Assembly (NCBI RefSeq): GCF_005080865.1
Contig: NZ_CP034861.1
Location: 434,001 to 498,000 of the forward strand
Source: Buchnera aphidicola (Muscaphis stroyani)
GTDB lineage: Bacteria; Pseudomonadota; Gammaproteobacteria; Enterobacterales; Enterobacteriaceae
DNA length: 64,000 nt
Direction of reading: 5' to 3'
The notes beneath the pieces were generated by a model. That model worked only from the letters and a program-made list of their open reading frames with translations, did not search any database and was not told where the DNA came from. This document shows positions 1 to 64,000 of this stretch, one piece after another (within the stretch, counting starts at the first letter, position 1; each line of letters starts with the position of its first letter). Position numbers and translations under genes: made by a program.

Positions 1-29
1 ACATTAAAAAAATAAAAGAAATTTAAAAA

Positions 30-769
30 ATGAAAAATCGAATTCCACGCATCTATATTAATAGTAATTTAAAAATCAATCAAAATCTTGATTTATTCGA
101 ACATAATGTTCATTACATTAAAAAAGTTTTACGAATGAAAATTAAGGATAAATTAGAAATTTTTAACAACACTAATTATGTATTTTTTGCTGAAATAATA
201 AATATAAAAAAAAATGAAATTAACGTCAAAATTTTTCAGAATGAATTAAAAAATACTGAATCTTGTTTATATACCCATTTGGGACAAGTTATTTCAAAAA
301 ATAAAAAAATGGATTTTGCGATACAAAAATCTGTAGAAATGGGAGTAAACTCTATTACTCCTTTATTTTCTCAATATTGTGTTATTCAAAAAAAAAAGAT
401 TATATCTCAAAAAAAATAATACACTGGAAGAAAATTGCTATTTCTGCCTGTCAACAATGCAATAGAAATATTGTTCCAAAAATTCACAATCCTAATCATT
501 TAATCGAATGGTGTAAAAATAAAAAAAATAGCGATACAAAAATACTATTTAATAAAGAATCTTTGTTAAAAATAAATAAATTTTCAAAATCAATTCAACG
601 AATTCAATTATTAATAGGTCCTGAAGGAGGTTTTTCTTCTGAAGAAATAAAAGAAATTATTAATTCTGGATTTGTGTCAATATCACTTGGTCCTAGAAAA
701 TTAAGAACAGAAACTGCTGCTCTTGCAGCAATGACTGCTCTTCAAATGAGGTTTGGAGATTTAAGTTAA
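30..769 (+). pseudogene. rsmE: 16S rRNA m3U1498 methyltransferase RsmE, split by a poly(A) frameshift
   Basis: RsmE is a SPOUT-fold methyltransferase that methylates U1498 of 16S rRNA using S-adenosylmethionine. The N-terminal part reads from ATG 30 (IPRIY start, LGQVISKNKKMDF, ITPLF) and ends at a TAA at 417-419. The C-terminal part continues in another frame (HWKKIAISACQQC, then the SAM-knot motifs LIGPEGGFS and LGPRKLRTETAAL) and ends at 769. The break lies at a run of 10 A (388-397) or at the 8-A run 409-416. One extra A in either run joins the halves into 246 residues, against about 243 in E. coli, with no residue missing by eye. All catalytic motifs remain. It may be a young pseudogene, a gene rescued by RNA polymerase slippage, or a sequencing under-call. 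The family is certain; function is not. Confidence 0.85.
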
Positions 770-786
770 TTAAAACTGATTTTGTT

Positions 787-1410
787 TTACATATTTTTAA
801 ATATCCATATATTATTAGGTGTTAGTACAATGGGCAAAGGAACATCCCAAGATTTAGTTGGTATATTTCTAATATATTGAAAATCGTATGCTAAACCCAT
901 AATAAAAAATTTTTTTTTGCACCAATTCATCAAAAAAAAATCGTAAAAACCTCCTCCCATTCCTAATCTGGATCCTTTTTGATCAAAAGCTACTAACGGT
1001 ACTATAATTATATCTAAATACAAATCAGAAATAATATCTTTAGATTCGTAAAAAGGCTCCAATATATTATATTTATTTCGATATAAAATCGAGTTACAAG
1101 AAAATCGAACAAAAATCATTTTCTTATTACGTCTGGATTTTATTACAGGGACAAATGTTTTATAGTTATTTAGCCATAGCCTTAAAATTAAAGGATAAGT
1201 GTCTAATTCCCCATCAAATGGTATAAATAAGGCTATATTTTTAGAATTACAAAAAAAATTAAAATTAAATGCTATTTTTGATACTTTCATTGATGCAATG
1301 CGCTGATCTAAAACGGTTAAAGATTTTCTTAAATTTCGAATATTCTCACGAATTTTTCTACGATAGTTACATAATTTTGTTAATTTTTTCATTTTTAAAT
1401 AATAAGGCAT
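787..1410 (-). CDS. fau: 5-formyltetrahydrofolate cyclo-ligase
   Basis: Converts 5-formyltetrahydrofolate to 5,10-methenyltetrahydrofolate using ATP, returning this storage folate to one-carbon metabolism in the cytoplasm. Visible family motifs are FDGELDTYPLI and the glycine-rich substrate loop LGMGGGFYD, followed by WDVPLP near the C terminus. The reading frame is 207 residues, longer than the roughly 180 of E. coli YgfA. The extra residues are N-terminal, so a start at the internal Met 7 (position 1392) is possible; neither start has a clear ribosome binding site. It converges on rsmE with only 17 bases between the stops. It is followed upstream by rpiA, as in the E. coli ygfA-serA-rpiA neighbourhood with serA lost. 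The 6S RNA gene that adjoins ygfA in E. coli is not in the 65-base gap. Confidence 0.9.
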   Translation of the reverse strand: MPYYLKMKKLTKLCNYRRKIRENIRNLRKSLTVLDQRIASMKVSKIAFNFNFFCNSKNIALFIPFDGELDTYPLILRLWLNNYKTFVPVIKSRRNKKMIFVRFSCNSILYRNKYNILEPFYESKDIISDLYLDIIIVPLVAFDQKGSRLGMGGGFYDFFLMNWCKKKFFIMGLAYDFQYIRNIPTKSWDVPLPIVLTPNNIWIFKNM

Positions 1411-1475
1411 TAGTTTATAAAATATTTTAAATTCTATAAAAATTTAAAAAAATTTAGCATTTTTAAGTGACAATT

Positions 1476-2135
1476 TTATTTTTTAATTACTTCAACTCCA
1501 TTTTTTTTTCCAATTAAAACAATATCAGCACTTCTTTTGGCAAATAAACCAACAGTCACTACTCCAGGAAATGAATTAATTTTATCTTCCATTAAAATAG
1601 GATTTTGTATGTGCAAATTATATACATCTAAAATTATATTTCCATTCTCTGTTACAACATTTTTACGAAATTTTGGATTTCCTCCAATTTTAATTATTTC
1701 TCTAGATATATAAGTAAGAGCCATTGGAATAATTTCAATAGGTAACGGAAATTTTCCAAGAACATCTACTCTTTTAGACTGATCAATAATACAAACAAAT
1801 TTTTTAGAAATTTCAGCAATAATTTTTTCTCCCGTTAAAGCAGCTCCGCCCCCTTTAATCATTTGCATTTGATAATTGATTTCATCTGCACTATCTATAT
1901 AAACATCCAATGAATTAAAATTATTAATATTTAACACTTTTATTCCATATTTTTTAAGTAAAACAGTAGAAGAATTAGAACTGGATATTGCTCCATATAT
2001 TATTTTTTTTACTGCGCTTAAAGCTTGAATAAAATAAAAAACAGTTGTTCCAGTACCAACTCCTATTACAGTTCCAGGACAAATATAATCTAATGCAGCC
2101 CAAGCTGCTTTTTTTTTGAATTCGTTTAGAGTCAT
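1476..2135 (-). CDS. rpiA: Ribose-5-phosphate isomerase A
   Basis: Interconverts ribose 5-phosphate and ribulose 5-phosphate in the non-oxidative pentose phosphate pathway, feeding nucleotide synthesis. The protein is 219 residues, the same as E. coli RpiA. It keeps the phosphate-binding VGTGTT motif near residue 27, the YIDSADEIN segment with the catalytic aspartates (E. coli D81 and D84), MIKGGGAALTGEK with the active-site lysine and glutamate, and GKFPLPIEIIP. It is read leftward, 65 bases before fau. The start at 2135 gives an N terminus (MTLNEFKKKAAWAAL) collinear with E. coli. No frameshift or missing residue is visible. Confidence 0.96.
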   Translation of the reverse strand: MTLNEFKKKAAWAALDYICPGTVIGVGTGTTVFYFIQALSAVKKIIYGAISSSNSSTVLLKKYGIKVLNINNFNSLDVYIDSADEINYQMQMIKGGGAALTGEKIIAEISKKFVCIIDQSKRVDVLGKFPLPIEIIPMALTYISREIIKIGGNPKFRKNVVTENGNIILDVYNLHIQNPILMEDKINSFPGVVTVGLFAKRSADIVLIGKKNGVEVIKK

Positions 2136-2301
2136 GATATAAAAAACCTATTTTCTTTTTTAAGAAATGCACTAAAATATAATTAATAAATATTCAACTT
2201 TGTTTCATTAAAAAATTTAATGTACAAAAAATTAATGCACTTTAAAAAAATTATATTTTTTTATTATCTATTAGAAAAAAGAGAGAGAAAAACACTTAGA
2301 A

Positions 2302-2376
2302 TGGCTGGGGTACCTGGATTCGAACCAGGGAATGCCGGTATCAAAAACCGGTGCCTTGCCACTTGGCTATACCCCA
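2302..2376 (-). tRNA. tRNA-Gln (UUG)
   Basis: Complete cloverleaf on the minus strand. The anticodon arm has stem CCGGT/ACCGG and loop TTTTGAT, giving anticodon UUG. The acceptor stem TGGGGTA/TACCCCA is fully paired, the discriminator base is G, and CCA is encoded. It is the last of three adjacent leftward tRNA genes (Met-Leu-Gln), matching the metT-leuW-gln order of E. coli. Confidence 0.97.
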
Positions 2377-2395
2377 TTTTTTTTTAATATTCTCT

Positions 2396-2477
2396 TACGG
2401 GAGGCGAGACTTGAACTCGCAAACCTTTCGGCGCCAGAACCTAAATCTGGTGCGTCTACCAATTTCGCCACTCCCGC
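2396..2477 (-). tRNA. tRNA-Leu (UAG)
   Basis: Class II tRNA with a long variable arm. The anticodon arm has stem CCAGA/TCTGG and loop TTTAGGT, giving anticodon UAG. The sequence closely follows E. coli leuW. The acceptor 3' strand is CTCCCGT, so the terminal pair is G1-U72 where E. coli has G-C. The CCA end is not encoded, so it must be added by tRNA nucleotidyltransferase. Confidence 0.96.
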
Positions 2478-2485
2478 AAAAATAA

Positions 2486-2559
2486 TAGCTACGATGGGAA
2501 TCGAACCCATGACCTCAGCGTTATGAGTGCTGCGCTCTAACCGACTGAGCTACGTAGCC
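2486..2559 (-). tRNA. tRNA-Met (CAU), elongator
   Basis: Anticodon loop CTCATAA gives CAU. The body matches E. coli metT (GGCTACGTAGCTCAG start), and position 1 is G, so this is the elongator and not the initiator. It is also unlike the tRNA-Ile2 body. Three oddities are visible: a terminal G1-U72 wobble, no encoded CCA, and an A31-C39 mismatch closing the anticodon loop (stem CAGCA against CGCTG). First gene of the leftward three-tRNA cluster; its promoter must lie in 2560-2665, which it shares divergently with glnS. Confidence 0.95.
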
Positions 2560-2665
2560 TATTAAATTAGATGTTATTTTTTTAATACCAATTTTATTTT
2601 ATAATATATGCGTTGAATAATCAATATAATTTTATCAAATGTTTTTAAAAAATTAAGGAAAAAAT

Positions 2666-4342
2666 ATGAATATTAAAAAAAATAAGTTTAGCAACAATTT
2701 TATTTGTCATATTATTGAAAAAGATCTTAAAAAAAATAAAAATTTATCTCTTCATACTCGATTTCCACCTGAACCAAATGGATATCTCCACATTGGACAT
2801 GCTAAATCGATATATTTAAATTTTGAACTCTCAAAATTATATAAAGGACAATGTAACTTACGCTTTGATGATACAAATCCTATCAAAGAACACGTTAAAT
2901 ATATCAACGCTATTAAAAACGACATAAATTGGCTAAAATATAAATGGTATAAAAATGTTCGATATTCTTCTCAATATTTTGAAATACTATATAGTTACGC
3001 AAAAGAATTGATTAATAAAAATTTAGCTTATGTGGATGAATTAACAAAAGAAGAAATAAAAAGCTACCGAGGCACTTTACATTCACCAGGAATCAACAGT
3101 CCATATAGAAATCGTACTGTAAAAGAGAATTTAGAACTATTTGAAAAAATGAAAAATGGATTTTTTGATGAAGGAAAAGCGTGTTTAAGGGCTAAAATTG
3201 ACATGAATTCTAACACTATTATCATGCGTGATCCTGTGTTGTATCGAATAATTTTTTCAGATCATCATCAAACAAAAAATAAATGGTGTATATATCCGAT
3301 GTATGATTTTGCCCACTGTCTTTCAGATTCCATTGAAGGCATCACTCACTCATTTTGTACATTAGAATTTCAAGAAAATAGGTTTTTATATAATTGGATT
3401 TTAGAAAACACTACTATAAAAAACTATCCCAAACAATATGAATTTTCTAGGCTAAACTTAGAATATTCAATTCTTTCAAAAAGAAAACTAAAAAAAATTG
3501 TTGATTATAAATTTGTTGAAGGATGGGATGATCCTCGTATGCCAACTATTTCTGGACTCAGAAGAAAAGGATATACCCCATCTTCTATCAAAAAATTTTG
3601 CCAAAAAATTGGAGTTACTAAACAAAACAGTTTAGTAGAATTATCTGTGTTAGAATATTGTATTAGACGAGAACTTAACCAAACTGCTATAAGAACTATG
3701 GCGGTATTAGATCCTATTAAGATATTTTTATATAATTTAGATTCAAGTCACAAAGAAACTTTTACTGTTCCTAATCATCCTAATAAACCAGAGTTAGGAA
3801 CTCATGAAATTATTTTTACAAATACCATATATATTGAACGTTCAGATTTTAAAGAAAAATACGAAAAAAAATATAAAAGATTAACACTTGGTCAAAAAGT
3901 ACGATTAAGATATGCCTATATAATAAAAGCAGAAAAAATTGAGAAAGATGATAATAACAATATTATTCATATAATATGCTCATGCGACTTAGACACTTTG
4001 GGAAAAAGACCAAAAAATAAAAAAAATCCATCAGTAATTCACTGGATCTCAACAGAAAATTCAATGCCAGCAAAATTTAGGTTATATAACAAATTATTTA
4101 ATACTAAGAATCCAGAAAAAAAAGAACAATTTCTATCTTATATAAATCCAAAATCACTGATAATAAAATATGGATTTATTGAACAAAAAATAGGATATGA
4201 GATTATCAAAAAAATAAAAAAATCTTTAAATCATTTTTTTCAATTCGAAAGAATAGGATATTTTTGTATAGATTTATTTTCTCACGAAAAAAACTGTCTT
4301 GTTTTTAATCGTACTGTTCAATTAAAAGATTCATTACGATAA
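2666..4342 (+). CDS. glnS: Glutamine--tRNA ligase
   Basis: Class I aminoacyl-tRNA synthetase that charges tRNA-Gln with glutamine in the cytoplasm. The protein is 558 residues (E. coli about 554). The ATP-binding HIGH motif is at residues 42-45 within [14 protein letters not shown]. The KMSKS-type loop is LSKRK near residue 270. FDDTNP and the [17 protein letters not shown] segment are typical of the GlnRS/GluRS family; C-terminal anticodon-binding barrels follow. The start at 2666 has an AAGGA ribosome binding site a few bases upstream. It sits divergently from its own substrate tRNA-Gln gene cluster, as in E. coli. Confidence 0.97.
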
Positions 4343-4509
4343 AAATTAAAACACAAAATTTTTAAACTTATTTATTAGTATCAAATAACAAATATAAAAT
4401 TATAAAAATTAACACATTATACTCTGTATAAAAAATGATTTTAAAGATATTTATTTTAAGAAAAAATTACTTATAAAAAATCTTTAATCTTTATACTAAT
4501 CACTTATGA

Positions 4510-6198
<1,689 letters not shown>

Positions 6199-6219
6199 AA
6201 ACAAATTAAAGGTTATAAA

Positions 6220-7524
6220 ATGTCTAAAATTATTAAAATTATAGCTCGTGAAATAATAGATTCTAGAGGTTATCCCACTGTAGAATCAGAAGTTCATCTT
6301 GATGGTGGATTCGTTGGAATATCATCTGTTCCATCTGGCGCTTCAACAGGGTCTTTAGAGTCTTTAGAATTAAGAGATGGAGATAAAAATAGATTTGAAG
6401 GGAAAGGAGTGCAAAAATCAGTTTATTTTATTAATAATGCAATATCAAATATGTTAAAAAATAAAGATGCAAAAGATCAAAAAGATATTGATTATGCAAT
6501 GATTCAACTAGACGGAACAGACAATAAATCAAGAATAGGAGCTAATACTATATTATCTGTATCCTTAGCTTCAGCAAAAGCTGCTGCATTATCTAAAGGG
6601 ATACCTTTATACGAACACATTGCAGAAATCAATGATACTAAAGGTATATTTTCCATGCCACTACCAATGATTAATATCATTAATGGAGGGAAACATGCTA
6701 ATAACAATATCGATATTCAGGAATTTATGATTCAGCCAGTCAAAGCCTCCACAATAAAAGAATCCATTCAAATAGGATGTGAAATTTTTTGTTCTTTAGG
6801 TAATATTTTACAAAAAAAAGGAATGAGTACTTCAGTGGGAGACGAAGGTGGTTACGCGCCAAATTTAAAATCAAACGAAGAAGCATTTAATATAATTCAA
6901 GAAGCAGTAGAAAAAACAAAATATAAAATCGGAGAAGATATTAAATTTTCTATAGATTGCGCAGCATCTGAATTATATGATAAAAATTCTAAAAAATATC
7001 AACTAAACGGAGAAGGATTAAGCTTTGATTCGCAAGAATTTACTCATTATTTAGAAAAATTATCAAAAAAATATCCTATTATTTCCATTGAAGATGGACA
7101 AGATGAGTCTGACTGGAATGGTTTTTCATATCAAACAAAAATATTGGGAAAAAAGATGCAATTAGTGGGAGATGACTTGTTTGTTACTAATTCTAAAATA
7201 CTAAAATCAGGCATTCAAAAAAATATTGCTAATGCTATATTAATTAAATTAAATCAAATTGGAACTTTAACAGAAACTCTCGAGACAATTAGAATAGCAA
7301 AAAAAGCAAAATATAACGTTATTATTTCACATCGATCAGGAGAAACAGAAGATACATTTATTTCCGATTTATCAGTTGGAACCTCTTCGGGTCAAATTAA
7401 AACTGGCTCTATGAGTCGTTCTGATAGAACTTCAAAATATAATCAATTAATTAGAATAGAAGAAAAATTAGGGAATAAAAAAGCTCCTTTTAACGGTTTA
7501 AAAGAAATTCAAAATAAATTTTAG
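6220..7524 (+). CDS. eno: Enolase
   Basis: Converts 2-phosphoglycerate to phosphoenolpyruvate in glycolysis and, in E. coli, is also a subunit of the RNA degradosome. The protein is 434 residues (E. coli 432). Conserved elements include [13 protein letters not shown] at the N terminus, [17 protein letters not shown], the metal ligands in SIEDG and VGDDLFVTN, and the family signature SHRSGETED. An AAAGG ribosome binding site precedes ATG 6220. It is the second gene of the pyrG-eno pair and is followed by an empty 1.2-kb spacer. Confidence 0.98.
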
Positions 7525-8699
7525 AAAAACTTATATGTTTAATAAATTTTAATGTACCAAAGAGAATCAGGTATTTTAAAATATATGCCTGTTTCTCACA
7601 GAGAGAATATTAAATTACTGTTATTTATAAAATTATCAATGTCACAAACAATTCGATTGATAAACATTTTAAAAATTCAAAAGAAGAGTCTATTTTATCG
7701 GTAAATCGTTTATTTTTACTTATTTACATAAATTTTGGGTAAAATATAACTTTATAACACTGAATGTTTATAAAAGAATAATATAAAAAATAAAATTTCT
7801 TATAAGGAACAATTAAAAGGAACAAAAAAGAATTAAAATAGAGTTACATATATTTAAAAGATATAATTTTAATTATAAAAAATAAACTGCTCATCGCGAA
7901 AAAATAACTAATAAAAAGCTACAAATATAATTTTTTAACAAAATGTCAAAAAAATACACAGATGTTAAATAAAAACTAGTAGAGTTTATCTTATTTATTT
8001 TTTTACCTATTTTAGGTAACTTTATCTTTTTACAAACATGTAAATACTTGAAAAATTTTTAACAATAAATATTGTTATATTTATCTTTAATTTATTAGTT
8101 GAAATAAAGAAAATTTTAACATTTATATTAAAAATTTTACAATCTACAATTAGAATATTTCAGTACAGATTTGAAAGTAAAGATAATTAATTCCTTAAAA
8201 ATAATTTTTTAAAACTAATTTCTTTTATAAATATAATCAAATAATTAAATTTATTGAACTAACATCGAGTATAAAAAAAGTTAAATTAGTCTTAAAAACA
8301 CTCAAATTTATTACCTAATACTTCTCTAATAAAACTTTCTAAATTAAGTATATTATTAAAAATAATAATTTAATTTTTAATAAATTAATTTAAATATTAA
8401 TTTAAACTCCGAACAATTGATAATACATCTAGTTTATTATTAACTTTTATTTAAATTAACTAAAAAACATAGTTGTACTACTATCTGAACTTATATCAAT
8501 TAAAAGATATAAGTTAAATAATAAACATCTTTTAAAATTAAAAAGATTTAAATAAAATAATATTTATGTTAAAAAACAATTGTTTATAAAATTACTAGCA
8601 ATAAAATAAATGCATTTATTTTTATATAGAAATTTTTAATTTTAATGCATTGAGATTAATGATAAAACAAGTTGTTTTAATATATCTTACAAAAAATTA
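7525..8699. other. 1.2-kb non-coding spacer between convergent eno and ispF
   Basis: No open frame with recognisable protein content is present on either strand. Besides the hairpin at 7562-7597, two short perfect inverted repeats are visible: 8003-8019 (7-base arms, 3-base loop) and 8488-8515 (10-base arms, 8-base loop). The flanking genes converge, so no promoter is needed here. A fully eroded gene is the simplest reading; in E. coli truD and surE lie downstream of ispF. I cannot identify the remnant. Confidence 0.6.
7562..7597 (+). terminator. Hairpin after eno, possible terminator
   Basis: A 13-pair stem with one T-T mismatch and one G-U pair (arms 7562-7574 and 7585-7597, loop of 10 bases) begins 38 bases after the eno stop. 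It has seven G-C pairs in a nearly all-AT spacer, which makes chance less likely. There is no clear U-run after it, so it is not a textbook rho-independent terminator; it could instead protect the 3' end of the mRNA. Confidence 0.45.
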
Positions 8700-9179
8700 T
8701 TATTTTTTTAAAATTAAAACAGAAGAATGACAAGCTATACCTTCTTTTCTTCCAATACAACCAATCATCTTAGAACTAGTAGCTTTAATGCTAATATTAT
8801 CTATAGAAATTTTTAGATATCTTGACAAATTTGATTTCATAGAAAAAATATAAGATGACATTTTTGGATACTCTGCGATAATAGTAATATCAATATTACA
8901 TATACAATAATTTTTTAATTTAATTTTTTCCCAAATATTTTGTAATAAAATTTTACTATCAATATTTTTATATCTTTTATCTTTGCTAGGAAAAAAAGAA
9001 CCAATATCACCCATTGCGGCAGCTCCTAATAACGAATCAATGAGAGCATGTATTAACAAATCTCCATTGGAATGAGCAATTAAACCTTTTTTTTTAGAAA
9101 TTAATACACCACCAATAATTAATGGCTTACTTCCTCCAAAAGCGTGAATGTCAAATCCATATCCTACTCTTATTAGCAT
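8700..9179 (-). CDS. ispF: 2-C-methyl-D-erythritol 2,4-cyclodiphosphate synthase
   Basis: Cyclises CDP-methylerythritol 2-phosphate to MEcPP with release of CMP, in the MEP pathway of isoprenoid synthesis. The 159-residue protein has the metal ligands in GYGFDIHAF, the [18 protein letters not shown] block with the third metal-binding His, [11 protein letters not shown], and the C-terminal substrate region [16 protein letters not shown]. Length matches the E. coli enzyme. It is the last gene of the leftward cys-ftsB-ispD-ispF run, 8 bases after ispD, as in E. coli. Confidence 0.97.
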
Positions 9180-9187
9180 ATTATTTT

Positions 9188-9901
9188 TTATTTAATTCTA
9201 TTACTCTTTGTTAGATAAAATTCAGCAAAAAAAAGATCTTCAAAACAAGTAATTTTAATATTTTGGCTGCTTCCTAGAACCATTAACGGACGATATCCGC
9301 AATATTCTAATGCTGAAGATTCGTCTGTAATCACGATTTTATCTTTGATAACCTTGTTTAAACAAAATCGTAACAAATTTAATGGAAAAATTTGAGGAGT
9401 TAACGCATGCCATAAATTTTTTCTATCTACAGTTTTTAAAATTCTTTCTTTTTTTACATCTCCATATTTGATTGTATCATGTATAGGTTGGACTAAAATT
9501 CCACCTACTTTACTTCTTCTAGTAATTAAAATTATTTTGTTTAAATCTTGACGACTTAAGCAAGGACGAACTGCATCATGTACTATGACCCAATCAGCGT
9601 CTATTTGTAAAGATAATCCAGACAAAACTGAATTAATTCTTTCTTTTCCTCCTATAACAGAAATAATACGTACATTAGATGATATAGATAAATTAAAAAA
9701 ATAGTTATCGTTTCGATTCAAGCTCACAATGACATTGATAATATTAGGATTTGATAATAATGTTGTTAAAGTGTATTCAAGAATCGTTTGATTTTTAATT
9801 TTTATATATTGTTTTGGAACATTTGACAACATTCTTTTACCTATACCTGCAGCTGGAACTATAGCTATGATTTTAGGTTTTAAAAAACTTGCCGATTTCA
9901 T
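9188..9901 (-). CDS. ispD: 2-C-methyl-D-erythritol 4-phosphate cytidylyltransferase
   Basis: Transfers CMP from CTP to methylerythritol 4-phosphate, making CDP-methylerythritol for the MEP pathway. The 237-residue protein begins with the nucleotide-binding loop [10 protein letters not shown] followed by PKQY, and contains [20 protein letters not shown] and TDESSALEY, all family hallmarks. It sits directly upstream of ispF and 65 bases after ftsB. CTP comes from PyrG, also in this window. Confidence 0.97.
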
Positions 9902-9966
9902 TAAGAACTTTTAAAAAATATTATTAAAAAAATAATTATATCAAAATCATTTTATAAAAACATTTT

Positions 9967-10188
9967 TTAATTACTTTTATTTTTTTTAATTCCATTAATC
10001 TTATTATTTAAATTTTTAATTTCTATTATTAATTTGTTATTTTGAATTTGAAGATCATTGTTATATTTTTCTTCAGAAATAACTATTTTATAAATTCTAA
10101 TATAATCAAAAATACCATTTTTACTAAACCAAAGAGAATATTGAAGCCATAAAAATATAAAAAATAAAAATGTTTTTAATATTTTCAT
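9967..10188 (-). CDS. ftsB: Cell division protein FtsB
   Basis: Small bitopic membrane protein of the FtsQLB divisome complex. The frame is open from 10251, but alignment with E. coli FtsB (WLQYSLWF-KNGI-DY) puts the start at the internal ATG 10188. That ATG has a GGAAC ribosome-binding-like site and gives 73 residues. Residues about 4-20 form one membrane helix, WLQYSLWFSKNGIFDY follows, and the rest is a charged, Asn/Lys-rich segment consistent with the periplasmic coiled coil. It is shorter than E. coli FtsB (about 103), lacking part of the C terminus. Located between cysC and ispD as in E. coli. Confidence 0.88.
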   Translation of the reverse strand: MKILKTFLFFIFLWLQYSLWFSKNGIFDYIRIYKIVISEEKYNNDLQIQNNKLIIEIKNLNNKINGIKKNKSN

Positions 10189-10244
10189 ACTTGTTCCGTA
10201 TATTAATACATTAATACTAGATAAATGTTTATTATACTTTATAT

Positions 10245-10895
10245 CTAACATATATTAAAAAATGGTATTATGTTACGATCATATAATATTTTAATTAATT
10301 TTTTTGCATTATCTTTCAACGATTGTGTTCCATCTAAATGCACGTCCGGTTTTTCTGGAATCTGATATTCAGATTGAATTCCAGTAAAATTAAATATTTC
10401 TCCTTTTCGAGCTTTTTTATATAAATTTTTAGGATCACGATTTTCACAAACTTGAATTGGAGTATCAACAAAAATTTCTAAAAAATTACTTTCACCTAAC
10501 ATTTTACGAATTAATTTTCTTTGATATCTATATGGAGATATAATTGCAACTAAAACTATCATTCCTGCGTCTAACATTAATTTTGATACTTCTCCAATAC
10601 GTCTAATATTCTCTGTTCTATCAGAAATACTAAAGTTTAAATCACTGCACAAACCAGTTCTAACATTATCTCCGTCTAATATATACGTATGAACACATTT
10701 TTTAAACAAACATTGCTCTAAAATATTAGAAATACTAGATTTTCCTGAACCCGAAAGCCCTGTAAACCATAGAACTATTGATTTATGATTATGTTTTATT
10801 TCACGTTTGAATCGAGTTATTAAGTGTTTCTCCAAAATGACGTTTTTATCAAAATTAGCATTCATGTGCTTATTTAATTCCTTACTTTTAATCAA
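10245..10895 (-). CDS. cysC: Adenylylsulfate kinase
   Basis: Phosphorylates adenylyl sulfate (APS) to PAPS, the second step of sulfate assimilation. The 216-residue protein has the P-loop FTGLSGSGKSS near residue 45, LDGDNVRTGL for APS binding, and IRRIGEVSKLMLDAG, all diagnostic of APS kinase. It begins one base after the cysN stop codon, so the two are translationally close, and it belongs to the leftward cysJIHGDNC operon. Confidence 0.97.
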   Translation of the reverse strand: MIKSKELNKHMNANFDKNVILEKHLITRFKREIKHNHKSIVLWFTGLSGSGKSSISNILEQCLFKKCVHTYILDGDNVRTGLCSDLNFSISDRTENIRRIGEVSKLMLDAGMIVLVAIISPYRYQRKLIRKMLGESNFLEIFVDTPIQVCENRDPKNLYKKARKGEIFNFTGIQSEYQIPEKPDVHLDGTQSLKDNAKKLIKILYDRNIIPFFNIC

Positions 10896-10896
10896 T

Positions 10897-12297
10897 TCAT
10901 CTTATTTTCCAATGAGGAAAATATTGACGAATTAAAGAATAGAGATCTTTTTCAAAAGACTGTTGATGTTCAGAAAACATGTTTTTTTTATTGCTAATAT
11001 TTTCTACAATCATTCCGGCTCCAACCGTTAGATTGCTCAATAAATCTATAAAAATCATGCTTCCTGTAATTCTATTTTTTTTATATGAATCAAACATCAT
11101 TAGTTCATTAAATTCTACTTTAATTCGACCGATACTATTTAATGAAAGAGAATCGGTATTATTTGGAGTTAAAGTATTAATTTCTATTTTATATAAAATT
11201 TCTTTTATGCGCACTCTCGTTTTTTTATTAGATGATTTTACATAAAATGCTTGTCCTTTAAATAAATTGTTCTCACTCATCCAAACCACATCGACAATTG
11301 CTTCTTGACACGGTTTTAAAGGAGAATCAAAATTTACAAACAAATCTCCTCTGCTAATGTCTATTTCATCCTTTAATACTATTGTAATTGATTGGCCAGA
11401 TTCTGATTTTTGTATATCTTCATTAAAAACTACAATGCGAGAAATAAATGAATTAATATTAATTGGAAGTATTTTAACTTTTTGTCCCACATAAACATCA
11501 CCTGAAACTAAAGTTCCAGAGTATCCACGAAATTCTGAATTAGGACGATTTATATATTGAACTGGAAATCTCATTTCTTTTAAATTTTCAGTATTTTTAA
11601 TGTTAATCGTTTCTAAAATCTTTAATAATGTATGTCCATTATACCAGGGCATAAAATTATTTTTAAAAACAATATTTTCTCCAACAAGAGCAGATATAGG
11701 AACAAAAAAAATTTTAAGATCATTATTAAATTGTTTAGCAAAATCAAGAAATTTATTTTTAATATCTATAAATATTTTTTCTTTATAATTAACTAAATCC
11801 ATTTTATTAACAGCAACAATTAAATATTTAATTCCTAGCAATATAGAAATAAAGCTATGTCGATAAGTTTGTTCCAATAATCCTTTTGTAACGTCTACTA
11901 ATAAAATAGAAGCTTCACATGTTGAAGCTCCAGTTACCATATTACACGTATATTGTTTATGACCTGGAGTATCTGCAACAATAAATTTTCTTTTATTAGT
12001 GGAAAAATAACGATATGCTACATCTATGGTAATACCTTGCTCTCTTTCGTCATGCAATCCATCAACTAAAAGTGCAAAATCTATTACATCTCCTTGAGTA
12101 CCATGACGCTTACTATCATCTTTCAGCAAAGTTAATTGATCATCATAAATTTGTTGAGTATCATGTAATAATCGACCTATTAATGTGCTTTTACCATCAT
12201 CTACACTTCCGCATGTTAATAATTTTAATAAAGTTTTTTTTTGTTGAATATTTAACCAATTTTTAAATTTTTCTTTTTTGCTAATTATAGTATTCAT
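10897..12297 (-). CDS. cysN: Sulfate adenylyltransferase subunit 1 (GTPase)
   Basis: GTPase subunit of ATP sulfurylase; with CysD it makes APS from sulfate and ATP, driven by GTP hydrolysis. The 466-residue protein has an EF-Tu-like GTPase domain: P-loop GSVDDGKSTLIGR, DEREQGITIDVAYRYF switch region, G3 DTPGHKQYTCNM, and G4 NKMD. Beta-barrel domains follow, with FPVQYINRPNSEFRGYSG. Length is close to E. coli (475). It lies 18 bases after cysD and one base before cysC. Confidence 0.97.
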   Translation of the reverse strand: MNTIISKKEKFKNWLNIQQKKTLLKLLTCGSVDDGKSTLIGRLLHDTQQIYDDQLTLLKDDSKRHGTQGDVIDFALLVDGLHDEREQGITIDVAYRYFSTNKRKFIVADTPGHKQYTCNMVTGASTCEASILLVDVTKGLLEQTYRHSFISILLGIKYLIVAVNKMDLVNYKEKIFIDIKNKFLDFAKQFNNDLKIFFVPISALVGENIVFKNNFMPWYNGHTLLKILETINIKNTENLKEMRFPVQYINRPNSEFRGYSGTLVSGDVYVGQKVKILPININSFISRIVVFNEDIQKSESGQSITIVLKDEIDISRGDLFVNFDSPLKPCQEAIVDVVWMSENNLFKGQAFYVKSSNKKTRVRIKEILYKIEINTLTPNNTDSLSLNSIGRIKVEFNELMMFDSYKKNRITGSMIFIDLLSNLTVGAGMIVENISNKKNMFSEHQQSFEKDLYSLIRQYFPHWKIR

Positions 12298-12315
12298 TTT
12301 TTATACATCCATTTT

Positions 12316-13224
12316 TTAAAAATAACCTTTTTTCTTCTTAAATTCCATTGAATTTTTATGATCATAATCAATTGCTCTTCCAGTGCGTTCACTCTTTTTT
12401 GTAACTAATATTTCTTCTATTATTTCCATTAAACTTACAGCTTTTGACTCAACAGCACTAGTTAATGGCCAGCAACCAAGAGTTCGGAAACGAACCATTT
12501 TTTTTTCTATTATTTCATCAGGTTGAATATTAATTCGGTTATCATTAATCATTAATAACATTCCTTTTCTATTTAATACTGGACGCATATCAGCAAAATA
12601 AAGAGAAACAATTTCAATGTTTTCTAAAAAAATATATTGCCAAATGTCTATTTCAGTCCAATTAGAAAGAGGAAAAACACGAATATTTTCACCTTTATTA
12701 ATTTGACCATTATAATTCCACCATAATTCTGGACGTTGTTTTTTTGGATTCCATTGGTTGAATGAGTCACGAAAAGAATAAATACGCTCCTTAGATCGAG
12801 ACTTTTCTTCATCTCTTCTTGCCCCTCCAAAAGCTGAGTCAAATTGATATTTATTTATTGCATCTTTTAATCCTTCCGTTTTCATCACATCAGTATATTT
12901 ATCAATACTATGTAAAAATGGGTTTAAACCAAGTAACTTTCCTTTTTTATTTGAATGAATAATTAAATTTATTTTAGATGATTTAACGATTCGATCTCTA
13001 AACAAATACATTTCTTTAAATTTCCATCCAGTATCAATATGTAATAAAGGAAAAGGTATACGTCCAGGATAAAAAGCTTTTTTAGCGAGATGCAACATTA
13101 CTGAAGAATCTTTACCAATAGAATATAACATTACTGGATTTTCAAAATCTGACATTGCTTCACGAATAATATAAATACTTTCAGATTCTAATTGATTTAA
13201 ATGATTATTATTTCTTTTAAACAT
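12316..13224 (-). CDS. cysD: Sulfate adenylyltransferase subunit 2
   Basis: Catalytic ATP-pyrophosphatase subunit of ATP sulfurylase, forming APS with CysN. The PP-loop motif [14 protein letters not shown] is near residue 35. HIDTGWKF, the [14 protein letters not shown] block and [11 protein letters not shown] are all present. The start is set at ATG 13224, which has GGAG about 9 bases upstream and gives 302 residues, the same as E. coli. The frame is also open to a TTG at 13239, but that would consume the ribosome binding site. The start overlaps the 3' end of cysG by 8 bases, which suggests translational coupling. Confidence 0.95.
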
Positions 13225-14659
13225 TCTTTTTTTCTCCAATTAAATTTACTATAGAAGATGCATTATTTGTATTATCTAAAAATTTATTTGTATGAAACCA
13301 TTTTAATTTTTTATGTAACAATACAACATCTCCAATGATTAACAAAGATGGACTATTTGCAAATTTAATTATTTTTTCAAGATTATCTAATCTTTCAATA
13401 ATCACGTTTTGATTTGAAGTTGTTCCTTGAGAAACAATAGCTACTGGCGTATCTTTTGATCTATTGTGGAAAATAAGTTTTTTAGAAATATCTCCAACTT
13501 TTGACTTACCCATGTACACTACTAATGTGTAAGAGGAATCAGATAAAATAGACCAATTATTTGACATACCATGAATACATTTATGCCCTGTAATAAATAT
13601 TACGCCTTGTGCGTATTTTCGATGGGTTAATGGAATTCCAGTATAAGCGGCAATTCCAATAGCTGCAGTGATACCTGGAATTACTTGAAATTTAACACCT
13701 GCTTTTTTTGCTGCTTCTATTTCTTCTCCTCCACGTCCAAAGATGAATGAATCTCCACCTTTTAAACGAACTACTTTTTTTCCTTTTTTAGCTAAAGATA
13801 TTAAAATTTCAATAATTTTTTTTTGAGTAATATGTTTGAAACCAAATTTTTTCCCTACATATATTTTTTTTGCATCTCGACGGATTAATTCTAAAGTATT
13901 TTTAGAAACTAAATTATCGTATAATACAACATCTGCTTGCTGTAATACTTGAAGCCCTCTTAAAGTCAATAATCCACTGTCACCAGGACCTGCTCCAACT
14001 AAAATAATTTCACCTGTTAAAAAAAGAGATTTATCTTTAATTAATTTTTTTAAAAAATCTATTGCTTTTTTTTCATTATTGTTAATAATATATTCAACAA
14101 AAACGCTTTTAAATAATCTTTCCCAAAAATGACGTCTTTCATCCAAATTAATAAAATTTTTTTTTACTATAGACCTATAATCACCTGCAATTTTTGCAAC
14201 TAAACCTAATCGAATAGGAAGAATTGATTCTATTTTTTCTCTTAATAAACGTATTAATACTGGAGCAGTTCCTGAAGAAGAAATAGAAATAACTATAGGA
14301 GACCGATTTACAATAGAAGGAAAAATAAAAGAACATTTTTTCTTATCATCAACAACATTAACCAGTAAAGAACGATCATTACATAATTGAAATATTTTTT
14401 TATTAAAATCTTTATCATTCGTAGCAACAATAACTAAAAATACTTTATTTAAATAAATATTTTTAAACTCTTTAGAAATCCAATTTATTTTTTTTTGGTC
14501 TAATAAAATCTTAATTTCTAAACATATTTCTTTTGAAATAATATTTACTATAGCTTTAGCTTGAAGTAAAAGCATTATTTTATGAAAAGCAACTTCTCCA
14601 GCTCCAATAACCAATACATTTTTAGATTTTAAATCTACAAAAATAGGAAGATAATTCAC
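13217..14659 (-). CDS. cysG: Siroheme synthase CysG (trifunctional)
   Basis: Makes siroheme, the prosthetic group of sulfite reductase, from uroporphyrinogen III by methylation, dehydrogenation and iron insertion. The N-terminal third has the NAD-binding dehydrogenase/ferrochelatase fold ([13 protein letters not shown] near residue 16, [20 protein letters not shown]). The rest is the uroporphyrinogen methyltransferase domain: [52 protein letters not shown]. At 480 residues it is full length (E. coli 457). Here it lies between cysH and cysD; in E. coli it is in the distant nir operon. It supplies the cofactor of CysI encoded in the same run. Confidence 0.96.
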
Positions 14660-14825
14660 ATTTACCTGTTCTTAAAATAAACTAATATTTTTAAAAAACG
14701 TATTTTTTCGTTAGATAATAATTTAATTATCTTTCATTTAGATGTATAAAAAATTCATGAAGTTGTTATGTAATATATAATTTTAAAAAATTATTCATAA
14801 AAAATGTTTCAAAAAACTTTTTAAG

Positions 14826-15554
14826 TTAATTTTTATGTAAACCACATTCTCTTTTTAATCCAAAAAAACGAGTTTCTTCTTCTGACATACCTGGTTTTAA
14901 TTTTGAAGTCGTGTGAATATCCCCAACAGATATGTATCCATGTTTCCATAAAGGATGATAATTTAAATTATTATCTATTAAATATTTATGTATTTTTTTA
15001 GAAGACCAATCTAAAATTGGAAACACTTTAAAAACTTTTTTTTGAATGGATAAATAAGGTAAATCACTGCGACTTTTTGATTGCTCGCGACGCAGTCCTG
15101 AAAACCATGTTTGTACTGATAATTTTTTTATAGCAGCACGCATTGGTTTTACTTTATTTAAAGTATTATATAAATCTATTCCTTTTATCCCTTTTTCCCA
15201 CAATTTTCCATATCGAGCTTCTTGCCAAGCAGAAGAAAGTTTTGGCCGAAATACTTTTAAATTAAGATTTAATTTTTTTCTTAAAAAATCAATAAAATGA
15301 TAAGTTTCGGGAAATAAATATCCAGTATCAATTAACACAACAGGAAGATTAGGTTTTTGAAGAGTCATAAGATGTAACAAAACACATGATTGAATTCCAA
15401 AACTAGATGAAAGAATATGTGTAGCAGGAAGATTTTTTAATGACCATGAAATTCGTTGTTCTGCAGAATAATCATTTAATAACAAATTGTACTCAGATAA
15501 CATTTGTTTTTCAGGATCTGAAATATTAATATCATTAAGATTTAATTTAACCAT
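14826..15554 (-). CDS. cysH: Phosphoadenosine phosphosulfate reductase
   Basis: Reduces PAPS to sulfite and adenosine 3',5'-bisphosphate with thioredoxin. The 242-residue protein has the PP-loop-like [39 protein letters not shown] and a C terminus with the active cysteine in RECGLH, typical of PAPS (not APS) reductases because the extra iron-sulfur cysteine pair is lacking. It is 15 bases downstream of cysI. A 166-base gap without features separates it from cysG. Confidence 0.96.
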
Positions 15555-15569
15555 TTTAGTTTTTCTCGA

Positions 15570-17279
15570 TTAGCTCCAAAAATCATGAATAGGATTGATT
15601 ACTTCATTTACAATTTTTTTTCGAAGAACAAAATCACCAAAATCTTCTTCTTTTTTTCGTTCGTTTGCCCAAGTTTTTATTAAATCTTCTAAATGCACTA
15701 ATATTTCTTGAGTTGTAACATTTTCTTTATAAATTTTAGGAATTCTATTTCCAATTTTATTTCCACCTATATATAAATTATATCGATTCATTGATTTTCC
15801 AATTAAGCCTATTTCTGCTAATAAAGATCTCCCGCATCCATTAGAACACCCAGAAATTCTAAAAACTATTGATTCTTTTTCTACATTGTACTTTGACATA
15901 ATAATTTCTAATTGAAAAATAAAAAATGACAGTACACGTTCAGCCTCTGCCATTGCTAAAGGGCAAGTTGGAAAAGAAACACAAGCCATAGAATTTTCAC
16001 GTAATTTACTAATTTTTCTTATTAGTCCATGCGATATTGCAATATTTTCTATAAAATCTTTTTTTTGTTCAGATATTTCAGAAATTACTATATTTTGATT
16101 AGAGGTTAATCGGAAATTTCCTGTATGAAAACTTGCTATTTTTGATAATCCTGATTTTAAAAGTGTCTTTTCATCATCATAAATACGTCCATTTGGAATG
16201 AATAATGTTAAATTCCAATAATTGTCAATACCTTTCATCCATCCAAATCTATCTCCACGACTAATAAAATGATAAGAACGAACAGATTTAAATTTCGCTT
16301 TAGCTCGACGTTCAACTTCTAATTTAAAACCATCTAAACCCATATTATTGATAGTATATCTAGTCTTTGCATTTTTTCGATCAATTCGATTACCCCAATC
16401 GCGCTGAGTAGTTACAATAGCTTCTGCAAAGACTAAAGTTTTATCTGCTGAAACATATCCTATTTCTGTTGCAGGAAAAGGCCATGTTGACTTATTTCTA
16501 TGTTCAATTGATAACCCACCGCCAACTAATATGTTAAAACCCACAATTTTTTGATTATTGGTGATAGCTATAAAGTTCATATCATTTGCATATAAATCTA
16601 CATCATTATAAGGAGGAACTACTACTGTTGTTTTAAATTTTCTTGGTAAATAACTTTTACCTAAAATAGGTTCATGATCTGGCGTAGTAACTTTTTTTTG
16701 ATCAAGCCAAATTTCTGCATATGCTTTAGTTTTAGGCAATAGTAATTCTGAAATTTTTTTTGCCCATTGATAAGATTCTTTATGAATTAAAGATTCCATA
16801 GGATTAGAAGTACAAAGGACGTTTCTATTGACATCATTAGCTGTTCCTAATGAATCTAGTCCTATTTCAAATAGCATTTTATGTGCATCTTTTAAATCAC
16901 CTTTTAAAATTCCATGGAATTGAAAAGTTTGACGATTAGTTAATCTAATTGTTCCATAAAGTGTATTTTTGCTAGCAAAAGAATCTATTTTAATCCATTT
17001 TTTTGCTTTTATAATTCCTCCTGGCAAACGACATCTTAACATCATAGCATGACGAGGTTCTAATTTCTGCAAATTACGCTCTGAACGTAAATCACGATCA
17101 TCTTGTTGATACATTCCATGAAATCGAATAAGTGAAAAATTATCCCCACTGAATCCATTCGTAATTTTATTCTTTAAATCTTCAACAATAGTTCCACGAA
17201 GATAGTTGCTGTCTTTCTTAATTCGTTCTGCTTCAGTAGATATTTTTTCTAAATTCGATTTTTTAAAATCTTTTTTCAT
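15570..17279 (-). CDS. cysI: Sulfite reductase hemoprotein beta-component
   Basis: Reduces sulfite to sulfide with six electrons delivered by CysJ, using a coupled [4Fe-4S] cluster and siroheme. The four cluster cysteines are visible in two motifs near the C terminus, [17 protein letters not shown] and [15 protein letters not shown], both conserved. The repeated nitrite/sulfite reductase ferredoxin-like half-domains are recognisable ([23 protein letters not shown]). Length is 569, against 570 in E. coli. Its start overlaps the cysJ stop by one base (TAATG), so the two are translationally coupled. Confidence 0.97.
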
Positions 17280-19078
17280 TAATATACATCTCTTTGATAA
17301 CGTCGATTTTCACGCAATTCATTTAAAAATTCCTCAGAATTTTCAAGATTCATATTACTATTCTGATTAATAATATTTATTAACATCTTCTCTACATCTT
17401 TAGCCATTTTAGCAGCATTACCACAAACATAAATTTGAGCTCCTTCTTGTATCCAAGACCATATTTCTTTGCTTTTTTCTTTCATTTTGTCTTGTACATA
17501 TATTTTATTCTTTTGATCTTTCGACCAGGCTAAATCAATCTTAGTAAGCAGTTGTTTCTTTAAATATTTCTGCCATTCCAATTGATATAAAAAATCTTCT
17601 GTAAAATTAGGATTTCCAAAAAAAAGCCAATTTTTTCCTCTAGATCCATCATTATCTCTTTGTTGCATAAAGGCTCGAAACGGAGCAATTCCAGTTCCTG
17701 AACCAATCATAATAATAGGTGTATCTTTATCCACAGGAAGCCTAAAATTATTATTAGATTCAATAAAAATATTTATTTTATCATCCATTTTTAAAAATTG
17801 TGATAAATAACTAGAAGCGCCTCCAAAATGCATAACACCAGAAAACATTTTTTTAACTAATCCGACTGTAATGTGTATTTCATCATTCTCTTCAGCTTGA
17901 GATGAAGATATGGAGTACAGTCGAGGAGTTAAAGGACGCAAAATACTGACAAATTTTCCAGGATTTATTGGAGATGGATGATCATATATCATGTTTACTA
18001 AAGGAGTCGTAGCAACATACTTTTTTAAATCTTTTTCATTAGAGATTATTTTTTTTAAATACATATTGTTTGTAAAAATAGCATATTTTCTGACAATTTC
18101 TTTTGTATTAACAGTTAACTCATAACTTTTTAAAAGAGCATCAAAGATGTTAAAAGTATTTTTTTTAATTTGAATTGTATCGGTTTTTTTTATAGATAGA
18201 CATTTAAGTATCTTTTTTACCAAGTTGACATCATTTTTATACCAAATTCCAATTGCATCTCCAGGATGGTATTGTATTTTTAAAGTGCTAATATCAATTT
18301 CAATATGATAGATATCTTTAGTAGAATTACGTCCAGTAATTTTCTGACTATTTAACACAATTGCTGAAGCTGGTTTCATCTTTGTATAAACAGATGGTAA
18401 TTTTTTTAATGTATTTTTTCTTTCTAAAAACGATGAAGAAGAATCCCATTGATTAATTTGATTAATAGAAGTGAACAAATTATACGACCATTTTTTATAA
18501 ATATCCTCGTACTCAATATCTGCGTCTACTCGATCAATTAAACTTTTAGCACCCAGATCTCTAAATCTTTTATCGAAATCTTTACCTGATTGACAAAAAA
18601 AATTATAAGAAACGTCTCCTAAACCAAAAACACTATAATTTAATTTGTTTAATTTAGGAGCTTTTTTCGACATTATAAATTTATAAAAAGATAAAGCTTC
18701 TTCTGGAGGTTCTCCTTCTCCTTGAGTGGAAATAATTAAAATTAATATTTTTTCTTCATTTATTTTTTTAAAATTGTAATCAGAAATATTAACCAAATTA
18801 ACATTTTTTTCTTTATCTTTTAAATATCTACTAAGACGCTGAGACAATAATTTAGAGTTACCAGTTTGAGAAGCATATAATATAGTAATTATATTATTTG
18901 ATTTTGATTCGTTTAACTCAGATATTAATTCAGTATGTTTTTGATTAGCCGCTTTCCAGAAATAACCAGAAAGCCAAGCTAATTCTATTTTAGAACAAGT
19001 TTTTTCTAGTTTTTTTAAGTTTTTTAATTGTTCTGTGTTTAATGGAAGTAAATTGTTATATAAATTCTGATTGTTCAT
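17279..19078 (-). CDS. cysJ: Sulfite reductase flavoprotein alpha-component
   Basis: Carries electrons from NADPH through FAD and FMN to CysI. The 599-residue protein (E. coli 599) has an N-terminal flavodoxin domain ([44 protein letters not shown]), an FAD domain with RLYSISSS and the [20 protein letters not shown] region, and an NADPH domain with [19 protein letters not shown] and [14 protein letters not shown]. It is the first gene of the leftward run. The operon promoter must lie in the 700-base spacer to its right, which also contains a conspicuous inverted repeat at 19111-19145. Confidence 0.97.
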
Positions 19079-19775
19079 TATACTAAATACCTAAATTACA
19101 TCATTCCAACATAGCAGATGTAAAAATATCTATTTCATCTGCTATCTGATTATAAAATTAAATTACTTGAAAATAATTATTTATTATCCAATTCTATTAA
19201 TTTTTTATATATTTATAAAAAATTAAGTAAAATTAATGATAGCCATACTTTTTACATAATTTTTATTAAAGTAACATTTTTAATTTTATTTAATAAATAT
19301 ATTAAATAGTAATAAAAATAAAAAATTAATTATAAATTCAAATATGTTTTTAGCTTTTTAATTAAAAAATACACTGAGAAAAACTTTATAAGTTTAATAT
19401 GATTAATTGAATGACTAGAAAATAAGTAATCTAAAAATAATTGATGTTTTAGCAGATGCATTTTCTAATTTATATATTAGAAAAATAGGAGATATGTCAC
19501 ATGTAAGAAATTATGCACTTAAGTTATTTACATAATAAAAAATTAAATATAGATTGATCTAATTATTTGAAAATAAAATAAGTGTAAAAAATTTTAAAAT
19601 AACATTATTTAACTAATTGATAACTTTTTAAAAAATAATTTATAAAATTTATTTAATTATATAAAATAAAGTATATCAAGATATTTAAATCTAAAAAAAT
19701 AAAAAATTTTTATTTTTTTATTTGTAAGTTTAAAATACAATTTTACATTAAAAAATATAAAAACAGGTTTTGAAT
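19079..19775. other. Divergent intergenic region cysJ / dsbA
   Basis: About 700 bases without a supportable coding frame. It must hold promoters for the leftward cys run and rightward dsbA. Apart from the inverted repeat at 19111-19145 and the repeat core at 19450-19458, I see only low-complexity AT sequence. In such a background -10-like hexamers occur too often to be trusted. Confidence 0.6.
19111..19145 (-). promoter_or_regulatory. Perfect 10-bp inverted repeat upstream of cysJ
   Basis: Arms ATAGCAGATG (19111-19120) and CATCTGCTAT (19136-19145) are perfectly complementary around a 15-base loop, starting 33 bases upstream of the cysJ start codon. Four of ten bases per arm are G or C in a region otherwise almost all AT. 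It could be a hairpin in the cys operon leader RNA or a protein-binding palindrome. The core TAGCAGATG recurs in direct orientation at 19450-19458. Function is not known. Confidence 0.5.
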
Positions 19776-20408
19776 ATGAAAAAAAAATTAATTATTTTCT
19801 CTATTATATTCTTGTCTTTTCAAGCTTTTTCTTATGAACTTTATAATAATGGAGAGTACTCTATATTAAATAAAAGTATGCCTCACACTTCAACGATAAT
19901 AAATTTTTTTTCGTTTTTTTGCCCATACTGTTATGAAATTGAAAAACAAAACAATATTAGAAATATCATAAAAAACAACATTGATGAAAAAATTGATATT
20001 AAAACTTATCATGTTGATTTTTTAGGTGGAAAGTTTAGTTATATATTGACAAAATCTTGGATTATAGCTCAACAAATGGGAATTGAAGAAAAAATTATAA
20101 TTCCTATTTTTAATGGAATTCAACAAACTCATCAAGTTAATGACATTAATGACATAAAAGAAATATTTAAAGAAAAAGCAGGAATTAACAATCAGACATA
20201 TCAAAAATTTTGGAATAGTTTTTCAATAAAAGTATTAATTCAAAAAAATAATCAAGAAATAAAAAAAATTAAATTAAAACATGTACCGACAACGATTATC
20301 AACGGAAAATACATAATAAACTATTCTAAATTAGAAGAAAATTTCAAATATAATTTTTCTGAAAATTATATTAATCTTATTAAATTTCTAATAAAAAAGC
20401 CAACATAA
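19776..20408 (+). CDS. dsbA: Thiol:disulfide interchange protein DsbA
   Basis: Periplasmic oxidoreductase that introduces disulfide bonds into exported proteins. The protein is 210 residues from ATG 19776, which has AGG 8 bases upstream (an in-frame TTG at 19770 is less likely). Residues 1 to about 19 form a Sec signal peptide (KKK then a hydrophobic stretch ending FSY). The thioredoxin-fold active site is CPYC at residues 49-52 (E. coli CPHC). The cis-proline loop is HVPTTIINGKY. In E. coli dsbA also lies just upstream of polA, with yihF and yihG between, both lost here. The partner DsbB is not in this window. Confidence 0.93.
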   Translation: MKKKLIIFSIIFLSFQAFSYELYNNGEYSILNKSMPHTSTIINFFSFFCPYCYEIEKQNNIRNIIKNNIDEKIDIKTYHVDFLGGKFSYILTKSWIIAQQMGIEEKIIIPIFNGIQQTHQVNDINDIKEIFKEKAGINNQTYQKFWNSFSIKVLIQKNNQEIKKIKLKHVPTTIINGKYIINYSKLEENFKYNFSENYINLIKFLIKKPT

Positions 20409-20770
20409 AATAAAAAATAATAAACTGTGTTATTTTGGATATATTTTAAAAAAAATTAATTATATAAAATAAATTTATTTTTTTGTGTTAAAATTATATC
20501 GTATACACATTAAATTATTAAATTAATTTAATCTTAAAATAACAAATTTTTTAAAAAATATTAATATTTTATAAAAATTATTAATAAAGTCTATATTTAA
20601 AAAAAATTTTATTAAATATATTTCAAACATCTAAAAGATATGTACTATGTGAATTATAAAGTCCTTATCATTGTTTGTATTATTAAAAATTTCAAACTCT
20701 TTCATAAAATATTTAATAAATTTTTAATAAAATAAAAAAATAAATAGATATAAAAAGTAAGACACTTATT
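20409..20770. other. Intergenic region dsbA / polA
   Basis: 362 bases of low-complexity AT-rich sequence at the place where E. coli has yihF and yihG. No coding remnant, RNA gene or convincing terminator is recognised. It probably contains the polA promoter. Confidence 0.5.
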
Positions 20771-21619
20771 ATGAAAAAAAAACCGGTTCTTATAATAGAT
20801 GGTAGTTTATATTTGTATCGTTCTTACTATGCATTTCCAAATCTCGTGAATATTGAAGGTCATCCTTACGGCGCAATATATGGGACGATTAAAACAATTT
20901 TTAATATTTTAAAACAATATCGTGAATCTAAAAAAATCATTATAATATTTGATTCTTCTCAAAAAACATTTAGAAACCAATTATTCAAAGAATATAAAAA
21001 AAATAGATTATCAATGCCTCACTCACTATATGTCCAAATTAATCCTCTCTTAATCGAGCTAAAAAAAATTGGAATAAAAACATTACAAATGCCAGGAGTA
21101 GAAGCTGATGATATTATTGGTAGTTTAGCTAAAAAATCCGAACTTCAAGGGGAGTACACGTTAATCGTTAGTTATGATAAAGATATGTTACAACTTGTAA
21201 CAAATAAAATTAATATACTTCATACTAAAAATAGATCAATTATCACACCCGATGCAATAAAAAATAAATATGGAATAAAACCTATAGAATTTATTGATTT
21301 TTTAGCTTTAATGGGAGATACTTCGGATAATATCCCAGGAATACCTGGAATTGGTAAAAAAATTTCATTATCTCTTCTAAAAAAATTTTCAAATATTAAA
21401 AATATTTATAACAATATTGAAAAGATACAACATTTATCATTAAGAAGCGCTAAATACATTTCTAATCAACTAAAAATATATAAAAAAAACGCTTTTTTAT
21501 CATACAAACTAGCAAAAATTAAATTAGATATAGCGACTAATATACGTTTAAAAGAAATAGAGTTAAATACAGTTTGTATGAAAAAATTTTATAGTTTTTT
21601 TAAAAAATGTAATTTCTAA
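20771..21619 (+). CDS. polA: DNA polymerase I, 5'-3' exonuclease domain only
   Basis: At 282 residues this corresponds only to the N-terminal 5' nuclease domain of E. coli Pol I (928 residues), which removes RNA primers and flaps. Metal-binding acidic residues are in LIIDGSLYLYRSYYA, the VEADDIIGSLAKK motif, SYDKDML and LMGDTSDNIPGIPGIGKK (helix-hairpin-helix). The 3'-5' exonuclease and polymerase domains are absent, and no trace follows before engB, 65 bases downstream. The dsbA-polA-engB context supports polA rather than the paralogue xni. I recall the same truncation in other Buchnera genomes, so it is probably an established functional form. The Spot 42 RNA gene found after polA in E. coli is absent. 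Confidence 0.92.
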   Translation: MKKKPVLIIDGSLYLYRSYYAFPNLVNIEGHPYGAIYGTIKTIFNILKQYRESKKIIIIFDSSQKTFRNQLFKEYKKNRLSMPHSLYVQINPLLIELKKIGIKTLQMPGVEADDIIGSLAKKSELQGEYTLIVSYDKDMLQLVTNKINILHTKNRSIITPDAIKNKYGIKPIEFIDFLALMGDTSDNIPGIPGIGKKISLSLLKKFSNIKNIYNNIEKIQHLSLRSAKYISNQLKIYKKNAFLSYKLAKIKLDIATNIRLKEIELNTVCMKKFYSFFKKCNF

Positions 21620-21684
21620 TAAGAAAAAAAGTTTTCATGTAAAAATACTAAAAAAATTTTATTAATTCTCACTTTATCATCTCT

Positions 21685-22299
21685 TTATTCAAAGAATATA
21701 TTTTTTTTATACCAAAAATTTAATTTCAATTCCAATTTTTTAATTCCGATTCTTTTTAGAGATGAAAAAAATTCAATCTGAAAAGTATCTAACAACTGAA
21801 TTAATTTTTTATTAACTATTTTAAATTGAAAATTTTTTTGACTCGTCGTTAGCTTATCGCATTTAGTTAAAAGTATTAAGATAGGTATATTTCGCTTTAC
21901 GGAAATATTAATTATTTTCTGATCAAGTATTTTTAAAGGATGTCTAATATCCATTAAAAGTACTAAACCCTTAATTTGTTTACGTTTTGATAAATAATTA
22001 TACAATATATTTTGAGATTTTAATTTTTTTAATATAGAAAATTTAGAATAACCATATCCAGGAAGATCCACTATTCTAAAATTTGAAACTACTTCAAAAA
22101 AATTAATCAATTGAGTTCTTCCGGGAGTTTTACTGGATCTAGCTAATTTTTTATGATTAGCTAATGAATTAATAGCACTTGACTTTCCTGAATTAGAATA
22201 GCCAACAAATGGAATTTCAATACCATTTTTAATATCTATGTTAGTTGTATTAGAAAAACTTTTTAAAAAAACTGTTTGATTATAATTAATTGAATTCAC
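21685..22299 (-). CDS. engB: Ribosome biogenesis GTPase EngB (YsxC/YihA)
   Basis: Essential TRAFAC-class GTPase needed for 50S ribosomal subunit assembly. The 204-residue protein shows G1 GYSNSGKSSAIN, the switch threonine region SKTPGRTQLINFF, G3 DLPGYGYS and G4 TKCDKLT, all EngB signatures. It converges with polA and diverges from typA, as in the E. coli polA-spf-yihA-...-typA neighbourhood. The 268-base gap to typA must contain two divergent promoters. Confidence 0.95.
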   Translation of the reverse strand: MNSINYNQTVFLKSFSNTTNIDIKNGIEIPFVGYSNSGKSSAINSLANHKKLARSSKTPGRTQLINFFEVVSNFRIVDLPGYGYSKFSILKKLKSQNILYNYLSKRKQIKGLVLLMDIRHPLKILDQKIINISVKRNIPILILLTKCDKLTTSQKNFQFKIVNKKLIQLLDTFQIEFFSSLKRIGIKKLELKLNFWYKKNIFFE

Positions 22300-22567
22300 A
22301 ATTTTTCCTAAAACTTTAAAAGTTGTAAAAAGTATACATAAAAAATATTGTTGTTTGTATAAATTATTTTAATCAAAGTAATTTTTACTATTCGCTGTTT
22401 ATTTAATTTAAACAATATAAAAAATAATTTACACGTTTCCTTAAAAAATTTTATATTTAAATATTACAGATTTTATTTTTTTAAAAAGTTATTTTTCTTT
22501 TTTTGCGAGTCTTTAAATTTTTAAACTATTTATAATAAACCATTTTCTATAAATTTAAGGAAAAAAA

Positions 22568-24391
22568 ATGCATCAAAATATAAGAAACATTGCTATTATA
22601 GCACATGTAGATCACGGAAAAACTACATTGCTCGATAAATTACTTCAACAATCTGGAACTTTTGAAGAACATGAAAAAAAAACTGAACGTATCATGGATT
22701 TTAACGATTTGGAAAAGGAAAGAGGCATTACAATTGTATCTAAAAATACTTCTATTAGATGGAAAAAATATAAAATTAACATAGTAGATACACCTGGACA
22801 TGCTGATTTTGGAGGTGAAGTAGAACGTGTAATGTCTATGGTAGATTCAGTTTTACTAGTTGTTGATGCTTTAGATGGACCAATGCCTCAAACAAGATTT
22901 GTAACTAAAAAAGCATTTAAATATAACTTAAATCCCATTGTTGTCATTAATAAAATTGATCGAATAAATGCAAGGCCAAATTGGGTCGTAGATGAAATTT
23001 TTGATTTATTTGTGAGTCTTGATGCTAGTGATAAACAACTAGATTTTCCAGTAATTTACACTTCCGCTCTTCTTGGATCATCAGGTCAAGACTACTTAAA
23101 AATGGGAAATGACATGACTGCACTATATAAATCTATCATCGAAAACGTTCCATTTCCCAGAGTTAATGTTAACGAAAAATTTCAAATGCAAATTTCACAA
23201 CTAGATTATAGTAATTATTTAGGAATTATAGGAGTAGGACGTGTTACACAAGGTTCAATTAAACCCAATGAACAAGTTGTTATTATAGATAAATTAGGAA
23301 AAATTAGAAACGGAAAAATTAGCAAAGTTTTGAATTACTTCGGACTAAAAAGAATCGATTCAAAAATAGGACAAGCTGGAGATATTATTGCTATTTCTGG
23401 TTTAAATGAAATACACATTTCAGATACCGTGTGTCATCCAGAAAGTATTAAACCATTGCCCGAATTGAGTATTGATGAACCTACAGTTAATATGTTTTTT
23501 TTAGTGAACACTTCACCTTTTTCTGGAAAAGAAGGAAAATATATTACATCTCGTCAAATTTTAGAGAGATTGAAAAAAGAAGCAATACATAATATTGCTC
23601 TTCAAATAAAAGAAACAAAAGATACGAATGTTTTTTCAGTATCAGGGCGTGGAGAATTGCATCTATCAATATTAATTGAAAATATGCGTCGTGAAGGATT
23701 TGAGCTAGCAGTATCTCGTCCTAAAATAATTTTCAAAGAAATTGAAAAAATAAAAAAAGAGCCATTTGAAAATGTTATTTTAGATATCGAGGAAAAACAC
23801 CAAGGCAGTATCATGAAATTTATAGGAGAAAGAAAAGGTGAATTAAAAAATATGATTACCGATGATAAAAAAAGAGTGAAATTAGAATATATATTATCTA
23901 GTCGTGCTCTAATTGGTTTTCGTTCTGAATTTATGAACGTTACTTCTGGAAGTGGACTTTTTTATTCATCTTTCAGTCATTATGGAGAAGTTCAAAAACA
24001 TGATATTGGGCAAAGAAAAAATGGAGTTTTAATATCAAATAGTTCAGGAATGGCTGTTGGATTTTCTTTATTTAACTTACAAGAAAGAGGGAAATTATTT
24101 ATAAAACATGGCGTTCAAATTTATGAAGGACAAATAGTAGGAATTCACAACAGATCCAATGATTTGACAGTAAATTGCTTAACTGGAAAAAAACTTACTA
24201 ATATGAGAGCTTCCGGAACTGATGAAGCAATCTCCTTAACAACACCTATTAATTTTACATTAGAAGAAGCCTTAGGGTTTATCAATGATGATGAACTTGT
24301 AGAAATCACACCAAATTCCATACGTTTAAGAAAACGTTATCTAAAAGAAAGTCAAAGAAAAATAAAAAATCGAAAAAAAAATATTGATTAA
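22568..24391 (+). CDS. typA: GTP-binding protein TypA/BipA
   Basis: EF-G-like translational GTPase involved in ribosome assembly and stress adaptation. The 607-residue protein (E. coli 607) has G1 [15 protein letters not shown] at residues 12-26, [17 protein letters not shown]3 [14 protein letters not shown] and G4 NKID. EF-G domains III and V and the TypA-specific C-terminal domain follow ([40 protein letters not shown]). An AAGGAA ribosome binding site precedes ATG 22568. It ends about 100 bases before the convergent gmk, with a strong hairpin between. Confidence 0.97.
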
Positions 24392-24398
24392 AAATTAA

Positions 24399-24433
24399 TT
24401 ATATAATTCTATTTACTTAATAGAATTATATAA
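24399..24433 (-). terminator. 15-bp perfect hairpin between convergent typA and gmk
   Basis: Arms 24399-24413 and 24419-24433 are perfectly complementary over 15 bases around a 5-base loop, with only one G-C pair. Reading leftward, the stem is followed by TTAATTTTTAAT, a U-rich tail, so it best fits a rho-independent terminator for gmk. It lies 8 bases after the typA stop and may also end typA transcripts. Confidence 0.65.
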
Positions 24434-24495
24434 AAATTATAAAAAATGACTAAATTAATATGTTTTTTAATTATCTAGCGTATTTCTTAAATAAA

Positions 24496-25119
24496 CTAAT
24501 GTTGCAGTAAATTTTTAATTAAAATTTTATGGATTTTTTTTTGATGCAGTAAGCATAAATGAGCAGAATTGATAATCGTCTTCAAATCGTTTACAGCAGT
24601 TTGAAAATCATCATTAACAATCAAATAATCATATTCGGAATAGTGATCCATTTCAGCTATAGCTTTTTCCATTCTCTCTTCAATAATTATATTAGTATCT
24701 TGGCCTCTTTTTTTTAATCTTTTGTATAGCGCATCTTTAGAAGGTGGTAATAAAAAAATACTTTTTGATTCTGGCATTTGAAATCGAATTTGTTTTGCTC
24801 CTTGCCAATCAATATCTAAAAAAACATCAATTCCAGAAAAAATCATTTTTTCAATATCTTCACGAGCTGTTCCATAATAATTTCTAAACACTTTTGCATG
24901 TTCCAAGAACAAATTATTTTTAATCATTAATCTAAATTTTTTTTTAGAAACAAAATAATAGTGCTTTCCATCAAATTCACCAGGACGCATATTTCGAGTC
25001 GTGTAAGAAATAGATACTTGAGCATTATACAATGGTTTTAATTTTAATAACTCTTTGATCAAGCTAGACTTTCCTGTGCCACTTGGAGCTGAAATAATAA
25101 AAAGAATACCTTGAGTCAT
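24496..25119 (-). CDS. gmk: Guanylate kinase
   Basis: Phosphorylates GMP to GDP with ATP. The 207-residue protein equals the E. coli length. The P-loop is [12 protein letters not shown] at residues 9-20. The GMP-binding block has [20 protein letters not shown], and [11 protein letters not shown] follows, then IFLLPPS and the lid RLKKRGQD. The 3' end is separated from typA by the hairpin at 24399-24433. A 108-base gap separates it from ygfZ upstream; co-transcription is possible. Confidence 0.97.
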
Positions 25120-25227
25120 AATATTTTAAAATATATTAATAAATAATATTATCTAAGTGCAAGATGTATAAAATATTTAAATAAAAAACATTTAAATTAT
25201 TTATATATTTACAAAAGAAATATATAG

Positions 25228-26199
25228 TTATATTAAATTTTTTTTTCGTATAAAAAAAATATTTTTAAGATCATTTACCTTAAAAACGCTATTTATGTCT
25301 ACATATTTATTCAATACAACTTGTATTTGAGTTTCTTTTTCTCTGATATGAACTACAGCTAATAATAATCCAATTTTTAACCATTCTCGTTGGGTTTTAA
25401 TTTTTATAATTGACCCAATTTTACATGAAACTATTTCCCTACTATATAAAACACAAAGAAAACGCTTGTTTAATTTTTTAAAATATGTTTGAGCAATTAT
25501 TTCTTGTCCATAATAGCATCCTTTATTAAAATTTATTCCATTTAAATTTTCTAAATTAATTGCCTGAGGTAAAAATTTTGAAGATGATTCTTTGTCTATT
25601 ATGGGAAATCCGGACTCTATTTCTAATAGTAACCATTGCTTACTATCACTAAATAAAACTTTTGAAATTTTTTGTTTGTTAAAAATATTTACATCTTTTT
25701 TAGATAAAATCAACAAAAATCTCTCTAATGGATCTGAAAAAAAAAGAATAATTCTACTATCTTCTAAAATTAAAGGAGATAATTTATCGGGTACTCTAGT
25801 AAAAAAATTTAATAAAAATGATCTAGCGTTTAATCCAGCAACACCCAGTAAAAAAGTGTTTTTTTCTTCTTCAATAGTTACTTTGGAAAAAATAGAATAT
25901 TTTCTTAATTCTTTAATCTGCATCTCAACAACGCTAGTTCTTACAATATAAGCATATCCTTGTTTATAATGAAATATACGCAAAGTACTCCATACTTTTC
26001 CATTGAAATTACAATGCGCACAGAGTACATGTTCGTTTTTGACTAATAAATTAATATCGATTGTTAATTGATTTTGAAGATATTTCTTATCATCTTTTCC
26101 TTTTACATAAACCAAGGACCATTCTTTAAGCGACATTAATGTTAACGGTAATTGATTAACAGGATAGATAAAATTTTTTTTTAATAAAGTAAACAACAT
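25228..26199 (-). CDS. ygfZ: tRNA-modifying / iron-sulfur assembly protein YgfZ
   Basis: Folate-binding protein of the GcvT-like family. In E. coli it supports the activity of certain Fe-S enzymes, including the methylthiotransferase MiaB, whose gene is also in this window. The 323-residue protein (E. coli 326) has the diagnostic KGCYYGQE motif near residue 233, with the conserved cysteine. The N-terminal LPLTLMSL...WSLVYVKG segment aligns with E. coli from the first codon. It is divergent from prfB, as in the E. coli ygfZ-prfB-lysS area. The 175-base gap to prfB holds both promoters. Confidence 0.93.
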   Translation of the reverse strand: MLFTLLKKNFIYPVNQLPLTLMSLKEWSLVYVKGKDDKKYLQNQLTIDINLLVKNEHVLCAHCNFNGKVWSTLRIFHYKQGYAYIVRTSVVEMQIKELRKYSIFSKVTIEEEKNTFLLGVAGLNARSFLLNFFTRVPDKLSPLILEDSRIILFFSDPLERFLLILSKKDVNIFNKQKISKVLFSDSKQWLLLEIESGFPIIDKESSSKFLPQAINLENLNGINFNKGCYYGQEIIAQTYFKKLNKRFLCVLYSREIVSCKIGSIIKIKTQREWLKIGLLLAVVHIREKETQIQVVLNKYVDINSVFKVNDLKNIFFIRKKNLI

Positions 26200-26374
26200 T
26201 TGTTTTTCCTAAAATTTTTAGAAATTATACTATTTAAACAAAAATAAAAAATTTAACATAATTAAATATATAATTTCATAAATAGAAAAGATATAATTTT
26301 TATAAAAAATAACAAGAAAATACATAAAAATACCACTATATTTTATGTTTTTCAGGAATAGAGATCATCAATTT

Positions 26375-27473
26375 ATGTTAGAAACAAATACAATTAAAAA
26401 TCAAATTAATACTTTTATTAAAAAATTAACAGATATAAAGAGGTATCTTTGACTACAAAGAAAAAATAACACGTATTTCAGAAATCAATTTAGAATTGTT
26501 ATTGCCTGAAACATGGAAAATCCAAAAAAATGTAAAAAAACTTAATAAAGAAAAAACAAAATTAAATACAACAATTAAAAAAATTAATACAATAGAGAAA
26601 CAGATAAAAGAAGTAACCATTTTTTTAGAATTAGCAATCGAAACAAAAGATTCTATAATTTTAAAAGAAATTATTAAAGAACTTGAAAACATAAAAAAAA
26701 AAATAAAAACAATTGAATTTTATCGAATGTTTTCAAAAAAATACGATCATTACAATTGTTATATTGACATACAATCAGGTTCAGGAGGGATAGAAGCTCA
26801 AGATTGGTCTAAAATGCTTCTTAGAATGTATATTAAATGGGCTGATAAAAAAGGTTTAAAAACAGAAATTATTAATGAGTCATTTGGAGAAATAACTGGG
26901 ATTAAGTCTGCTACAATTAAAATTTCTGGTGAATATGCATTTGGATGGTTAAGAACTGAAACAGGAGTTCATCGCTTAATTAGGAAAAGTCCTTTTAATG
27001 CAGGGAATAGACGTCATACTTCTTTTAGTTCTACTTTTATATATCCAGAAATAAAAAATAAAATTAATGTTAACATTCGTCTTTCAGATCTCAGAATAGA
27101 TGTTTATAGAGCTTCCGGAGCTGGAGGTCAACATGTAAATAGAACAGAATCTGCTGTTCGTATTACGCACCTTCCTACTGGTATTGTTACTCAATGCCAA
27201 AATAATCGATCTCAACATAAAAATAAAGAACAAGCCATGAAACAAATGCAATTAAAATTGCACAATATACAAATAAAAATAAAAGAATTAGAAGAAAAAA
27301 AAATAGAAAAAAATAAATCAGATATTACTTGGGGTAATCAAATACGTTCGTATATATTAGATAATTCAAAAATTAAAGATCTTCGAACTGGTATTGAAAA
27401 AAATGATGTCCAATCCGTATTAAATGGAGATTTAGATGATTTTATTGAACAAAGTTTAAAAATGGGATTATAA
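26375..27473 (+). CDS. prfB: Peptide chain release factor 2, programmed +1 frameshift
   Basis: Terminates translation at UGA and UAA. A 25-codon leader frame starts at ATG 26375 and stops at UGA 26450-26452; translation continues in the +1 frame from 26451. The joined product is 365 residues, the same as E. coli RF2. The junction reads as KRYLDYKEK, collinear with the E. coli RGYLDYDAK. Conserved features include the RF2 codon-recognition SPF tripeptide (RKSPFNAG) and the GGQ peptidyl-hydrolysis motif in [17 protein letters not shown]. It is followed 10 bases later by lysS, as in E. coli. A translation from a single frame would miss the N terminus. Confidence 0.96.
26438..26453 (+). promoter_or_regulatory. 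prfB +1 recoding site
   Basis: The sequence AAGAGGTATCTTTGAC holds the slippery CUU codon, the in-frame UGA with a following C (a poor termination context), and an upstream AGAGG that can pair with the 16S rRNA anti-Shine-Dalgarno region. The spacing equals that of E. coli (AGGGGGTATCTTTGAC), but the Shine-Dalgarno-like stretch is weaker. By established knowledge, low RF2 favours the shift, so RF2 regulates itself. Confidence 0.93.
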
Positions 27474-27483
27474 AGGAAAAATA

Positions 27484-29010
27484 ATGTGTAAAATAAAAAA
27501 ATGTAAAAATCATTTCGCCAATCTTTCAAACAATGAAACAAACAATAGGGAAAAAAAATTTATTAATATAAAGAAAAAAGGATTTAATTTTCCAAATGAC
27601 TTTAAAAAAAATGAAACCTCACATTTTATCTTTAAAAAATATCAAAACAAAACATTAAAAGAACTTAACATACTCAGCATTTACGTTTCTGTTGCTGGTC
27701 GGATGATACAGAGACGAATTATGGGTAAAGCATCTTTTTTTACTTTACAAGATATGGAAGGAAAAATACAGATATATATAACAGAAAAAGAAATGACTGA
27801 TGAATTTTACAATGAACATTTTAAAAAAATAGATATTGGAGATATTTTAGGCGTTCAAGGAGTACTATTTAAAACTCGTACAAACGAATTATCCATCTTT
27901 TGTAATTTTTTAAAAATACTTAATAAATCATTAAAACCTCTACCAGACAAATTTCATGGTTTATCCAATCAAGAAAAACGCTATCGACAACGTTATTTAG
28001 ACTTAATTAGTAATCAAAAATTATTTAACGTTTTCAAAATGCGCTCTAAAATTATTATGGAAATTCGAAAATTTATGACAGAAAATAAATTCTTAGAAGT
28101 AGAAACTCCGATGTTACAGAATATTCCAGGAGGAGCAAGCTCAAAACCGTTTAGAACATATCATAATGAATTAAACAAAGAAATGTACTTAAGAATAGCG
28201 CCAGAATTATATTTAAAACAACTTATAATTGGTGGATTTGAACGCATTTTTGAGCTCAACAGAAATTTTAGAAACGAAGGAATTTCTACTCGTCATAATC
28301 CGGAGTTTACTATGATGGAAGTGTACATCGCTTATTCTGATTACAAAGATATGATGATATTGATCGAAAATTTACTCAGAAATTTAACTTATTCTCTATT
28401 TGGAACTACAAAAATAAAGTATGATTCACATGATTTTGATTTTCAGATTCCGTTCAATAAATTCACTATGAAAGATGCAATTCTTAAATTCAATTCAAAC
28501 TTAAATTTAAGCGATTTAGAAAACCTTAAAAAAATACAAAAAATTGCAAAATCTATTGGTATTGAATTAAAAAAAAAATGGGGAATAGGTCAAATAATTA
28601 ATCAGATTTTTGAAAAAACTGTAGAAAAAAAATTAATTCAACCTACATTCATAACTCACTATCCAATTGAAGTATCACCATTAGCTAGAAGAAACAATTT
28701 TGATTTCAATCTTGCTGATAGATTTGAATTTTTTATTGCTGGATATGAAATAGGAAATGGATTTTCAGAATTAAATGATGTTCAAGATCAAAAAAATAGA
28801 TTTTTAAATCAAATTGAAAATAAAAAAAGAGAGATGAATCAAAATATTTTGTATGATGAAAATTATATAGAAGCGCTTGAATACGGATTGCCTCCAACCT
28901 CAGGACTAGGGATAGGAATTGATCGTTTAATTATGATATTAACTAATCAAACTAGCATTCGCGATGTAATTTTATTCCCAACACTACGTTCACTAAAAAC
29001 AAACAATTGA
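27484..29010 (+). CDS. lysS: Lysine--tRNA ligase (class II)
   Basis: Charges tRNA-Lys in the cytoplasm. The 508-residue protein (E. coli 505) has an N-terminal OB-fold anticodon-binding domain (VAGRMIQRRIMGKASFFTL). Class II motif 1 is around FLEVETPMLQ. Motif 2 is FRNEGISTRHNPEFTMMEVY. Motif 3 is GLGIGIDRLIMIL near the C terminus. AAGGA lies upstream of ATG 27484. It forms a tight pair with prfB (10-base gap). Confidence 0.97.
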   Translation: MCKIKKCKNHFANLSNNETNNREKKFINIKKKGFNFPNDFKKNETSHFIFKKYQNKTLKELNILSIYVSVAGRMIQRRIMGKASFFTLQDMEGKIQIYITEKEMTDEFYNEHFKKIDIGDILGVQGVLFKTRTNELSIFCNFLKILNKSLKPLPDKFHGLSNQEKRYRQRYLDLISNQKLFNVFKMRSKIIMEIRKFMTENKFLEVETPMLQNIPGGASSKPFRTYHNELNKEMYLRIAPELYLKQLIIGGFERIFELNRNFRNEGISTRHNPEFTMMEVYIAYSDYKDMMILIENLLRNLTYSLFGTTKIKYDSHDFDFQIPFNKFTMKDAILKFNSNLNLSDLENLKKIQKIAKSIGIELKKKWGIGQIINQIFEKTVEKKLIQPTFITHYPIEVSPLARRNNFDFNLADRFEFFIAGYEIGNGFSELNDVQDQKNRFLNQIENKKREMNQNILYDENYIEALEYGLPPTSGLGIGIDRLIMILTNQTSIRDVILFPTLRSLKTNN

Positions 29011-29092
29011 TAAAGTAAATAAAAAATTTAAAAATTAAAAACATTATAAAAATACTTTTATTATATTAAAATGTTTGCAGAAAGGAAAAAAA

Positions 29093-30340
29093 ATGCCTCA
29101 GTTATTAACTGATAAAAATAGCAACATTAATCTAAAAAATATTAAATCTTTGATAAAGAAATATGAATCTCCTTTTTGGGTTTACGACTCTGATATGATT
29201 CATAAAAAAATTAATTTACTGAAGCAGTTTGATATTATCAGATTTGCACAGAAAGCGTGTTCTAATATTCACATACTTCGTATTATGAAAAAAAATAAAG
29301 TAAAAATTGATGCAGTATCACTAGGAGAAATTGAGCGAGCTTTAGTTGCTGGATTTAAGCCCAAAAATAATGAAATAATTTTTACAGCAGATATCATAGA
29401 TCAAGACACTTTATCTAAAATAGTAGATTTAAAAATACCTGTTAATGTTGGATCTTTAGATATGTTGACTCAAATTGGAAAAAGATCTCCTGGTCATCAT
29501 ATTTGGATCCGAATTAATCCAGGATTTGGATATGGACACAGTAAAAAAACAAACACTGGAGGAGAAAATAGCAAACATGGAATTTGGAGTCCTGACTTAG
29601 CCATTCCAATAATTCAAAAATATCAACTAAAATTAATTGGATTACATATGCATATAGGATCTGGAGTAAACTATACTCATTTAAAAAAAGTATGCAAATC
29701 AATGACAGAAAATGCAATAAAATTAAAACAAAAAATATCGTTTATTTCTGCAGGTGGAGGATTACCTATACCTTATAAGGTTAATGAAAAACCAATGGAT
29801 GTAAAAAAATATTTTGAATTATGGAATGATTCCAGAAACAAAATTTCTAATTTTTTGGGTCAAAATATTCAATTAGAAATCGAACCAGGACGATTTTTAG
29901 TGGCAGAATCTGGAATTTTAATTTCGCAAATTAGAGCTATAAAACAAATGGGAAATAAAAATTTTGTTTTAATAGATGCTGGATTTAACGATTTAATGAG
30001 ACCTACTATGTATGGAAGTTATCACCATATATCTATTATTCCTAAAAACGATAGATATATTAATGAAAAAAAAACCATAGAAACAGTAATTGCAGGTCCT
30101 TTATGTGAATCAGGAGATGTATTTACGCAAACAAACAAAGGTGATTTAGAAACTAGAAAATTACCAATTACACAGGTAGGAGATTATGTTGTTTTTCATG
30201 ATACCGGAGCTTATGGCGCTTCTATGTCGTCTAATTACAACACAAGGCCTCTAATTCAAGAAATATTATTAGAAAAAAATCATTTTCGAACTATTAGAAG
30301 ACGTCAAACAATTAAAGAACTATTAAATTTAGAAATATGA
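29093..30340 (+). CDS. lysA: Diaminopimelate decarboxylase
   Basis: Decarboxylates meso-diaminopimelate to L-lysine, the last step of lysine synthesis and a plausible nutritional contribution to the host. PLP-dependent alanine-racemase-like fold: the Schiff-base lysine is in RFAQKACSNIHIL. Also present are SLGEIERAL, HMHIGSGV, ISAGGGL, EPGRFLV and the cysteine motif GPLCESGDVF. The frame is open from a TTG at 29075, but ATG 29093 has AGGA 7 bases upstream and matches the E. coli start, giving 415 residues (E. coli 420). Asd, earlier in the same pathway, is also in this window. Confidence 0.96.
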   Translation: MPQLLTDKNSNINLKNIKSLIKKYESPFWVYDSDMIHKKINLLKQFDIIRFAQKACSNIHILRIMKKNKVKIDAVSLGEIERALVAGFKPKNNEIIFTADIIDQDTLSKIVDLKIPVNVGSLDMLTQIGKRSPGHHIWIRINPGFGYGHSKKTNTGGENSKHGIWSPDLAIPIIQKYQLKLIGLHMHIGSGVNYTHLKKVCKSMTENAIKLKQKISFISAGGGLPIPYKVNEKPMDVKKYFELWNDSRNKISNFLGQNIQLEIEPGRFLVAESGILISQIRAIKQMGNKNFVLIDAGFNDLMRPTMYGSYHHISIIPKNDRYINEKKTIETVIAGPLCESGDVFTQTNKGDLETRKLPITQVGDYVVFHDTGAYGASMSSNYNTRPLIQEILLEKNHFRTIRRRQTIKELLNLEI

Positions 30341-30352
30341 TTTTTATATTTA

Positions 30353-31222
30353 ATGCTCATAGGAACATCATTTAATAATATGTATATCAATTTTCCATCA
30401 TTTAATCCTGTTGTCTTTTCTATTGGACCTATATCTGTTCACTGGTATGGTGTTATGTATTTTTTTGGATTCATGTTCGCAATATGGTATGGAAAAAAAA
30501 ATCATAATAATAAAATTAAATTTAATCACAATCAAATAGAAACACTTTTATGCTCGACTTTCTTAGGAGCTTGTATTGGAGGTCGAATTGGATATATAAT
30601 TTTTTATAATTTTTCATATTTCTCTCATAATATACTATCTTTGTTTTACATTTGGAAAGGTGGCATGTCATTTCATGGAGGACTAATAGGATCAATAATA
30701 GTTATTATTTATTACTCTTTTAAATACAATAAAAAAATATTAGAAATATCTGATTTTATAGTTCCATTAGTCCCATTTGGATTAGGAGCGGGAAGATTAG
30801 GAAACTTTATTAATGATGAATTATGGGGTCGAGTTTCTCCCAAAATGACATGCGCTATGCTCTTTCCTAACTCTTACTACAGAGATTTACATGAAGTATC
30901 TGAACATCCTGAATTAAAAATATTGATGGATAAATACGGAGTCTTGCCTCGTCATCCTTCGCAGTTATATGAATTCTTTTTAGAAGGTATTATATTATTT
31001 TTTGTTCTTTATTCATTTCAAAAAAAAAAAATATCAACTGGAATTTTAAGTAGTTTATTTTTAGTTATTTATGGTATTTTTAGGTTTTTTATAGAATTTT
31101 TTAGAGAACCAGATTTTAAAATTAAGTTATTTCAACACACCATTACAATGGGTCAAATCTTATCTTTTCCGATGATTATAATTGGAATAATAATTATAAT
31201 TAAGACTATTGTTACAAAATAA
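30353..31222 (+). CDS. lgt: Prolipoprotein diacylglyceryl transferase
   Basis: Inner-membrane enzyme that transfers diacylglyceryl from phosphatidylglycerol to the lipobox cysteine of prolipoproteins. The 289-residue protein (E. coli 291) has several hydrophobic membrane segments. It keeps the GGMSFHGGLIG block and the signature PFGLGAGRLGNFINDELWGR, with essential arginine and asparagine, then YGVLPRHPSQLYE. The start at 30353 lacks a clear ribosome binding site; ATG 30380 is an alternative. A run of 12 A at 31020-31031 lies inside the gene, but the frame is intact. It is followed 17 bases later by thyA, as in E. coli. Confidence 0.95.
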   Translation: MLIGTSFNNMYINFPSFNPVVFSIGPISVHWYGVMYFFGFMFAIWYGKKNHNNKIKFNHNQIETLLCSTFLGACIGGRIGYIIFYNFSYFSHNILSLFYIWKGGMSFHGGLIGSIIVIIYYSFKYNKKILEISDFIVPLVPFGLGAGRLGNFINDELWGRVSPKMTCAMLFPNSYYRDLHEVSEHPELKILMDKYGVLPRHPSQLYEFFLEGIILFFVLYSFQKKKISTGILSSLFLVIYGIFRFFIEFFREPDFKIKLFQHTITMGQILSFPMIIIGIIIIIKTIVTK

Positions 31223-31239
31223 TTATATTTTAAGAAAAT

Positions 31240-32034
31240 ATGAAACAATACTTACAATTAATAAAAAAAATAATTAAGATTGGAAATCTAAAAAAAGATC
31301 GAACAGGAACAGGAACTTTATCTATTTTTGGTCATAATATGAAATTTAATTTAAAAAAAGGATTTCCTCTAGTTACTACAAAAAAATGCCATATTCCTTC
31401 TATTATTCACGAACTTTTGTGGTTTCTAAAAGGAGATACTAATATAAAATATCTTAATAAAAACAAAGTATCCATTTGGAATAATTGGGCAAATAAATTT
31501 GGTGATCTCGGGCCTGTGTATGGAGCGCAATGGAGGAGCTGGAAAACATCAGAAGGATTAAAGATTGATCAAATAAAAAAAATATTGAAACAACTAAAAC
31601 ACGATCCTAATTCTCGCAGAATTTTGGTATCTAGTTGGAACGTAGGAGACATAGACAAAATGGCTTTACCGCCATGTCACGTATTGTTTCAATTTTACGT
31701 ATTTAATAAAAGATTAAGTTGTCAAATATATCAGAGATCCTGTGATGTATTTCTTGGTTTACCATTTAATATCGCAAGTTATTCTATACTAATCCATATG
31801 ATAGCTCAGCAATGCAATTTATGCGTTGGAGATTTTTTATGGACAGGAGGAGACGTTCATCTATATAACAATCATATTATATTAGCAAAAAAACAAATGC
31901 TTAGAATACCACGAAAACTTCCAGAATTAATTTTTCTTAGAAAACCTAAATCACTATTCGATTATTCTATTAAAGATTTTCACATTAGTGGATATAAACC
32001 TTACCCATCAATCAAAGGAAAAATTTCTACATAA
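31240..32034 (+). CDS. thyA: Thymidylate synthase
   Basis: Methylates dUMP to dTMP using methylenetetrahydrofolate. The protein is 264 residues, the same as E. coli. The nucleophilic cysteine is in [12 protein letters not shown] (Cys146 by length equivalence). [12 protein letters not shown] at the N terminus binds phosphate, and [23 protein letters not shown] and GDVHLYNNH are conserved. It follows lgt in the conserved lgt-thyA pair. Confidence 0.98.
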
Positions 32035-32126
32035 AAGATAACTGTTTCAAGTTTAAATATCTAATAAATTATTATATAACATACAAATAACACAGAAAGA
32101 TTATTACTCGAGTTTAACTTGCACAT

Positions 32127-33446
32127 ATGAAATATATATACATAAAAACATGGGGCTGTCAAATGAATGAATATGACTCATCCATGATAATTACAATTTT
32201 ACAAAAAAAAAATAAATATTCAATTACTCAATCAGCAGAAAATGCTGATGTTTTAATTCTAAATACATGCTCTATACGAGAAAAAGCGCAAGAAAAAGTT
32301 TTTCATCAACTGGGACGATGGAAAAAATTAAAAAATAAAAATACAAATATTATCATTGCTGTAGGAGGTTGTGTAGCAACTCAAGAAGGTAAAGAAATTT
32401 TTAAAAGAGCTCATTATGTTGATATTGTTTTTGGAACTCAAACTTTACACAAATTACCTGAAATGATCAATGAAGTGGAAAAAAGAAAACAATTCATAAT
32501 AGATATAAGCTTTCCTAAATTAGATAAGTTTAAACATTATTTAAAACCTAAAAAAAAAAGCTGTACAGCATCTGTTTCTATTATGGAAGGATGCAATAAC
32601 TACTGTTCGTTCTGCGTTGTCCCTTATACAAGAGGTAACGAAGTAAGTCGTTCATGTGACGAACTTATTTTTGAGATATCTTCTTTAGCGGATCAGGGAG
32701 TAAGAGAAATAAATCTATTAGGACAAAACGTTAACTCATACCAAGGATTAACTTTTGATGGTCAAATTTGTTGTTTTTCAGAATTACTAAGATTAGTAGC
32801 AGAAATAGATGGAATTGATAGAATTCGATTCATTACCAGTAATCCTCTTGAATTTACAGATGACATCATACAAGTCTATAAAGATGTACCAAAATTAGTC
32901 AGTTTTCTTCATTTACCTGTTCAAAGTGGTTCGAACAAAATACTCCAATTAATGAAGCGTTCATATACTGTAGAACAGTATGAGTTAATTATAAAAAAAC
33001 TAATAAAAGCTCGATCTAATATACAAATTAGTTCTGATTTCATTGTAGGTTTTCCAGGAGAATCCGATCAAGATTTCCAAAAAACAATGGATTTTATAAA
33101 CAAAATTAATTTTGATATGAGCTTTAGCTTTATATATTCTAAAAGACCTGGAACACCCGCTTCTAAAATGACTGATAATGTTAGCGAAAAAGAAAAAAAA
33201 CAAAGATTATACATTTTACAAAAAAGAATTAATATTCAAACTATGTCATGGAGCAGAAGAATGTTAGGAAGTATACAAACTGTTTTAGTAGAAGGAATAT
33301 CGAATAAAAAAAATACAGAACTATATGGTCGAACAGAAAACAATAGAATTGTCAATTTTAAGGGTTCACCTGAAATGATTGGAAATTTAATTAAATTAAA
33401 AATTGATCAAGTGCACACTCATTCTTTAAAAGGGAAAATAATATAA
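32127..33446 (+). CDS. miaB: tRNA-2-methylthio-N6-dimethylallyladenosine synthase MiaB
   Basis: Radical-SAM methylthiotransferase that thiomethylates i6A37 in tRNAs reading UNN codons. The N-terminal cluster domain has cysteines in [27 protein letters not shown] and VGGCVA. The radical-SAM cluster is [10 protein letters not shown]-terminal TRAM domain ends the protein. At 439 residues it is about 35 shorter than E. coli MiaB (474); the loss is the tail after the TRAM domain, so catalysis should be unaffected. Its stop overlaps the ybeY start by one base (TAATG). E. coli ybeZ, normally between them, is gone. Confidence 0.96.
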
Positions 33447-33895
33447 TGAAAAATGTTATTTTAAATCTTCAGATTCTTTGTGAAAAAAAAAATATACCTA
33501 CTAAAATAAATTTTAATCAATGGATTCAAAAAGTTTTACATAAAAAAAAAATTAATGAAATTACGGTACGAATTGTAAATGAACTAGAAATTCAATATTT
33601 AAACTATACTTATAGAAAAAAAGATAAAACAACTAATGTACTTTCATTTCCTATGAACATATTTTTAAAAAAAAATCATATTATATTAGGAGATTTAGTA
33701 TTTTGTAAGTCAGTGATAGAGCAACAAGCGATAAAATATAAACAAGAATTAGAATCTTATTGGGCTCTTATGACAATACATGGCACTCTCCACTTATTAG
33801 GATATGACCATAAAACCAAAAAAACATCAATAAAAATGGAAAAAATAGAAAATAAAATTATGTTGTCATTAAATTATTCAAAACCATATTTATAA
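33446..33895 (+). CDS. ybeY: Endoribonuclease YbeY
   Basis: Zinc-dependent single-strand endoribonuclease involved in 16S rRNA 3'-end maturation and ribosome quality control. The 149-residue protein (E. coli 155) ends with the diagnostic zinc motif HGTLHLLGYDH near residue 112, and has NVLSFPM and LGDLVFC. Start overlaps the miaB stop, indicating coupling. Two 10-A runs at 33483-33492 and 33542-33551 lie in the gene without breaking the frame. Confidence 0.95.
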   Translation: MKNVILNLQILCEKKNIPTKINFNQWIQKVLHKKKINEITVRIVNELEIQYLNYTYRKKDKTTNVLSFPMNIFLKKNHIILGDLVFCKSVIEQQAIKYKQELESYWALMTIHGTLHLLGYDHKTKKTSIKMEKIENKIMLSLNYSKPYL

Positions 33896-33965
33896 CAAAT
33901 ATTATCATTTATGCTGTTCTTTGATAGAATAGCTCCATATTTTAAAATGTAGATACTTCAAAACC

Positions 33966-34841
33966 ATGAGAGATAATCATTCAAAAAATCACGATAAAAT
34001 AAATAGAAAAGGTTTTTTTTCTCTTTTATTAAATCAGATTTTTCATGATGAACCTAAAAACCGAGAAGAATTGCTGGTTCTAATTCGGGATGCAGAACAA
34101 AATGAACTTATTGATCAAGATACATGTGACATGTTAGAAGGAGTCATGCATATTGCAAAAAAAAGAATTAAAGATATTATGATTCCAAAAACACAAATGA
34201 TAACATTAAAATTAAACTATAACTTAAACAAATGTCTTGAAATTATTATTGAATCTGCACATTCAAGATTTCCAGTGATGAGCAGCGATAATAATTATGT
34301 TGAAGGATTTTTAATCGTAAAAGATTTATTACCTTTTATGAGAACTGAAAAAAAAATTTTTTGTATTAAAAATATATTACGTTCAGCAGTAGTAGTTCCA
34401 GAAAGTAAAAATGTAGATAGAATGTTAAAAGAGTTTCGTTCAAAAAGAAATCATATGGCAATAGTAATTGATGAATTTGGAGCTGTATCAGGATTAGTAA
34501 CTATAGAAGATATTTTAGAGCTGATCGTTGGAGAAATTCAAGATGAATATGATGAAGAAGAAAAATTAAATGTCAGAAAAATAAAAAAAAATACATTCTC
34601 TGTTAAAGCTCTTACAGAAATTAAAGAATTTAATAATATATTCGACACTAATTTTATTGACAAAGAAGTAGATACAATCGGAGGATTAGTAATGAAAGAA
34701 TTTGGGCATTTACCAATTCGTGGAGAAAACATTAATATCAGCGATTATAATTTTAAAATATCTATCGCAGATAGTCGAAAAGTGATACAGATACATGTAA
34801 CTGTTCCGGATAATAAAAAACCACCTATATTGGAACCATAA
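33966..34841 (+). CDS. corC: CorC (YbeX) CBS-domain protein
   Basis: Cytoplasmic protein associated with magnesium/cobalt efflux in enterobacteria; more recent work links YbeX to ribosome metabolism. The 291-residue protein (E. coli 292) has an N-terminal FFSLLLNQIFHDEPKNREELL segment, tandem CBS domains (IMIPKTQM, ARFPV-like HSRFPVM, FLIVKDLLPF, MAIVIDEFGAVSGLVTIEDI) and a C-terminal CorC-HlyC domain (VDTIGGLVMKEFGHLP). It is the last gene of the miaB-ybeY-corC group. lnt, next in E. coli, is missing. Confidence 0.94.
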   Translation: MRDNHSKNHDKINRKGFFSLLLNQIFHDEPKNREELLVLIRDAEQNELIDQDTCDMLEGVMHIAKKRIKDIMIPKTQMITLKLNYNLNKCLEIIIESAHSRFPVMSSDNNYVEGFLIVKDLLPFMRTEKKIFCIKNILRSAVVVPESKNVDRMLKEFRSKRNHMAIVIDEFGAVSGLVTIEDILELIVGEIQDEYDEEEKLNVRKIKKNTFSVKALTEIKEFNNIFDTNFIDKEVDTIGGLVMKEFGHLPIRGENINISDYNFKISIADSRKVIQIHVTVPDNKKPPILEP

Positions 34842-35144
34842 AATTTAGTTGAATGTTTTGAAAATATGTAATTTCTTAAAGTTTTTTATTTTAAAATGAA
34901 TATTTAAAAAATAAGAAATTTTTATGAATTTTAAGTAATCAATTTAACAGTTTCATTATAAATATTAACATTTAAAATGTTATTAAACACACTTGTTTAT
35001 TTATATAAATTGAGAAGTTTATTATAAAATATAATATATTTTTTAATTATTTTTGGTTACTACAAAATAAATAAAAAATTTTATACGAATTAAAATAAAT
35101 CTTATCATCTAAGAAAATATCAGTTAATTTTATATAGAGAAAAT
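34842..35144. other. Intergenic region corC / leuS
   Basis: About 300 bases. It holds the hairpin at 34870-34920; the remainder, where E. coli has lnt and other genes, shows no coding remnant. The leuS promoter is presumably in the right half. Confidence 0.5.
34870..34920 (+). terminator. Candidate terminator hairpin after corC
   Basis: Nine-base perfect arms (34870-34878 and 34912-34920) enclose a second A/T stem (TTTTTTA with TAAAAAA), and a short T-run follows on the plus strand. It starts 29 bases after the corC stop. It is nearly all AT, so confidence is modest. Confidence 0.4.
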
Positions 35145-37730
35145 ATGAAAAAAGAATATACTCCAAAGGAAATAGAATTTTATGTTCAAAAACATTGGGA
35201 TAAAAACAAAACTTTTCAAGCGAATGAAGATTCTACTAAAAAAAAATACTACTGTCTTCCTATGCTTCCATATCCATCTGGAAAATTACATATGGGTCAT
35301 GTGAGAAATTATACAATTAGCGATGTAATTTCTAGATATCAAAGAATGTTGGGAAAAAATGTATTACAACCAATTGGTTGGGACGCTTTTGGCTTACCAG
35401 CCGAAGAAGCTGCGATTCAAAATAATATTGTTCCAGATGATTGGACTTATAAAAATATAAAATACATGAAAAATCAATTAAAATCAATGGGTTTTAGTTA
35501 TGATTGGAACAGAGAATTAACTACATGCAAACCAGAATATTACCGATGGGAACAATGGTTTTTTATCAAATTATATAAAAAGAAATTAGTTTATAAAAAA
35601 AATAGTCTTGTGAATTGGTGTCCTTATGATAAAACTGTTTTGGCTAATGAACAAGTTGTTAATGGTTGTTGTTGGAGATGTCATAGTCAAATAAAAATAA
35701 AAAAAATTCCTCAATGGTTTATAAAAATAAGAAGTTATGCTGAATCTTTGCATAAAGATTTAGAAAAATTAAAAAATTGGCCTGAAAAAGTAAAAAACAT
35801 GCAAAAAAATTGGATAGGAAGGTTAAAAGGATTTGATATTACTTTAAATCTTGAAAATAGTAATAAAACTATAACAGCATTCATTACTCAAATAGAAACT
35901 ATAATGGGAGCGACTTACATCGTAATATCTCCTTGTCATAAAATTTCTATAGAAATATCAAAAAAAAATAAAATTATAAAAAAATTTATTCAGGAAAAAT
36001 CCAGAAAAAACACTTTAATAAAAGAAACAAAAGAAGTAAAGTACGAAGGAACAAATAGTCATTTATTTGCACTTCACCCAATTACAACAAAAAAAATACC
36101 AATTTGGATATCTAATTTTATTGTAGAAGAATATGGGGTCACTTCAATGATATCAACTCCGGCTCATAATCAACATGATTGGAACTTTGCTACTCAAAAC
36201 AATTTAAAAATTAAATATGTTATAAAAAATAATAATTTAAAAGAAATAAAACAATCACCTTACCTTTCTATTAAAAAAAAAGAAATATTATGCAATTCTG
36301 GAATATTTAATGGTTTTAATTTAACAGATGGAAAAAATAAAATTAAAAATTTTTTAATCAAAAAAAATGTCATAAAAGATAAAATAAATTACAAATTACA
36401 AGACTGGTGCATATCAAGACAACGTTATTGGGGAGCTCCAATTCCCATGGCTACTTTAAAAAATGGAAAAGTAGTACCCGTGCCGGAAAATGAATTACCT
36501 ATTCTTTTGCCTCAAATCAAAAAATCAATTAATACGCTATACTCTACTCCTTACCACTCTTTGTCTAATAAGATATACATTAATAATGAACCAGCAATCA
36601 GAGAAAAAGACACTTTTGACACTTTTATGGAATCATCTTGGTATTATGCTAGATATACATGTCCCGATTTTCATACAGCAATGATAGATCCTGTTCGATC
36701 AAAATATTGGTTGCCTGTAGATCAATATATTGGCGGGATAGAACATGCAATTATGCATTTAATGTATTTTAGATTTTATCATAAGCTTCTTAGAGATTTT
36801 AAGTTAGTAGACTCTGATGAGCCAGTAAAAAATTTATTATGTCAAGGCATGGTTTTATCTGAAGCTTTTTATGAATCAGAAGATCACTCAAAACGTAATT
36901 GGATTCATTCATCATCAGTTTCAACTATACGAGATTCCAAAGGAAGAATTATTAAATCATATAATAATGAAGGAAAAGAAATTATTTACGCTGGTATGAT
37001 CAAAATGTCTAAATCAAAAAAAAATGGAATTGAACCAGAATTAATGATTCACCGTTATGGAGCAGACACAGTTCGATTATTTATAATGTTTGCTGCACCT
37101 GTTGAATCTTCTCTTGAATGGCAAGAATCGGGAGTTAAAGGAATATATCGTTTTTTAAGAAAATTGTGGAAGTTAGCTTATAACTATGTTCAAATAAAAC
37201 ATACGCATACAGATATAAATTTTATTAATCTCAATAAACAGCAAAAAGAACTACGCTATTTATTGCATAAAACTATTGATAAAGTATCTGATGACATAGG
37301 GCGTCGAACAACATTTAATACAGCTATTTCTTCAATTATGGAATTATCAAAAAAATTGTTAAAAGCCCCAATGAAGACTCAAAAAGACAAATCTATTATG
37401 AAAGAAGCACTGTGTTGCATTATTAAAATGCTTTACCCATTTACCCCTCATTTTTGTTTTTTAATATGGGAAAACTTAAACAATAACAGTTCTATCGATT
37501 ATGAAAGATGGCCTGTTTCTCATAAAGAAGCGCTATTCAAAGAATTTAATATTCTAATCATTCAAATAAATGGAAAAACAAAATGTACTATTAAAATTCA
37601 TAAAAATTTAACAAAAGAGGAAATTTTATTAAATGCAAAAAGTGAACCTAAAATTAAGAAAAAAATAAAAGATATTAATATTCAAAAAATTATTTATATT
37701 CCAAAAAAAATAATAAATTTTATAACATAA
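35145..37730 (+). CDS. leuS: Leucine--tRNA ligase
   Basis: Class I synthetase charging tRNA-Leu, with an editing domain. The 861-residue protein (E. coli 860) has the HIGH-type motif in MLPYPSGKLHMGHVRNY, the WDAFGLPAEEAA block, zinc-site cysteines around NWCPYDKT, an editing (CP1) domain with the SMISTPAHNQHDWNFA region, the WCISRQRYWGAPIP motif and KMSKSKKNG. AGAG precedes ATG 35145. It heads the leuS-holA-nadD-tusA group; lptE, between leuS and holA in E. coli, is lost. The substrate tRNA-Leu(UAG) is encoded at 2396-2477. Confidence 0.98.
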   Translation: MKKEYTPKEIEFYVQKHWDKNKTFQANEDSTKKKYYCLPMLPYPSGKLHMGHVRNYTISDVISRYQRMLGKNVLQPIGWDAFGLPAEEAAIQNNIVPDDWTYKNIKYMKNQLKSMGFSYDWNRELTTCKPEYYRWEQWFFIKLYKKKLVYKKNSLVNWCPYDKTVLANEQVVNGCCWRCHSQIKIKKIPQWFIKIRSYAESLHKDLEKLKNWPEKVKNMQKNWIGRLKGFDITLNLENSNKTITAFITQIETIMGATYIVISPCHKISIEISKKNKIIKKFIQEKSRKNTLIKETKEVKYEGTNSHLFALHPITTKKIPIWISNFIVEEYGVTSMISTPAHNQHDWNFATQNNLKIKYVIKNNNLKEIKQSPYLSIKKKEILCNSGIFNGFNLTDGKNKIKNFLIKKNVIKDKINYKLQDWCISRQRYWGAPIPMATLKNGKVVPVPENELPILLPQIKKSINTLYSTPYHSLSNKIYINNEPAIREKDTFDTFMESSWYYARYTCPDFHTAMIDPVRSKYWLPVDQYIGGIEHAIMHLMYFRFYHKLLRDFKLVDSDEPVKNLLCQGMVLSEAFYESEDHSKRNWIHSSSVSTIRDSKGRIIKSYNNEGKEIIYAGMIKMSKSKKNGIEPELMIHRYGADTVRLFIMFAAPVESSLEWQESGVKGIYRFLRKLWKLAYNYVQIKHTHTDINFINLNKQQKELRYLLHKTIDKVSDDIGRRTTFNTAISSIMELSKKLLKAPMKTQKDKSIMKEALCCIIKMLYPFTPHFCFLIWENLNNNSSIDYERWPVSHKEALFKEFNILIIQINGKTKCTIKIHKNLTKEEILLNAKSEPKIKKKIKDINIQKIIYIPKKIINFIT

Positions 37731-37804
37731 AATAAATAAAAAATGATTCTTATCTACTTTTAAATAAAATTTAAAAAAATAGTCTTATAAACATTGATTA
37801 TCAT

Positions 37805-38797
37805 ATGAACAACATATATCCAATAGAACTTAAAAACAAGTTAAGACAAAAATTTTACAATTGCTATATATTATTAGGAGAAGATTCTTATCTTCAATAT
37901 CAAAGCCAAGATTTAATATTAAAATTTGCCAAAAAGAAAGGATTCTTCAAAAAAACTATAATTGATATAGAAAAAAGTGAAAATTGGATAAAAGTTGATC
38001 ATTTTTATAAAAAAAAAGATTTATTTTCTCAAAAAAAAATATTAATTGTTAATTTGATTATTAATTCGTTAGATATATTATCAATAAAAAAAATCCAAAA
38101 AATATCTTCTTTATCAAATTTAGATGTTTTGTTAATATTAAAGTTTAATCATCTTTCTTTTACTTTTAAAAAAAATCAATTTAAAAGACCTCAATTGAAT
38201 GTAATTATAATTTATTGTTTTACACCAAATAATTTTTATTTTAATAATTGGATTAAATATGAAATTAACAAGAGAAATTTAAAAATAGAAAAAAGTGCAT
38301 TTTTATTACTATGTAAGCATTATGAAGGAAATACTCTATTCATACATCAAATTTTAAATATGCTATCAATGATATGGCCTGATAAAAATATCACTGAAAA
38401 AAAAATACAAACAGTTATAAATAAGTTCTGTAACTTTTTTCCATCACAATTAATTGATTCAATATTTAATCATGATATAGAAAGAGCTCTTTATATTCTA
38501 AACTCTTTTTATAAACAAAAATATAATTGTCTTCTTTTACTTCGTTCTTTACAAAAAGATTTATTAATCTTACTTTTGATGAAACGTAAAAAAAATTTAA
38601 ATACAAAAATATTTTTAAAAAAAAACAATGTATGGGATAAAAGACATTCATTTTTTGAAAAAGCTTTTTTTCATATTAATTACGACAATTTATGTTATTC
38701 AATGACTATACTGCTTAAAATCGAAATACAAATAAAAAAAAATAACAACTTTTCTATATGGATGCAATTAAAAACATTAATATTGACACTTTCTTAA
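37805..38797 (+). CDS. holA: DNA polymerase III subunit delta
   Basis: Clamp-loader wrench subunit that opens the beta sliding clamp. The 330-residue protein is strongly divergent and lysine/asparagine-rich, but collinear with E. coli HolA (343). Recognisable stretches are CYILLGEDSYLQYQSQDLI near residue 17, LLCKHYEGNTLFIHQIL with WPD following, and LLLLRSLQKDLLILLLMKRK. Position between leuS and nadD agrees with E. coli. The 9-A runs it contains do not break the frame. Confidence 0.88.
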   Translation: MNNIYPIELKNKLRQKFYNCYILLGEDSYLQYQSQDLILKFAKKKGFFKKTIIDIEKSENWIKVDHFYKKKDLFSQKKILIVNLIINSLDILSIKKIQKISSLSNLDVLLILKFNHLSFTFKKNQFKRPQLNVIIIYCFTPNNFYFNNWIKYEINKRNLKIEKSAFLLLCKHYEGNTLFIHQILNMLSMIWPDKNITEKKIQTVINKFCNFFPSQLIDSIFNHDIERALYILNSFYKQKYNCLLLLRSLQKDLLILLLMKRKKNLNTKIFLKKNNVWDKRHSFFEKAFFHINYDNLCYSMTILLKIEIQIKKNNNFSIWMQLKTLILTLS

Positions 38798-38823
38798 ATT
38801 AAATTAAATATATTAATAATTAT

Positions 38824-39461
38824 ATGATAAAATTATATGCGGTTTTTGGTGGAAATTTTGATCCTATTCATAATGGTCATATCTATTTATCGGAACAACT
38901 AGCTAAAGAAATTTATATTAAAAAAATAATATTATTGCCAAACCATAATCCGCCACATCGAGATAAAACAGAAACCTCTATCACTGATAAAATTAAAATG
39001 ATTAAATTAGCAATTTTTAATAATCCTTTATTTAAAATTAGCTATCTAGAAACAAAAAAAAAACTTTTTATACAATAGACACTCTTAAAAAAATTAGAAA
39101 AAAAATCGGCGCTTCAAGACCTTTGTGCTTTATAATAGGAGAAGACAATCTACAAAATTTTAATTTTTGGAAAAATTGGAAAGACATATTATATGTTTCT
39201 CATTTATTAGTTCTTAGTAGAACATGCATCAAAAAATATAATCCTCAATTAAAAAAATGGATTGATTCTCATCAAATTAAAGATTACCGTTTTTTATATA
39301 AACAATCATTTGGATATATTTTCTTTTCAAAAACAAAAGTAATAAATATTTCTTCTAGTCAAATACGAAAAAATTATTATGAAAAAAAAAAATCATGCAC
39401 ACTTTTACCATTAAGTGTTCAAAAATATATTGAATTAAACAAACTATATTATAAAAAATAA
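38824..39461 (+). pseudogene. nadD: Nicotinate-mononucleotide adenylyltransferase NadD, split by a poly(A) frameshift
   Basis: NadD adenylates nicotinate mononucleotide on the way to NAD. The first part (ATG 38824 to a TAG ending at 39078) has the nucleotidyltransferase motif FGGNFDPIHNGHIYL and LPNHNPPHR. The second part resumes in another frame with FYTIDTLKKIRKK, then CFIIGEDNL and ISSSQIRK. The break is a run of 10 A at 39054-39063. One added A joins the parts into 212 residues, against about 213 in E. coli, with every motif intact. Rescue by polymerase slippage or -1 ribosomal frameshifting, recent inactivation, or a homopolymer miscall are all possible. Confidence 0.88.
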
Positions 39462-39527
39462 AATTACTAATAATTTTTTATTTTTAAAACATAAAAAGAT
39501 TAATTTTAATAATTAAAATGTTAGAAC

Positions 39528-39758
39528 ATGAAAAAAAACACTATTTTAGATTTAATTGGGCTTAGATGTCCAGAACCAATTATGATGATCAGAAAAACTT
39601 TTCGTAATATGAAAAATAATGATCAAATATTAATTTTGTCAGATGACCCTTCCACGATTAGAGACATTCCAAATTTTTGTTTTTTTATGAAGCATCAACT
39701 TTTAGAAAACAAAATTAAAATTAAACCTTATTGTTATTTAATAAAAAAAGGAATATAA
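39528..39758 (+). CDS. tusA: Sulfur carrier protein TusA
   Basis: Accepts persulfide sulfur from IscS and passes it to TusBCD-TusE and MnmA for 2-thiolation of tRNA wobble uridines. The 76-residue protein (E. coli 81) has the family motif [15 protein letters not shown] with the acceptor Cys14 in CPEP. TusE, a later relay member, is at 60960-61307. It is convergent with asd; a long hairpin lies between. Confidence 0.94.
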
Positions 39759-39772
39759 AAAATATTAATAAA

Positions 39773-39825
39773 TACACTACAATTTTAATATATAGAAAAC
39801 TTTTTATATATTAAAATATAGTGTA
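39773..39825. terminator. Long bidirectional hairpin between tusA and asd
   Basis: Arms 39773-39794 and 39805-39825 pair over about 20 bases (13 inner, 7 outer) with one small internal loop, around a 10-base loop. T-rich tracts follow in both directions, most clearly leftward (TATTTTTTATA on the minus strand about 10 bases on). The convergent genes on either side make a shared rho-independent terminator likely. Confidence 0.6.
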
Positions 39826-39935
39826 AATTTTACATGTAATGTATATTTATGTAATTTATTTTATTAATAATTAAATACTGATTTAATTTTTTATTTATAT
39901 ATTAATTTATAAAAAAATAAATAAAAAATACACAA

Positions 39936-41045
39936 TTATACTTTAACTAATAAATTCAAAATTCTTCTTAAAGGTTCTGAAGCTCCCCACAATAATTGAT
40001 CACCAACAGTAAAAGCAGACAAATATTTTTTTCCCATGTTTAATTTTCTTAAACGACCAATTGGTATATTCAAAGTACCAGTCACTGCTGATGGAGTTAA
40101 TTTATTTAAAGTACTTTTTTTATCATTAGGAATTATATTAACCCATTCATTATGATTTGAAATAATATCTTTAATATCCTGTAAAGGTACATCTTTTTTT
40201 AATTTGACAACAAAAGATTGACTATGACATCGAAGAGAACTAATGCGAACACATGTACCATCAATTGAAATTGGTTTTTTTAATTGTAAAATTTTGTTAG
40301 TTTCAGCTTGACCCTTCCATTCTTCTTTAGTTTGACCATTTGTCATTTTTATATCAATCCAAGGTATTAAACTACCAGCTAAAGGTACGGAAAAATTTTC
40401 TACTGGAAAACTAAAATCACGAGATTTTTGAGTAACTTTATGTTCAATATTTAAAATAGAAGAGTTATTTATTAAATCTTCTGAAATTTCTGAAAATAAA
40501 ACTCCCATTTGTTTTAATAATTCTAATATATGAGAAGCACCAGCACCAGAAGCGGCTTGATAAGTAGACACTGCCACCCATTCTACTAATTGATTAACAA
40601 ATAGCCCTCCTAAAGACATTAGCATTAAACTAACTGTGCAATTTCCTCCCACAAAAGTTTTTATTCCTTTATCAATAGCATTTTTTATTAACTTATAATT
40701 GACAGGATCTAATGCAATTACAGAATCTTTACTCATACGGAGAGTAGAAGCGGCATCTATCCAGTACCCCTTCCATCCATTAATTCGTAATTTAGGATAC
40801 ATGTATTCAGTATAAATACTACCTTGACAAGTAATAATAATGTCCATTTTTTTCAATAAATTAATATCATATGCATTCTTTAATTTTTTACATGAAATAC
40901 CATTTATATTAGGACCGTTTTGACCTTTTTGAGAAGTTGAGAAAAACTCAGGATTAATAGATAAAAAGTCATTTTCTTCTTGCATTCTTTGAATTAATAC
41001 TGACCCTACCATTCCACGCCAACCAATAAATCCAACAGATTTCAT
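39936..41045 (-). CDS. asd: Aspartate-semialdehyde dehydrogenase
   Basis: Reduces aspartyl phosphate to aspartate semialdehyde with NADPH, feeding diaminopimelate, lysine, threonine and methionine synthesis. The N-terminal NADP motif is [15 protein letters not shown], and the active-site cysteine is in [48 protein letters not shown] and GDQLLWGA are conserved. The frame is open to 41063; the start is placed at ATG 41045 to match the E. coli N terminus, giving 369 residues (E. coli 367). The adjacent ATG 41048 is equally possible. Divergent from yhgN, its E. coli neighbour. Confidence 0.96.
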
Positions 41046-41347
41046 CATTAATGTACAGATCATATGAACTAATATTTTAATGAATTAAAAATTAGTTTAA
41101 ATAAGAATGATCCATCCTCCTTAAAAAAATAATTAATAATTTTGAATATACTATAAAATAGAAATTTTATGATAAAAATCATTTTTTATACAACAAATAT
41201 CTTAAAACATAAATAAATTATTAATATAATAGTATATAATTTTTATTATTAAATCATTTTTATACAAAAAATATGCATTTTAAAAAATTTTAAAATAAAT
41301 ATATTTTATTAAAACACATAGTTTTTAAAAGGATACAATAAATTAAA

Positions 41348-41944
41348 ATGAATGAAATAATTTCTACAACTATACTACTAGTGTTAATAATGGATCCTTT
41401 AGGCAATCTTCCAATTTTTATGACAATATTGAAACATTTAGAAGCAAAAAGAAGAAGAATTATAGTAATTCGGGAAATGATTATAGCTTTAATCATCATG
41501 CTTCTTTTTTTATTTGTAGGAGAAAAAATACTTGTTATTTTAAATTTAAAAACAGAAACAGTATCAATATCGGGAGGTATTATTTTATTTTTAATAGCTA
41601 TTAAAATGATTTTTCCTAATGAAAATCAAAATGAAAATTGTTTTCCAAAAGAAGAACCTTTTTTAGTACCATTAGCTGTTCCATTAGTAGCTGGACCATC
41701 TTTGTTAGCTACATTAATGTTGTTATCGCATCAATACTTAAATAATATCTCTTGTTTAATTGGATCTTTGTTTCTTGCTTGGGTTTTAACAGTAATAATA
41801 CTATTACTATCTGGTATTTTTTTAAAATTATTTGGATCAAAAGGAGTTAACGCTTTAGAACGTCTAATGGGTTTAATTTTAATAATGCTATCAACTCAAA
41901 TGTTTCTTGATGGTGTGAAAACATGGTTTCAAAGTTATACATAA
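41348..41944 (+). CDS. yhgN: MarC-family inner membrane protein YhgN
   Basis: Multi-pass inner-membrane protein of the MarC/UPF0056 family; the biochemical function is not established. The 198-residue protein (E. coli 197) has about six hydrophobic segments and the family blocks LLVLIMDPLGNLPIF near the N terminus, ISGGIILFLIAIKMIF and PLAVPLVAGPSLLATLM. It is divergent from asd as in E. coli, across a 300-base AT-rich gap that must carry both promoters. Confidence 0.93.
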   Translation: MNEIISTTILLVLIMDPLGNLPIFMTILKHLEAKRRRIIVIREMIIALIIMLLFLFVGEKILVILNLKTETVSISGGIILFLIAIKMIFPNENQNENCFPKEEPFLVPLAVPLVAGPSLLATLMLLSHQYLNNISCLIGSLFLAWVLTVIILLLSGIFLKLFGSKGVNALERLMGLILIMLSTQMFLDGVKTWFQSYT

Positions 41945-42029
41945 AATTTTTTAAAATAAAAAGTATATTTAAAAAGTTATTGCTATAAAAATAATCATTC
42001 AGTTAAAAAATATAAAAAGGTAAAATTTT

Positions 42030-43199
42030 ATGACCATAAAATTAATGAACGAACTTGAAATTTCAGAAAAAAAAGTTTTAATTAGAACAGATTTAAATGT
42101 TCCTATAGAAAATGGAATTATTAAATCTGATGCTAGGATACTTGCTGCAATACCCACAATAAAATTAGCAATTGAAAAAAATGCTAAAGTAATTGTCATG
42201 TCTCATTTAGGAAGACCAGTTGAGGGTTATTATTCAGAAAAATACTCTTTACTACCTGTTTTTGAATATCTTAAGAAAAAATTAAATAAAACTAAAATTT
42301 ATTTTTCTAGAAATTATTTTGATAATATTTCAATTAATCCTGGAGAAGTTTTAATTCTAGAAAATGTTCGTTTTAATAAAGGAGAATCAGAAAACAGTGA
42401 TGAATTATCCAAAAAATACTCTAGTCTATGTGATGTATTTGTTATGGATGCTTTTGGTAGTGCACATAGAATGCAATCATCAACGTACGGAATTGGAAAA
42501 TTTGTTAAAATTGCATGTGCTGGTCTTCTTTTAATGTCAGAAATTAATGCACTGAAAAAAGCACTAAAAAAACCAAAACGCCCAATGATATCAATAATTG
42601 GAGGTTCTAAAGTATCAACTAAATTCAACGTATTGAATGAATTATCTAAAATTTCAGATACAATGATAGTAGGAGGTGGAATTGCTAATACTTTTTTAGC
42701 TATCAATCACAAAATTGGAAAATCACTACATCAGCCAGAATTTATATCGACAGCTAAAAAATTACTTGATACATATAATATTGTTATTCCAATTGATTCA
42801 CGTGTAGGAAAACATTTTAATAATACATCCGAATCTATTAATAAATTGCCTTCTGATATTTTAGAAGATGAAGAAATTATGGATTTTGGAGATGAAACTA
42901 TTAAAAAAACCGTCAATATTATTAAAAAAGCTAAAACAATTATCTGGAATGGTCCGGTAGGAGTGTTTGAATTTCCAAATTTCAGAAAAGGAACCGAATT
43001 TATTGCTAAAGCCATTGCAAACAATAATGGATTTTCTATAGCTGGCGGAGGAGAAACCTTATCTGTGATTGACATGTTTAATATCAAAGAACATATCTCT
43101 TATATATCTACTGGTGGAGGAGCTTTCTTAAAGTTTATAGAAGGAAAAAAACTACCTGCAATACAAATGTTAGAAAACAATTTTAAAAAACAATTTTAA
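42030..43199 (+). CDS. pgk: Phosphoglycerate kinase
   Basis: Makes ATP and 3-phosphoglycerate from 1,3-bisphosphoglycerate in glycolysis. The 389-residue protein (E. coli 387) shows the signature VLIRTDLNVPIENG, MSHLGRP, LILENVRFNKGE, SIIGGSKVSTK and the nucleotide-binding GPVGVFEFPNF and GGGETLSVI. An AAAGG ribosome binding site lies upstream. Nine bases separate it from fbaA, the conserved pgk-fbaA pair; E. coli epd, normally upstream, is absent. Confidence 0.98.
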   Translation: MTIKLMNELEISEKKVLIRTDLNVPIENGIIKSDARILAAIPTIKLAIEKNAKVIVMSHLGRPVEGYYSEKYSLLPVFEYLKKKLNKTKIYFSRNYFDNISINPGEVLILENVRFNKGESENSDELSKKYSSLCDVFVMDAFGSAHRMQSSTYGIGKFVKIACAGLLLMSEINALKKALKKPKRPMISIIGGSKVSTKFNVLNELSKISDTMIVGGGIANTFLAINHKIGKSLHQPEFISTAKKLLDTYNIVIPIDSRVGKHFNNTSESINKLPSDILEDEEIMDFGDETIKKTVNIIKKAKTIIWNGPVGVFEFPNFRKGTEFIAKAIANNNGFSIAGGGETLSVIDMFNIKEHISYISTGGGAFLKFIEGKKLPAIQMLENNFKKQF

Positions 43200-43208
43200 A
43201 AAATTTAC

Positions 43209-44297
43209 ATGGACAAAAAATTGAACATTTTAAATACAATTAAACCAGGTGTAATAACAGGTGATGAAGCTCAAATAATCTTCAATTTCGCTAAGAAAAA
43301 AAACTTTGCTATACCAGCCGTTAACTGTATAGGAACTGACTCTATTAACGCAGTATTAGAGACTGCCGCTCGACAGAGGTCACCAGTAATAATACAATTT
43401 TCTTATGGAGGAGCTGCTTTTATTTCTGGGTACAGTAATAGATTTTCAAAGAAAGCAGAACAATCGATTAAAGGAGCTATCTCTGGAGCTCAACACGTTC
43501 ATTTAATGGCAAAACATTATAATATTCCGGTGATACTTCATACAGACCATTGTTCCAAAGAAAATTTAATTTGGATTGATCAGTTACTAAAAGAAGGTGA
43601 ATCATACTTTAATTTTCATGGAAAACCTTTGTTTACATCTCATATGATTGATTTGTCAAAAGAAAATTTAAAAGAAAATATAAATATATGCAGCAAATAT
43701 CTAAAAAAAATGAATAAAATTAATATGATGTTGGAAATAGAACTGGGATGTACAGGTGGAGAAGAAGATGGTGTAGATAACAGCCAAATAGATAAAAAAC
43801 TACTTTACACGCAACCAGAAGATGTCAATTACGCCTACGAACAACTAATCAAAATTACTAAAAATTTTAGTATTGCTGCTGCATTTGGAAATATACATGG
43901 TGTATATAAATTAGGAAACGTAGATCTTAAACCAATTATTCTAAAAAATTCACAAGAATATGTAAGAATTAAACATAATTTAAATTTTAATCCATTAAAT
44001 TTAGTTTTTCATGGAGGTTCAGGTTCAACTTTAAAAGAAATAAGAGAATCTATCACATATGGTGTAGTGAAAATGAATATTGATACTGACATTCAATGGG
44101 CTGCATGGACAGGAGTTTTAAAATTTTATCAAAAAAATAGAGATTTTTTACATCGTCAATTAGGAAATAAAAATGGTATAAATCAACCTAATAAAAAATA
44201 CTATGACCCTAGATCATGGATAAGAAGCTCACAAGAATCAATATCGAAGAGACTATCTAAAACATTTAAAGAACTTAATTCCTTTAATATATTATAA
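43209..44297 (+). CDS. fbaA: Fructose-bisphosphate aldolase, class II
   Basis: Zinc-dependent cleavage of fructose 1,6-bisphosphate to two triose phosphates. The 362-residue protein (E. coli 359) has the zinc ligand in VILHTDHCSKE, the second signature ELGCTGGEEDGVD, AFGNIHGVYK and VFHGGSGSTLKEI. KMNIDTDIQWA binds the substrate phosphate. It is followed by a good terminator at 44334-44358, so the pgk-fbaA transcript probably ends there. Confidence 0.97.
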   Translation: MDKKLNILNTIKPGVITGDEAQIIFNFAKKKNFAIPAVNCIGTDSINAVLETAARQRSPVIIQFSYGGAAFISGYSNRFSKKAEQSIKGAISGAQHVHLMAKHYNIPVILHTDHCSKENLIWIDQLLKEGESYFNFHGKPLFTSHMIDLSKENLKENINICSKYLKKMNKINMMLEIELGCTGGEEDGVDNSQIDKKLLYTQPEDVNYAYEQLIKITKNFSIAAAFGNIHGVYKLGNVDLKPIILKNSQEYVRIKHNLNFNPLNLVFHGGSGSTLKEIRESITYGVVKMNIDTDIQWAAWTGVLKFYQKNRDFLHRQLGNKNGINQPNKKYYDPRSWIRSSQESISKRLSKTFKELNSFNIL

Positions 44298-44333
44298 AAT
44301 ACCAATTTAAACTCTATTCCGGGGAATAAAATG

Positions 44334-44358
44334 AAAAATATTCTCCGAATATTTTTTT
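44334..44358 (+). terminator. Rho-independent terminator after fbaA
   Basis: Stem AATATTC/GAATATT (44337-44343 with 44347-44353) has a 3-base loop TCC and is followed at once by a run of T to 44358. Flanking A and T bases extend the pairing to about 10. A second small hairpin, TATTC-CGGG-GAATA, lies just upstream at 44315-44328. The position, 40 bases after the fbaA stop, and the U-tail support a true terminator. Confidence 0.7.
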
Positions 44359-44619
44359 AATATAAAAATAAATATTATGTTAAAAAAATAACATTTAATC
44401 ATCTTAATATCATTCAAAATTAAGCACTAATAATTTATCTTTTATTAAAATAAGTAATTTTTTATTAAAAAATGTTTAATGTTGAAATTTACAAATATAT
44501 TAACAAATAAAATCATATTTTATATTTTCATAAGATTTATAAATATGTTTAATAAATTTTATGAAACCCACTATATAAAACATTTCAAAATTACTTTAAA
44601 TCAATTAAAAGAGGTAAAA

Positions 44620-45477
44620 ATGAACGATTTAGATGTAGTCAATGATATTAATCATGCAGGAAATTGGATAATACGAAATCAAGAATTACTAATTTCATAT
44701 GCAATAAATTTAACATTTTCTACTTTAATTATCATTACTGGTCTTTTCATTTCCAAAATAATTTCCCATGGAGTTCATCAAGTATTAATCACACGTCGTA
44801 TTGATGCTACTATTGCAGGTTTTCTATCTGCTTTAATAAGATACATTATAATTACTTTTGCGTTAATTGCTGCATTAGGGAAAATTGGAGTACAAACCAC
44901 ATCAGTTATTGCAATATTAGGAGCTGCTGGCATGGCTATTGGACTAGCATTGCAAGGATCTTTATCCAATTTTGCAGCTGGAGTTTTGTTAGTTACTTTA
45001 AGACCATTAAAAACAGGAGAATATGTTGATTTAGGAAATGTTTCAGGAACTGTATTAAACATTCATGTTTTTTACACCACATTACGCACTTTAGATGGAA
45101 AAATTGTTGTAGTGCCGAACAATAAAATTATATCTGGTAATATCATTAATTACTCTAGAGAACCAGCTCGTAGAAATGAATTTATTATCAGTGTTTCATA
45201 CAATTCAGATATTGATTTAGTAAAAAAAATTTTAAGAAACGTTATAGAAAAAGAAAATAGAGTGATTAAAGATCGAGATATTATCGTTGGTCTCAGTGAA
45301 TTAGCTCCATCTTCTTTAAATTTTATTGTTCGATGCTGGAGTAAAACTGATGATTTGAATCAAGTATATTGGGATTTAATGGCTGAATTTAAAAAAGCTT
45401 TAGATAAAAATCACATTAGCATCCCTTATCCACAAATAGATATTCATTTATATAAAAAAAATAAAAAAATTTCTTGA
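44620..45477 (+). CDS. mscS: Small-conductance mechanosensitive channel MscS
   Basis: Heptameric inner-membrane channel that opens under membrane tension and protects against osmotic downshock. The frame is open from 44479, but ATG 44620 has GAGG 6 bases upstream and starts MNDLDVV, collinear with E. coli, giving 285 residues (E. coli 286). Three membrane helices are followed by the pore-lining glycine/alanine helix ([19 protein letters not shown]), FAAGVLL, and the cytoplasmic beta domain ([18 protein letters not shown]). It follows pgk-fbaA as in E. coli but with its own spacer after a terminator. Confidence 0.95.
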
Positions 45478-45506
45478 AAATTTTTTTAAAAATTAATTAG
45501 GCGCTT

Positions 45507-48500
45507 ATGTTTAATATCTACGAATCTAATAAAATCAGTATACTAATTGAAAAAGTATGTGACATTATTCAAAAAAAACCATTACTTAACATTTTTGAAA
45601 AAGAAATATTTATTAATGATAATTATATATTATTTCAATGGATAAACATGTTTATTGCTAAAAAAATAGGCATTTCAGCTAATTTAGAATTATATCATTT
45701 TAATCATTTTATATGGAGCATATTTGAAAAAACAAAAAATAAAAAGATAAAAAATGTGTATAAAAAATCGATTTTAACCTGGAAAATAATGAAAATTATA
45801 GAAAAAAACAATTATTTTCAAAATATCTATAAAATAAATCGTCAAATTAACAAATTTAATTTTTCTTTTTTAATGGGAAAATTATTTGAAAAATATATAA
45901 TCTATAGACCTGAATGGATTAGTTCATGGGAAAATAAAAAAAAAGCATTAAAAAATTGTAATATTGAAAAATGGCAAAAAAAATTATGGATAGAAATTGA
46001 AAATTACGACAAACAATATAATCAATTAAAATACAATTTAGCATATCTAATCAACAATATTAATGCATTTATCAATGAAAACACAATAAAAAAGATGAAT
46101 CTTCCGCATCGAATATTTGTAATTTCTTCACTTTCATTAAATTTAGCTCATATGAAGATATTAAAAAAAATGAGCAATTACATTGATGTACATTTTTTGT
46201 ATATTACACCTTTTAAAAAAGATGTTTCTTTTAGTTTTAAAAAAATAAAAAAAAATAGAATGTTAGAAAAAAATTGTTTACAAAAAAAATTTAATAACTT
46301 TTCTTTTGAATCATGGGGGGCATTTGAAAATTTTTATATTTTTTTTATTCAATCTTTTAAACCTAAAATTTTTAATAAATTTAAAATAAACCAAGAAAAT
46401 AACTTACTAAATATGATTAAAAAAGATATTTTAATGTCAAAAATAAATATGTTAAGAGGTGTAAATATTAATAAAAATAAAAGAGTATTTTCTAAGAAAG
46501 ATGATTCAATTTGCATTAGTATATGTGATAATAAATTTCATGAAATTGAAATTTTGTATAAAAAATTAACATTAATTTTAAAAAATAACCCTAATATAAA
46601 GCCAAGTGATATTGTAGTTATTTCATTTTCAATGGATTCTTATATTCCATCAATTGAATCAATATTTAAATCATCAAATAAAACAAAAAATATGCCATTT
46701 TTTATTTCTAATGTACACTCTAAAAAAACAAATTTAATATTATCTATTTTTCAAAAAATATTAGATTTAAAAAATTGTCGATTTAACAATCTGGAAATAT
46801 TAAAGTTATTAGATTTTGAAGCAATATCAAAAAAATTTGAAATTTCTGAAACAGAAATAGACACTCTATATAGTTGGATAAAAGATGTTAATATTAGATG
46901 GGGTGTTAATAACAAACATCAAGAAGATTTATTGCTACCAAAAAATCACCAAAACACTTGGCTATATGGTATTGAAAGATTACTCCTTAGTTACGCTTTA
47001 AACGATGATAAATATATTTGGGATAATATCTTGCCTTCTACTTTTATTAACGGATCTAAATCACAACTTGTAGGTAAATTAGTTAAATTTATTAATACTC
47101 TTGAAAAATGGAGAAAAAAGTTATTATATCCAAAACATCTTAAGTCTTGGTATAATTTGTTTAATGATTTTATTGACGATTTTTTTATCTATGATCAAGA
47201 AACGGAAAAATTCATTGTAATTATTCGTAAAAGTTGGAAAAATATGATTAATGATGGTTTATTATCTCAATATAAAAAAAAAATCTCTGTTAATCTAATA
47301 ATTCAACATTTTTTTAGTTTAATGCGTAAAAAGATTAAAGAAGAATTTTTACCTGGAGTTATTAATTTTTGTCATCCTTCATCTATTCTTTTTATGCCTT
47401 TTAAAGTTATATATAATGTTGGATGTGATCAAAGTAGCATTCCTAAGAAAAATGAATTAAAAAATTTTAATTTATTAGAAAAACATTCTTTATCTAAAGA
47501 TTTTAATGCTCAAGATAAATATGCCTATTTATTTCTTCAAAGCATTTCATGTGCTAAACAATATTTTTATATCAGCTATATCGGAAAATGCATTAAGAAT
47601 AATACCAAAATATATCCGTCAATATTTGTTGATCAATTGTTTAATTATATATTATATAATTTTTGCTTTAAAGAAAATATAAAAAACAATTCAGAAGATA
47701 ACATAAAAAAAATGTCTAATCATCTTATAAAAATATATGAAGCAAAACATTTTTATAAAAAAAAATTAATCATTAATAATTCTTATAAAAATTTTAAAAA
47801 ATATAACTCTTTAATTTATAATAAAACAATTTTTTCTGAAGAATCAAAAAATACATCTGTTTTAACTGATTTAAATTTAAGACAATTAATTTTTTTTTGG
47901 CAAAATCCTATTCGTTATTTTTTTAATTTTAAGTTAAATATTAAAATGCATATTTTGAAAAAAAATATGAGTATAACCGAACCTTTTTCAATCAATACTT
48001 TAGAAAAATTTCGTATGAATCATTTAATCTTAAAGACCATTATATATAAAAAAAGCACAGAGAAATTATTCCAATATTACTCACTTTCAGGAATTTTACC
48101 ATATGGAAACTTTGGAAAAGTGCACTGGAATCAACAAAAAAAAGAAATGGAAAATATAGCTAAATTAGTTTCTAAATTTAAAAATTCTAATAAAAAAGAA
48201 CAGTTTAATTTAAAAATAAATAAATACCATCTAATCGGAACTTTAAAAGAAATTCAAAAAACAGGATTATTACGTTGGAAACCAAACAAAATAAATTATA
48301 GTGATCGTGTTTCTTTGTGGTTAGAGCATTTAATTTATTGCGCATTGGGTAATGTTGGATCAAGTATAATCGTGGGTTATAAAAATGAAGTGTGGTCTTT
48401 TTCTCCGATAAAACCAAAAATTGCATGTAACTATCTTTCTTTTTATATGTCAGGATACATAAAGGGCATGCATAAACCCTTATGGTTAACAAGATCCGGA

Positions 48501-48740
48501 ATATGTTGGTTAGATAAAGTTTATGATAAAAAAAATGACTGTATCGTCCAAGACGAATCAGAGATAAAAAAAGGACGTGATGCGATCTTTAAAACATGGA
48601 GGGGAGACGATTATATTAAAGGAGAAAAAGAAGATATATATATTCAAAAAATAATTTTAGAATTAAATACGAAAAACATAAAAAAAATTTGTAATACGGC
48701 AGAAAAATGGATGATTCCAATGTTAAGGCATCAAGAATAA
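45507..48740 (+). CDS. recC: Exonuclease V subunit gamma, RecC
   Basis: Chi-recognition and scaffold subunit of the RecBCD helicase-nuclease. At 1077 residues it is close to E. coli RecC (1122) though highly divergent and lysine/asparagine-rich. The N terminus MFNIYESNKISILIEKV, the IYNVGCDQSSIPKKNELKN region, FWQNPIRYFFNFKLNI and YSLSGILPYGNFGKVHW resemble RecC, and position before recB and recD confirms it. E. coli ptrA between recC and recB is missing, leaving a 91-base gap. A 10-A run at 47274-47283 is in frame. Confidence 0.92.
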   Translation: MFNIYESNKISILIEKVCDIIQKKPLLNIFEKEIFINDNYILFQWINMFIAKKIGISANLELYHFNHFIWSIFEKTKNKKIKNVYKKSILTWKIMKIIEKNNYFQNIYKINRQINKFNFSFLMGKLFEKYIIYRPEWISSWENKKKALKNCNIEKWQKKLWIEIENYDKQYNQLKYNLAYLINNINAFINENTIKKMNLPHRIFVISSLSLNLAHMKILKKMSNYIDVHFLYITPFKKDVSFSFKKIKKNRMLEKNCLQKKFNNFSFESWGAFENFYIFFIQSFKPKIFNKFKINQENNLLNMIKKDILMSKINMLRGVNINKNKRVFSKKDDSICISICDNKFHEIEILYKKLTLILKNNPNIKPSDIVVISFSMDSYIPSIESIFKSSNKTKNMPFFISNVHSKKTNLILSIFQKILDLKNCRFNNLEILKLLDFEAISKKFEISETEIDTLYSWIKDVNIRWGVNNKHQEDLLLPKNHQNTWLYGIERLLLSYALNDDKYIWDNILPSTFINGSKSQLVGKLVKFINTLEKWRKKLLYPKHLKSWYNLFNDFIDDFFIYDQETEKFIVIIRKSWKNMINDGLLSQYKKKISVNLIIQHFFSLMRKKIKEEFLPGVINFCHPSSILFMPFKVIYNVGCDQSSIPKKNELKNFNLLEKHSLSKDFNAQDKYAYLFLQSISCAKQYFYISYIGKCIKNNTKIYPSIFVDQLFNYILYNFCFKENIKNNSEDNIKKMSNHLIKIYEAKHFYKKKLIINNSYKNFKKYNSLIYNKTIFSEESKNTSVLTDLNLRQLIFFWQNPIRYFFNFKLNIKMHILKKNMSITEPFSINTLEKFRMNHLILKTIIYKKSTEKLFQYYSLSGILPYGNFGKVHWNQQKKEMENIAKLVSKFKNSNKKEQFNLKINKYHLIGTLKEIQKTGLLRWKPNKINYSDRVSLWLEHLIYCALGNVGSSIIVGYKNEVWSFSPIKPKIACNYLSFYMSGYIKGMHKPLWLTRSGICWLDKVYDKKNDCIVQDESEIKKGRDAIFKTWRGDDYIKGEKEDIYIQKIILELNTKNIKKICNTAEKWMIPMLRHQE

Positions 48741-48831
48741 AAAATATAAATAAAATTTTTAAAATATTTATTATAAAAATTTAAAAAATTAATTTTTTAA
48801 TATAAAATGTAAAAGTATCATATAAAAAGAC

Positions 48832-51800
48832 ATGAATAAAATAAACATAAAAAAACTAAATATATTTAAAATTTCTCTAAACGGTCTTAAATGGATTGAA
48901 GCTTCAGCAGGAACGGGAAAAACTTTTACAATTGTATTATTGTATTTACGCTTATTACTAGGTGTAGGAAATCAAAACAATTGCATAAAAAAATTATCAG
49001 TACATGAAATACTCGTTGTAACATTTACTAAAAAATCAAAAGAAGAATTATACATTCGAATAAAAAAAAATATTGAAAATTTATACTTAGCATGTATCTC
49101 AAAAACTAGTAAATATAATTATTTAAATGAATTTTTAGAAAAAATAGAAAATTTAAAAGAAGCTATGTACCTGTTAAAAAAAGCAAAAAATGAAATAAAT
49201 ACAGCCTCTATTTATACTATACACGGATTTTTTCAACAAATTCTTCAATTAAACAAATTAGATTTTCATTCTGTTTTTCAAAAAAAAATTATCGAAAATG
49301 AAGATGATTTATACTTGCAAGCTACTGAAGATTTTTGGAGATTTTTTTTTTACTCTTTACCAAAAGATATTGTAAAAATTGTTCATCAAGAATATAAAAA
49401 TCCAGAATATTTGTTAAGTGTAGTAAAACCATTTTTAAAATTATATTCAATAAATTTTACAGAAAAATTTAAAAAAAATGAAACATTAACAATGTATCAT
49501 AAAAAAAATATTTATAGAATTAATATTCTAAAAATAATATGGATTAATAACATTAAATCTATTTTAAAAAAAATAAAATATTTAACAATCAACAAAAGAA
49601 CATATAGCGAATCTAACGTTAATAGATGGATGAAAACCATCACAGAATGGGCCATTTTAAAAACTAAAAATTATAATATTCCCATTCCGTTAAAATATTT
49701 TACTAAAAGTGTTATCAAAAAATATTCAAATAATAAAAACAATGATCAATATTTAATTTTTGAAAATATTGAGTTTTTATTAAGAACAGATATTTCTTTA
49801 AAAAAAATTATTTTATTTTTAGCCATTAAAAATATCCCAAAATTTTTACAAAAAGAAAAAAAAAGACAATCAATTATTAGCTTTAACGATTTATTAAAAT
49901 TATTTTTAAAAAATGTAAAAGAAAAAAAAACATTTAGAAAATTAATAAGAACAAAATATCCAGCAGTATTTATTGACGAATTTCAAGATACTGACATTCA
50001 ACAATATAAGATATTCGATTTAATTTATAAAAACAGTACAAAAACAATCCTATTTCTTATAGGAGATCCAAAACAAGCTATTTATAGTTTTAGAGGAGCA
50101 GATATTTTTTCTTATTTATATGCTAGATCTAAAATTCAAACACAATACTATCTAAATATTAATTGGAGATCTTCATTAGATATAATTAAAGGTATTAATT
50201 TTTTATTTTCTCAAAATCAATATCCGTTTTTATTAAAAAGTATCAAATACACACCTGTTGTACATGCTTTTCAAAATTTAAAAATGAATTTTACAATTAA
50301 AGGAGAACCTCAAACGGCAATTCATTTTTTTTACAATGAAGAAAAAGAAATGAGCATCAATGAATATCGTCAATGGATTTCAAAACAGTGCGCAAAAGAA
50401 ATTTGTTACTGGTTAAATAAAGCTAATAAGGGGGATGCTTTAATAAATGTTAAAAATCAAGAAACAGTCTTGCAATCAAACGACATTGCAGTGTTAGTAA
50501 GAAATAAAAAAGAAGCTTGTATGATTCAAAGAGAATTAAAAAATGTTGGAATTACTTCAATATATTCATCAGATGAAAATAACATTTTTAAGAGTTCTGA
50601 TTCAATCGAATTGTTATGGATATTAAAATCTATTATAGAACCAACAAATGAAATGTTTTTAAAACAATCTATATCTACTCATATTTTTAAAAACTTGTTA
50701 CTTAAAACAGAAAAAAAATCAAATAAAGAATCTTTATATTTTATAATAGAAAAATTATATGAATATTACAACATTTGGGAAGAAATTGGAATTTTTAATA
50801 TGATTAAAAAGATCATATTAGAGTATCAAATAAATCATGATGAAATGAATATTAATTCTGATTCTCAAAAAAATATAAATTTTTTACATTTAGGAGAATT
50901 ATTACAGGAAAAAAGCTATCTTTATCATAAAAAATTATCTTTAATACGATGGTTTCAAAATAAAATTTTAGAGAAAAAAAATCAAACAAACCAAGATCAA
51001 ATTCGTATTATCGATCATTCTAATATAGTTAAAATTGTTACTATACATAAATCAAAAGGATTAGAATATCCAATAGTATGGATACCCTTTATGATGGATT
51101 ATCATCCATCAAAAACGGCTATATATCATCATGAAAAAAATTTCAAAATTTTGTTTGATCTAAATCAAGAAAAAAGAAACTTAAAAAAATCTGAAAAAGA
51201 AAGAATTGCGGAAGATCTAAGATTTTTATATGTTGCTTTAACTCGATCTATTCTTCATTGTAGCATAGGTGTTGCATTAATACGAAAAAAAAAGAAAAAA
51301 CAAAATGTTAAAAAATTTATGCTCAGAAGCGCTTTAGAATATATCATCAACTATCAAAATATTGAATATCAAAAGACATGGAATGATAAATTAAATCAAT
51401 TTAAAAAACATTCATTTATTAAAATTAAAAATATAAAAAAAAACTACATATTGATTGAACAAAAAAAAGAAATTTATTTAATACAAAAACCTGAAGAAAC
51501 ACATGAAAAAACCAAAAAAATTTGGAATGTAACCAGTTATACTAAACTATATAAAGAAAATTTATTTTTTTTAAAAAATAAAAATCCATTCTTTGAAGAA
51601 AAATTGTTAGTTTGTGATAAATCAAAAAATGTTAGAAATTATACTACTCATAATTTTCCAAAAGGAAAAAAAGTTGGATTATTAATTCATGATATACTAA
51701 AAAATCTAGATTTTATTAAAGAAATAAATTCTCAATGGATATCTCATAAATTAGAAAATTACAATATATCTCAAAAATGGAATAAAATGCTGATTTCTTG

Positions 51801-52350
51801 GATTGAAAATATTATTAGTTACCCATTAAATAATCAAAAAATTTTTCTATCAAATTTAAAAAAAGAAAATTATATAAAAGAACTAAAATTTTTTTTACCA
51901 ATAAAAAATATTTTAAAAAGCTCAAAACTTAATAAAATAATGAAATCGCTTGACCCCATATCACATTTAGCTCCTAATTTAAAATTTGATTCCATTACTG
52001 GATTTATGACGGGATCTATTGATTTAATTTTTTTATGGAACAAAAAATATTATATAATAGATTACAAAACTAATTGGCTAGGAAAAAATAATAATTTTTA
52101 TTCCGAAACGTATATGAAAAAAGAAATTATTAAACATCGATATGATTTACAATACCAAATATATACTGTAGTAATGCATCAATATTTAACTAAAAAAGAT
52201 AAAAAATATAATTATAAATCTAATTTTGGTGGAATTTTTTATTTTTTTTTACGTTCTGTAAATGCAGAAAATAAAAAAAATGGTATTTTTTACATTTATC
52301 CTGATTATTCTTTAATAAAACAATTAAAAATTTTATTTTCAAACAATTAA
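48832..52350 (+). CDS. recB: Exonuclease V subunit beta, RecB
   Basis: 3'-5' helicase and sole nuclease subunit of RecBCD. The 1172-residue protein (E. coli 1180) has the superfamily 1 Walker A ASAGTGKTFT (Lys30), Walker B IDEFQDTD, GDPKQAIYSFRGAD, TIHKSKGLEYPIVW and YVALTRS. The C-terminal nuclease domain is intact: aspartate in TGSIDLIF and the D-x-K site in DYKTNWLG. Both helicase and nuclease should be active by sequence. RecD starts 11 bases downstream. Confidence 0.96.
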   Translation: MNKINIKKLNIFKISLNGLKWIEASAGTGKTFTIVLLYLRLLLGVGNQNNCIKKLSVHEILVVTFTKKSKEELYIRIKKNIENLYLACISKTSKYNYLNEFLEKIENLKEAMYLLKKAKNEINTASIYTIHGFFQQILQLNKLDFHSVFQKKIIENEDDLYLQATEDFWRFFFYSLPKDIVKIVHQEYKNPEYLLSVVKPFLKLYSINFTEKFKKNETLTMYHKKNIYRINILKIIWINNIKSILKKIKYLTINKRTYSESNVNRWMKTITEWAILKTKNYNIPIPLKYFTKSVIKKYSNNKNNDQYLIFENIEFLLRTDISLKKIILFLAIKNIPKFLQKEKKRQSIISFNDLLKLFLKNVKEKKTFRKLIRTKYPAVFIDEFQDTDIQQYKIFDLIYKNSTKTILFLIGDPKQAIYSFRGADIFSYLYARSKIQTQYYLNINWRSSLDIIKGINFLFSQNQYPFLLKSIKYTPVVHAFQNLKMNFTIKGEPQTAIHFFYNEEKEMSINEYRQWISKQCAKEICYWLNKANKGDALINVKNQETVLQSNDIAVLVRNKKEACMIQRELKNVGITSIYSSDENNIFKSSDSIELLWILKSIIEPTNEMFLKQSISTHIFKNLLLKTEKKSNKESLYFIIEKLYEYYNIWEEIGIFNMIKKIILEYQINHDEMNINSDSQKNINFLHLGELLQEKSYLYHKKLSLIRWFQNKILEKKNQTNQDQIRIIDHSNIVKIVTIHKSKGLEYPIVWIPFMMDYHPSKTAIYHHEKNFKILFDLNQEKRNLKKSEKERIAEDLRFLYVALTRSILHCSIGVALIRKKKKKQNVKKFMLRSALEYIINYQNIEYQKTWNDKLNQFKKHSFIKIKNIKKNYILIEQKKEIYLIQKPEETHEKTKKIWNVTSYTKLYKENLFFLKNKNPFFEEKLLVCDKSKNVRNYTTHNFPKGKKVGLLIHDILKNLDFIKEINSQWISHKLENYNISQKWNKMLISWIENIISYPLNNQKIFLSNLKKENYIKELKFFLPIKNILKSSKLNKIMKSLDPISHLAPNLKFDSITGFMTGSIDLIFLWNKKYYIIDYKTNWLGKNNNFYSETYMKKEIIKHRYDLQYQIYTVVMHQYLTKKDKKYNYKSNFGGIFYFFLRSVNAENKKNGIFYIYPDYSLIKQLKILFSNN

Positions 52351-52360
52351 ATTCATAAAA

Positions 52361-54217
52361 ATGATGATTTTACTTAAAAAAGCCATGATTCAAAAAATCA
52401 TACATCCAATTGATTTTTATTTTGCAACGTTTATATCTAAAACGAATCCCATTATAATGCTGATATCTGCTTGTGTAAGTTATGAAAATAGAAATGGTCA
52501 TATTTTTTTACCAATAGAATACTTTGAAAAAAATAGTTTTTTTTCTAGTTTAAATTTAAAATTTATTAAAAAAATTCTAATTCAATTAGGTAAAAATCCG
52601 AAATGGATATTAGAATTATCAAAATGTAAAGCTGTTAGCAATGGAACTATTCCGACACCTCTAGTGTTGTTTCAAAAAAAGATATATCTTTATAAAATGT
52701 GGAAAGCTGAAGATAACATTCTAAACTACTTATATGAAAATAACGTTTCACATGCAATTAATATATCAAAGTGTGCTAAAATATTAAAAAATTTATTTTG
52801 TGATAACGACAAAAATATCCAAAAAATAGCAGTTGCACTCAGTTTAATTCGAAATGTAATATTTATTACAGGAGGACCTGGAACTGGAAAAACAACTACT
52901 ATTTATAAAATTATCGTTGCTTTAATTAAAATTTCAAACAAAAAAATAAAAATTCAATTATCAGCTCCAACTGGAAAAGCAACTGAAAATTTAACAAAAA
53001 ATTTAAATAATAGTGTTTTCAATACCTTTCTTAATAGTGAAGAAAAAAATAATGTCATAAAAAATGCTATAACATTGCATAAATTACTCGGAATTCAAAA
53101 AATATCACAAAAAAAATTTTTTAATGAGAAAAACAAATTAGATATAGATGTTTTAATCATTGACGAAGCATCTATGATAGATGTTTTAATGATGGAAAGT
53201 ATACTATTAGCATTAAAAAAAAATACTAAAGTCATTTTCGTGGGAGATTATAATCAGTTGAGCCCCATAGAAACCGGTGCTATTCTAAAAAATATTTGTT
53301 ATTACTCTAATGAAGGATATCATAATCAAACTTTATCTTTGTTAGAAAAAATAACAAATTGCAAACTATCTTTCAAAAAAAATGAAAAAAAAACCGCATT
53401 CATTAGTGATAACATATGTACATTAACAGATAATTATCGATTTAAAAAATCTTCTAATATTAATATTTTAGCTGATGCAATATACAAAAATGACAAAAAA
53501 ATAATTCAAAATCTATTTAAAAATTTAATAAAAAATGTTTATTTTTATGAAGTTAATCATGATCAAGATTATGAAAAAATGATGGAATTTATATTTCTTA
53601 ATTATTTAGATTATTGGAATATAATTCAAAAAAAAGTAAATATTAAAGAAATAATTAAAAGTTTTCAAAAAAATCAGATATTATGTATTTTAAAAAATGG
53701 TTTATTTGGAACGCGAAATTTAAATAAAAAATTAGAAGAAATTCTAAATAGAAAAAAAATAATTAAATGTTTTTCTATAAAAAATAAATTATGGTATGTA
53801 GGAAAACCTATTATGATTGTCGAAAATAACAGAAGTTTTGGTTTATCTAACGGAGATATTGGGATTTCAAATATGAATTCTAAAGGAATACTACAAGTTT
53901 CTTTTCTGTTAAAAAACCAAAAAATTATAAACATACCGGCTCAAATTTTAAACAATTATCAAACTGCTTGGGCAATAACTGTACATAAATCACAAGGTTC
54001 TGAATTTAGCAATATAATTTTGGTTTTACCAAATGACGATTTAGAAATTTTAAAAAAAGATATCTTATATACTGCTGTAACTCGATCTCGAGAAAAAATT
54101 TTTATTTTTTCAAAAAAGAAAATATTTAAAATGGCTATTTTGAAAAAAACAAAAAAAGAAAATAGTTTAATAAAAAAAATTAATATTTTAAATAAAATAC
54201 ATGAAACTAAGACATAA
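52361..54217 (+). CDS. recD: Exonuclease V subunit alpha, RecD
   Basis: 5'-3' helicase subunit of RecBCD. The 618-residue protein (E. coli 608) has Walker A GGPGTGKTTT with Lys177, the same number as in E. coli. QLSAPTGKATENL, LIIDEASMIDVLMM, FVGDYNQLSPIETGAI, WAITVHKSQGSEF and YTAVTRSREKI follow. Ten bases separate it from recB. The transcript converges on the initiator tRNA gene. Confidence 0.95.
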   Translation: MMILLKKAMIQKIIHPIDFYFATFISKTNPIIMLISACVSYENRNGHIFLPIEYFEKNSFFSSLNLKFIKKILIQLGKNPKWILELSKCKAVSNGTIPTPLVLFQKKIYLYKMWKAEDNILNYLYENNVSHAINISKCAKILKNLFCDNDKNIQKIAVALSLIRNVIFITGGPGTGKTTTIYKIIVALIKISNKKIKIQLSAPTGKATENLTKNLNNSVFNTFLNSEEKNNVIKNAITLHKLLGIQKISQKKFFNEKNKLDIDVLIIDEASMIDVLMMESILLALKKNTKVIFVGDYNQLSPIETGAILKNICYYSNEGYHNQTLSLLEKITNCKLSFKKNEKKTAFISDNICTLTDNYRFKKSSNINILADAIYKNDKKIIQNLFKNLIKNVYFYEVNHDQDYEKMMEFIFLNYLDYWNIIQKKVNIKEIIKSFQKNQILCILKNGLFGTRNLNKKLEEILNRKKIIKCFSIKNKLWYVGKPIMIVENNRSFGLSNGDIGISNMNSKGILQVSFLLKNQKIINIPAQILNNYQTAWAITVHKSQGSEFSNIILVLPNDDLEILKKDILYTAVTRSREKIFIFSKKKIFKMAILKKTKKENSLIKKINILNKIHETKT

Positions 54218-54345
54218 AAATTTTATTTAATTTTTTATTAAAAATAAATTAACTGATAAAAATTTATATATTTGTAAAAAATAAGTAAATTTTTTTTGAT
54301 TGATAAATCATAATTTTTGATTTTATATTGAATAATATAAAAATT

Positions 54346-54422
<77 letters not shown>

Positions 54423-54781
54423 TCTTTAAGATAATTATTATAAACTTATATTAAAAAAATTGCAAATATTTTATATTAAAAAACCAAAAAATTTATTATT
54501 AGAATCAAAAATGAAACTATTGTTTATATTTTTATATTACAACATAAATTTCTTTATAAATATGTTATAAAATAGATAAAAAATAAATTTAATCACTTTA
54601 AAATAAAAAAATAAAATTTATAAACTTGTTATGTAATATAATAAACAATCAAGCACAGTAGATAGATTTTATAAAAAATTATAAACATCTTAATTATTAA
54701 AAAAATAAGTAAAATTTAATTTATAAACATAACGTTTCAACGATATAATCAAGTTACTCTATTTAAATTACATAAAAAAAT
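54423..54781. other. Divergent intergenic region tRNA-fMet / ribH
   Basis: About 360 bases of AT-rich sequence with no coding remnant. It must hold the leftward tRNA promoter and the rightward rib promoter. A TATAAT is present at 54744-54749, 33 bases before the ribH start, but without a convincing -35 element. No FMN riboswitch core was recognised. Confidence 0.5.
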
Positions 54782-55258
54782 ATGAATACAATTAATTCAG
54801 GAATCACAGTAAAAAACTCTTCTATTGCTATTATAATTTCCAGATTTAATGAATTTATTAATAAAAATTTGTTATTAGGAGCGCTGGACACGCTAATTCG
54901 ACTAGGTAAGATGAAAGAAGAAGAAATCTTGAAAATATACGTTCCAGGAACAAATGAAATACCAGTAGTTGCAAGTTATATTGCAAAATCTCAAAAATAT
55001 CATGCTATAATTGCAATAGGAACTATCATAAAAGGAAATACAGATCATTTTAAATATATATCAAATAATACTTTCAGTAATCTTTCAAAAATTAGTACAA
55101 AATATTTTATACCCATCACATTAGGAATATTGATTACAGACAACATAAAACAATCTATTGAAAGATCTGGAACAAAAATGGGAAATAAAGGATCTGAAGC
55201 AGCTTTAGCTGCATTAGAAATGATCAACACTATGAAATATGTTAAAAATAGATTTTAA
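54782..55258 (+). CDS. ribH: 6,7-dimethyl-8-ribityllumazine synthase
   Basis: Condenses the RibD product with dihydroxybutanone phosphate to lumazine, the penultimate step of riboflavin synthesis; often named ribE in E. coli. The 158-residue protein (E. coli 156) has SRFNEFINKNLL for substrate binding, VPGTNEIPV, AIGTIIKGNTDHFKYI with the catalytic histidine, and GNKGSEAALAALEM. It is followed by ribD and nusB, so the block is the enteric ribD-ribH-nusB cluster in altered order. Confidence 0.97.
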   Translation: MNTINSGITVKNSSIAIIISRFNEFINKNLLLGALDTLIRLGKMKEEEILKIYVPGTNEIPVVASYIAKSQKYHAIIAIGTIIKGNTDHFKYISNNTFSNLSKISTKYFIPITLGILITDNIKQSIERSGTKMGNKGSEAALAALEMINTMKYVKNRF

Positions 55259-55332
55259 TTTAAAGTATATTATAATTTTAAAATTATTTTAATTAAATAA
55301 AAACATTTTATAAATAAAATCGGTTTAAAAAA

Positions 55333-55776
55333 ATGAAAGATGAATTTTATATGAACAGAGCAATTAAAATTAGTAAACTAGGCCAATTTACGACGTCACC
55401 CAATCCTAATGTAGGATGCGTTATTGTTAAAAATGATAATATTATAGGAGAAGGATGGCATAATCAGTTTGGAGAAAATCATGCCGAAATAAACGCTCTG
55501 AAAATAGCTGGAAAAAAATCTAAAGGAGCAACTGCTTACTTAACTCTTGAACCTTGTAGCCATTTTGGGAAAACACCTCCTTGCTGTGTTGCACTTTTTC
55601 AATCTGGTATAAAACACGTTATTATTGCAAATATAGATCCTAATCCAAAAGTTTCTGGTAAAGGAATTTCGTACTTGACTAAAAAAGGTGTTTTAGTTAA
55701 AACAGGAGTACTGTCTCAAGAATCTAAAAAATGTAATAATGGATTTTTTAAACGAATGCATACAGGACTCCCATGA
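55333..55776 (+). CDS. ribD: RibD deaminase half (diaminohydroxyphosphoribosylaminopyrimidine deaminase)
   Basis: Deaminase domain of bifunctional RibD in riboflavin synthesis. In 147 residues it has the zinc and catalytic motif HAEINALK and the cysteine motif LEPCSHFGKTPPCC, with TSPNPNVGCVIV near the N terminus. It ends at a TGA at 55774-55776 after RMHTGLP. The reductase half continues in the same frame after that single stop; many RibD proteins have Trp at this place (RTG-PW-RLKLA pattern). If the UGA were read as an amino acid, the product would be 367 residues, the length of E. coli RibD. I recall published Buchnera annotations that list ribD1 and ribD2 separately, so the split may be old. 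Confidence 0.9.
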   Translation: MKDEFYMNRAIKISKLGQFTTSPNPNVGCVIVKNDNIIGEGWHNQFGENHAEINALKIAGKKSKGATAYLTLEPCSHFGKTPPCCVALFQSGIKHVIIANIDPNPKVSGKGISYLTKKGVLVKTGVLSQESKKCNNGFFKRMHTGLP

Positions 55777-55794
55777 GCTCGGCTTAAATTAGCT

Positions 55795-56436
55795 ATGTCA
55801 ATAGATGGTAGAATAGCTTTAAAAAATGGTGAAAGCAAATGGATTACTTCTTTATTCTCAAGAAAAGATGTACAAATTTTCCGAGCAAAAAGCTCTGTAA
55901 TTCTTAGTAGTAGCTCAACTATATTAAGAGATGATCCATTTTTAAACGTACGTTATAATTTATTTAACAAAAAAATGCTGTCTACATTCCCTAAAAAAAT
56001 ATTTAAACATCCAATACGAGTTATTATAGACAGTAAAAATCAAATTACTCCATTTCATAAAATTATTAACACTAAAGGAGAAATATGGTTAATAAGAATC
56101 AAACCAGATAATCAATTATGGCCTAAAAATGTCACACAAAAAATATTAAAACCATATAAAAATAAAATTAATCTTGTATCTTTATTTAAATTATTGGGAA
56201 AATTGGAAATTAATAATATATGGATAGAAGCTGGTAGCACTTTGTCTGGATCTTTACTAAAACTAAAATTAATAGATGAAATTATTATATACATCGCTCC
56301 TAAAATACTTGGTCATGAAGCAAAACCACTCTTTATTCTTCCAGATAAATCGAATTTAATTAAATGTATTCCATTTAATTTTCACAATATTTGTCAAATA
56401 GGTCCAGATATAAGATTAACACTTATACGTCAATAA
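55795..56436 (+). CDS. ribD: RibD reductase half (5-amino-6-(5-phosphoribosylamino)uracil reductase)
   Basis: NADPH-dependent reductase domain of RibD, of dihydrofolate-reductase-like fold. It has [53 protein letters not shown] and a C terminus PDIRLTLIR like E. coli. The first ATG is 55795, only 18 bases after and in frame with the UGA that ends the deaminase half. Starting there omits the RLKLA residues that form the first beta strand of the domain, so a separate protein would lack part of its core. This argues for readthrough, or for loss of function, unless translation starts at a non-standard codon upstream. Confidence 0.88.
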
Positions 56437-56471
56437 AAAAAATAATATCTGTTTAAAAAAAAGAGATTTTT

Positions 56472-56885
56472 ATGAAACCATCCTTTCGAAGAAAAGCACG
56501 TGCATGTGCTTTGCAAATGTTATACTCTTGGGAAATATCAAAAAATGAAATTAAAAATAGCGCTGTTCAATTTTTAAAAGAAAAAAATAAAAAAAATATT
56601 GATATTCCATATTTTTATGAATTAATTGTTGGAATAACTTTTGATTGTGAAAACATAGATAACTTAATGCAACCTTACCTCTCTAGAACATTAAAAGAGT
56701 TGGGTCAAATTGAAAAAGCAATTCTTAGAATATCATTCTATGAAATGTACAAAAGAACAGATATACCTTACAAAGTATCAATTAATGAAGGAATTGAATT
56801 AGCAAAATTATTTGGATCTGAAGACAGTCATAAATTTATTAATGGAGTTTTAGACAAAGCTGCATTAAAAATTAAATTAAAATAA
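56472..56885 (+). CDS. nusB: Transcription antitermination factor NusB
   Basis: RNA-binding protein that joins NusE (S10) at boxA for ribosomal RNA antitermination. The 137-residue protein (E. coli 139) has [16 protein letters not shown] at the N terminus, the [10 protein letters not shown] helix, [17 protein letters not shown] and a [10 protein letters not shown]-terminal helix. It follows ribD, as the enteric rib-nusB cluster does, and converges on dxs with about 30 bases between the stops. Confidence 0.97.
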
Positions 56886-56888
56886 AAT

Positions 56889-56914
56889 ATATAATTTTTC
56901 TTAAAAATTTATAT
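56889..56914. terminator. Small AT hairpin between nusB and dxs
   Basis: AATTTTT pairs with AAAAATT (56893-56899 with 56903-56909) around a 3-base loop, and after a one-base bulge four or five more A-T pairs follow. It fills the gap between convergent stops. Without any G-C pair it is only a weak terminator candidate. Confidence 0.3.
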
Positions 56915-56915
56915 T

Positions 56916-58702
56916 TTAAAATTTATGTAACCAAGAAGATATTTGTTTTTCAATACCTTTAGAATCTAATTGATAATCACGTAGAATTTCTTCTTGAGTG
57001 CCTTGAGGAATAAACAAATCAGGTAATCCAATGTTTAAAACTGGGATTAAAATTTTTTTTAACATTATAAATTCATTTACAGAACTTCCAGCTCCTCCTG
57101 ATATTACTCCTTCTTCAAGAGTAACAAAATATTTATGCGTACGTGATAACTTAATAAGTATATTTTTATCTAAAGGCTTCACGAAACGCATATCAACTAA
57201 AGTAGTGTTTAAATTTTCTGCTACGCAAAAAGCATTTTTTAACAAAACTCCAAAATTTAAAATAGCGATTTCAACTCCAATTCTTTTTACAATAGACTGT
57301 CCAAGAGGGATAACACGCATTGGAGTTAAAAAAGATCCAATTCCACAACCTTTTGGGTATCTTACTGCACTCGGTCCTTTTTTATGCATATAACCAGTAT
57401 AAAGCATTTGTCTCAATTCATTTTCGTTACTTGGCGTCATAAGCACAATTCCTGGGATACACCTTAAATAACATAAATCAAAAATGCCTTGATGTGTTTC
57501 GCCATCATTTCCAACGACACCACTTCTATCAATGGCAAATAAAACAGATAATTTTTGAAGTGCTATATCATGTATTAATTGATCATAAGCACGTTGTAAA
57601 AATGTGGAATAAATAGAAACAACCGGTTTATAACCTCCAATTGATAAACCAGCAGCAAAAGTAACTGCATGTTGCTCGGAAATAGCAACATCAAAATATT
57701 GATTAGGGAAAAGACGTGAAAATTGTACCATTCCTGAACCTTCGCACATAGCAGGTGTAATAGCAATTAATTTTTTATCAAATTGAGCCGTTTCACATAA
57801 CCATGCACCAAATACATCTGAATAGCTCATAGAGTTTGATTTTAAAACATCATCCTGAGGAACTGTATGCCATTTTACAGGATCTAATTCTGCCGGTAAA
57901 TGACCCTTTCCTTTTTTAGTTAAAAGATGTAAAAAATAAACTCCTTGTTTATTTTTAATATTTTTAAGGATTTTAATAATAGATAAAATATCATGACCAT
58001 CAAATGGACCTAAATATTTAAAACCTAAACTTTGAAAGATAGAATTGAAACAACAATTTTTTTTTTTAATTTAATAGGATGAGAACTATTTTTTTTATTA
58101 TTTTTTAAAACATTTAAATGGTTTTGTAAAGCACCTACATTTTTAGAAATAGACATTTCATTATCATTTAATATTACCAGTAAATTAGACTGAACATGCC
58201 CTGCATGGTTCATAGCTTCAAACGCCATTCCGGCAGTCATTGCTCCATCTCCAATAACGCAAATAGTTCTTCTATTTCTTCCTTCTTTTTGAGATGCAAT
58301 AGATAGTCCCAAACCAGCGCTAATAGAAGTAGAAGAATGACCAACACTTAAAACATCATAAATGCTTTCTGCTCTACAAGGAAATGAATGTAATCCATTT
58401 TTTTTTCTAATACTCTGAATTTGGTGCATTCTTCCAGTAAGTATTTTATGAGGATATGCCTGATGACCTGTATCCCATAATAAATTATCAAAGGGAGTAT
58501 TATAAATATAGTGTAATGCTACTGTAATTTCAATTACTCCTAATCCAGAAGCTACATGACCTTTAGGGGAATACGATGCATCTAATAAGTATTCACGTAA
58601 TTCCATGCACAATTTAGACAATTGTTTAGTAGACAATAATCGTAAATTTTTTACTGAATTAGCAAACGACAAAATAGGGTATTTTTTAAAATTAAAGCTC
58701 AT
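56916..58702 (-). pseudogene. dxs: 1-deoxy-D-xylulose-5-phosphate synthase, split by a poly(A) frameshift
   Basis: Dxs condenses pyruvate and glyceraldehyde 3-phosphate with thiamine diphosphate, the first MEP-pathway step. The N-terminal frame (start 58702 by alignment; 58714 also possible) has [42 protein letters not shown] and NDNEMSIS, and stops at 58025-58027. The C-terminal frame is open from about 58056, before any ATG, with [18 protein letters not shown], then [17 protein letters not shown] and PSAVRYP, and ends at 56916. The junction is a run of 11 A at 58057-58067; one added A joins both into 595 residues (E. coli 620). A loop of about 20 residues is shortened there. Apparent start ATG 57830 is internal. 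Function depends on slippage or correction of the sequence. Confidence 0.87.
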
Positions 58703-58726
58703 TAAAATGCTCATTTTTTAAATTTG

Positions 58727-59596
58727 TTAAATTGTATTAATTATGAATTTAATTAATATTTCTAATGTACTTATATTGAATTTTTTTTTTAAATCCCGCA
58801 AAGCAAAAAACGCTTCTTGATATAATTTTTTTATTTTTTCATATGATTGATCTAATCCGAATTTAAAGGGATATGTATAAATTCTTGAATTGCTTTTTTT
58901 AAATTTTTTAACATCACTTTTAAAATCAATAATATCATCTTGAATTTGAAAAGCTAAACCAATAGCTATAGAAAAACGATCTAAAGTTGATAAAGTTGTT
59001 TTAGAAAAATACTTAGAAGAAAGATAAGCTAAACGTACAGACGATCGAATTAAAAATGCGGTCTTGTATAAATTTATTTTTTCTAATTTATTTGTACTTT
59101 TTCCTGCTCTTAAATCTAATACTTGACCCATACACATACCAGAAAACCCAATTGAGTTAGAAAGTTCAGAAATCATTTTTAAACGCTTATAATAAGATAC
59201 ACCAGGCATTGATCTAGATGAGAGAATATTAAAAGAAAGACTCTGAAAAGCATCTCCGGCAATTAAGGAAACATCTTCACCATATCTTTTATGGCAGGTA
59301 AGTTTTCCTCTTCTAAAATCGTCGTTATCCATACATGGTAAATCATCATGGATTAAAGAATATAAATGAATGCATTCAACAGCCAAAGATATTGAATCAA
59401 GAGTAATGATATTAACTTTAAACATTGTTCCAAAAACATATATTAAACATGGACGTATTCGCTTTCCACCTGAAACAATGCTGTATTTAATAGATTCTAA
59501 AAGAACAGAATTCTGAAAAGGTAATTTTCTTATCATCTTTAACAATTTTTTATTTATACGATGTCTATACATTTCGCATAAATTAATAGAATTCAT
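58727..59596 (-). CDS. ispA: Farnesyl diphosphate synthase
   Basis: Builds C10 and C15 prenyl diphosphates from IPP and DMAPP. The 289-residue protein (E. coli 299) has the first aspartate-rich motif in HDDLPCMDNDDFRRG and the second in FQIQDDIIDF. SGGKRIRPCLIY, GDAFQSL and GMCMGQVLDL are conserved. It is followed 24 bases later by dxs, the E. coli ispA-dxs order. Its farnesyl product is the substrate of CyoE in this window. Confidence 0.96.
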   Translation of the reverse strand: MNSINLCEMYRHRINKKLLKMIRKLPFQNSVLLESIKYSIVSGGKRIRPCLIYVFGTMFKVNIITLDSISLAVECIHLYSLIHDDLPCMDNDDFRRGKLTCHKRYGEDVSLIAGDAFQSLSFNILSSRSMPGVSYYKRLKMISELSNSIGFSGMCMGQVLDLRAGKSTNKLEKINLYKTAFLIRSSVRLAYLSSKYFSKTTLSTLDRFSIAIGLAFQIQDDIIDFKSDVKKFKKSNSRIYTYPFKFGLDQSYEKIKKLYQEAFFALRDLKKKFNISTLEILIKFIINTI

Positions 59597-59735
59597 TTTA
59601 CAACGCCTAATTAAGATAATTAATTTTTTTGAGTTTTATTTTATAAAAACATTATAATATATAATGTTAATCTAAAAAATATAAAAAAAAGTGTTTTATA
59701 ATTTATATTTTTATTTATTCATTAAAATAACCAAA

Positions 59736-60902
59736 TTAACTGAAAAAACTAACCATTAACCAAAATAAAACAAACAACGTTTCTAATAAAAATATCTCAG
59801 AAACATCAAAAAAACTACACAACCACCCGCTCAACACACCTCCAAAAAAAACACCTAAAAACTGACTAGTGGAATAAATACTCATCACTCTACCCCTACT
59901 GCTTATTGGTGCTTCTTTATTTAAAAATGAAGGGAAAAATACTTCAAGTAAATTAAAAGCAATAAAAAACAATTGTAATGAACATATTAAAACAAAAAGA
60001 TTTTTGTTACACGCGTGCAATATAAAAAAAGAACAAAAAATAAAAAAAATACATATTTCAATAATGTTTTTTAAAATGCGTTTAGATTTTAAAAAAAACA
60101 CAACAAAAAACAAAAAAATAAAAGAAGACGCAATAATGCTTAAATATACTTTCCAATGATTATTTAAAGATAATCCAGACAATATAAGTTGATGAGGTAT
60201 AATCATAAAGTTTATCATTAATAAACAATGAAGACAAAATATACCTAAATAACACCTAAAAATTTTACTTCTGACAAAAAAAATTGATGATTTTTTAGAT
60301 GAACAATATTGATTTTTTTGTAACTCTATATTTTTTGATTCAGGGATAAAAAAAATAACAGTAAAAATACATAGAACTGAAAAAAATACAGATATCCAAA
60401 AAATTGAAAAAAATCCAAAATATTCAAAAACCAATGGACCAGAAACAATAGAAAATAAAAAAGAAAGAGCAAAGCTGGCTCCTATTGCAGATATAGCTTT
60501 AACACGATGTTCTTCTCTGATTAAATCAGATAGCAAAGCCATTAAAACTCCAGATATAGCCCCAGATCCTTGTATAGCTCTGCCGACAATAATGCCCCAA
60601 ATGGAATCAGTATCAGCGGCTATAAAACTTCCAATTAAAAACATCAGTAAACCTAATATAATTAATCTTTTTCTACCAAATTTATCAGATAAAATTCCAT
60701 ATGGAACTTGAAAAATAACTTGAGTAATTCCATAAATTCCAATTGATAAACCAACTAAAAAATGACTTCCATCTTTAAAAGACATACCGTATTCACTTAA
60801 AACAGGAAGAACCATGAACATTCCTAACATTCTAAATAAAAAAACAACAAAAAGACTGAATGTGACTTGTAATTCTATAAAATTCATCTTATAATTTTTC
60901 AT
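59736..60902 (-). CDS. yajR: Major facilitator superfamily transporter YajR, short form
   Basis: Inner-membrane transporter of the MFS drug:H+ antiporter group; substrate unknown. The N terminus (MLGMFMVLPVLSEYGMSFKDG) is very close to E. coli YajR, and the MFS A motif GILSDKFGRKRLI follows helix 2. About twelve hydrophobic segments are present. At 388 residues it ends right after the last helix, while E. coli YajR (454) has an additional cytoplasmic YAM domain, lost here. It lies next to the cyo operon as in E. coli. Confidence 0.92.
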   Translation of the reverse strand: MKNYKMNFIELQVTFSLFVVFLFRMLGMFMVLPVLSEYGMSFKDGSHFLVGLSIGIYGITQVIFQVPYGILSDKFGRKRLIILGLLMFLIGSFIAADTDSIWGIIVGRAIQGSGAISGVLMALLSDLIREEHRVKAISAIGASFALSFLFSIVSGPLVFEYFGFFSIFWISVFFSVLCIFTVIFFIPESKNIELQKNQYCSSKKSSIFFVRSKIFRCYLGIFCLHCLLMINFMIIPHQLILSGLSLNNHWKVYLSIIASSFIFLFFVVFFLKSKRILKNIIEICIFFIFCSFFILHACNKNLFVLICSLQLFFIAFNLLEVFFPSFLNKEAPISSRGRVMSIYSTSQFLGVFFGGVLSGWLCSFFDVSEIFLLETLFVLFWLMVSFFS

Positions 60903-60959
60903 TGTTTGCTCAATTCATATAAAGTTTGTGTTTATTGTAACGTCTTTAGGAAAATAAAA

Positions 60960-61307
60960 ATGAAAGATGCTATTAATAAAAATTTATTTAAACATAAAAA
61001 AATTGAAACAGATCCAGAAGGATATCTTAAAAAAACTAAAGATTGGAATATTATTTTAGCTAGAGAAATAGCTGAAAAAGAAAATATTTTTTTAAAAAAA
61101 GATCACTGGAAAGTTATAAACTTTGTTCGAAATTTTTATTTAAAATTTAATACTACTCCCTCTATGAGAATGCTTATTAGAAGTATTAAATTAGAAATAG
61201 GAGAAAAAAAAAGCAACAGTATTTATTTACATAAATTATTTCCTCAAGGCCCAGCTAAACAGGCCAGTAAAATTGCTGGTATACCTAAACCCGTAAAATG
61301 TCTATAA
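60960..61307 (+). CDS. tusE: Sulfurtransferase TusE
   Basis: DsrC-family protein that takes sulfur from TusBCD and passes it to MnmA for 2-thiouridine synthesis at the wobble base of Lys, Glu and Gln tRNAs. The frame is open from 60906, but ATG 60960 with AGGA upstream is the likely start, giving 115 residues (E. coli 109). DPEGYL, the W-KVINFVRNFYLKF helix, TPSMRMLIR and the C-terminal acceptor cysteine in IPKPVKCL are diagnostic. It is divergent from yajR and its stop abuts the cyoE stop with no gap. Confidence 0.93.
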   Translation: MKDAINKNLFKHKKIETDPEGYLKKTKDWNIILAREIAEKENIFLKKDHWKVINFVRNFYLKFNTTPSMRMLIRSIKLEIGEKKSNSIYLHKLFPQGPAKQASKIAGIPKPVKCL

Positions 61308-62177
61308 TTAAAATATAAAATCTAAAGAAATCAAAAAATTAAACATAACAACAACTACAATTGAAAAATAAAATAACTGCAAAGAATTTTTATGATTCTC
61401 TTTGTTTCTATTGTTTAAATTAACAAATGATAAATATAACCAAAAAAAATCAATTATAAATAAAAAAAATAAACATTTATCACTAATATAGTTCAGTATT
61501 TTCAATATGATATTAGAAATAATAAAACCGACTATATAATACACAATATGTTTTTTAGTTAAATAAACTCCTTTTATTACTGAAAAAACTGGAATTTTTG
61601 CGTTTTTATAATCATTTAATCTAAAAATGGAAATAGAATAAAAATGAGCCATTTGCCAAAATACAAAAGTAATGAAAAACAATACAGCACATAAATTTAT
61701 ATTGTTTGTAGCTGCCGTATGACCAATGACTGAAGGAATAGATCCTGAAAAACTTCCTACAAAAGTTGAATATATTGAATTTCTTTTATATATTAACGTG
61801 TATAAAAACACGTAAACTAAAAAACCAAAAACTGATAAAAACATTGATAAATAATTCACTAAATAACCTAATATAAAAACTCCAATTATCCCCAAAAATA
61901 AACTAAAAATTATAGCATTTATAGGTTTTATTAATTTTCTAGCTAAAACTCTATTTTTAGTTCTTTTCATTTTTTGATCTATATCAAAATCTATTAGATT
62001 GTTTAAAACACAGGCAGAAGCCATTACTAAAGACGTACCTAAAATTGTATTTAAAAATAAAAACGGACTAAATTTTATATGAGAAGAAAATAAAAAACCA
62101 CCCATTATTAAAATTATATTACCAAATATAATACCTGGTTTAATTATTTCACAGTAATGCTTAATAGAAATTATCAT
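61308..62177 (-). CDS. cyoE: Protoheme IX farnesyltransferase (heme O synthase)
   Basis: Transfers farnesyl to protoheme, making heme O for cytochrome bo oxidase. Inner-membrane UbiA-family protein with about nine hydrophobic segments. The prenyl-diphosphate-binding aspartates are in NNLIDFDIDQKMKRTKNR; WQMAHFYSISIFRLNDY is the second conserved block. The 289 residues compare with 296 in E. coli. Last gene of the leftward cyo operon, 12 bases after cyoD. It requires farnesyl diphosphate from the MEP/IspA route. Confidence 0.96.
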   Translation of the reverse strand: MIISIKHYCEIIKPGIIFGNIILIMGGFLFSSHIKFSPFLFLNTILGTSLVMASACVLNNLIDFDIDQKMKRTKNRVLARKLIKPINAIIFSLFLGIIGVFILGYLVNYLSMFLSVFGFLVYVFLYTLIYKRNSIYSTFVGSFSGSIPSVIGHTAATNNINLCAVLFFITFVFWQMAHFYSISIFRLNDYKNAKIPVFSVIKGVYLTKKHIVYYIVGFIISNIILKILNYISDKCLFFLFIIDFFWLYLSFVNLNNRNKENHKNSLQLFYFSIVVVVMFNFLISLDFIF

Positions 62178-62189
62178 ATTTAAGTATCT

Positions 62190-62519
62190 TTAAAAAATTA
62201 TCGTATGATGATTTAAATTCCACATAATCCATATCGAACCAAATAATACAATAAATAATATTATTAACGTAAATAATAAAGATACTATATTCCATTGATT
62301 TTTTTTAGATGGATTTAAATCTAAAAAACACAAAAAATGAATTACAATTTGAATTAAACATGAAGATAATATAACTATATAAGTTATTTTTTTAGAAAAT
62401 AACTCATTAATTACAGACAAAAATGAAATTGCTGTAAATACAGCAGAAAATAAAAAACCAAAAATATAATATTTAATTTCTCTGTGACAATTTTTTAATA
62501 ATGGAAAAAAATTATTCAT
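62190..62519 (-). CDS. cyoD: Cytochrome bo(3) ubiquinol oxidase subunit IV
   Basis: Small membrane subunit that aids CuB binding and assembly of cytochrome bo oxidase. The 109-residue protein (E. coli 109) has three hydrophobic helices, GFLFSAVFTAISFL, LIQIVIHFLCFLDLN (typical of CyoD) and a C-terminal one ending WIMWNLNHH. Its start overlaps the cyoC stop by four bases (ATGA), so translation is coupled. Confidence 0.94.
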   Translation of the reverse strand: MNNFFPLLKNCHREIKYYIFGFLFSAVFTAISFLSVINELFSKKITYIVILSSCLIQIVIHFLCFLDLNPSKKNQWNIVSLLFTLIILFIVLFGSIWIMWNLNHHTIIF

Positions 62520-63133
62520 AAAATAGCCTCATTTAAATAAACAAAAGTAAACACACAAATCCATATAATATCCAAGAAATGCCAAAACAAACTCAAACAT
62601 AAAATACGAGTATGAACTGAATTAGTTACACCCGATATTATAGTTTGAAAAAAAATAAATAACATAAAAATTAAACCTAAAACAACGTGTGCTCCATGAA
62701 TACCCACTAAAGAAAAAAAAGAAGATAACAAAGCATTTTGATTAGGACCTAAGTCATTAACAATAAGTTTATAAAATTCATTAATTTCCATTGTAATAAA
62801 GCATATACCTAAAATAAAAGTTATTATTAAATATACAAAAATCATTATAGTATTTTTTTGTTTAGCAGATATAACTATCATTCCACATGACAGTGAACTT
62901 AATAAAAGAACAATTGTCTCTAAAAATACATCAAACAAATTTAAAATTTTATAACTGAAATGAAAAGATGAACTGGAATGAGCAACAACATATACCGCAA
63001 ACAAAACTGAAAACATTATGCAATCGCTCATAAGATACAACCATAATCCAAGTAATTTATTATTTTTAGACTGCTTCTTATGAAAATTATGCACAGTATT
63101 TGAATTAATGCATTTTATTTTTTTTTCTATCAT
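62516..63133 (-). CDS. cyoC: Cytochrome bo(3) ubiquinol oxidase subunit III
   Basis: Membrane subunit III of the quinol oxidase. The 205-residue protein (E. coli 204) has five hydrophobic helices. LLGLWLYLMSDCIMFSVLFA with a conserved acidic residue, FFSLVGIHGAHVVLGL and LFWHFLDIIWICVFTFVYL are hallmark segments of the heme-copper oxidase subunit III family. It lies 24 bases after cyoB and overlaps cyoD. Confidence 0.96.
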   Translation of the reverse strand: MIEKKIKCINSNTVHNFHKKQSKNNKLLGLWLYLMSDCIMFSVLFAVYVVAHSSSSFHFSYKILNLFDVFLETIVLLLSSLSCGMIVISAKQKNTIMIFVYLIITFILGICFITMEINEFYKLIVNDLGPNQNALLSSFFSLVGIHGAHVVLGLIFMLFIFFQTIISGVTNSVHTRILCLSLFWHFLDIIWICVFTFVYLNEAIL

Positions 63134-63157
63134 TTTACTCTCACTTTAAAAATATTT

Positions 63158-64000
63158 TTAAAATTTTGATTTTTCTATTTTTTCAATTTCATCTATAGAT
63201 ATATTATATTCAAGGTCTTTTTTAAGACTATAAAAAAACAAACTTAAGATAATAGAAAAAAAAGAAAAAATACATAACCAATTAATATGCCATACCGCTG
63301 CAAAACCAAAAAATAATGCAAAAATGCTAATAAAAAAACCAAATCCTGTATTTTTAGGTATACAAATTTCTTTATAATTTTTTTGATTATATCTTTTTTC
63401 TTGAAATTGTTTATGAAACCAAAAATCATCTTTATATTTAATATTTGGAATAATTGCAAAATTATATATAGGAGCAGGTGAAGATGTAGACCATTCTAAA
63501 GTTCTTCCATCCCATGGATCTCCAGTAGTATCTAAATAAAATTTACGATCTTTTATTGAAACCCAAAACTGTACAATTTGACAAATAATTCCTATTCCAA
63601 TTAAAATAGCTCCAAAAGCGGAAATAGACAACAATAGATGAAATTCTGGATTAATGTCTTGACTTAACCTGCGTGTCATTCCCATAAAACCTAAGAAATA
63701 AAGAGGCATAAAAGCAATAAAAAAACCTATAATCCAAAACCAAAAAGCACGCTTACCCCATTTTTCATTTAAAATAAAACCAAAAAGTTTAGGAAACCAA
63801 TAAGTGATTCCAGAAAAACATCCAAAAACAACTCCTCCGATAATTACATTATGAAAATGAGCGACTAAAAATAAACTATTATGTAATATAAAATCAGCTG
63901 GAGGAACTGAAAGTAAAACGCCTGTCATCCCTCCAATAGAAAACGTAACTAAAAATCCAATAGTCCATAACATGGAAGAATGCATTTGAACGCGACCTTG
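63158..64000 (-). CDS. cyoB: Cytochrome bo(3) ubiquinol oxidase subunit I, 5' end outside window
   Basis: C-terminal 280 codons of the catalytic subunit, which oxidises ubiquinol and pumps protons while reducing oxygen. The frame continues to the right edge (the last codons before it read QGRVQ), so ATG 63985 is internal. Visible are [19 protein letters not shown] and [16 protein letters not shown], with the heme o and heme b histidine ligands (E. coli H419 and H421). [16 protein letters not shown] and [18 protein letters not shown] follow. Termination at 63158 is collinear with E. coli apart from a slightly shorter tail. Confidence 0.96.

Follow-up and report, generated by a model that had tools for sequence, protein, structure and literature searches.

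A Conserved In-Frame UGA Codon in Buchnera ribD and Its Probable Readthrough as Tryptophan

The ribD Locus

The window analyzed here, a 64,000-nt stretch of the 630 kb genome of Buchnera aphidicola (Muscaphis stroyani), contains ribD on the forward strand at positions 55333–56436. The gene is flanked by the genes for the riboflavin enzyme lumazine synthase (54782–55258; TIGR00114 above cut-off) and nusB (56472–56885; TIGR01951 above cut-off), both also on the forward strand. Translation of the window bears out the original prediction that ribD is one frame with a single interruption: the sole internal stop is a TGA at 55774–55776, in the context GLP-stop-ARLKLA. The 147 codons that precede it and the TGA itself (55333–55776) constitute the deaminase half (NCBIfam TIGR00326/NF008052, Pfam PF00383), and the 219 codons beyond it (55777–56436), which are in the same frame and are followed by TAA, encode the reductase domain (Pfam PF01872 and TIGR00227, above cut-off). 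In separate searches against the RibD profile NF008052, the N-terminal half matches positions 1–147 and the C-terminal half positions 150–365 of 367. When the TGA is read as an amino acid the product has 367 residues, as had been predicted, which is exactly the length of the NF008052 model; the zinc deaminase and RibD_C reductase domains share one frame only given UGA readthrough.

The TGA is preceded by the Pro codon CCA, and in sister comparison this codon–stop pair (55771–55776) is invariant in all 36 genomes of the genus. The six codons that follow (55777–55794; ARLKLA) extend from the stop to the first ATG and specify Lys152 and most of the first β strand of the reductase domain. The ATG at 55795–55797 had been described as the only one downstream; it is indeed the first in-frame ATG past the stop, but others follow it, and ATG is present at this position in only 30 of the 36 genomes. 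Buchnera ribD is presumably annotated as two genes, ribD1 and ribD2.

Conservation of the Internal TGA

The genus was sampled with 36 genomes, namely that of the window and 35 sisters, and each of them contains one match to the reductase half. In all 36, the N-terminal half is exactly 147 codons long and ends in TGA, and the reductase half follows in frame with no indels at the junction. None of the 35 sisters has a second stop in ribD, and identity to the halves in the window is 68–76% for the N-terminal half and 61–70% for the C-terminal half. Conservation of a stop codon at the same site, a mark of programmed readthrough, is thus complete (36/36 TGA), and the in-frame TGA is confirmed as real and far beyond chance. 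Divergent junctions or extra stops in sister strains would have spoken against the readthrough originally predicted; instead, all 35 sisters retain the TGA and the frame, and the comparison supports that interpretation.

Among named relatives, a contig of Buchnera aphidicola (Pemphigus obesinymphae) ranks best, at 57%. In other genera, 354 of 392 genomes matched, and among the matches listed the ribD frame is unbroken over at least 343 codons. The nearest intact genera (loci L098–L102 and L108) have TGG, specifying Trp, at the homologous codon, and L111, another small-genome relative, has Phe. When 84 sequences were placed at this site, two TGA-bearing members of the genus included, 18 had Trp, 33 Tyr, and 27 Phe; alignment gives Tyr for Escherichia coli RibD. 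The earlier statement that many RibD proteins have Trp here needs correcting in that Tyr and Phe are commoner. Because TGG occupies the site in the nearest intact genera, the change from TGG to TGA most likely took place on the stem of the genus. As judged from these sequences, the ancestral TGG had most likely been replaced by the time of the last ancestor shared by the 36 genomes, and the TGA and the frame appear to have been kept since.

Comparison with Other Stop Codons

Stop codons were compared over an orthologous 60 kb, about a tenth of the genome, in the 35 sisters and five outgroups. Of 46 ORFs with at least 34 orthologs, seven (o4, o33, o34, o37, o38, o47, o56) were dropped, leaving 38 controls besides the target ribD. 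ORF o4 was removed by an overlap rule. The others stood on a hand-made list of ORFs lying antisense to larger genes, apart from o34; this ORF of 71 codons was dropped without an antisense reason. Three dropped ORFs are rich in TGA (o47, 36/36; o56, 35/36; o4, 16/36); they were read as antisense ORFs within conserved genes, which coordinate overlap supports. The control set is less than ideal: the stop of the ribD C-terminal half itself and two pieces of dxs belong to it, and 30 of the 38 controls have their stop at more than two positions across genomes.

Among 1347 control stops in these 38 ORFs, TAA occurs 1118 times, TAG 139 times, and TGA 90 times, and the highest TGA count in any kept control is 15 of 36. 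In a three-state stop-codon model on the tree, the probability of TGA in 36/36 genomes, given TGA at the root, is 2.4e-20 with rates from all controls and 1.9e-41 with rates from the eight same-site controls, in which the stop takes no more than two positions; when the rates are lowered tenfold, the values are 0.008 and 9e-6, respectively. The ribD TGA is therefore unlike a plain end-of-gene stop. The lack of reversion to TGG was considered as proof of selection and rejected as uninformative: 12–24% of conserved Lys, Glu, and Gln sites are likewise without any G-ending codon, so its absence in 36 genomes says little.

Internal stops were also screened, with outgroup ORFs of at least 80 aa as queries against the 60 kb stretches (matched: 42/45 for G310 and 48/49 for G237). 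Among the matches listed, the ribD TGA is the only internal stop common to all matching genomes (36/36). The other rows listed are ORFs of 86–257 aa, most of which are interrupted at more than one position, with no single stop shared by more than 31 of 36 genomes; the short ORFs among them are probably antisense.

Coding Selection and Start Codons Downstream of the Stop

Selection was gauged by offset from the stop, without alignment, in the 36 genomes. Codons +1 to +6 give a pN/pS of 0.19, against 0.25 for the N-terminal half, and mostly encode I-Q-L-K-L-A across the genus; in-frame coding selection directly past the stop, as looked for in readthrough, is indicated by this ratio. Codons +7 to +60 give 0.27 and codons +7 to +200 give 0.42; the value is inflated in the C-terminal half because indels lie further in and the offset comparison is unaligned. 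In aligned pairs picked by hand, the ratio of C-terminal to N-terminal pN is 0.81–1.74 in eight ingroup pairs and 1.09–1.58 in four intact outgroup pairs. By this sequence comparison, the reductase half is under purifying selection as in the intact outgroup, with no sign of relaxation.

Lys152, which is important for substrate recognition in bacterial RibD/RibG according to the available text of PMC3631187, is Lys in 36/36 genomes and lies upstream of the ATG at 55795. In an AlphaFold2 model of the read-through chain (mean pLDDT 84.3), residues 148–156 are predicted to form one strand. The original prediction held that a start at this ATG would cost the first β strand of the domain; in the model, most of strand 148–156 would be removed.

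Codon +7 is ATG in 30 genomes, ATA in four, ATT in one, and GTT in one, and the first ATG, GTG, or TTG stands at +7 in 30 genomes, +15 in four, +34 in one, and +97 in one, so that no start of these kinds explains the downstream frame across the 36 genomes. ATA or ATT at codon +1 was rejected as a start since 7/36 genomes have ACN or GCT there. The marks of a two-gene split, a conserved second start and a stop free to vary, were not found in the genus. Given the selected codons before the ATG, the position of Lys152, the strand, and the missing ATG, an independent start of the reductase is unlikely, and independent starts at ATG +7 or at the overlapping ATGA were rejected from the 36-genome tables.

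Nucleotide Context of the TGA

The codon before TGA is CCA in 36/36 genomes; of the 199 conserved Pro sites in 39 ORFs, no other keeps a single codon throughout. An invariant third base occurs in only 2 of 959 conserved four-fold sites, and CCA (5203) is used about as often as CCT (5592). With a z of -3.5 for synonymous conservation, this CCA is the only codon near the stop that stands out at the nucleotide level. Windows of 12 codons show no strong trough of synonymous conservation; the lowest combined z, about -1.8, lies far from the stop. No stem-loop that might act as an RNA stimulator was found between -33 and +123: the consensus fold of 36 sequences reaches -0.86 kcal/mol with four pairs, none of them changed on both sides. 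The ATGA overlap, a 3′ structure, and a distant CCAU–AUGG pairing were tried as reasons for the invariance of CCA, and none was convincing. A speculative idea of our own is that CCA might be kept as the Pro codon least prone to +1 slippage in the pause.

In the available text of PMC11126739, no stop of E. coli leaks more than UGA, the residue inserted at it is mainly Trp, and termination error is raised by Pro or Gly at -1 or -2. In the reporters described there, the base preceding the stop had no effect, and the CCA invariance is unexplained on that basis. As for the base after the stop, T lowers and G raises readthrough; A, which follows TGA in 35/36 genomes, is not singled out in that text (PMC11126739). 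The window itself has G.

Decoding Machinery

The gene prfB for RF2, which terminates translation at UGA, counted from its CTTTGAC frameshift-like site on, occupies 26447–27473 on the forward strand (TIGR00020 above cut-off), and RF2 is above cut-off in all 36 genomes. The frameshift motif (AAGAGGTATCTTTGAC, 26447–26453 in the window) is likewise present in 36/36 genomes of the genus. An RF2-like frameshift motif was found in two of the five outgroups, one of them with UAA, and was not found in outgroups G310, G237, and G212. At the prfB start of outgroup G321 (L239–L241), the sequence is CTTTAAT, with UAA in place of the usual UGA of the frameshift site.

Of 48 genomes, 47 yielded a tRNA-Trp gene, and its anticodon is CCA in every case; in G029, none was found in the stretch searched. 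A24 in tRNA-Trp is the change of the Hirsh UGA suppressor. Inspection of tRNA-Trp, a check proposed with the original prediction, gave G24 in all 35 ingroup genes read, that is, no known suppressor change in 35/36 genomes, and a suppressor tRNA-Trp was rejected as the cause. Two observations were made on these genes in their own right. The tRNA-Trp of outgroup genus g110 (L286, L287, and L288, from G144, G250, and G321) has A rather than G at position 24, and the g110 ribD copies examined have TGG. Many tRNA-Trp genes of the genus (L277 and others of L242–L288) and that of outgroup G256 have a U50–U64 mismatch in the T stem; those of G024 and G013 have a T–A pair at 50–64.

The Sec-synthesis gene selA, the one Sec gene searched for, was found in 0/36 genomes by a search that finds it in E. 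coli, and selenocysteine decoding of the ribD UGA was rejected for want of selA. At 120 Trp sites in 39 ORFs of the 60 kb, a stop replaces TGG seven times (three TGA, four TAG), in three ORFs of three genomes. Neither mark of a table 4 code, loss of RF2 or general use of UGA for Trp (the latter sampled over the 60 kb), was seen. With RF2 kept and UGA stops elsewhere, UGA is a normal stop in this genus, and ribD needs leakage through it.

Interpretation and Alternatives

On the evolutionary pattern, we consider it very probable that the ribD UGA is read through, most likely as Trp, and that the reductase needs this readthrough; from the same pattern we infer the product, its amount, and the inserted residue. 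Most ribosomes would stop at the UGA and release a free 147-residue deaminase, and some would accept the near-cognate tRNA-Trp(CCA) there and produce the 367-residue bifunctional RibD, the only source of reductase that was found; the "low-level" rate of the original prediction is a guess. Leakiness of UGA and more error-prone termination following Pro, which is ancestral at this position, would probably assist. Selection would keep out TAA and TAG, since neither is read as Trp and either would cost the reductase.

A true gene split, in which the deaminase ends at the UGA and the reductase starts at the ATG at 55795 or by near reinitiation, was the alternative offered with the original prediction, and we regard it as improbable. 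Codon +7 is ATG in most genomes (30/36), Pfam still recognizes a chain begun there, and the ribD1/ribD2 annotation, as we take it to be, would fit; yet such a start loses Lys152 and most of strand 148–156, is absent from 6/36 genomes (two of which have no ATG, GTG, or TTG until +34 and +97), and lies downstream of codons that are themselves selected in frame. In a split gene, moreover, the TGA would be free to turn into TAA, and neither TAA nor TAG has replaced it in any genome. Reinitiation might instead be coupled to termination, at the ATG with which the stop overlaps (CC-ATG-A). This would account for the invariance of both CCA and TGA, and this ATG exists in 36/36 genomes by virtue of the CCA TGA; it opens another frame, however, whose peptide ends after 4 codons in 25 genomes and 12–45 codons in 11 and is unconserved, and the reductase would then need a frameshift, for which no conserved site was seen. 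We therefore give this route very little credence.

Genome-wide reassignment of UGA to Trp, which is known from other tiny insect symbionts, is highly unlikely here given RF2 in every genome, the 90 TGA codons among 1347 control stops, and the mere seven stops for TGG at 120 Trp sites (three of them TGA); selenocysteine, taken together with it at the same low probability, is opposed by the absence of selA. That the reductase is dead or the TGA a sequencing error is scarcely credible. Reduced genomes do hold broken genes, and dxs in the window is frameshifted, but the identical codon recurs in 36 separate genomes, the reductase half is under purifying selection like that of the intact outgroup, and each genome has one reductase match and no second stop.

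Relation to Known Systems and Implications

Readthrough of the ribD UGA may be compared with several systems. Symbiont RibD shares with bifunctional RibD (TIGR00326/NF008052; E. coli RibD, 2G6V) its domain order, the length of 367 when read through, and Lys152; it differs from E. coli RibD in that the frame is cut by UGA at residue 148, where E. coli has Tyr. In phage Q-beta, a leaky UGA in the coat gene is read by ordinary tRNA-Trp, resulting in a minor extended protein; the product there is a phage structural protein, whereas ribD is a chromosomal gene for an enzyme, and its codon at the site was ancestrally one for Trp. UGA has been reassigned to Trp in Hodgkinia and similar symbionts. Both cases would involve UGA as Trp in an insect symbiont, but here RF2 is kept and UGA still serves as a stop elsewhere. 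What ribD shares with selenocysteine and pyrrolysine recoding is that a conserved gene contains an in-frame stop that would be decoded as sense; unlike those systems, ribD is accompanied by neither selA nor a conserved fold, and its homologs have mainly Trp, Tyr, or Phe, and no Cys, at the site. The prfB +1 frameshift has a Shine-Dalgarno-like stimulator. Frameshifting at CUU UGA C in prfB and readthrough in ribD would both depend on slow termination at an internal UGA (PMC5009743, in its available text), but RF2 synthesis changes frame, whereas translation of ribD would remain in its frame, and the search for a stimulator there found none.

Selenocysteine and pyrrolysine apart, conserved readthrough has, to our knowledge, hardly been reported in bacterial chromosomal genes. 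In one screen, 191 prokaryotic genomes yielded 21 clusters, of which 15 were known selenoproteins, four known pyrrolysine proteins, and two unknown, and the main text, as far as available, is without mention of Buchnera or ribD (PMC1914089). No paper on readthrough of Buchnera ribD was found in a search of mostly open-access literature.

A broader proposal, which we put forward tentatively and hold to be somewhat doubtful, is that the whole genus has depended on this readthrough since its common ancestor, its ordinary ribosomes misreading the UGA as Trp with no more context than CCA-UGA, while RF2 and normal UGA stops are kept. If this were true, the ratio of deaminase to reductase would be set by the levels of RF2 and charged tRNA-Trp, riboflavin output could be coupled to the tryptophan state and to RF2 autoregulation, and ribD would represent a living "ambiguous" stage of a UGA-to-Trp code change that is limited to one codon. 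With ribD, one can test how a cell copes with a stop codon of ambiguous meaning and what level of readthrough a needed enzyme requires, and the case bears on the onset of UGA-to-Trp code changes in insect symbionts. It also raises the question of whether other "split" genes in symbiont annotations are actually read through.

Other Observations

The PDB entry 8dq9, labeled 3-dehydroquinate dehydratase I, matches RibD over nearly its full length (E 8e-122), and this label therefore looks wrong.

In the window, dxs (56916–58714, reverse strand) lies in two frames, which match TIGR00204 positions 3–204 and 311–615, and the break falls within or close to a poly(A) run around 58056–58066. Slippage rescue at poly(A) runs is known from Buchnera work. 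The dxs break may be either a case of such rescue or a homopolymer assembly error; dxs is in one frame of at least 580 codons in at least 15 of the 36 genomes, as resolved with the motif used.
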